DNA from: an uncultured bacterium | Lineage (GTDB): Bacteria > Bacillota > Clostridia > Christensenellales > Borkfalkiaceae | Reading direction: 5' to 3' | DNA length: 34,117 nt | Assembly (NCBI GenBank): GCA_949746255.1 | Contig: CATKAP010000223.1 | Span: 1-34,117, forward strand | Shown here: one piece after another, positions 1 to 34,117 of the stretch | How the letters are laid out: each line of letters begins with the position of its first letter | Position numbering within the stretch: position 1 is the stretch's first letter | Notes under the pieces: model-generated | What the model saw: only the letters and a program-made list of their open reading frames with translations | Told to the model about the DNA's origin: nothing | Databases searched by the model: none | Translations under genes and position numbers: made by a program

Positions 1-24
1 GTACGATTCGTTTCAGGTTTCACT

Positions 25-100
25 TGGTGGAGCTAATCGGGTTCGAACCGATGACCTTTTGACTGCCAGTCAAACGCGCTACCAACTGCGCCATAACCCC
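25..100 (-). tRNA. tRNA-Ala (anticodon GGC)
   Basis: Reverse complement ggggttatggcgcagttggtagcgcgtttgactggcagtcaaaaggtcatcggttcgaacccgattagctccacca folds as a cloverleaf: acceptor GGGGTTA/TAGCTCC with a G3:U70 wobble (Ala identity element), anticodon stem TTTGA/TCAAA with loop CTGGCAG, T-loop GGTTCGAACCC, encoded CCA. Confidence 0.93.
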
Positions 101-423
101 GATTTGAATAAACGCAACGCGTTGTTCGCACCGTTAACCATAATATACAATCAATATTATTAAAACGTATTTCTATATTATCATTAAATTAATGTTATGT
201 CAATTTTTTATTTGTAATTTCTGAATATTAAAACATTTTAATCGATATAAAAGTAATTACGATTTATATATTTCGAGTACGATTATCTTTATTATTATTT
301 TATAATATGACGAGTGATAAACGGTTCGCACTGTATTTTTTTATTTTTGTGTGGAATTATTTGTAAATTTTATGTGTATATGCTAAAATGTACAATGTTC
401 GATTTATAAATTGTGTGTGAGTT

Positions 424-1368
424 ATGGATGCGTTTTTAATTACTTTGATTTTCGTAAGCATTATGCTTTTATATGCTGTTCCCGGGTATATTTTAGTAAA
501 AGTAAAAGCGGTAAAGCCGGAAAGCATATCGGCTTTTTCACGTCTTTTAATGTTTGTTTGCCAACCCGCTTTAACGGTGTATTCTTTTAATAAAGCCGAT
601 TTTACGCCTGAATTGGGTATAAATCTTTTAATTTTCCTCGGTATAGTTACTGCAATACAACTTATATTTTTAGGTTTTTTCTTTTTAATATTCCGTAAAA
701 AGTTTTCTGAGGTGCGGTATCGTGTGGCAACGGTTGCAACAACGCTTTCAAACTGTTCGTTTTTGGGAGTACCGCTTTTGGAAGCGCTTTTTCCCGATTC
801 GCCTAATGTCGCGGCGTATTCAATGATGTATTTTTTATCCATGAATTTGTTGGGGTGGACGGTTATTTCCGCGCTTATCTCTCAGGATAAAAAATATATC
901 AGTATAAAAAAGGTATTGATAAATCCCGCTACTATTTCAATTGCGGTAGCTTTACCGCTGTTCCTTACGGGTTTCAAACTCGACGCCGTTAACGGACCTT
1001 TTTTCGAACAGCTGGGCATAATGTTTACTGTTTTGGGGAAAATGACTTCGCCGCTGTGTATGCTTATTATGGGTATGCGTCTAGCTACGCTTCCGTTCAA
1101 AAAATTGTTTACAAACTGGTTGCAATATTTTGCGGTGGGAGTAAATCAACTGATATTTCCTCTTTGCGTTTTGGGAATAATAACGCTAATTCCAGTAGAC
1201 CCCGAACTCAGGCTTTGTATGTTCGTGATGAGCGCTTGTCCCGTGGCTTCGGTTGTGCAGAATTTCGCCGAACTGATAGGCGAAGGGCAGGAAGCCGCGG
1301 CAAACACCGTACTTTTGGGCACTATTACTTCGATAATATCTTTGCCCGTACTTGCGCTATTAATTTAA
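424..1368 (+). CDS. AEC (auxin efflux carrier) family transporter
   Basis: 314 aa, ~10 hydrophobic segments; AEC-like motifs (SRLLMFVCQPALTVYSF, NCSFLGVPLLEALF, SACPVASVVQNFAELIGEGQEAAANTVLLGTITSIISLP). Confidence 0.85.
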   Translation: MDAFLITLIFVSIMLLYAVPGYILVKVKAVKPESISAFSRLLMFVCQPALTVYSFNKADFTPELGINLLIFLGIVTAIQLIFLGFFFLIFRKKFSEVRYRVATVATTLSNCSFLGVPLLEALFPDSPNVAAYSMMYFLSMNLLGWTVISALISQDKKYISIKKVLINPATISIAVALPLFLTGFKLDAVNGPFFEQLGIMFTVLGKMTSPLCMLIMGMRLATLPFKKLFTNWLQYFAVGVNQLIFPLCVLGIITLIPVDPELRLCMFVMSACPVASVVQNFAELIGEGQEAAANTVLLGTITSIISLPVLALLI

Positions 1369-1508
1369 TTTTATAATAAAAGCGAGAAAACTTGCTTACA
1401 AGGGTTTTCAAGCGCCGTATTCAAACTTTGATGCGTTTTTTGCAAGAAAAACGGCGGCGCGTAAACGACGCAAAAAAATCTTTGATTTTAGCATAGTAAT
1501 GTTATTAT

Positions 1509-1547
1509 AAAAGACAGCGCCCGCTTCTTAAGCGGGCGCTGTCTTTT
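1509..1547. terminator. Bidirectional intrinsic terminator between convergent genes
   Basis: Perfect inverted repeat aaaagacagcgcccgctt...aagcgggcgctgtctttt between the + strand AEC gene and the - strand Na/Pi gene. Confidence 0.85.
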
Positions 1548-3210
1548 ATTTAATTGTATTTGCCATGTTTATGAAGTGATCGGCAACTCTTTCGGCGTTT
1601 GTGGCAAAAGATAAATATTGAGTTCCTATTTCCGGAGTGCATTTGCCGTCGCGCAGTCTTTCAACGTGTTTTTGCGTCATTTCTGCGGTAATTTTATCAA
1701 TCCGGTCTTCTAAAATGTAAGCTTCTTTCAAAGCTTTTTTATCTTTGTTTTTGTAAGCCGTTACCGTTTGAATATAAAGATTGTTTATAATTTCTTTTAA
1801 CTCTTTTATCTCTTTTACCGCGTCGTCGGAAAATTTACCGGAATACTCTTTTATCTTGTCGGCGTACTCTATTATGTTTTCGGCATAGTCGCCTATACGC
1901 TCAAGATCAATAAGAGTGCGAAACGCTGTGGAGAGGTATATCCTGTCTTTTTCGTTAAGGTCGGATTTCATCAATTTTGCAATGAATACCGAAAGTTTAT
2001 TGTTTACGAAATTAAGTTGTTTTTCGTTGGCACGGAAAGTTTTTTCCGAACCGTAATCAAGGGTGCATACAATGTTGCAGGCAATGGAAAAATTACGGAT
2101 AGCCGTTTCAGCCATAAAAAGTATTTCGTTTTTTGTCTGCTGAACGGCTATGGGCGGCGTTTTGAGTAAATGTTCCTCTACAAAGTAGAAGTGCGGTTCG
2201 TCGGTCGTCGTTTTTTCTTCTTTCTTTTCAGGCACTATTACGCAGACGAATTTTACAAGCAGATTTGTGAGAGGCAGAACAACGATAACGGTTAATACGT
2301 TAAATATGGTATGGAACATCGAAAGTTGAATTTGCGGCGCGTTCGGGAACATGTGTTCGAACAAATATCCGAAGTTCACGCCGCCGAGTTCCATAAACAG
2401 TCCTATTATAAGAAATACAATAACGCCGCTGACGTTGAAAAACAAATGAATGAGCGCGGTGCGTTTAGCGTTTTTGGTGCTTGTAAGTCCTGCGAACAAG
2501 GCGGTAACGCAAGTGCCGATATTTGAACCCATTGTGATATATATGCCTTGATTGAGCGATATTAACCCCGTTACAACCATTGTGATAGCCATTGAAGTCA
2601 TAACGGAAGAACTTTGAACAACCGCAGTTAATAACGCGCCTATGAGAACAAGGAGAAAAGGATTTGTAAATACCGCAAGAAAATTTTTCACCGATTCCTG
2701 TTCGGAAAATGCGCTCATTGATCCGCTCATCATGGAAAGACCGACAAATAGCATGCCGAATCCGGATAAAATTCCGCCTAATTTTTGCAGGCGGTCTTTT
2801 TTAGCAAAAGTCAAAATGAACGCCCCCACGCCCGCCAACGAAGCGAATATAACCGAAGTGGAAAGCGAATTTTCACCGAACATTCCCAACGCCACAAGCT
2901 GACCGGTGATAGTGGTTCCTATGTTTGCGCCGAATATGACCGTTGCCGCTTGGGCTAACGTCATAATTCCGGCGTTAACGAAACCTATAACCATGACCGT
3001 CGTTGCGCTGGAACTTTGAATAGCAGCCGTTGCGGCTGCGCCCACGCCTACCCCGAACAGCTTGCTTTTGGAAGTTTTAGCAAACATGGCTTTTAGTTTT
3101 CCGCTTCCCAAAGCTTCCAAATTCGAACTCATCATATTACAGGCTATAAGAAATATTCCTACGCCTGCGGCGAGCGACAGTACCGAAGTGGCAATTTGTA
3201 CCGCGTCCAT
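1546..3210 (-). CDS. Na/Pi cotransporter family protein with C-terminal PhoU-like domain
   Basis: 554 aa; duplicated QSSSATT / QSSSVMT motifs, GANIGTTITG / GSNIGTCVTA repeats typical of Na_Pi_cotrans (NptA/YjbB type), helical PhoU-like C-terminus. Confidence 0.9.
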   Translation of the reverse strand: MDAVQIATSVLSLAAGVGIFLIACNMMSSNLEALGSGKLKAMFAKTSKSKLFGVGVGAAATAAIQSSSATTVMVIGFVNAGIMTLAQAATVIFGANIGTTITGQLVALGMFGENSLSTSVIFASLAGVGAFILTFAKKDRLQKLGGILSGFGMLFVGLSMMSGSMSAFSEQESVKNFLAVFTNPFLLVLIGALLTAVVQSSSVMTSMAITMVVTGLISLNQGIYITMGSNIGTCVTALFAGLTSTKNAKRTALIHLFFNVSGVIVFLIIGLFMELGGVNFGYLFEHMFPNAPQIQLSMFHTIFNVLTVIVVLPLTNLLVKFVCVIVPEKKEEKTTTDEPHFYFVEEHLLKTPPIAVQQTKNEILFMAETAIRNFSIACNIVCTLDYGSEKTFRANEKQLNFVNNKLSVFIAKLMKSDLNEKDRIYLSTAFRTLIDLERIGDYAENIIEYADKIKEYSGKFSDDAVKEIKELKEIINNLYIQTVTAYKNKDKKALKEAYILEDRIDKITAEMTQKHVERLRDGKCTPEIGTQYLSFATNAERVADHFINMANTIK

Positions 3211-3222
3211 ATTTTTCTCCTT

Positions 3223-4194
3223 TTAATTTCTTATTATAACGTAAGTTAAGTAACCAATATACAATAAAATCAAAATCGCGCCCTGCCATCTTGACATTTT
3301 TTTGCAGAAGAGCGAAATAATCAAAATTATTACACCCGAACCTAACATAACCGCCATATCCGTTATCGAATCCGTAGAAAGGGTGGGCGGACTTATGGCT
3401 GACGAAACGCCCAAAATAAAAATTATGTTGAATATATTTGAACCTATTACGTTTCCTAATGCGATATCGTTTTCTTTTTTAATGGAAGCTACCACGCTGG
3501 TTACGAGTTCGGGAAGAGAAGTGCCGACGGCTACTATTGTAAGCCCCACAAGCGCTTCGCTCATTCCTAACGTTTTTGCAAGTTCGGCAGCGTTATTAAC
3601 TACTATGTCGCCGCCGAATATTACTCCGGTAAGTCCCGCGGCGGCAAGTATTACGGCAAGCCATAAAGGAATATCCTTTTTATCTTTTTCCGAAAGCGAT
3701 TTCTGTTCTTCGCTGACAGTTACGGTATTCTTATCCGAACGTTTTGCGCGAATTATCAAAAAAATCGTGTAGGAGACAAATAGTATGAGCATTATTATTG
3801 CTTCCCATAAACTGATGTAAAACGGGGTAATTATAACCGTAAACAATAACAGCGCAACGTACAGTCCTACCATTACGGGTATATCGAACTTTTTTAAATC
3901 TTTTCCGATAGATAAAGGGATAATCAGCGAGCTTACGCCCAAAATTAAAAGAGAGTTGAATATGTTGGATCCTACGACGTTGCCCAAGCTCATATCGTTC
4001 ATGCCGTTCAATGCGCCGTTAATACTTACTGAAGCTTCGGGTGCGCTTGTACCCATAGAAACAAGCGTTAATCCTATAATAAGCGGCGGAATTTTCAACG
4101 CTTTTGCAATTTTACCCGAACCGCTTACAAACCAATCCGCGCCTACAATAAGCAACGTCATGCCGAAAAGCAGTAAAAATATGTTTAATACCAT
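3223..4194 (-). CDS. CaCA-family Na+/Ca2+-type (calcium/sodium) antiporter
   Basis: 323 aa; duplicated alpha repeats GTSAPEASVSINGALNGMNDMSLGNVVGSNIFN and GTSLPELVTSVVASIKKENDIALGNVIGSNIFN. Confidence 0.93.
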   Translation of the reverse strand: MVLNIFLLLFGMTLLIVGADWFVSGSGKIAKALKIPPLIIGLTLVSMGTSAPEASVSINGALNGMNDMSLGNVVGSNIFNSLLILGVSSLIIPLSIGKDLKKFDIPVMVGLYVALLLFTVIITPFYISLWEAIIMLILFVSYTIFLIIRAKRSDKNTVTVSEEQKSLSEKDKKDIPLWLAVILAAAGLTGVIFGGDIVVNNAAELAKTLGMSEALVGLTIVAVGTSLPELVTSVVASIKKENDIALGNVIGSNIFNIIFILGVSSAISPPTLSTDSITDMAVMLGSGVIILIISLFCKKMSRWQGAILILLYIGYLTYVIIRN

Positions 4195-4203
4195 TTAACG
4201 CTC

Positions 4204-4255
4204 CAAAAAGAAAGAGACTCCTACCGAAATATAATAATATATCGGTAAAAGTCTC
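4204..4255 (-). terminator. Intrinsic terminator of riboswitch expression platform
   Basis: On the - strand GAGACTTTTACCGA pairs over 14 bp (two G.U) with TCGGTAGGAGTCTC, followed by TTTCTTTTT, just upstream of the antiporter start. Confidence 0.85.
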
Positions 4256-4337
4256 GAAATTTAATCGTTACCGAGTATCTTAAAGATACTGTACTGACGG
4301 TTAGCGAACGTATAAAACGCTTTCTACTCCCCTTTAC
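4245..4337 (-). promoter_or_regulatory. yybP-ykoY (Mn2+) riboswitch aptamer
   Basis: - strand reads GTAAAGGGGAGTAG...CCGTCAGTACAGTATCTTTAAGATACT...TTTCGAGACTTTTAC: the GGGGAGUAG core, CCGUCA, a hairpin, a CGAGAC 3' core, and P1 GTAAAGG/CTTTTAC closing it. Located in the 5' UTR of a cation antiporter. Confidence 0.82.
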
Positions 4338-4389
4338 AAAGGTTATTCATTTGTTATTGCTTAATTGTCTTTAACAAACTTACGTTGCC

Positions 4390-4419
4390 ATTGTAACACG
4401 GTTTAAAAAGCTTTGTCAA
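4390..4419 (-). promoter_or_regulatory. sigma70-type promoter of the riboswitch operon
   Basis: - strand TTGACA, 18-nt spacer, TACAAT, about 50 nt upstream of the aptamer. Confidence 0.7.
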
Positions 4420-4440
4420 GCGTTGAAAACAAATAGCTTT

Positions 4441-5994
4441 TTATATTTTTTCAAAGTAACCGGTGAGGAAGTTTATGCGGTTGGTAAGCCATGTTTTAAG
4501 ATATGCGGAAGCATCCGCGTGCGTGTGCCAATTGAGAACCTCTTTACTTTGAACGCCTTGGTCTGTGTAAACGCCTAAATTATCCCATTTTTTATAATTT
4601 TCCGTAAAGTATGTGGCGTAATTTTCCGTAACCGCGTCGATAAGACGAATAAGCGAATCAAAGACGCCGGCGTCTTTGAGCTCCGCCCAGCGCGCAGAGC
4701 ATGCTTCTTTAAACCAATCGGCTTTCCATAAAACCGCAAGCCAGGGATTTAATCCGTGTGCGGCATTCACGTGCGTGCTCACGTTAGCGGTGTATATTTT
4801 TTCAACCTTTTCCTGTCCGTCCATCATGCCGAGCCCCGAGTCGAAATCCCAAGGGGCTTGCAAAACAAGTTTTTTACTTCCGTTCGCGCTCATGTCGAAT
4901 GTCATAAAAAAGCTTGAAAAATCCACGTCGTTATCGCAGGCAAGCTCCTGTAAAAGGAACATATCCACATAAGAATTCAATTCCACGACGTTTTCAACCG
5001 CGGTTTTGGAATCGTGAATTTCATCCGCAATCACTATGTCCGTGTAGTCGGCGTTGAATTTGTAATATACGTTATTGTAAACTGCCTCGTACATTATCCG
5101 GTATACGTTTTTTACATAATTGCGTGCAAAATTAACCTGCGTGGGAGAATAAAAATCGTTTTTAACGGTATATAGCGCTTTGGGAGTTTTCCATTGGGAG
5201 GGAATAACGGTGGAGCCGTCCTCGCAGGTAATAGGGTAGTTGCTATTGTCCAGTTCAAACCATTTACCCGGTTCTTCCGTGAACGAAGCGTTTCCGTCGT
5301 ATTCAACAAGATAACCTATATCCGTGCCGGTATAGCCTTCTTCAGGTTCGTTAATATTTACTCTGTTTTTGTTGACCTGTTGTTGTTCCGCAACAAAATA
5401 CAGCCCGTTATATTTGCCGTTAACGCTGACTTGCGCATATGTGAAATCGGAGCAGTAGTAGCCGTTTTCTTCCAAGGTTTTTTTGCCGAATTCAAACACT
5501 ACGGCGTCGCGTAAAAAACTTACGTCTTTATAGCAGGCGAGCATAACCCAGTTTTTGCATTTAGCGCCGCCGTTGAGTCCCAAAAGGTTAATTTTCTGGT
5601 CGAATTTAAGTCGGTAAGATTTTTTTGGGAACGTCGACGTGTTGTTTCCGCGTATGCGTACCTGACCGCGCACGCCTTCGAAATCTTCTCCTTCGCGTCC
5701 GTCGGCAACGGTAACCGCGCACGGTTTATATTCTTGGTTAAATAAATTTCCCGTAATATCCTGCCCGTCGTCGGTAACTATGTTTACGGAGGCGAGAGTT
5801 TCAGGAAGATTAAATTCCGCAAGAGGGGAAGTTTCAGGTGGAGGAGGCGTTTCCGTTTCGGGGGGATTCGGGTTTTCCGTGCCGGGCGGAGGATCAGGAA
5901 TTTCCGATTCCGCGGGCGGCGTGCAAGCGACAAGTCCGAACGCCATTAAAGCTGTAAGAAACAGACAGCCAAGCTTGAGTTTTAAGTTTTTCAT
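4441..5994 (-). CDS. CotH-kinase-like secreted lipoprotein
   Basis: 517 aa; lipoprotein signal with lipobox LVAC; Pro/Glu/Thr-rich linker; CotH-like VRIRGNNTSTFPKKSYRLKFDQKINLLG...KNWVMLACYKDVSFLRDAVVFEFG...PWDFDSGLG. Confidence 0.87.
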   Translation of the reverse strand: MKNLKLKLGCLFLTALMAFGLVACTPPAESEIPDPPPGTENPNPPETETPPPPETSPLAEFNLPETLASVNIVTDDGQDITGNLFNQEYKPCAVTVADGREGEDFEGVRGQVRIRGNNTSTFPKKSYRLKFDQKINLLGLNGGAKCKNWVMLACYKDVSFLRDAVVFEFGKKTLEENGYYCSDFTYAQVSVNGKYNGLYFVAEQQQVNKNRVNINEPEEGYTGTDIGYLVEYDGNASFTEEPGKWFELDNSNYPITCEDGSTVIPSQWKTPKALYTVKNDFYSPTQVNFARNYVKNVYRIMYEAVYNNVYYKFNADYTDIVIADEIHDSKTAVENVVELNSYVDMFLLQELACDNDVDFSSFFMTFDMSANGSKKLVLQAPWDFDSGLGMMDGQEKVEKIYTANVSTHVNAAHGLNPWLAVLWKADWFKEACSARWAELKDAGVFDSLIRLIDAVTENYATYFTENYKKWDNLGVYTDQGVQSKEVLNWHTHADASAYLKTWLTNRINFLTGYFEKI

Positions 5995-6012
5995 TGTTTT
6001 CCTTCCTTAAAA

Positions 6013-6933
6013 TTATATTTTTCCGGCAATTCGCAATGCCGTATTTTTTACACGTTCTTTCAGTTCGGCGGGTTCCACTACATTTACCGCGCCGCCGTAA
6101 CCGAGAATTTTATTTACCAAATTTTCGTCGTCGGGAACGGTTACTTCGGCTACCAAAGTTTCACCGACGGGTTCTATATTGTCTACGCCCAACCATTCTT
6201 CCGCGTCGGCAAGGGAGGTAGGCGAAATTTCAAGTTTTACGTTTATAAGCTGGTCGGAAGAATAAAAGAAATTCAGCGGAATGTCTTCGCGTTTGATTTC
6301 TCGTTTTTCAAATGTTTTTCCCGTAAAAAAAGCGTTTTTTATTCTACCTATTTTAAAAGTTCTGAAGTCTTGCTTAGTATGACAAAAAGCGTATACGTAC
6401 CATACGTTTTGCTTGAAAATAAGCACGTGCGGATCAATTACGCGTTTGCTGTGTTCGCCTTCGCGTGAAAAGTAATCTATAGAAAGGCTTTTATTTTCGT
6501 TTACCGCACTTTCGCAAATCTGCATTTTTTCGGTGAAGCTTCGGCTGTCTCCCCAGGCGCCGCCGTCTATTATTATGTTGCCGCATACGGAAAGCTCCTG
6601 TCTTTCGTATTTTTCACCGCTTTCCAATTTTTCTTTTGCGGAAATAATGGCTTTGTCGGAAATCTGTGAAGCCATTGCGTCCAAAGCGTTTAGTGTGGCG
6701 GCGTATTCCTCGCGTGTAAAATAACCCGTAGGTAAACGATAAGTATCCGAAAGATAAATTCCGCCGTACCTGCCGCGGTCTACCTGTAACGGCACGCCGC
6801 AAGCAGACAGTTCGTCAATATATCTGTAAATGCTGCGCATGGAAACTTCGTATCTTCCGGCAAGTTCGGCGGCGGTGATTTTTCTCTTTTGCAGAAGCAG
6901 CATTAAAATTTTTAACATTACGTCGTATTTCAA
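6013..6933 (-). CDS. YafY-type HTH/WYL-domain transcriptional regulator
   Basis: 306 aa; N-terminal HTH (ITAAELAGRYEVSMRSIYRYIDELSACGVPL), middle WYL-like region (ENKSLSIDYFSREGEHSKRVIDPHVLIFKQNVWYVYAFCHTKQDFRTFKIGRI). Confidence 0.92.
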   Translation of the reverse strand: MKYDVMLKILMLLLQKRKITAAELAGRYEVSMRSIYRYIDELSACGVPLQVDRGRYGGIYLSDTYRLPTGYFTREEYAATLNALDAMASQISDKAIISAKEKLESGEKYERQELSVCGNIIIDGGAWGDSRSFTEKMQICESAVNENKSLSIDYFSREGEHSKRVIDPHVLIFKQNVWYVYAFCHTKQDFRTFKIGRIKNAFFTGKTFEKREIKREDIPLNFFYSSDQLINVKLEISPTSLADAEEWLGVDNIEPVGETLVAEVTVPDDENLVNKILGYGGAVNVVEPAELKERVKNTALRIAGKI

Positions 6934-7120
6934 GGTTATTTTCTCTCCTTATACGGAATAATATAAATTTGTCAACCGAATTAATAGGCTATTTTAAAAA
7001 TATTTTTTAAAATCGTCAAAAATATTTTATCATATATGACTATGTTTGTCAACATTAATATGTAAAATAATAATTGAAAATAACAGATGCCCGTTACAAA
7101 CGGAAACGGAGGAATAAAAA

Positions 7121-7297
7121 ATGAATTTTGCGGCTTATATAGACAGACAAAAAAGACTTATACGCGACCGCCACGAGGGTGAAATTTTTCTTATTGAAAA
7201 GGGTGAAATTTTGCCCGTTTCGCAAACCGAAAAGTTGCTTGACGAGCTTTCGTCGCTTAAAGGGCTTAACACCCGCGAACGCGCCTCGGCGGTGTGA
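7121..7297 (+). CDS. Small hypothetical protein (58 aa)
   Basis: ATG with strong GGAGGA RBS; translation MNFAAYIDRQKRLIRDRHEGEIFLIEKGEILPVSQTEKLLDELSSLKGLNTRERASAV. Below the cutoff of the supplied ORF track. Confidence 0.6.
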   Translation: MNFAAYIDRQKRLIRDRHEGEIFLIEKGEILPVSQTEKLLDELSSLKGLNTRERASAV

Positions 7298-7298
7298 T

Positions 7299-7364
7299 AT
7301 GTTTATCGGAAACCGCACTATTATGTTGAATTATGCGGAAAGGAAAAATTTATACGGCAATTGA
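7299..7364 (+). CDS. Possible 21-aa micro-ORF directly downstream
   Basis: ATG one nt after the preceding stop; MFIGNRTIMLNYAERKNLYGN; stop abuts a terminator hairpin. No clear own RBS. Confidence 0.25.
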   Translation: MFIGNRTIMLNYAERKNLYGN

Positions 7365-7396
7365 AAAGCGGCGGAAGCGAATACTTCCGCCGCTTT
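7365..7396. terminator. Intrinsic terminator hairpin between convergent units
   Basis: aaagcggcggaag cgaata cttccgccgcttt perfect inverted repeat. Confidence 0.8.
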
Positions 7397-7412
7397 ACCG
7401 TGTAAACGGTTA

Positions 7413-8222
7413 TTATTTATTAAGTTTTTTTTCAATCAGTGAAATTATTCCGTACATACCGCCCGCAAGAGCGCAGAGAATAAACGTTGCCGTCATTACA
7501 AGGTCGAGTTTGAAAACCTGACCGCCGTAAACAATCAGATACCCTAGACCGGCTTTCGAAACTATATATTCGCCCATTATAGAGCCGATCCACGCGAGCC
7601 CCACGGCGACTTTTAAAGTGTTCATGAGTGCGGGAAGGGAGGCGGGAATAATAAGTTTTCTCAAAGTCGTCGCCTTGCTTGCTCCCATGGATTTCATAAG
7701 CAGTAGCTTTGTTTTGTCAACCGCTATAAACCCTGCAAGCATATTCATTATACATACAATTATAGAAACGAGAACGGTCATGAAAATTATAGCGTCATAG
7801 CCCGTTCCTATCCATATGATAATCAGCGGACCCAAAGCTATTTTCGGCAAAGCGTTTAAAACCACTATGTAGGGCTCTATAACTTTACGCATCGTTTCGC
7901 TGGCCCATAATCCGACGGCAATCGCATAACCGAGCACTACGGCTATTACGAATCCGGCCATGGTTTCCATAAGAGTTATGCCTATATGATAGAACAACGT
8001 TCCCTCTTTGTAAAGGCTGGCGATAGTAGTGCATACGCGCGACGGCGAACTGGTTATAAACGGGTCGATAACTTTGCACTGTGCGCAAATTTCCCATATT
8101 CCGAGTACGGCAACCAGTATAAGTACGCGCGAAAGTATTACCGTTATTTTTTTGTTTCTTTCTTTTTTAAGATACGCGAGATGCTCCCGCGAGTAATTAT
8201 TTTTGTTGTCTTTGTTTTTCAT
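7413..8222 (-). CDS. ABC transporter permease (SsuC/TauC/ThiX-like)
   Basis: 269 aa, six hydrophobic segments, BPD_transp_1-like EAA region (KSMGASKATTLRKLIIPASLPALMNTLKVAVGLAWIGSIMGEYI). Confidence 0.9.
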   Translation of the reverse strand: MKNKDNKNNYSREHLAYLKKERNKKITVILSRVLILVAVLGIWEICAQCKVIDPFITSSPSRVCTTIASLYKEGTLFYHIGITLMETMAGFVIAVVLGYAIAVGLWASETMRKVIEPYIVVLNALPKIALGPLIIIWIGTGYDAIIFMTVLVSIIVCIMNMLAGFIAVDKTKLLLMKSMGASKATTLRKLIIPASLPALMNTLKVAVGLAWIGSIMGEYIVSKAGLGYLIVYGGQVFKLDLVMTATFILCALAGGMYGIISLIEKKLNK

Positions 8223-8256
8223 ATGTTCGGTTACCTTTGTAAAAGGAATTTTACGG

Positions 8257-8982
8257 TTATATACCTAATTCCTTTCTCAGTATTTCGAAAGTGGCGGCAA
8301 ATTCACCGCATTCTCTGCGGCTTTTGGGCGTGTTGTCTCCGAAAGTTATGTCGTGTTCGGCAACGACTTTTGCGGGACGGGCCGAAAGCACCACGACTTT
8401 ATCCGAAAGCGCTATAGCTTCCGATATATCGTGCGTTACCAAAAGCGCGGTCTTTTTTTCGCTCTTTATAATTCTCTGCACGTCGTCGCAAACTTCAAGT
8501 CTTGTCTGGTAATCCAACGCGGAAAACGGTTCGTCCAATAACAGAATTTCCGGTTCCGCCGCAAGGGTTCGGATAAGCGCCACTCTTTGCCGCATGCCGC
8601 CCGAAAGCTGAGACGGCGTTTTTTTGAGGAAATCTTTAAGCCCGTATTTTTCGGCGAGCGCAACCGCTCTTTCGCGCATTTGCGGCGTATTGCGTTTCTT
8701 AACTTCCAACGGCAGAAATATGTTTTGTTCCACCGTCCGCCAAGGGAACAGCGCGTCGCGTTGCAGCATATAGCCGAATTCCCCGTCGCCGCGCGCAATT
8801 TCACCCGAAGAGGGAGAAAGCAGTCCGGCGGCAAGCGAAAGTATTGTGGTTTTACCGCAGCCCGAAGGTCCGATTACGGATACGAACTGTCCGTTTTCCA
8901 CTTTAAAACTCATATCTTTAACCGCGGTCGTTTCGCCCGTTTTGGTATGGTAGGTGTAGGAAACGTCTTTAAATTCAAGCAT
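8257..8982 (-). CDS. ABC transporter ATP-binding protein (SsuB/TauB/ThiZ-like)
   Basis: 241 aa; Walker A GPSGCGKT, signature LSGGMRQRVAL, Walker B ILLLDEPFSALD, H-loop VTHDISEA. Confidence 0.95.
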   Translation of the reverse strand: MLEFKDVSYTYHTKTGETTAVKDMSFKVENGQFVSVIGPSGCGKTTILSLAAGLLSPSSGEIARGDGEFGYMLQRDALFPWRTVEQNIFLPLEVKKRNTPQMRERAVALAEKYGLKDFLKKTPSQLSGGMRQRVALIRTLAAEPEILLLDEPFSALDYQTRLEVCDDVQRIIKSEKKTALLVTHDISEAIALSDKVVVLSARPAKVVAEHDITFGDNTPKSRRECGEFAATFEILRKELGI

Positions 8983-8984
8983 AA

Positions 8985-9980
8985 TTATTTTGCGTATACT
9001 TCTTTATAAATTTTGTCTGCCGTTTCGGTAAGCACTATGTCGCTGAAATTTACGCGCTTTTCAAGTTCGCCCGCAGCTTCTATTATATCCTGTAAGCGGT
9101 TAAACGCCGATTCCTTCATCGCCATGTTTTCTACCCAGGCGTTTATTGATTTATAGCTGTCGAGGGATGTTTTAACGCTGTCTTGCGTGGTGTTTGCAAA
9201 ATATTTCGTAATGTAACCGGCAACGTCCTCGCTGGTGTTGGAGTATACGTATTTTACGGCTTTGGTAACAGCGCGCAGCAATCCTTCTATTTTGTCGGCG
9301 TTTTTGTCTATATAGGTCTTTTTTGCCATGAAGCAGGTATAGGGAACTTCTCCCGCGGCTGCGCCTACGCTGCCGACTATATAGCCGTCGCCCGATTTTT
9401 GGAAATCGGAAGCAACAGGTTCGAACATTGTGCAGTAATCGCCCGTGCCGCCTTTAAAAGCTGCTGTGGTCATGTTGAAATCTATGTCCGTTCTGTATTT
9501 CGCGGTAACGCCCTTGGACTTCAACAGATAGTCGAACGTCATGAAGGGAACGCCGCCCGGTCTGCCGGCTATAATGTCTTTGCCTTCCAGCGAGCTCCAA
9601 TCGAAATTCGGTTCGGGTTTTCTGCCTACGAGAAAGCTTCCGTCTTTGTTGGTAAGCTGACCGAAAACTTTGGGCGCGTCGCCGCTTCCGCCGAGATATG
9701 TGTAAACCACCGCTTCGGGTCCGCAGAAGCCTATGTCGGCTTCGCCCGCGAGCACCGCCGCCATGGTTTTGTCGGCGCCGCCGCCGTTTACAAGCTCTAT
9801 CTCGAAGCCTTCGTCTTTAAAATAGCCCAAAGCGTCGGCAAGGTACAAAGGCGCGTAGAACACCGAGTGCGTAACTTCGTTTATTTTTATTACTTTGCCG
9901 TCGTTTTTACAGCTTGCAAGAGTGAAAGGAATAGCAAGAACCATCAACGAGGCAAGTATAGCAGTTATGATTTTTTTCAA
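8985..9980 (-). CDS. ABC transporter substrate-binding lipoprotein (NMT1/THI5/SsuA-like)
   Basis: 331 aa; lipobox LASC; NMT1-like FYAPLYLADALGYFKDEGFEIELVNGGGADKTMAAVLAGEADIGFCGPEA. Starts with TTG. Confidence 0.9.
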   Translation of the reverse strand: MKKIITAILASLMVLAIPFTLASCKNDGKVIKINEVTHSVFYAPLYLADALGYFKDEGFEIELVNGGGADKTMAAVLAGEADIGFCGPEAVVYTYLGGSGDAPKVFGQLTNKDGSFLVGRKPEPNFDWSSLEGKDIIAGRPGGVPFMTFDYLLKSKGVTAKYRTDIDFNMTTAAFKGGTGDYCTMFEPVASDFQKSGDGYIVGSVGAAAGEVPYTCFMAKKTYIDKNADKIEGLLRAVTKAVKYVYSNTSEDVAGYITKYFANTTQDSVKTSLDSYKSINAWVENMAMKESAFNRLQDIIEAAGELEKRVNFSDIVLTETADKIYKEVYAK

Positions 9981-10247
9981 AATAAGTACTTTAAACTCCT
10001 TAAAAATTTAATAATACATATTATGCTTGCAGCGTTACCGTTTGACAACGCATAGCGAAAAGTAACCGGCAAGAACTCTTTACAACGTTTTTTTTGCCGT
10101 ATACTTAAGTTGAAGCGTAACAATATAAGTTCGTTCGACTGACATTCGAATACTTTAAACCTTTATAAATTTGTTGACGTTTAAAATTTAAAATTTTTTT
10201 CCGTTTATTAATTATCGTAAATTTTATTTATGTCGGCTTGTTAAGAG

Positions 10248-10276
10248 TTGCTTTCTTCCGATTATTGATTTATAAT
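10248..10276 (+). promoter_or_regulatory. Possible promoter of valS
   Basis: TTGCTT, 17-nt spacer, TATAAT, 30 nt upstream of the ATG. Confidence 0.5.
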
Positions 10277-10305
10277 AAAGAAGTATATATAAAGCGGAGA
10301 TTTTT

Positions 10306-12921
10306 ATGGAAAAAACTTACAATCCTTCTAAATTCGAGGACAAACTCTATAAGGAGTGGGAAGAAAAGGGCTGTTTTAAAGCCGAGCGCGACGACAACAA
10401 AGTTCCCTTTACCGTAATGATGCCGCCTCCCAATATAACGGGGCAGCTTCATATGGGGCACGCTATGGACGAAACCATGCAGGACGCCGTAGTTCGTTTC
10501 AAACGAATGCAGGGTTATTGCGCGTTGTGGCTTCCCGGAACCGACCATGCTTCCATAGCAACCGAAGTTAAGGTTGTGGAACAGATTGAGTCCGAGGGCG
10601 AAAGTAAGGAAAGTTTGGGCAGGGAAGGCTTTTTAAAACGCGTTTGGCAGTGGAAAGACAAATATAACGCAAGAATCGTGCAACAGCTCAAAAAATTGGG
10701 TTCTTCCTGCGATTGGTCGCGCCTCACGTTTACAATGGATGAAAAGTGTTCGCGCGCCGTAAACGAAGTGTTTGTAAATTTATACAATAAAAAACTCATT
10801 TACAGAGGCAGCCGTATAATCAATTGGTGCCCTCGCTGTAAAACCGCGCTTTCAGACGCGGAAGTGGAGTACGCTGAAGAGGACGGATTTTTTTGGCATA
10901 TAAAATATTTTACCGAGGACGGGCAAACGGCTTTGGAAGTAGCCACTACCCGCCCCGAAACCATGTTCGGCGATACTGCTGTGGCGGTTAACCCCAAGGA
11001 CGTAAGATATAAACATTTGATAGGTAAAAACGTAATTCTTCCCGTGTTGAATAAACCTATTCCCGTAGTGGGCGACGAGCACGCGGATATGGAATTCGGA
11101 ACGGGCGTAGTTAAAATCACCCCCGCGCACGACCCCAACGACTTCGAGGTGGGGCTTCGTCATAAACTTACCGTTGTGCGGGTTATGAACGATGACGGCA
11201 CCATGAACGAGCTTGCGGGAAAATACGCGGGTATGAACCGCTATGATTGCCGCAAGGCTCTCGTGGAGGAGCTGAAGGCTTTGGGCAACCTTGTAAGCGT
11301 CGAGCCTCATAAACATAACGTAGGTCATTGTTATCGCTGTCATGATACCGTCGAACCTATAGTTTCCCGCCAATGGTTTGTTAAAATGAAAGGACTTGCT
11401 CGCCCCGCAATTAACGCGGTAATGGATAAAAAAGTTACTTTCGTGCCCGAACGTTTTGCAAAAATTTATTACAATTGGATGGAAAACGTAAAGGATTGGT
11501 GTATATCCCGTCAGCTTTGGTGGGGGCACCGCATACCCGTATGGTATTGCGAGGACTGCGGCAAAGAGATGTGCTCGAAAACCGAAGTTAAAGTTTGTTC
11601 GCAATGCGGAAGCGAAAATTTGCGTCAGGACGAGGACGTTTTGGATACTTGGTTCTCTTCGGCGTTGTGGCCTTTTTCCACGCTCGGCTTTCCCGACGAT
11701 ACTTCGGATCTGGAATATTTTTATCCCGGCGACGTGCTCGTCACGGGTTACGATATCATTTTCTTCTGGGTTGCCAGAATGATTTTCTCGGGATTGGAAC
11801 ATATGCGTAAAGTTCCGTTCCGCGACGTGCTTATTCACGGATTGGTACGCGACGAAAAGGGAAGAAAGATGTCAAAGTCCCTGGGTAACGGCGTAGATCC
11901 TCTTGAAGTAATAGAAAAATACGGCGCGGATAGTTTAAGATTTTCTCTTTTGCAGGGCGTGGCTCCCGGCAACGACACGCGTTATTCCGACGCGAAGGTA
12001 GAGGCGTGCCGCAACTTTATGAATAAAATTTGGAATTCGGGCAGATTCGTTGTTATGAGTTGCGAAGGCAGAAAAATAAGACCTATTACCGAATTCAGAC
12101 TTTCTCCCGCTGATAAATGGATAGTTTCCCGTTTGCAGTCCTCCGTCCGCGACGTTACGCTCGCCATGAACAAGTTTGAAATGGGTATAGCATGCCAATT
12201 GATGTACGATTTTATGTGGTCGGATTTCTGCGATTGGTATATAGAACTTGTTAAACCGGTATTAAAAGGCGAGGACGCCAACGCGGCGGATAGAGCGGCT
12301 TCCGTGCTTGTTTTCGTTTTGGAAAATTCGTTAAAGCTTCTGCATCCGTTTATACCGTTTATTACGGATGAAATTTACCGCAATATTCCTAATACGGAAG
12401 GCACAATAATGACCAAAGAATTCCCGCGCTATAATTCGCGTCTTGCTTATAAAAAAGACGCGGAAGCGTTTGCTGGGGTAATGGATATAATAAAAGCGGT
12501 CAGAGCGGCCAAAACCGAGCTTAACTGCCCTCCTTCGCGTAAAGTAAGTTTGTATATTTTAACGGAAAACAAAAGGCTTGTTTCCGCCAATTCGGACAGT
12601 ATTTTAAAACTTGCCGGCGCAAAGGAAATAATTTTTATTTCCGCGCCCGAAGAAGCGGGGGAAAAGACTGTTGCAAAAGTCCTTTCCGTAGGGACCGTGT
12701 TTATTCCCATGGGCGAACTTGTAGACGTTGAGAAGGAAAAAGCGCGCTTGGAAAGCGAGCTTGAAAAAGTTATGGACGAAATCCGCCGTGCCGACGGAAA
12801 ATTGAATAATCAGGGCTTTGTTTCAAAAGCTCCGAAAAAGTTGGTTGACGAGGAACGCGCCAAATTGAATAAATATATAGAGATGCGTGAGAAGATTTTA
12901 GAGCAAATTAAATCTTTATAA
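10306..12921 (+). CDS. valS: Valyl-tRNA synthetase
   Basis: 871 aa; class I signature PPPNITGQLHMGHAMD, KMSKSLGNGVDPLEVIEKYGADSLRF, C-terminal coiled coil (VDVEKEKARLESELEKVMDEIRRADGKLNNQGFVSKAPKKLVDEERAKL). Confidence 0.97.
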   Translation: MEKTYNPSKFEDKLYKEWEEKGCFKAERDDNKVPFTVMMPPPNITGQLHMGHAMDETMQDAVVRFKRMQGYCALWLPGTDHASIATEVKVVEQIESEGESKESLGREGFLKRVWQWKDKYNARIVQQLKKLGSSCDWSRLTFTMDEKCSRAVNEVFVNLYNKKLIYRGSRIINWCPRCKTALSDAEVEYAEEDGFFWHIKYFTEDGQTALEVATTRPETMFGDTAVAVNPKDVRYKHLIGKNVILPVLNKPIPVVGDEHADMEFGTGVVKITPAHDPNDFEVGLRHKLTVVRVMNDDGTMNELAGKYAGMNRYDCRKALVEELKALGNLVSVEPHKHNVGHCYRCHDTVEPIVSRQWFVKMKGLARPAINAVMDKKVTFVPERFAKIYYNWMENVKDWCISRQLWWGHRIPVWYCEDCGKEMCSKTEVKVCSQCGSENLRQDEDVLDTWFSSALWPFSTLGFPDDTSDLEYFYPGDVLVTGYDIIFFWVARMIFSGLEHMRKVPFRDVLIHGLVRDEKGRKMSKSLGNGVDPLEVIEKYGADSLRFSLLQGVAPGNDTRYSDAKVEACRNFMNKIWNSGRFVVMSCEGRKIRPITEFRLSPADKWIVSRLQSSVRDVTLAMNKFEMGIACQLMYDFMWSDFCDWYIELVKPVLKGEDANAADRAASVLVFVLENSLKLLHPFIPFITDEIYRNIPNTEGTIMTKEFPRYNSRLAYKKDAEAFAGVMDIIKAVRAAKTELNCPPSRKVSLYILTENKRLVSANSDSILKLAGAKEIIFISAPEEAGEKTVAKVLSVGTVFIPMGELVDVEKEKARLESELEKVMDEIRRADGKLNNQGFVSKAPKKLVDEERAKLNKYIEMREKILEQIKSL

Positions 12922-12991
12922 TAACAGCGCGTATATATACTTGGCAATACTTTATGTGTTTTTTAAGGATATTCAATCCAAGGAATTTTAA

Positions 12992-14311
12992 ATGGCGAGT
13001 AATAAACGAAAAGTAAAAAAAGCCGTAAATACGGCAAAAAGACATCCTAAACTTGTTATAGCGATAGCCGTTATTTTGTTGCTTGTAATAACCGTTGCCG
13101 TAGTTTTGTGGTTTGTCAAACCTGATTTATACCATAAAATTTTAGGCGTAGGCGACCATACTTTTACTGAATGGGAAGTAACGAAAGAAGCTACTTGCGG
13201 CGACGGCTTGAAAAAGAGAGAGTGTAAATTTTGCGGCGAGCCGGAAACTCAAGTTATAAAAGGAACGGGCGAACATGTCTTTGACGAAAATACGGGAACG
13301 TGCAAAGTATGCGGCGCGGGGAACACCGACGTATCCGTTCATTTTTTGGAGCTTGGCAATAAATATACGGGAGACTGTACGCTTATAAAGTGCGGAGATA
13401 CGGAAGTTCTGATAGACGCCGGTTCGCGGCAGAGCAGCGCGGCGACGATTAAAAGTTATGTTGACGAATACTGTACGGACGGAGTGCTGGAATACGTAAT
13501 CGCAACACATGCTCACCAGGACCATATCGCGGGTTTTGTGGGGAATAAAAGCGGTAATTCGCAAACGGGTATACTTTACCAGTATAAAGTCGGAACGCTT
13601 ATTCAGTTTGCGGGACACAAAACCGAATCGGATATTTATAATTCTTATTGTAAAGCTGTAGAATATGCAAAGTCGCAGGGAACTTCGGTTTATACGGCTA
13701 AACAGTGCTGGTACGAAACTGACGGCGCAAAAAAGCAATATTATCTGGACGAAGCCGAAAACGTATCTTTAAATATTCTCTATCAAAAGTATTACGACGA
13801 ACCCACTAACGATGAAAACGATTATTCTGTCTGCGCGCTTTTAACGCAGAGTACATACGGAAAAACTTATAATTATCTTTTTACCGGAGATTTGGAGGCA
13901 AAGGGCGAAAGCAGTCTTGTGGATAGCAACAAATTGCCCGAAGTGGAACTTTTCAAAGGCGGGCACCACGGAAGTTATACCGCTAGTACGGAAAAACTGT
14001 TGAGCGTTATAAAACCCAAGAACGTCGCAGTGTGCTGTTGTTGCGGAACTCCCGAATATAACGCCGCCGTCGGACACGAATTTCCCGCGCAGGAATTTAT
14101 AGACAGAGTTTCGGTATATACCGAAAATATCTATTGTACCACTCTTATCACAGACTATAAAGCGGACGGCGCGGCGGCTTATACTTCAATGAACGGAAAC
14201 ATTGTTTTTTACACGGAAAAAGGGGAACTGAAACTTCGTTGTTCCAATAATACTACGATATTGAAAGACACTGAGTGGTTTATTGCGAACAGAAAATGGA
14301 AAGGCGTTTAG
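12992..14311 (+). CDS. Membrane-anchored MBL-fold (ComEC/Rec2-type) hydrolase with N-terminal Cys-rich motifs
   Basis: 439 aa; N-terminal TM; HTFTEWEVTKEATCGDGLKKRECKFCGEPETQVI...CKVCGAG; MBL motif ATHAHQDHIAGF, FTGDLEAKGE, FKGGHHGSYTAS. Confidence 0.85.
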   Translation: MASNKRKVKKAVNTAKRHPKLVIAIAVILLLVITVAVVLWFVKPDLYHKILGVGDHTFTEWEVTKEATCGDGLKKRECKFCGEPETQVIKGTGEHVFDENTGTCKVCGAGNTDVSVHFLELGNKYTGDCTLIKCGDTEVLIDAGSRQSSAATIKSYVDEYCTDGVLEYVIATHAHQDHIAGFVGNKSGNSQTGILYQYKVGTLIQFAGHKTESDIYNSYCKAVEYAKSQGTSVYTAKQCWYETDGAKKQYYLDEAENVSLNILYQKYYDEPTNDENDYSVCALLTQSTYGKTYNYLFTGDLEAKGESSLVDSNKLPEVELFKGGHHGSYTASTEKLLSVIKPKNVAVCCCCGTPEYNAAVGHEFPAQEFIDRVSVYTENIYCTTLITDYKADGAAAYTSMNGNIVFYTEKGELKLRCSNNTTILKDTEWFIANRKWKGV

Positions 14312-14317
14312 AATTAT

Positions 14318-14358
14318 AAAACGCCGCGGCTGAAGTTTAATCAGCCGCGGCGTTTTTT
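14318..14358. terminator. Intrinsic terminator between convergent genes
   Basis: aaacgccgcggctga ... tcagccgcggcgttttttt. Confidence 0.87.
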
Positions 14359-14395
14359 TGTTTTACCCGCTGATATATCGCGGGGAACGCAATAA

Positions 14396-15292
14396 TTATG
14401 TTGTTTGAAATCCTTTACCCATTATTTCGTTTGTGTTGGTTAAAATTACGAAAGCAGTGGGGTCGGCTTCGTGTATTTTTAATTTAAGCTTAAACGCTTC
14501 GGTGCGTTTGCATACTGTAATTATAATGGTTTTTTCTTCGCCCGTGTAGCCGCCGCGCGCTTTGTAAGATGTGTAGCCGCGGTGCATGCCTTCCAGAATA
14601 AAAGGCGTGATAAGTTCAGGAAAAGAAGTTATAATTGTGACGTACTTGCTTCTTCCTATACTTTCTATAACGCCGTCCACAAGGAAGGATTTTGCAAACA
14701 GTCCCAAAACTGAATACAGTCCCGTTTCAACGTCAAATATAAAAAACGAAAGGCAGGCGATAAGCAAATCGGAAATCAACAGTGCGATTCCGATGTTTAT
14801 TTTCGAGAATTTTTTTATAATAAGCGCGATAATATCCGTTCCGCCCGAAGACGCGTGACAGTTAAAAATTATCGCGCTGCCGGCGCCCGTTAAAAGCATC
14901 GCATAGCAGAATTCCATAAATTTCTGTTCGCCGTGCGTGAACGGGAGAACGCCCGTCGGCAATAACGTTTCTATAACCCACATTTCCAAAGAATACACTA
15001 TGCTGCAGTAAGCCGTTTTGAACGTGCATTCCTTTCCAAGAAAAATGAAGCCGATAATCAGTAATATTGCGTTTATAATCAGCATGATCGCCGATTGGTT
15101 CAAAAATGGTATAAGCGGTGTAATGAATTTGCTCAGAAGTATAGAAATACCGCTTACGCCGCCCGTCGCAAAGTTGTTGGGGCCCTTAAAAAGAGCCACG
15201 CCGAGAGCAAGCAAAACCATGCCCAGATTAAATACCGCCCAGTAAGTTATGTGCGACAGAATTTTTTTCTTCTTTTCCGTTCTCTCTAACAT
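14396..15292 (-). CDS. YitT family membrane protein (DUF161 + DUF2179)
   Basis: 298 aa; GPNNFATGGVSGISILLSKFITP, HASSGGTDIIALIIKKFS, C-terminal DUF2179-like ARGGYTGEEKTIIITVCKRTEAFKLKLKIHEADPTAFVILTNTNEIMGKGF. Confidence 0.92.
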   Translation of the reverse strand: MLERTEKKKKILSHITYWAVFNLGMVLLALGVALFKGPNNFATGGVSGISILLSKFITPLIPFLNQSAIMLIINAILLIIGFIFLGKECTFKTAYCSIVYSLEMWVIETLLPTGVLPFTHGEQKFMEFCYAMLLTGAGSAIIFNCHASSGGTDIIALIIKKFSKINIGIALLISDLLIACLSFFIFDVETGLYSVLGLFAKSFLVDGVIESIGRSKYVTIITSFPELITPFILEGMHRGYTSYKARGGYTGEEKTIIITVCKRTEAFKLKLKIHEADPTAFVILTNTNEIMGKGFQTT

Positions 15293-15305
15293 AAATTCAC
15301 GCTTG

Positions 15306-16298
15306 TCAGTCGGTTTCTCCGAAGCCTTTTCCTAATATTTCGTTTGCGTCGGTAATTATTACAAACGCCTGAGGGTCTAAGCTTTTTACTTTTAACTTCA
15401 ATTTTAAAGCTTCGGTGCGTTTGCAAACGGTAACCATGACTTTTTTTCTTTCTCCCGTGTAGCCGCCCTCGGCGTCGTACATCGTATATCCGTGTTTTAC
15501 TACGTTGAGTATATATTCGGCTATTTTTTCGTGGTCTTTGGTAATTATAGTTATAAACTTTGTTTTGCCCATGCTTTCTATAACGCCGTCCAAAAGGAAT
15601 GATTTTGCGAAAAGACCTATGCATGAGAATAATGCCGTCGTGGTATCCTGAAAGACGAAAAAGGAGGAAACGAGCACAATCATATCAACGATTAACAGAC
15701 AAATTCCAACGTTTAAACTTGTAAATTTTTTGAGGATTAACGCCACTATATCCGTTCCGCCCGAAGTTGAACCGCTGTTGAAAATCAACGCTCCGCCCAC
15801 ACCGTAAAGTAAAATCGCGTAACACAATTCCAAAAACGGCTGGTTGGTAAGAGTTGCAGACTGTCCTCCGTTTATAAGCGATATCAGATTAAGGTAATCG
15901 AAAAGCAACATTTCTGCCGTGTAAGCAATCGTGCATATAATTGTTCTGAACATGCTTTTTCTGCCGAGCATGATAAATCCCAAAATCAATAAAAGCGCGT
16001 TTATAATACCCATTATAAGCGGTTGCGTAAGCCATTCGACATGCGGTGTAATCTGTTCGGAAAGCATAATGGAAAGACCGCCTACTCCGCCTAAAGTCAG
16101 GTTATTTGGCGCCTGGAAAAAGTAAACGCTGACAGCCATCATAAGCGCGCCTACGTTCATAACGGCATATTGTACCGCCGTTTTTTTTGCGTGTAATTTT
16201 TTTTCCGTTTTCTTGTCTGCGGGTAACTCTGTTACGGTTTTGTCGCCGTTTTCAGGCGGTAAATCTTCCTGCGGTTCAGGCGCTGTATTTTCTTCCAT
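15306..16298 (-). CDS. YitT family membrane protein (tandem paralogue)
   Basis: Same architecture as the 14396-15292 product (APNNLTLGGVGGLSIMLSEQITP, STSGGTDIVALILKKF, AEGGYTGERKKVMVTVCKRTEALKLKLKVKSLDPQAFVIITDANEILGKGF). Start moved from the ORF-track 16361 to ATG 16298 (MEENTAPEP...), which has an AGGAAAG RBS. Confidence 0.9.
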   Translation of the reverse strand: MEENTAPEPQEDLPPENGDKTVTELPADKKTEKKLHAKKTAVQYAVMNVGALMMAVSVYFFQAPNNLTLGGVGGLSIMLSEQITPHVEWLTQPLIMGIINALLLILGFIMLGRKSMFRTIICTIAYTAEMLLFDYLNLISLINGGQSATLTNQPFLELCYAILLYGVGGALIFNSGSTSGGTDIVALILKKFTSLNVGICLLIVDMIVLVSSFFVFQDTTTALFSCIGLFAKSFLLDGVIESMGKTKFITIITKDHEKIAEYILNVVKHGYTMYDAEGGYTGERKKVMVTVCKRTEALKLKLKVKSLDPQAFVIITDANEILGKGFGETD

Positions 16299-16474
16299 AC
16301 TTTCCTCATTTTTTATATAATTAAGCCGCTCAATCATAGCATAAAGCGGCGATAAAGTCAATAGAATTTATTCTGTAATATTTTACATATTTTTTACTCC
16401 GTTTTGCGTATTGTGTCGGATTGTGTCGGGCTTGTGTTAAATGTGATAAAAAAACGACAAATTTTTTAATTTTC

Positions 16475-16503
16475 TTGACATGTCCTCAATTTTTTGATAG
16501 AAT
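16475..16503 (+). promoter_or_regulatory. sigma70-type promoter of the AAA+/kinase/TerD operon
   Basis: TTGACA, 17-nt spacer, TAGAAT, about 80 nt upstream of the first gene. Confidence 0.75.
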
Positions 16504-16580
16504 CAAATATGTGAAACTTTTAAGGTGCAAAGAATTAAATTGTTAATTTTTTGTATGCTTTTCCGGCGAAGGAGAAAATT

Positions 16581-19500
16581 TTGGAAAAAAGTTGTTTTCT
16601 TGATTTTATACTCAAAACAGCGGATAAATTTTATTCCGTCAAAACAAAATGTCCCGTAACGGCGGACAGTTTTGTTGCGTTGTGTTTGGCTGTGATTGTG
16701 GACAGAGATAAAGTTTCTCTTCCCGAGGGGGCGGGCGTAATTTCCGAATTTATGTCGGTAAGGCGGCAGTTTATAAAAAAATCGGTTGTTTTCGATGAGG
16801 CTTACGGACAGTTGACGTCGGCTCTGGATAACGAAAACGTTGAGCCGGGCACCTTTTCGGTGGACAGTTTTATATTTAACAAACTCATGTACGAAGCGGA
16901 AAACGAAGCGGTAAAAAACGGAGAAACAACGCTTACGGCTTCGCGCGTGCTCGAAGCCGTATTGGCAAAACCCGGCCCGGCGTTCAAAAAATATTTCGAC
17001 GATTCTGAAGCGGTTAAAAAAGAAGAGTGCGCCGCTTGTTCCGACGCTGTGGAAAAGGTTGAAAGTCCTTATGAAGAATTCGACGAATTAACCGTGGAAA
17101 CAAACCGGGGTGCGGAGGAAGCTAAAGAGGAACGGCTCGAAGCGGAACGGAAGTCGGCAGGGCTTAAATCATTACTCGGTTCCGTGGGTAAAGTAAAAAA
17201 TATTCAAAAAACTCTGCTTGAAAGAATTTACGGTCAGGATAACGCCGTAACTACGTTTGTCGAAGGAGTGTTTCAAGCCGAACTCGTTTCATTGACAAAG
17301 TTAAAACGCAGTAAACCGAGAGCTACGTATTTGTTTGCCGGTCCTCCGGGCGTCGGTAAAACTTTTCTTGCGGAACAGGCTGCGGAAGTTTTGGACTTGC
17401 CGTATAAAAGATTCGATATGAGCGAGTATGCCGATAAAGAAGCGAATATAGAATTCTGTGGTTCGGATAAAGTTTATAAAAACGGAAAATCCGGTAACAT
17501 TACAAGTTTCGTTGCCGAACATCCGAAATGTATTTTACTTTTCGATGAAATAGAAAAAGCTCATCTTGTTGTAATTCACCTGTTTTTACAACTTTTGGAC
17601 GCAGGCAGATTGCGCGACAATTTTACCGACGAAGAAGTTTCGTTTAAGGACGCAATACTTATTTTTACTACCAACGCGGGCAGACAGCTTTACGAAGACC
17701 CGTCGGTTTCGGAACTTTCTAGCGTTTCCCGCAAAACGGTTTTACAGGCGCTCGGCAAAGATAAAAACCCCGTTACGGGCGCGCCGTTGTTTCCTCAAGC
17801 CATATGTTCGCGTTTTGCTTCTGGAAACGTGCTCATGTTCAATCATCTCGGGGCAAGTCATTTACTGAAAATAGTAGATAAAGAAATAAATAATCACGCT
17901 CGCGCTTTCGGTGAGAGTACGGGCATAAGTTTTGAAATAGATAAAAAGCTTTCCGGCGCTATAATGTTTTCGGAAGGCGGAAAGGCGGACGCGCGCGCGG
18001 TCAGCGGTAAAGCTTCCAATTTTCTTTACCGCGAGCTTTACGAACTGTTCCGTTTAATGGCTTCGGAGAAAAACAATTTCGATATTGAAAAGTTACGTAA
18101 AGTAAAAATAGGAGTGGAACTTCCGGACGACGAAAATATAAGAAAACTTTTCGCCGAAGCTTCCGTACCCGAATTGCTGTTGTTTGCCGAAGGTAAAACC
18201 GCCGAGGAATGTGTGAAAAAACTTTCCGGTTTTAAAGTGCGCGTCGCCGATACCGTCGAATCGGCGAAGGAAATTCTTTTCAATAACGATATTTCGGTAA
18301 TACTTTTGGATGTTCGTTGCAATTCGGAGGAGCGCGGCGGCGTGCTGAACATAGAGGACGTTCGTTCGGCCGGACGCGATTTTTTCGAATATGCGGGCGA
18401 ACGGGTGAATCTTCCGTTGTACATAATTCAAAACAAAGAAGGGGATATAAGTCCCGAGGAATTTACGTCGTTTGCCGGCGGCGGAGCTTCCGCTCTGCTT
18501 ACCGTTCGCGGAGGAAACTTTGCGCATGAGGTGCGCGAAAAGTGTAACAACGCTTATATGCAGTATAATCTTTTGGAACTTGCAAAGGCGAACAAGGTTG
18601 TTTCTTTCAAGACTTTGCAAAAAATTTCCAAGAACGGCGAAACGGCTAGTATAAATCTTTTCGATTTTAAACAGGCTACGGCGGTTGACGCGGAGGACAA
18701 TAAAAATATTCTCGGAGACGTTTCCCGTCCCGATAAACATTTTGCCGACGTCATAGGAGCCGAAGACGCAAAAGACGAACTTGCTTATTTTGTAAATTAT
18801 CTTAAAAATCCCAAAAAGTTTTTGCGCAAAGGGGTCAAACCGCCCAAGGGTATTCTGTTGTACGGGCCTCCGGGTACGGGAAAAACTTTGTTGGCAAAGG
18901 CTATGGCGGGCGAGTCGGACGTAACTTTTATAGCTACAGAAGGCAACAGATTTTTACAGAGATTCGTAGGCGACGGAGCGCAACTTGTGCACGATATTTT
19001 CCGCACTGCGAGAAAATACGCGCCTTCCATTCTTTTTATTGACGAAATAGACGTAATCGCAAAGGAACGCAAAGGCGAAGGCAAGCCGACTGCGGACGAT
19101 GTTTTAACGGCTTTACTTACTGAAATGGACGGTTTCAACGTGGATACGGATAAGCCCGTGTTTGTGCTTGCGGCAACCAATTTCGGTATAGAAACGGGAA
19201 CCGCCAATTCTTTGGACGGAGCCGTTTTGCGACGTTTTGACAGAAAAATATACGTTGACTTGCCTAACAAAGAAGAGCGCGAGCGTTTTATAAACGCTTT
19301 GACTGCGAAGAGCGCGGCTTTTACCGTAGACGGCAAACAAATAGGCAATATAGCTTTACGTTCTGCGGGAATGAGTCTTGCGGAACTCGAACAGGTATGC
19401 GAGCTTGCGTTGAGAAACGCTATTAAAACCAAGGATTGTTCCGTAGATAACGCGGCTTTGGAAGAAGCGTTTGAAAGTTATAACAGCGGCGAAGTAAAAA

Positions 19501-20054
19501 AATGGAATCCCGCAACTTTGGAGCGGACAGCGCGGCACGAAGCCGGTCACGCGCTCATGTGCTGGCTCGGAGGAGAAACCCCTAGTTACCTGACAATAGT
19601 GGCGCGCGGCGGTCACGGCGGATATATGCAGCACGGCGAAAGTGAGGATAAAGGGCTTTACACTAAAACGGAGCTGCTTTCCAGAATAAAAACCGCGCTC
19701 GGAGGCCGCGCTTCGGAAATTGTGTTTTACGGAGAGACCGACGGGGTTTCTACGGGCGCAAGCGGAGATTTGTTTACCGCTACGAAAGTCGCCGAACAAT
19801 TGTTGTGCAATTACGGTATGGACGGTGAAACAGGGCTTTCTTACGTATCGTTGAAAGAAGCGGCGGGTTCGCCTTACTACGGAGTTTTACGAGAAAGAGT
19901 TAACGGTATTTTACGAAACGAGCTTGAAAACGCAGTAAGGGAAATTTCGGAAAATAAATCAGCGGTAAACGCGTTGGTTGAAGTGTTGTTGGAACGCAAT
20001 CATATGCGCGGCGAAGAAATAGACGAAATTTTAAGCAAATTTATATCAAAATAA
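16581..20054 (+). CDS. Clp-like AAA+ / middle domain / FtsH-like AAA+ / peptidase M41 fusion protein
   Basis: Probable TTG start at 16581 with AAGGAG RBS (ORF track starts at TTG 16551). First AAA: GPPGVGKT, RFDMSEY, ILLFDEIEKAH, FTTNAG (ClpA/B D2-like). Second AAA: GPPGTGKT, ILFIDEID, AVLRRFDRKIYVDLP (FtsH-like). M41: HEAGHALMCWLGG and GASGDLFTATKVAEQL. Confidence 0.93.
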   Translation: MEKSCFLDFILKTADKFYSVKTKCPVTADSFVALCLAVIVDRDKVSLPEGAGVISEFMSVRRQFIKKSVVFDEAYGQLTSALDNENVEPGTFSVDSFIFNKLMYEAENEAVKNGETTLTASRVLEAVLAKPGPAFKKYFDDSEAVKKEECAACSDAVEKVESPYEEFDELTVETNRGAEEAKEERLEAERKSAGLKSLLGSVGKVKNIQKTLLERIYGQDNAVTTFVEGVFQAELVSLTKLKRSKPRATYLFAGPPGVGKTFLAEQAAEVLDLPYKRFDMSEYADKEANIEFCGSDKVYKNGKSGNITSFVAEHPKCILLFDEIEKAHLVVIHLFLQLLDAGRLRDNFTDEEVSFKDAILIFTTNAGRQLYEDPSVSELSSVSRKTVLQALGKDKNPVTGAPLFPQAICSRFASGNVLMFNHLGASHLLKIVDKEINNHARAFGESTGISFEIDKKLSGAIMFSEGGKADARAVSGKASNFLYRELYELFRLMASEKNNFDIEKLRKVKIGVELPDDENIRKLFAEASVPELLLFAEGKTAEECVKKLSGFKVRVADTVESAKEILFNNDISVILLDVRCNSEERGGVLNIEDVRSAGRDFFEYAGERVNLPLYIIQNKEGDISPEEFTSFAGGGASALLTVRGGNFAHEVREKCNNAYMQYNLLELAKANKVVSFKTLQKISKNGETASINLFDFKQATAVDAEDNKNILGDVSRPDKHFADVIGAEDAKDELAYFVNYLKNPKKFLRKGVKPPKGILLYGPPGTGKTLLAKAMAGESDVTFIATEGNRFLQRFVGDGAQLVHDIFRTARKYAPSILFIDEIDVIAKERKGEGKPTADDVLTALLTEMDGFNVDTDKPVFVLAATNFGIETGTANSLDGAVLRRFDRKIYVDLPNKEERERFINALTAKSAAFTVDGKQIGNIALRSAGMSLAELEQVCELALRNAIKTKDCSVDNAALEEAFESYNSGEVKKWNPATLERTARHEAGHALMCWLGGETPSYLTIVARGGHGGYMQHGESEDKGLYTKTELLSRIKTALGGRASEIVFYGETDGVSTGASGDLFTATKVAEQLLCNYGMDGETGLSYVSLKEAAGSPYYGVLRERVNGILRNELENAVREISENKSAVNALVEVLLERNHMRGEEIDEILSKFISK

Positions 20055-20125
20055 AAATATTTTCGATTAATAAACGGTTACGCCGTATTAATAAAAAACA
20101 ATATTTTCCGCAGGAGGGAAAACAC

Positions 20126-20614
20126 ATGTCTGAAGAACAAAAATTAATAAGAGCAAAAGGCGTTTATGATAAACTTGTAAAAATGTTGGAAACACGCGAT
20201 TGGAATTTTACTAAGCATGAAGAGGATTTGGTTATAAGCAGCGGTATTAAAACCGATGATTTTCCGGTTGAATTCGTTATGGTGGTAAACCCCAATAACG
20301 AAGTGGTGCAGTTCCTTTCCAAGTTGCCTTTCTCAATTGCCGAAGATAAGAGAATGGACGGCGCTATAGCGGTGTGCGTTGCGAACTACGGACTGTGCGA
20401 CGGTTCTTTCGATTATAATATTTCCAACGGCGACATAGTTTTCAGACTTACGACAAGTTACGCGGGCGATACCTTACTGAGCGACGATTTGTTCGAATAT
20501 ATGATTATGGTTGCGGCGGGAACGGTTGACGATTATAACGATAAATTCTATTTGCTTTCCAAGGGAATGATTTCGTTGCAACAGTTTATCGAACAGGAAC
20601 AGGGAGAAGACTAA
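20126..20614 (+). CDS. Small acidic protein, YbjN / secretion-chaperone-like fold
   Basis: 162 aa, strong RBS AGGAGGG; alternating helix/strand pattern similar to YbjN-type proteins (VYDKLVKMLETRDWNF...FVMVVNPNNEVVQFLSKLPF...AIAVCVANYGLCDGSFDYNISNGDIVFRL). Confidence 0.55.
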   Translation: MSEEQKLIRAKGVYDKLVKMLETRDWNFTKHEEDLVISSGIKTDDFPVEFVMVVNPNNEVVQFLSKLPFSIAEDKRMDGAIAVCVANYGLCDGSFDYNISNGDIVFRLTTSYAGDTLLSDDLFEYMIMVAAGTVDDYNDKFYLLSKGMISLQQFIEQEQGED

Positions 20615-20729
20615 AAACAGTTTACACGGCACATATATGTAACTTAAGCAAGTCGGACGCGCCGCAAAATCATGTTTTTGCGGCGGAGGTTTCCGCTTTG
20701 CGCGTAAAATAAATTTAAATTTTTGGAGG

Positions 20730-21425
20730 TTGTTTACAATGAGTGGACAAGGTGTAGGAACTTATAACGTTGACATCGTTATGTGTATTGACGGAACGGG
20801 AAGCATGGCTCCCATAATCGATAAGGTTAAGGAGAACGCGCTTTCTTTCTATCAAAAATTTGCGGACGCTATGGACGAAAACGATAAGAGCGTAGAAGTG
20901 CTCCGCGTAAAGGTTATAGTATTCAGGGATTACGGTTGCGATTCCGAACCCATGAAAGAGTCGGAGTTCTTTACTCTTCCCGACCAAAACGAGCAATTCA
21001 GAGCGTTTGTTAACGGTATAACCGCTATGGGCGGCGGAGATATTCCCGAAAACGCATTGGAAGCTTTGGCGCTTGCGCTTAAATCCGATTGGACTACGGG
21101 CGGCTCCAAGCGCAGACACGCAGTGCTTATGTTCAGCGACGCGCCCGCGCTCGCTTTGGGCGAAAGAGCTTCGCAGTCGGGCTATCCTTCGGGCATGCCT
21201 AAGAATCTTGCGGAACTCGGCGCATGGTGGGAAGGTACCGACCAAACCATGGGCAGCACATATCAGGCAAAAGCGGGCAGACTTGTAGCTTTCGTTCCCA
21301 ATGCTGAACCCTGGACGGATTTGCAGACGTGGAACAGATATTGGCCGGCTTATTCGGCGGCTGGCACCGGTCTTTCCGAACTTGATATTCAATCTGCAAT
21401 CGACCTTCTCGTAGGTTCGTTCTAA
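20730..21425 (+). CDS. vWA-domain protein (TerY-like)
   Basis: 231 aa; YNVDIVMCIDGTGSMAPIIDKVKENALSF (variant MIDAS DGTGS), VKVIVFRDYG, GGGDIPENALEALALAL, AVLMFSDAPA. Confidence 0.88.
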   Translation: MFTMSGQGVGTYNVDIVMCIDGTGSMAPIIDKVKENALSFYQKFADAMDENDKSVEVLRVKVIVFRDYGCDSEPMKESEFFTLPDQNEQFRAFVNGITAMGGGDIPENALEALALALKSDWTTGGSKRRHAVLMFSDAPALALGERASQSGYPSGMPKNLAELGAWWEGTDQTMGSTYQAKAGRLVAFVPNAEPWTDLQTWNRYWPAYSAAGTGLSELDIQSAIDLLVGSF

Positions 21426-21454
21426 TTGTAAAAGCAATAGAAAATTATACGGAA

Positions 21455-21481
21455 GAGGGCGGACGTTAACCGTCCGCCCTC
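21455..21481 (+). terminator. Intercistronic hairpin (attenuator or RNA-stability element)
   Basis: gagggcggacg ttaac cgtccgccctc, 11-bp perfect stem, weak U-rich follow-up; lies between the vWA and PP2C genes. Confidence 0.55.
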
Positions 21482-21514
21482 CTTAATTTTATTTGCACAA
21501 ACGGAGAAATAAAA

Positions 21515-23644
21515 ATGGAAATGAAGTTGACCGTCTACCGTCAGGCGGTTAAAGAAAGGGACGGTTACAGGAATTACAGAGGAGAGGACGCGCGTCCTTA
21601 TACGGGGGAGAACGTGTTTTTCGTTGCCGACGGACTTGGCGGCGCTTCGGCGATAAGGCACACAAAATTCGTGCCCGAATTGTTTGATTCGGAAAAATTG
21701 CCGGATATTCTGTTTAAAGACGTTTTTGAAGATTATTCGGACGAGGAATTTTTAGATTACGTAAAAAATTCTTTTTTTGAATTTTTTGCAGTTAAAGACC
21801 ATTATGGCGACAATGTTTACAATATCAAAAAAAGCGGATATTTCGGTTCGCGCATAGCAACTTCGCTTTTATTGCACGAACTTTTATATAATAAAGATTT
21901 CGACGTTAAAAACGGCGGATTATTTGAAAAATACAACGGTTTAAATACTGATGAGGAAAAAAAGAATTTCGTTAAAGAGCTCGGCGAATATTTCGCGGAA
22001 TTTTTAAGCGAAAACATTAAAAAAGTTGCGGCAAACGCAAATCTCATATACGAAGGCGCGTATCAGGGGCTTGCTCTGCTTGCAACAACGCTTTGCGCCG
22101 CATTATACCGGGAAGGAAAGGACTGCGTAGAGGTGTTTTATCTGACTGCGGGAGATTCGCGCCCCTATATGTGGAATTCGGAAGGGCTTTATCAGGTAGT
22201 CGAGGACGAAGAGGGCGCCGACGGCGGTATGACCAACTACATACAGATTACGGAAGGTAAAACCTTTAAAATTAACTGCGAGTACAGAAAATTCAAAAAG
22301 CCGTGCGTGCTTTTCAGCGCGAGCGACGGATGTTTCGATTCCGCGGCTTTTCTGTCGCAAATGGCTTTCGAAAAGGTGATTTTGGATAATATAAAAGAAT
22401 CGCAGACTTTCGAAGCGGTTGCGGAGGGGCTTGAGAAATTTTTTGCGACTAACGGAACCCATGACGACAGCAGTACTATCGCCATGGTCGCTTTCGGTTA
22501 CGAAACATACGAAGATTTAAAAAAGGCGGCGGAAAAAAGGCTTGATAAAATTTCCGAAAAATTCCTTACGGAACTTCCAGAAGTTCTCGAAAAGGATTTT
22601 ACCGCGCAACTTAGCGCGGCGGAAGAAGGCAACGCCGATGAAGAAAAGGCGTTGAAGGCAAAACTCGACGGCGAGGAAAAAGTCAAAGATTTTTGCGCTG
22701 CGCGTATAAAAGAAGGCGCTTTTGCCGGATATAACGAAAAAATTCAGGCTATAGACGGTGAAAAGGAGAAACTTGAAGAGGCTACCGCGGATATAAAGAA
22801 ACAAGCCGAGCGTATTATCGCCGGAAATTTTCTGTTTTTCGAAAAATTTTACAGAATGCAATGTTTTGACGAGGGACTCTGCAAAAAAGCCGAAAACACC
22901 AAAAGGGAATACGTGGAAGCCGTTGAGCGTTATAGGGAAGAAATTAGGTTTATAAAAAATAAAATTGCCGAAGCGAACGAAAAGTTGCCTGAAAAATTGG
23001 AGGGTTTGGGCGCGACCGAACCGAAAGATTTTTCGTCGTTCGCGGAACTCGATATTACGTCTTTGGTAGACCTGCATAAAAAACTCGATTTTTTGGTTGC
23101 TTTGAAATCAGGTAAAAACGCCGTGCTGAAAAGTATCGTTTCTTTCCGCGAAGAATTCTATGCATTAAACGAAAAAGCGTTTACAAACAGAAAAAAAGCC
23201 GAGGACTGCCGTAAAGACGCGGAAGAAATTTTAAAACGGCTTATTAAAGATTTCGACGGAGCGGAAAACGGCGAAGAACTTTGCGTTCAGACGAATATTT
23301 TTCCGTGGGACGCGGAAAAACTGATTGCATGTCTTGCGGAAATCGGTAAAACGGTCGCGGAATGCGAAAAGCTCGAAAAGGAAGCTAAAGCAAAAGCGTT
23401 TGAGGAATCCGTTCCCGAATACTGGGCTGCAGAGTACGGCGCTGTTATAAACGAAATGTCCGAACGTATAGGGCATTGCGAGGATTTGGAACTTCCGGAA
23501 GAAATAACGGAAGCTTTGGTTAGCTATGCGATGAAGCGTAAGAGTCAATTGGAAGAATTGCGTAAAAAAGCGGACAAGCAGGCGGAAATTTTCGCGCTGT
23601 ACGATGAAACATATCTTAAACTTATAAGAGGTGAAAATCAATGA
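21515..23644 (+). CDS. PP2C-family protein phosphatase with long C-terminal coiled-coil region
   Basis: 709 aa; VFFVADGLGGASA, YLTAGDSRPYMWNSEGLYQV, LFSASDGCFD, THDDSSTIAMVAFG; then ~380 aa of Glu/Lys/Ala-rich helical sequence. Confidence 0.88.
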   Translation: MEMKLTVYRQAVKERDGYRNYRGEDARPYTGENVFFVADGLGGASAIRHTKFVPELFDSEKLPDILFKDVFEDYSDEEFLDYVKNSFFEFFAVKDHYGDNVYNIKKSGYFGSRIATSLLLHELLYNKDFDVKNGGLFEKYNGLNTDEEKKNFVKELGEYFAEFLSENIKKVAANANLIYEGAYQGLALLATTLCAALYREGKDCVEVFYLTAGDSRPYMWNSEGLYQVVEDEEGADGGMTNYIQITEGKTFKINCEYRKFKKPCVLFSASDGCFDSAAFLSQMAFEKVILDNIKESQTFEAVAEGLEKFFATNGTHDDSSTIAMVAFGYETYEDLKKAAEKRLDKISEKFLTELPEVLEKDFTAQLSAAEEGNADEEKALKAKLDGEEKVKDFCAARIKEGAFAGYNEKIQAIDGEKEKLEEATADIKKQAERIIAGNFLFFEKFYRMQCFDEGLCKKAENTKREYVEAVERYREEIRFIKNKIAEANEKLPEKLEGLGATEPKDFSSFAELDITSLVDLHKKLDFLVALKSGKNAVLKSIVSFREEFYALNEKAFTNRKKAEDCRKDAEEILKRLIKDFDGAENGEELCVQTNIFPWDAEKLIACLAEIGKTVAECEKLEKEAKAKAFEESVPEYWAAEYGAVINEMSERIGHCEDLELPEEITEALVSYAMKRKSQLEELRKKADKQAEIFALYDETYLKLIRGENQ

Positions 23645-25179
23645 ACGTGCACGGATACGAGCTTATTACCGAATGGAAAAACAGTCAGTGCGGTCAAACG
23701 GCTAAGGCGAAAAGAGGCGGTAAAGTATATTTTTTGAAAAAATATCAAACTCCCGTCAATCCCGTAAGAAACGGCGCTTTGGACGAACGTACTTTTCAGG
23801 CGAATAAAATAAAGTTCGAAAAATACGTTGCAAACCGCAGAAGGGTAAACGTAACGCTTAGAACGATAGCGGGGGCGGGCGGCAACATTATAATTCCTTC
23901 CGAAGAATTTGTGGAAGACAACCATTATATGGAAGCTTCCGAATTCATAGAAGGCGCCGTGCCCGACAAAGAAATAGAATTCGTGCTTTCAAGTCTGTCT
24001 TTGGACGTTAAAAAATTATTGCTGTTAACGGCTACGGGCGCGCTTATAAGCGTTCACGGCAAAGGCATTGTTCACAGCGATTTAAAGCTTAAGAACGTAC
24101 TTCTCGCCAAAAACAGTTCGGGTAACTACGTATCAAAGCTTATCGACTTTGACAGCAGTTATTTTCTCGACGACAAACCCGACGAAGTTGTGGGCGATAT
24201 AAATTATTATTCACCCGAACTCGGTACGTACGCGGACGTGGAAGACGACGAAGAAAGGCTTGCGCTTGCCGCAACTTTAACCGAAAAGTCGGATATATTT
24301 TCGCTCGGTCTTATATTCCATTATTATCTATCCGGCGAATTGCCCGAAGCAAAGAGCCTTACCGAAAGATTGCAGAAGAGGAAAGACAAGGGTAAGGTTA
24401 TTTATTGCTGGACCATACTCAACAACGATTGCGAGCTGAAACTGAGCCCTAAAATAACCAATTTGAAATATCTTTCGCTGATTGCCGACATGCTTGAAAA
24501 GGACCCTGCGAAACGCCCTTCGGCTACTCAGGTTTTACAGAGGCTTAAAGCTCCCGACGCCGACGGCGTTATAGAAGAACCCTGGCCCGAACACAATCTT
24601 ATCGTAGACAAAAATAAAATCAAAAATTCGGGTTATCCGGTATTCAGAAAAATTACTTCGCTCGGCAAAAAGAAATACGAACTTATTTCCAGGGAGGGCA
24701 AACGTTCCGAATTGACTGCGGAAGATTTGGTTTCCAAAGATTTTGCGCGGTTGGCGAGAGAGGAAAAATTCGATACCCCTTGGGAAGAACACAATATAAA
24801 TTTTAACGAATCCAAACTTAAACTTCGCGGTTTCGTATATTCCGATAAGGAAACTCAGTCCGGAGTCAAAGGTTACAGAATATACCGTTCGGATTCCACG
24901 AGTATGTTTTTCAGAGTTGAACAGCTTATAGCTATGGGTTACGCGGTAAAACGTTCCGAAGCCCCGCGCGCCGCGCACGTAGAAGCCGGTTTTTGCGAAC
25001 CTTGGCCGGAACACGGAATTGTTTTCGACTCTGATATGATTAAAATGAAAGGATATATCCGCGCCGAAAGAACTACTTTTTCGGGTATAAACGGTTACAA
25101 CTTTTTCAGGAGCGACGGTTCTAAGCAATTTATAAAAAAGGAAATGCTTATAGTTTTTAAAATGGCGCGCAAGGTGTAA
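23641..25179 (+). CDS. Ser/Thr protein kinase with three C-terminal repeats
   Basis: 512 aa; VYFLKKYQ (putative catalytic Lys), GIVHSDLKLKNVLLA, SKLIDFDSSYF, INYYSPELG, KSDIFSLGLIFHYYLSG. Start overlaps the PP2C stop (ATGA). C-terminal PW(P/E)EH... repeats. Confidence 0.9.
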   Translation: MNVHGYELITEWKNSQCGQTAKAKRGGKVYFLKKYQTPVNPVRNGALDERTFQANKIKFEKYVANRRRVNVTLRTIAGAGGNIIIPSEEFVEDNHYMEASEFIEGAVPDKEIEFVLSSLSLDVKKLLLLTATGALISVHGKGIVHSDLKLKNVLLAKNSSGNYVSKLIDFDSSYFLDDKPDEVVGDINYYSPELGTYADVEDDEERLALAATLTEKSDIFSLGLIFHYYLSGELPEAKSLTERLQKRKDKGKVIYCWTILNNDCELKLSPKITNLKYLSLIADMLEKDPAKRPSATQVLQRLKAPDADGVIEEPWPEHNLIVDKNKIKNSGYPVFRKITSLGKKKYELISREGKRSELTAEDLVSKDFARLAREEKFDTPWEEHNINFNESKLKLRGFVYSDKETQSGVKGYRIYRSDSTSMFFRVEQLIAMGYAVKRSEAPRAAHVEAGFCEPWPEHGIVFDSDMIKMKGYIRAERTTFSGINGYNFFRSDGSKQFIKKEMLIVFKMARKV

Positions 25180-25185
25180 ATTTTT

Positions 25186-25503
25186 ATGTACATATACAAG
25201 GGCACAAAAAGAAAAATTTTACGTTGGACGCACCGCGGATTTGTATTTGTAATCGCTGCGGCGGCGCTTGTGAGTTTTGCGGCTGTGGTATATATGATTT
25301 TCATAAATATTCAAGCGGGCGGACTTCAGGGCGTGTTTGACGGCGCCGTTTCGTGCTTTGACTTAATCGGAGTGAATTCCGGTAAAGCTTGCTCAACGGC
25401 GGAAGAACTGATTGTCCGGTTGGGCGAAAATATTGCTTCACACGCGGAAACCGCGTCTGCGGCTATAGCCGAATTTGTCGCGCGGATCGCGGCTAAGTTT
25501 TAA
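25186..25503 (+). CDS. Small single-TM membrane protein, hypothetical
   Basis: 105 aa; basic N-terminus then TM FVFVIAAAALVSFAAVVYMIFI; Ala-rich helical C-terminus. Confidence 0.65.
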   Translation: MYIYKGTKRKILRWTHRGFVFVIAAAALVSFAAVVYMIFINIQAGGLQGVFDGAVSCFDLIGVNSGKACSTAEELIVRLGENIASHAETASAAIAEFVARIAAKF

Positions 25504-25514
25504 GAGGTTTTATT

Positions 25515-25937
25515 ATGACGACGGTATTATACATATCCACTCTTGTACTTAATTTTGCCGGAGCGCTGTTCGGCGCGGTATATGTTGCGTTAAATTTATT
25601 TTTGGATTTGGACGAATACGGCGAGTTCGGAGATAAAAATAAAAACGCGTGTTTTGTATTGATAGCGGCGGCGCTGCTTTCGCTGGCGTTCGCTTTTTGC
25701 TCATGTCTTTTCGCTCCCGCCGATCAGGTGACGGAAGCTGTTGAAATTGCGGCGCAACTTTACGCGTTGATTGCTCTTACTTGGCTTGCGCTGATAATAA
25801 TCTGCGGTTGCGCAATGCTTTATCTGATAATTTCCAAATTGGGTTATTCTTCGGAAAAGGTTACGGGAGTTAGAACGGTGTTTTTTATTTCGCTCGGCGT
25901 GGCGCTCGTTTCCTTGGTGCTTACGTTTTTGCTTTAA
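25515..25937 (+). CDS. Small multi-pass (about 4 TM) membrane protein, hypothetical
   Basis: 140 aa with four hydrophobic segments; co-directional, 11-nt gap, RBS AGAGG. Confidence 0.7.
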   Translation: MTTVLYISTLVLNFAGALFGAVYVALNLFLDLDEYGEFGDKNKNACFVLIAAALLSLAFAFCSCLFAPADQVTEAVEIAAQLYALIALTWLALIIICGCAMLYLIISKLGYSSEKVTGVRTVFFISLGVALVSLVLTFLL

Positions 25938-25949
25938 AGAGGTATTGAT

Positions 25950-26582
25950 ATGGCTTGGGTATGCAAATATTGTTCAACCAATAATGAAGACGGCGAAAGT
26001 AAGTGCATGGTTTGCGACAGGGAAAAAAAAGAAAACCGCGTCTGTTCGCTTACTGCCGCCCGCGCCGCCGCTTTGGGGCTTACCGGGAATATAACTATAC
26101 CTGCCGAATTTAACGTTATAGGAGACGGGGCTTTTAAAAACAGAACGGATATTTATTCGGTTACTCTGCATCCCGAAGTGACAAAGATAAGCAAGGAAGC
26201 GTTCAGAGGCTGTACCAACCTAAACAAAGTGGTTTGTCCCGTAACGCTTACTTCGGTCGGAATAAAAGCATTTTATAATTGTAGCTCGCTGTCTGTTTCT
26301 GCGCGCCCAAGGGCAAGGTATACTGCTTCCGACGCTTACGGCTTAGATTCTCCGAGCTTTACTTATACTTCTTCGTCGTCTTATTCGGCGTCAGGGTCGT
26401 CGGCATATTCTTCTCCGATACCTTCTTATCCTTATACGTCGGGAAAACCTAAGCGTTCCGTCGGAGAAGTTTTTTCGGGATTCGGAAAAGGGTTTAAAAA
26501 GTTTTTCCGCATAGCTTTATGGACTTCAATCATTTTGTTATGTGCGGCGGGCTTTATCGCGATTTTATTGGATATTATTTAA
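25950..26582 (+). CDS. RanBP2-type zinc finger + BspA-like LRR (LRR_5) + C-terminal TM protein
   Basis: 210 aa; WVCKYCSTNNEDGESKCMVC fits W-x-C-x2-C-x3-N-x6-C-x2-C; IGDGAFKNRTDIYSVTLHPEVTKISKEAFRGCTNLNKVVCPVTLTSVGIKAFYNCSSL; Ser/Tyr-rich linker; TM LWTSIILLCAAGFIAILLDII. Confidence 0.85.
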   Translation: MAWVCKYCSTNNEDGESKCMVCDREKKENRVCSLTAARAAALGLTGNITIPAEFNVIGDGAFKNRTDIYSVTLHPEVTKISKEAFRGCTNLNKVVCPVTLTSVGIKAFYNCSSLSVSARPRARYTASDAYGLDSPSFTYTSSSSYSASGSSAYSSPIPSYPYTSGKPKRSVGEVFSGFGKGFKKFFRIALWTSIILLCAAGFIAILLDII

Positions 26583-26606
26583 TTTAAGTTTAAAGGAGTT
26601 AAATTT

Positions 26607-27536
26607 ATGGCAAACGAAAGTAAATTCGTAAAGGCTTATTGCGAAAGAACGGGGCAGTTTTTCGCTCTTGAAATTAAAAAGTTTATGTTTTCGTGGAAAG
26701 TTGTAAACGTAACGCATTTAACTTCAACCGAAGCCAAACTTACCGCAACGGAAGTCGAGCAAAAGCAATTTGAAACGAATTCTAATTTATTGCCGTGTTT
26801 TAAGTGCGGTTCGCGCAAAGTGGGCGGATGTTCTTGTGCGAAGCGCGTAACCAACTGTTCGCGCGGCATGAAGTATAATTTTATGTGCACTTATTGCGAC
26901 AGTCTTAAAATAGATTATTCTCTTCCCAGCGCGGCGGACGTAGGCGCGAGAGCGGGAGAGAAAGTTGTTTTATCGCAGGGACAGGAAGTTAAAATTCGTT
27001 TTTCGGACGACAGACCGTTAACCGAAATAATTGTAGGCGTAGGCTGGGATCCGGCTACGGGTGCAAACAATATGGACGTGGATTCTTCCGTTATAGTGCT
27101 TTCTCCCGACGGCGACGACCGTGATTTGGTGTACTTCGGCGCGAAGGAGCACGCTTCGGGATGCGTAATCCACCACGGCGATAATCTTACAGGAGAAGGA
27201 AGCGGCCAGGGCGACGACGAAAATATAACCGTTCGGCTGAACAAAGTTCCTCAGAACAGAGACAGGCTTGTTTTCGTTCTCAATATTTACGATTGCGTAG
27301 ATCGCGGACAAACGCTCGGAAAAGTTAAAAATCTGTACATAAGACTTTACGACCCCGTATCGAAAAAAGCGCTTATAGAGTACCGCGTAACGGGAAATAT
27401 GCAAAACGATACGGCGTTGGTTATCGGTATGGCTTTCAGAAAAGCGGGCGGTTGGAGTTTTAAAGCGATAGGCAGAAGTTTGCGTTGCGACGACGTGCAG
27501 GATTTGACAGAAGTTTGTACGCGCTATCTCGATTGA
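26607..27536 (+). CDS. TerD-family protein with Cys-rich N-terminal domain
   Basis: 309 aa; TerD core VGVGWDPATGANNMDVDSSVIVL...SGCVIHHGDNLTGEGSGQGDDENITVRLNKVP; N-terminal CFKCGSRKVGGCSC...CSRGMKYNFMCTYC. Confidence 0.93.
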   Translation: MANESKFVKAYCERTGQFFALEIKKFMFSWKVVNVTHLTSTEAKLTATEVEQKQFETNSNLLPCFKCGSRKVGGCSCAKRVTNCSRGMKYNFMCTYCDSLKIDYSLPSAADVGARAGEKVVLSQGQEVKIRFSDDRPLTEIIVGVGWDPATGANNMDVDSSVIVLSPDGDDRDLVYFGAKEHASGCVIHHGDNLTGEGSGQGDDENITVRLNKVPQNRDRLVFVLNIYDCVDRGQTLGKVKNLYIRLYDPVSKKALIEYRVTGNMQNDTALVIGMAFRKAGGWSFKAIGRSLRCDDVQDLTEVCTRYLD

Positions 27537-27547
27537 GGAGTTTGTTG

Positions 27548-29659
27548 ATGTTTCGTAAAATAAAGGAATTTTTCAGCATACAGCTTTCCAAGCATCCGGG
27601 CAGAGTAGTCCTTACCGCGATATTGCTTTTAAACGTTGTTTTTTTGATTGTTTCGGCGGCCGTCATTGACGCGCTTGCTTTAAACGGTACTGAAGAAATG
27701 AGTTTTTGGCACGCTGCGTTTTATACCGTTACAATGATTTTGGACGCGGGCTGTATTTCGTTTGTCATAGAGGATATCGGCACTGCGGGAGTGGCTCTTG
27801 TAATAATATGTTTGATAATTATTATGGTCGGTATGGTTTTGTTTACCGGCGCTGTTATAGGTTATTTAACCAACTATATATCGGGATTTATAGATAAAGC
27901 CAACGTCGGTACGCATAAACTTGTGCTTTCCGGTCACGTTGTTGTATTAAACTGGAATACGCGCGCTTCGGAAATAGTTAACGATTTGCTTTATTGCGAC
28001 GCCCGTCAAAAGGTTGTAATACTTGTGAGCGCAGGAAAAGAGGTTATAGAAAAGGAATTGCAGGAACGCCTTTCAGATACTGTCGTGCAGGAAAATTCCG
28101 AAGTAAAGCGCGCTGCGGCAAAGTTGCCGGCAATACAAAGACCTTTATACAAATTCCGTCACAGGTTTACAAATAAACTTACAGTGTTGGTGCGTGAAGG
28201 CGATACTTTTTCTACAAAACAGTTAAACGATATTTCAATCAAACACGCAAAAACGATAATCATACTCGGCAACGACGTAAATAATACCGTATGTAAATAT
28301 GAGCATTCGTCTAAATCTGCGGAACGTGAACGCGGCAATCCTCAAAGTCTTAAAGCTTTGATGCAGGTTTCGGATATAACAGGTTCGGCTTCTTCCGACG
28401 ACAATCAGAAAATAGTTGTGGAAGTAGAGGACGAATGGACTTACGGGCTAGTTAGAAAAATTATAGAAAACAAGCGCGTTGAAGGCAAATGTAATATAAT
28501 ACCCGTTGGCGTAAATAAAATTCTGGGAACTCTTCTCGCTCAGTTTTCTCTTATGCCGGAGCTTAATTTGGCGTACAGAGAATTGTTTTCCAACAAGGGC
28601 GCGACTTTTTACTGTAAACCCTATAATGGAAAAGACGAAGCGAAATTTACCCGCGAATATTTTGAAAATCATATTTGTTCCCTGCCGCTTGCGTTGATGG
28701 AGCAGAACGGAAAAACCTGCGCGTTCTATTCGGCTAATTCCGAAAAAGACGATTTAAAACTTTGCGAAAGTTATAAAACCGATTTTAAAGTAAAAGTTAA
28801 TCATAATTACCGTTTCGAGCAGAAAAACGTAATTATTCTCGGTCATAATAGCAAAATAAAGGATATTATGGAGGGTTTCAATAATTTCCGAGGCGAATGG
28901 AACTATAAAGACGGTCGTGAAATTATGAACGTGCTCGTAATAGACGATAAAAAACATCTTGAAAAGATGAACTTTTACGCCGATTATTCTTACGTTAAGG
29001 AAGCTGTGGAGGCAGACGTCTACGATAAAGATATAATTTGCGAAACAATCGAGCGTTTTGTTGACGGAAATTCGGGTGATACCAGCGTGCTAATTCTGTC
29101 TGACGACGCCGTTTTGAACGAACAAATCGACGCGGGCGCAATTACGTACCTGATATATGTAAGAGATATTATCAATAAAAAGAAAGCCGCCGACCCGGAT
29201 TTCGACGAATATAAAATAGACGTGGTTGTGGAAATTTTAAATCCCAAGCATTACGATATTATTAAAAGTTACAGTGTAAACAACGTTGTTATAAGTAACC
29301 GCTACATAAGTAAAATGCTTACTCAGCTCGGTGAAAAGGACGAACTTTTCGGTTTTTACGACGATATTTTAACTTATGATTCGGCGGAGGCGGAAGAGCA
29401 GGAGAGTAAAGAAATTTATATAAAAGCGGCGGGAAGATTTTTCGAAGAAATACCCGAGCCTTGTACTGCGGCGGAACTTATACGCGCGGTATACTCGGCT
29501 TCAACGGCTTCCGAACTCCCCGAAAATTTAAAAAATCATACGATTGTTTTGGGATATGTAAGCAAAGACGGAAAGATGACTTTGTTTTCGGGCAACCAAA
29601 CGAAAACGGAAGTGGCTTTGAAAGAAACGGATAAATTGATAGTTTTCAGCAGTCATTAA
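27548..29659 (+). CDS. CASTOR/POLLUX-like ion channel (tandem RCK/NAD-binding-like domains)
   Basis: 703 aa from ATG 27548 with RBS GAGGAG; two TMs flanking pore-like region FWHAAFYTVTMILDAGC; then SGHVVVLNWNTRASEIVNDLL and a second NVIILGHNSKIKDIMEGFNNF nucleotide-binding-like domain. Confidence 0.8.
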   Translation: MFRKIKEFFSIQLSKHPGRVVLTAILLLNVVFLIVSAAVIDALALNGTEEMSFWHAAFYTVTMILDAGCISFVIEDIGTAGVALVIICLIIIMVGMVLFTGAVIGYLTNYISGFIDKANVGTHKLVLSGHVVVLNWNTRASEIVNDLLYCDARQKVVILVSAGKEVIEKELQERLSDTVVQENSEVKRAAAKLPAIQRPLYKFRHRFTNKLTVLVREGDTFSTKQLNDISIKHAKTIIILGNDVNNTVCKYEHSSKSAERERGNPQSLKALMQVSDITGSASSDDNQKIVVEVEDEWTYGLVRKIIENKRVEGKCNIIPVGVNKILGTLLAQFSLMPELNLAYRELFSNKGATFYCKPYNGKDEAKFTREYFENHICSLPLALMEQNGKTCAFYSANSEKDDLKLCESYKTDFKVKVNHNYRFEQKNVIILGHNSKIKDIMEGFNNFRGEWNYKDGREIMNVLVIDDKKHLEKMNFYADYSYVKEAVEADVYDKDIICETIERFVDGNSGDTSVLILSDDAVLNEQIDAGAITYLIYVRDIINKKKAADPDFDEYKIDVVVEILNPKHYDIIKSYSVNNVVISNRYISKMLTQLGEKDELFGFYDDILTYDSAEAEEQESKEIYIKAAGRFFEEIPEPCTAAELIRAVYSASTASELPENLKNHTIVLGYVSKDGKMTLFSGNQTKTEVALKETDKLIVFSSH

Positions 29660-29671
29660 ATTAATTTTGCG

Positions 29672-29704
29672 GCGCGGTCGTTTTAAAATGGCCGCGCTTT
29701 TTTT
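29672..29704 (+). terminator. Intrinsic terminator at end of the operon
   Basis: gcgcggtc gttttaaaat ggccgcgc followed by ttttttt. Confidence 0.85.
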
Positions 29705-29776
29705 ATTTGATATTAATCCGTATTGACTTTAAAAATTTTCGGTGTTATAATTTTATTCGGAGAGAGGTTACAGATA

Positions 29777-31810
29777 ATGCTCAATACGGAAGCGCTCTTT
29801 TCGGATGAAACGGAAAGTTACAAACAGCCTTACGAGCCGGATGCGGGCGATAACGTAACGCTCAAATTGAGAACGCTTAAAGGAGACGTTCTCAAAGCTT
29901 ACGCCGTAATAAACGGCAGAAAGCGCGTTATGAAAAAATTTGCAACGCAAGGCGCGTTTGATTATTACAAAACGGAATTTATATGCGGAGAAAAAACTGT
30001 CCGCTATTATTTTGTCGTATCCGACGAAGACGATATAAAGTTTGTAAACCGTTTGGGCGCTACGGACGAGAATGCAAAACAATATCATTTTAGTTTCGTA
30101 CCCGGGTTCAAAGTGCCAGATTGGAGTAAAGGCGCCGTCTATTATCAAATCTTCCCCGACCGTTTTTGCAACGGAAATCCTAAAAACGACGTGCAAAACA
30201 ACGAATATTTTTATACGAGCGGGCATGTAAAAAGAATTGAAGCATGGGATAAATTTCCTGACGCGCTTGATGTGAACAATTTTTACGGCGGAGATTTACA
30301 GGGCGTTATGCGTAAGCTTGATTATTTGCAGCGCCTCGGCGTGGAAGTAATATATTTCAATCCGCTTTTTGTTTCCCCTTCCAACCATAAGTATGATACT
30401 CAGGATTATGATTATATCGACCCTCATCTTGCGGTAATAGAGGAAGATTGCAATCATGAAATGCAATTTTGGGAAAAGCATAACGGCTTCGCGCCAAAAT
30501 ATATAAAGCGTACCGTTTCCAAAAAAAATTTGGAAGCAAGCAATTTGTATTTTGCGGAAATGGTAGAAGAAATTCACCGCCGCGGTATGCGGGTTGTCGT
30601 TGACGGAGTGTTTAATCATTGCGGTTCTTTTAATAAGTGGTTGGACAGGGAAGGCGTTTATTTAAATAAAGACAACTATGCTTTGGGGGCCTGGCAGTCT
30701 TTGGAAAGCCCCTACAGAAAATATTTCAGATTCAAACATCCTTCGGAAGTAAAAAGTTCATATGAAGGTTGGTGGAATTTTGAAACCTTGCCTAAACTTG
30801 ATTACGAAAATTGCGGGGAACTCGAAGAATATATACTTTCAACGGGAGCGAAATGGGTTTCCGCGCCCTATTTCGCCGACGGCTGGCGTTTGGACGTAGC
30901 GGCGGATTTGGGGCATTCGTTAAAATATAATCATATATTTTGGCAAAAGTTTCGCGAACGGGTGCGTAAAGCCAATCCCGACGCCGTTATTTTCGCCGAA
31001 CATTACGGTTCGCCCGAGAGCTGGTTTAACGGTAAAGAATGGGATACGGTTATGAACTACGACGCGTTTATGGAGCCGGTTACATGGTTTCTGACCGGTA
31101 TGGAAAAACATAGCCGTGTTTTCGACGAAAGCCGCCTTGGAGACGGAAAAAGATTTTTTGCCGATATGTCGGAAAATATGAGTAAATTTCCCCGTCCTTC
31201 GCTGGATTCGGCTTTAAATCAGCTTTCCAATCACGACCATTCCCGTTTTCTTACGCGAACCAACCGTACGGAAGGTACAACGGCTACCCGCGGACCGGAC
31301 GCGGCGGGTTACGGAATAAATAAAAATATTATGCGTTTGGCGGTGCTTGTGCAGTTTACGTGGGTAGGTTCTCCCGGTATTTATTACGGCGACGAAGCCG
31401 GTCAGGTAGGTTGGACGGACCCGGACAGCAGGCGGACTTATCCGTGGGGCAAAGAGGATAATTCTTTAATTAATTACCACAGAGCCGTCGCTGAGTTGAG
31501 GAAAGAAATAAACTGCCTTAAACTAGGCAGTATAAAGCCGCTTTGCGCGGGAAACGGATATATAGTTTACGGGAGATTCAACGAAACCGATTGCGCGGTT
31601 ATAGCGGTTAATTGTTCCGACGGTGAAATTTCGTTGAATATTCCGGTTTGGGAATTGGGTGTTCCCTGCGACGGCGTAAATTTAGAAATGGTGTTTTCGA
31701 GCGTTGCGGGAGAATATTCGGACAGTCAAAATTTTGAAGTCCGTCACGGCAGAATACTTGTTACGCTCAAAGCCGAAAGCGGATTTGTATTGTATTATAA
31801 TTATAATTAA
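29777..31810 (+). CDS. GH13 alpha-amylase-family hydrolase (neopullulanase/cyclomaltodextrinase-like)
   Basis: GAVYYQIFPDRFCNGNPKND, VEVIYFNPLFVSPSNHKYDTQDY, VVVDGVFNHCG, DGWRLDVAADLG, VIFAEHYG, LSNHDHSRFLTR. Start set at ATG 29777 (RBS GGAGAGAGG), not ORF-track 29723. Confidence 0.92.
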   Translation: MLNTEALFSDETESYKQPYEPDAGDNVTLKLRTLKGDVLKAYAVINGRKRVMKKFATQGAFDYYKTEFICGEKTVRYYFVVSDEDDIKFVNRLGATDENAKQYHFSFVPGFKVPDWSKGAVYYQIFPDRFCNGNPKNDVQNNEYFYTSGHVKRIEAWDKFPDALDVNNFYGGDLQGVMRKLDYLQRLGVEVIYFNPLFVSPSNHKYDTQDYDYIDPHLAVIEEDCNHEMQFWEKHNGFAPKYIKRTVSKKNLEASNLYFAEMVEEIHRRGMRVVVDGVFNHCGSFNKWLDREGVYLNKDNYALGAWQSLESPYRKYFRFKHPSEVKSSYEGWWNFETLPKLDYENCGELEEYILSTGAKWVSAPYFADGWRLDVAADLGHSLKYNHIFWQKFRERVRKANPDAVIFAEHYGSPESWFNGKEWDTVMNYDAFMEPVTWFLTGMEKHSRVFDESRLGDGKRFFADMSENMSKFPRPSLDSALNQLSNHDHSRFLTRTNRTEGTTATRGPDAAGYGINKNIMRLAVLVQFTWVGSPGIYYGDEAGQVGWTDPDSRRTYPWGKEDNSLINYHRAVAELRKEINCLKLGSIKPLCAGNGYIVYGRFNETDCAVIAVNCSDGEISLNIPVWELGVPCDGVNLEMVFSSVAGEYSDSQNFEVRHGRILVTLKAESGFVLYYNYN

Positions 31811-31820
31811 GGGGAAGACA

Positions 31821-33812
31821 ATGGAAAGATTTTTCGGAGAACTGGATACTTATCTTTTTCACCACGGCACACATTACGAACTCTACAACAAAATGGGCGC
31901 GCATATCCGAGAAGTTGACGGCGTGCGAGGCGTACAGTTTGTTTTATGGGCGCCTAACGCAAGGGCTGTTTGCGTGCTTTCGGACGGTAACGGTTGGACT
32001 CCGTGGCGCGATATAATGGAGAAAAAGGACGACAGTATTTGGGAACTGTTTGTTCCCGGCATGTGCGAAGGCGTTAAATATAAATTTCTCGTAGTTCGCT
32101 CCGACGGGGGCGAAATTATGAAAATCGACCCGTATGCTTTCCGTTCCGAACTTCGTCCCGCAAACGCTTCCGTTGTGGCAAACCTCGATAATTATGTTTG
32201 GGGCGATAAAAAGTGGAGGGCGCAAAAGCATAAGGAAAACTTTCTCGAAAAACCTATGGCTGTTTACGAAGTACATCTCGGCAGTTGGAAAAAAGACCTT
32301 TCCAAGTGGGACGAGGACCAATATTTCGACTACCGCCGCCTTGCGCACGAACTGTGCGATTACGTTAAATATATGGGTTATACCCATGTGGAATTAATGG
32401 GTATATGCGAGTATCCGTTCGATCCGAGTTGGGGATATCAGGTTACGGGGTATTTTTCCCCGACCTCGCGCTACGGCTCGCCCGAAGATTTTATGTATTT
32501 TGTCGACCATATGCACAAAAACGGCATAGGAGTTATTTTGGATTGGGTGCCCGCTCATTTTCCTAAGGACGTTTGGGGGCTTGCAAATTTTGACGGGACT
32601 CCGCTTTACGAATACGCCGATTCTCTCAGAGCTGAATATCCGGAATGGGGAACAAAGGCGTTCGATTTAGGTAAAAAAGAAGTTTCCAACTTTTTAATAG
32701 CTTCTGCGTTTTTCTGGGTGGAAAAATACCATATAGACGCGCTCCGGGTTGACGCGGTTGCGGCAATGCTGTACAACAGTTTCGGCAGACAGAATTGGCG
32801 CCCCAATATGTACGGCGGTAACGAGAATCTTGAAAGCTTTGAGTTTTTCCGCCACTTAAACAGCGTTCTGCGCCAAAAGACCGACGCTTTTATGATTGCC
32901 GAGGATAGCTCCATTATAGAGGGTATTACCAAACCGGCCAAAAAGGGCGGCTTCGGCTTCGGGTTAAAGTGGAATATGGGCTGGATGAACGACAGTATAC
33001 GCTACTACAACACCGACCCCATATTCAGACCGTATCACCACGGATTAATGACGCATACTTTCGAGTATGCCTTCAATGAAAATTATATGCTTGTTCTCTC
33101 GCACGACGAAGTGGTTTACGGTAAGGGCAGCATGATAAACAAGTTCCCCGGAAATTTGCAGGATAAATTCGGAAGTCTGAAAACTTGTTATACGATGCTT
33201 ATGGGGCATCCAGGCAAAAAGCTTTTGTTTATGGGGCAGGACTTCGCGCAGGAAAGAGAGTGGAACTTCAAAACGGGATTGGATTGGTTTTTGTGCGACG
33301 ACGAAGGGCACCGCGATGTTATGAATTGCTACCGCACGCTTTTGCATATTTACGCCTCGCACCCCGTTTTATACAACGACTGCGGCGGACCTTCTACGTT
33401 CGAGTGGGTTCAGAGCGGCGATTATAACCGCAACATATTCTCTTTTATTCGCCGTAACCCGTGGAATTACAATTCCGCGCTGCTGTTCGTATGCAATTTC
33501 GCGCCCGTGGATAGGTGGGATATGGGCGTGGGCGCGCCGGTGGACGGTGTTTACAAACGTATATTTTCTACATATCCCGACGGAAATCCTCTTGAAATAG
33601 AGGCTAAGGAGGAGCTTTGCGACGGAAGAAAATACAAGCTTACCTTCGATTTGCGCCCTTTCGAATCCGTTATTTTCGAAATACCTTTTCATGAAAGCAC
33701 GGAAGAGGAGATAAAGGCGGAAAAGAGCGCTAAATCCAAAGCAAAACGCGCGCATACCGCGGCTAAAAACGATAAATCGCATATTCCTCAGGCGGATAAA
33801 AACAAGGTTTAA
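31821..33812 (+). CDS. glgB: 1,4-alpha-glucan branching enzyme
   Basis: VQFVLWAPNARAVCVLSDGNGW, YEVHLGSWKK, THVELMGICEYPFDPSWGYQVTGYFSPTSRYGSPEDF, VILDWVPAHFP, ALRVDAVAAMLY, MIAEDSS, LVLSHDEVVYGKGSM. Start set at ATG 31821 (RBS GGGGAAG). Confidence 0.95.
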   Translation: MERFFGELDTYLFHHGTHYELYNKMGAHIREVDGVRGVQFVLWAPNARAVCVLSDGNGWTPWRDIMEKKDDSIWELFVPGMCEGVKYKFLVVRSDGGEIMKIDPYAFRSELRPANASVVANLDNYVWGDKKWRAQKHKENFLEKPMAVYEVHLGSWKKDLSKWDEDQYFDYRRLAHELCDYVKYMGYTHVELMGICEYPFDPSWGYQVTGYFSPTSRYGSPEDFMYFVDHMHKNGIGVILDWVPAHFPKDVWGLANFDGTPLYEYADSLRAEYPEWGTKAFDLGKKEVSNFLIASAFFWVEKYHIDALRVDAVAAMLYNSFGRQNWRPNMYGGNENLESFEFFRHLNSVLRQKTDAFMIAEDSSIIEGITKPAKKGGFGFGLKWNMGWMNDSIRYYNTDPIFRPYHHGLMTHTFEYAFNENYMLVLSHDEVVYGKGSMINKFPGNLQDKFGSLKTCYTMLMGHPGKKLLFMGQDFAQEREWNFKTGLDWFLCDDEGHRDVMNCYRTLLHIYASHPVLYNDCGGPSTFEWVQSGDYNRNIFSFIRRNPWNYNSALLFVCNFAPVDRWDMGVGAPVDGVYKRIFSTYPDGNPLEIEAKEELCDGRKYKLTFDLRPFESVIFEIPFHESTEEEIKAEKSAKSKAKRAHTAAKNDKSHIPQADKNKV

Positions 33813-33815
33813 TTA

Positions 33816-34115
33816 ATGATAAAAGATTTACAGGAAAAAATTTTAAAATTAAAAAATGAAAAGGATGTCTGTATACTTGCTCACAGCTATATGTCCGAAG
33901 AAATTTGCGAGGTAGCCGATTTTACGGGCGATAGCTTTGCGCTTTCGGTGAAGGCGCAAGCCGTTCCGCAAAACACGGTAATTATGTGCGGCGTACGCTT
34001 TATGGCGGAAACGGTTAAAATGCTTTCTCCGCAAAAAAAAGTGTTGCTTGCAAATTCCGCGGCGGGTTGCCCTATGGGGGAGCAGTTTGACAGAGAAGAT
34101 ATTTTTCAGGTTTAA
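33816..34115 (+). pseudogene. nadA: Quinolinate synthase N-terminal portion; in-frame stop at window edge (truncation, frameshift, or sequence error)
   Basis: LAHSYMSEEICEVADFTGDSFALSVKA, VIMCGVRFMAETVKMLSPQKKVLLANSAAGCPMGEQF match NadA; reads cag gtt taa at 34107-34115, about a third of normal NadA length. Confidence 0.6.
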
Positions 34116-34117
34116 AA

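What the first reader, a model, noticed from the sequence alone, without database searches (positions are those of the whole stretch)
24580..25179. Three tandem ~65-aa C-terminal repeats on the kinase (PW-P/E-EH motif)
Seen: repeat units starting at 24580, 24778 and 25000: PWPEHNLIVDKNKIKNSGYPVFRKI...KKYELISREGK, PWEEHNINFNESKLKLRGFVYSDKETQSGVKGYRIYRSDS, PWPEHGIVFDSDMIKMKGYIRAERTTFSGINGYNFFRSDG. I do not recognise this as a named domain. Inference: a ligand- or protein-binding repeat giving the kinase its input.
Basis: partly seen in the sequence, partly recalled or inferred. Interest (0 to 1): 0.72.

Follow-up and report, generated by a model that had tools for sequence, protein, structure and literature searches.

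The report
New repeat domain on TerY-P kinases
A gut-bacterial protein kinase carries three copies of a small, previously unnamed protein domain that also turns up on neighbouring proteins in the same stress- or defence-type signalling operon, so it probably acts as the docking or sensing part of that switch.

Summary
The kinase at 23641-25179 ends in three diverged tandem units of about 60 aa, at the stated starts. A profile built without the window finds each unit at E 5e-16 or better. The unit matches no Pfam, NCBIfam, PHROGs or PDB family convincingly. AlphaFold2 gives it a compact beta-alpha-beta-beta-beta-alpha-beta fold (pLDDT 96.5) with no significant Foldseek relative in the PDB or viral library.

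The units are conserved: 58 kinases carry one to three of them, mostly from Clostridia and including Ruminococcus flavefaciens isolates. Each copy keeps its position in the array.

The context names the system. The genes TerY-like vWA, PP2C phosphatase and kinase sit together, followed by zinc-ribbon and TerD proteins. This is a TerY-P phosphorylation triad, whose kinases are reported to end in a zinc ribbon or OB-fold. Here the new repeat occupies that end.

The same unit recurs on small downstream proteins, half of them with a zinc ribbon (8 loci), and on one PP2C. A docking or scaffold module shared by operon members is therefore the likeliest role; ligand sensing is the main rival. The domain is new; the system is a variant of a known kind. 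Function was not tested.

The parts
24571..24750 (+). repeat unit 1 (kinase residues 311-370)
   Evidence: leave-window-out profile, 56.7 bits, i-E 4.6e-16; folded in the AF2 model; nearest neighbours are unit 1 of other kinases in 40/40
24769..24954 (+). repeat unit 2 (residues 377-438)
   Evidence: 84.2 bits, i-E 1.1e-24; same-position neighbours 38/40
24991..25173 (+). repeat unit 3 (residues 451-511), at the C-terminus
   Evidence: 90.5 bits, i-E 1.2e-26; AF2 of the single unit, pLDDT 96.5; same-position neighbours 36/40
24958..24981 (+). disordered linker between units 2 and 3 (residues 440-447); long Ala/Pro-rich linker here in R. flavefaciens relatives
   Evidence: pLDDT below 50 at 440-447; sequences
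23641..25179 (+). Ser/Thr-type protein kinase gene, kinase domain about residues 1-305
   Evidence: Pfam PF00069 E 1.4e-22; K33, H145, D147, K149, N152, D169 conserved in all aligned relatives that have letters there
20730..21425 (+). TerY-like von Willebrand A protein
   Evidence: Pfam VWA_4 E 1e-10; MIDAS-like DxTxS and a downstream D at least 90% conserved in 69 homologues
21515..23644 (+). PP2C-like phosphatase with a long C-terminal extension
   Evidence: NCBIfam Stp1 PP2C, weak, E 6.9e-7; ED, DGxGG, GDSR, SDG and DD motif residues conserved in 55 homologues
25186..25503 (+). small protein with a hydrophobic, probably membrane segment
   Evidence: ORF and sequence reading; Pfam DUF7248 only below cut-off
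25515..25937 (+). probable membrane protein of 140 aa, homologues in related operons
   Evidence: sequence reading; homologues in L056, L067, L069
25950..26582 (+). zinc-ribbon + BspA-type LRR + C-terminal hydrophobic segment
   Evidence: LRR_5 E 7e-15; RanBP zinc ribbon weak, E 0.053; Cys pairs seen in the sequence
26607..27536 (+). TerD-domain protein with a Cys-rich N-terminal region
   Evidence: Pfam TerD E 5.3e-46

Best explanation
The units are a new, independently folding domain of about 60 aa on the kinase of a TerY-P-type phosphorylation triad (vWA + PP2C + kinase). Shown: three copies here, conserved in relatives with fixed positions, on a kinase whose catalytic residues are intact; the same domain at the C-terminus of small downstream proteins (half with a zinc ribbon) and at the N-terminus of one PP2C. 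Inferred: the units are docking modules. They bring kinase, phosphatase and adaptors onto a common scaffold or ligand, so that phosphorylation is switched by what the array holds. The array takes the place of the C-terminal zinc ribbon or OB-fold reported for other TerY-P kinases.
For: Unit profile across relatives; confident fold; triad context: PP2C in 47 and vWA in 40 of 52 unit-bearing kinase loci scored, some of them truncated contigs; unit on eight small downstream proteins and a PP2C in L087; the downstream-protein units are nearest to kinase unit 3 in 7 of 8 and the PP2C units nearest to kinase unit 2, as expected if the module is swapped within the operon; fixed unit positions argue for a distinct role for each copy; units diverge faster than the kinase domain, as sensor or adaptor regions often do; unit-less TerY-P kinases are mostly about 320-380 aa and are often followed by a separate zinc-ribbon gene; TerY-P definition and the C-terminal ZnR/OB-fold from PMC11090510.
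Against: No binding partner, ligand or complex model was obtained. Most operons carry the unit only on the kinase, so a homotypic link is not general. The strongest conserved positions (W, G, Y, DG) look structural rather than like a binding site. No coordinates were available to map surface conservation.
Confidence: 0.5

Rival explanations
1. The units are sensors that bind a small molecule or nucleic acid (for example one produced during stress or phage infection) and allosterically switch the kinase, as proposed for the OB-fold or zinc ribbon on other TerY-P kinases.
For: Same position as the OB-fold/ZnR, which PMC11090510 reads as possibly nucleic-acid binding. Three specialised copies and faster divergence than the kinase domain. 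Top but non-significant Foldseek hits include Tudor-like RNA-polymerase-binding domains of Mfd, CarD and UvrD.
Against: Mean net charge of the units is only about 0 to +3, not strongly basic. No Foldseek hit at E<=1e-3. A ligand sensor does not by itself explain the same unit on the phosphatase and the small adaptors.
Confidence: 0.27
2. The units bind the kinase domain of the same or another molecule and hold it inactive until displaced or phosphorylated (autoinhibition).
For: Fused in cis and C-terminal, a common arrangement for autoinhibitory regions.
Against: Position of the units relative to the kinase was not resolved (pTM 0.76; no PAE available), there is a flexible linker, and the unit also occurs on proteins without a kinase domain.
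Confidence: 0.13
3. The units are a diverged member of a known fold, such as a winged-helix wing or a Tudor/SH3-like barrel, that the searches could not join.
For: Weak local matches of single members to MarR-type regulators (NCBIfam BilQ 4.4e-4, HpaR 6.1e-3; Pfam HTH_34 8.4e-4); weak RID/Tudor Foldseek hits.
Against: The winged-helix hits come from one or two members out of 103 and are of the size expected from the number of tests. The AF2 unit has only two six-residue helices and no tri-helical core. Tudor hits have TM below 0.4.
Confidence: 0.1

Closest known systems
TerY-P phosphorylation triad (vWA + PP2C + STK; Anantharaman et al. 2012 as cited in PMC11090510; anti-phage in PMC7699616 and PMC10889362)
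   Same: Same three enzymes in the same order in most relatives, intact MIDAS-like, PP2C and kinase motifs, zinc-ribbon and TerD proteins nearby
   Different: The kinase ends in one to three copies of a new domain instead of a zinc ribbon or OB-fold; zinc ribbons are on separate genes; a branch (L079-L088, L105) has the order kinase then PP2C
Unit-less TerY-P loci found in the same scan (Herpetosiphon plasmid, cyanobacteria, other Ruminococcus; L094-L106)
   Same: vWA upstream, PP2C in most, related kinase domain, often a zinc-ribbon gene next
   Different: Most kinases are about 320-380 aa and have no units
PASTA-type receptor kinases (PknB/Stk1)
   Same: Bacterial Ser/Thr kinase with a C-terminal tandem array of about 60-70 aa small domains
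   Different: No membrane segment between kinase and array, no PASTA match, different conserved motif; resemblance in layout only
Mfd/CarD/UvrD Tudor-like RNA-polymerase-interacting domains
   Same: Highest-ranked Foldseek hits, small beta-rich domain
   Different: E 0.13 or worse, TM below 0.4; no sequence relation

Membership tests
TerY-P triad | TerY-like vWA protein with metal-binding MIDAS next to the kinase | tested here: met
   Window 20730-21425, VWA_4 E 1e-10; DxTxS and downstream D conserved
TerY-P triad | PP2C-like phosphatase adjacent | tested here: met
   Window 21515-23644; weak NCBIfam PP2C hit but conserved metal-site motifs; adjacent in 47/52 loci
TerY-P triad | Ser/Thr kinase with intact catalytic residues | tested here: met
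   PF00069 E 1.4e-22; K, HxDxKxxN and DFD conserved; activity not assayed
TerY-P triad | Kinase fused C-terminally to a zinc ribbon or OB-fold | tested here: not met
   C-terminus consists of three new units; so this is a TerY-P-like variant, not the canonical form. No such fusion was apparent in the unit-less relatives inspected either
TerY-P triad | Anti-phage or tellurite/stress function | not testable with these tools
   Needs an experiment; published for other TerY-P systems
PADLOC defence families | Specific match of operon proteins to a defence model | tested here: not met
   Only generic kinase-domain matches (mad6, PD-T4-6, MkoA), none for vWA, PP2C or TerD
Any named domain (Pfam, NCBIfam, PHROGs) | Unit matches a family model above its cut-off | tested here: not met
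   No convincing family in 103 units scanned; best hits scattered and weak
Winged-helix (MarR/HTH_34) | Tri-helical core plus wing | tested here: not met
   AF2 unit has two six-residue helices only
PASTA repeats | PASTA profile match and transmembrane segment | tested here: not met
   No PASTA match to units; NCBIfam PknB_PASTA hit covers the kinase domain only

The most novel reading that the evidence does not exclude
The unit is a new fold family that works as a shared address tag: the TerY-P kinase, its opposing phosphatase and small adaptors carry it so that all dock on one scaffold or one stress/infection signal, giving a bacterial phospho-switch with exchangeable docking modules.
Probability: 0.3. 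Interest if true: 0.65.

Novelty: new variant of a known kind. Interest (0 to 1): 0.46.

Why it matters
TerY-P triads protect some bacteria from phages, but what their kinases sense or phosphorylate is, as far as I know, not established. A compact domain that folds confidently, exists in culturable Ruminococcus flavefaciens strains, and recurs on kinase, phosphatase and adaptor proteins gives a concrete handle for finding the input and partners of these switches. It is also a candidate for a new Pfam family.

Tried and rejected
A summed profile hit to the multi-repeat protein VopV in the PDB (E 4.8e-7) was rejected: no single stretch passed and the isolated repeat scored E 1.2. MarR/HTH_34 winged-helix similarity was rejected: one or two members only, no tri-helical core. 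DUF7141 (11 members, best E 0.0083, partial) was rejected as below cut-off. Borderline unit hits outside the kinases (L117, L118, L142, L143) cover only part of the unit, mainly its beta-hairpin, and are treated as chance or convergence. No units were found in the phage collection, and the plasmid matches lie in the kinase domain, none covering the whole array. The viral-contig scan found no relative, and its alignment version could not run. Prevalence in the R. flavefaciens family could not be measured. A strong basic-charge case for nucleic-acid binding was not found. The Anantharaman 2012 paper is not held, so its content is cited through PMC11090510.

Full report
OBSERVATION. The kinase ORF at 23641-25179 (+) encodes 512 aa. 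Pfam finds a protein kinase domain at residues 90-300 (E 1.4e-22) and nothing after it. A profile made only from other genomes finds each at i-E 4.6e-16, 1.1e-24 and 1.2e-26. The best score among 2,000 shuffled C-termini is 9.6 bits in total, against 57-91 bits per unit. The units also match each other far above shuffles. The repeats are therefore real; they are diverged from one another (about 16-23 identities in 58-61 columns).

WHAT THE UNIT IS. Consensus: E-P-W-[PE]-E-H-x-I-x-F-D-x-x-x-[IL]-K-x-x-G-[FY]-V-x-x-[ER]-[RKQ]-x-x-x-x-G-x-K-G-Y-x-[FL]-x-x-x-D-G-x-x-x-F-x-x-x-E-x-L-x-x-[GK]-[YL]-A. Column 34 (Tyr) is invariant in 165 units, Trp3 is present in 94%, Gly19 in 85%, His6 in 82%. AlphaFold2 on unit 3 with 103 aligned units gives pLDDT 96.5 and the order beta-alpha-beta-beta-beta-alpha-beta. 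The full kinase model (50 relatives) has pLDDT 93.1, with all three units folded alike and a disordered linker at 440-447. Foldseek finds no relative at E<=1e-3 among PDB or viral structures. No Pfam, NCBIfam, PHROGs or PDB sequence family matches convincingly. AlphaFold DB of cellular proteins was not available, so 'no known fold relative' applies only to the libraries searched.

DISTRIBUTION. A scan of GTDB species genomes brought 80 kinase loci. Counting the window, 58 kinases carry units: 40 with three, 17 with two (a few on truncated contigs), one with one. They come from Clostridia, including the R. flavefaciens isolates XPD3002, YRD2003 and MC2020, plus one MAG labelled Thermoguttaceae (L069), which may be transfer or mis-binning. 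In whole-genome samples the unit occurs in 24 of 396 genomes of the window's order (a few of these are borderline partial hits) and 2 of 391 of its class. In the phylum sample only the window's genome had a convincing match; two others were borderline. Few members of the window's genus have it, and two divergent versions occur within that genus. It is therefore patchy and accessory. No copy was found in the phage collection or the viral-contig scan.

COPY STRUCTURE. Each unit's nearest relative in other genomes is the unit at the same position: 40/40, 38/40 and 36/40 for units 1, 2 and 3. The array thus arose before these lineages split and has not been recently expanded. Units diverge faster than the kinase domain (for example 53-73% against 84% identity in one bin). 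Mean net charge is close to neutral.

OPERON. Upstream of the kinase lie a TerY-like vWA gene (20730-21425, VWA_4 E 1e-10; MIDAS-type residues conserved) and a PP2C-like phosphatase (21515-23644; metal-site motifs conserved; library matches weak). Downstream are two probable membrane proteins, a zinc-ribbon/LRR protein and a TerD protein with a Cys-rich N-terminus. Among 52 unit-bearing kinase loci scored, 47 have PP2C, 40 vWA and 35 a zinc-ribbon protein nearby; truncated contigs lower these counts. PMC11090510 defines the TerY-P triad as vWA + PP2C + kinase with a C-terminal zinc ribbon, with OB-fold versions acting as stand-alone anti-phage systems. Anti-phage activity of TerY-P is also described in PMC7699616 and PMC10889362. 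The window operon is a TerY-P-like system in which the new units hold the C-terminal position. Distant unit-less triads in the same scan have kinases mostly of about 320-380 aa, often followed by a separate zinc-ribbon gene.

SAME UNIT ON OTHER PROTEINS. In eight loci a small protein directly downstream of the kinase ends in one unit; four of the eight start with a zinc ribbon (L041, L056, L064, L067; Pfam RanBP zinc ribbon E 1.7e-6 for L056). In L087 the PP2C carries two units in its N-terminal region. Units on the small proteins are closest to kinase unit 3 (7 of 8), and the PP2C units to kinase unit 2. The module appears to have moved between members of the operon.

MECHANISM. Shown: the domain, its conservation, its reuse, and intact catalytic motifs in kinase and phosphatase. 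Inferred: the units recruit the kinase, and in some species the phosphatase and adaptor, to a common partner or ligand, so that the vWA/PP2C/kinase switch acts on the right target. Sharing by opposing enzymes and an adaptor favours docking over a private allosteric sensor, but sensing cannot be excluded, nor autoinhibition. The substrate and the stimulus are unknown.

NOVELTY. The domain is unnamed in every library searched; the host system is known. Hence 'new variant of a known kind'.

Noticed in passing
window 16551-20054 and 20126-20614: A double-AAA protein with a C-terminal M41 (FtsH-type) peptidase and a YbjN-like protein lie upstream; the same pair precedes the vWA-PP2C-kinase genes in L041, so they may belong to the operon.
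   Followed up: partly
L079-L088, L105: A branch of the kinases has the gene order vWA, kinase, PP2C instead of vWA, PP2C, kinase.
   Followed up: partly
L069: A unit-bearing kinase with vWA and PP2C in a MAG labelled Thermoguttaceae (Planctomycetota); transfer or mis-binning.
   Followed up: no
L047, L049, L053, L057: The small unit-bearing downstream protein lacks the zinc ribbon and instead starts with a short FSDWEAI/YSDWEAV-type motif that resembles a segment of the zinc-ribbon versions.
   Followed up: partly
L063 9623-10519, L041 11096-12049: Zinc-ribbon proteins fused to Sel1 repeats follow the kinase operon; zinc-ribbon adaptors with LRR, Sel1, membrane or unit tails look interchangeable.
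   Followed up: partly
L069 10723-11664, L056 14121-15158, L059 9474-10580: The Cys-rich N-terminal region of the window's TerD protein is joined to other domains in relatives (a vWA-like domain in L069, unassigned ones in L056 and L059).
   Followed up: partly
window 27485-29659: 724-aa protein right after TerD with no family match.
   Followed up: no
L082 11502-12491: A putative metallopeptidase follows the PP2C; weak Pfam matches below cut-off only.
   Followed up: no
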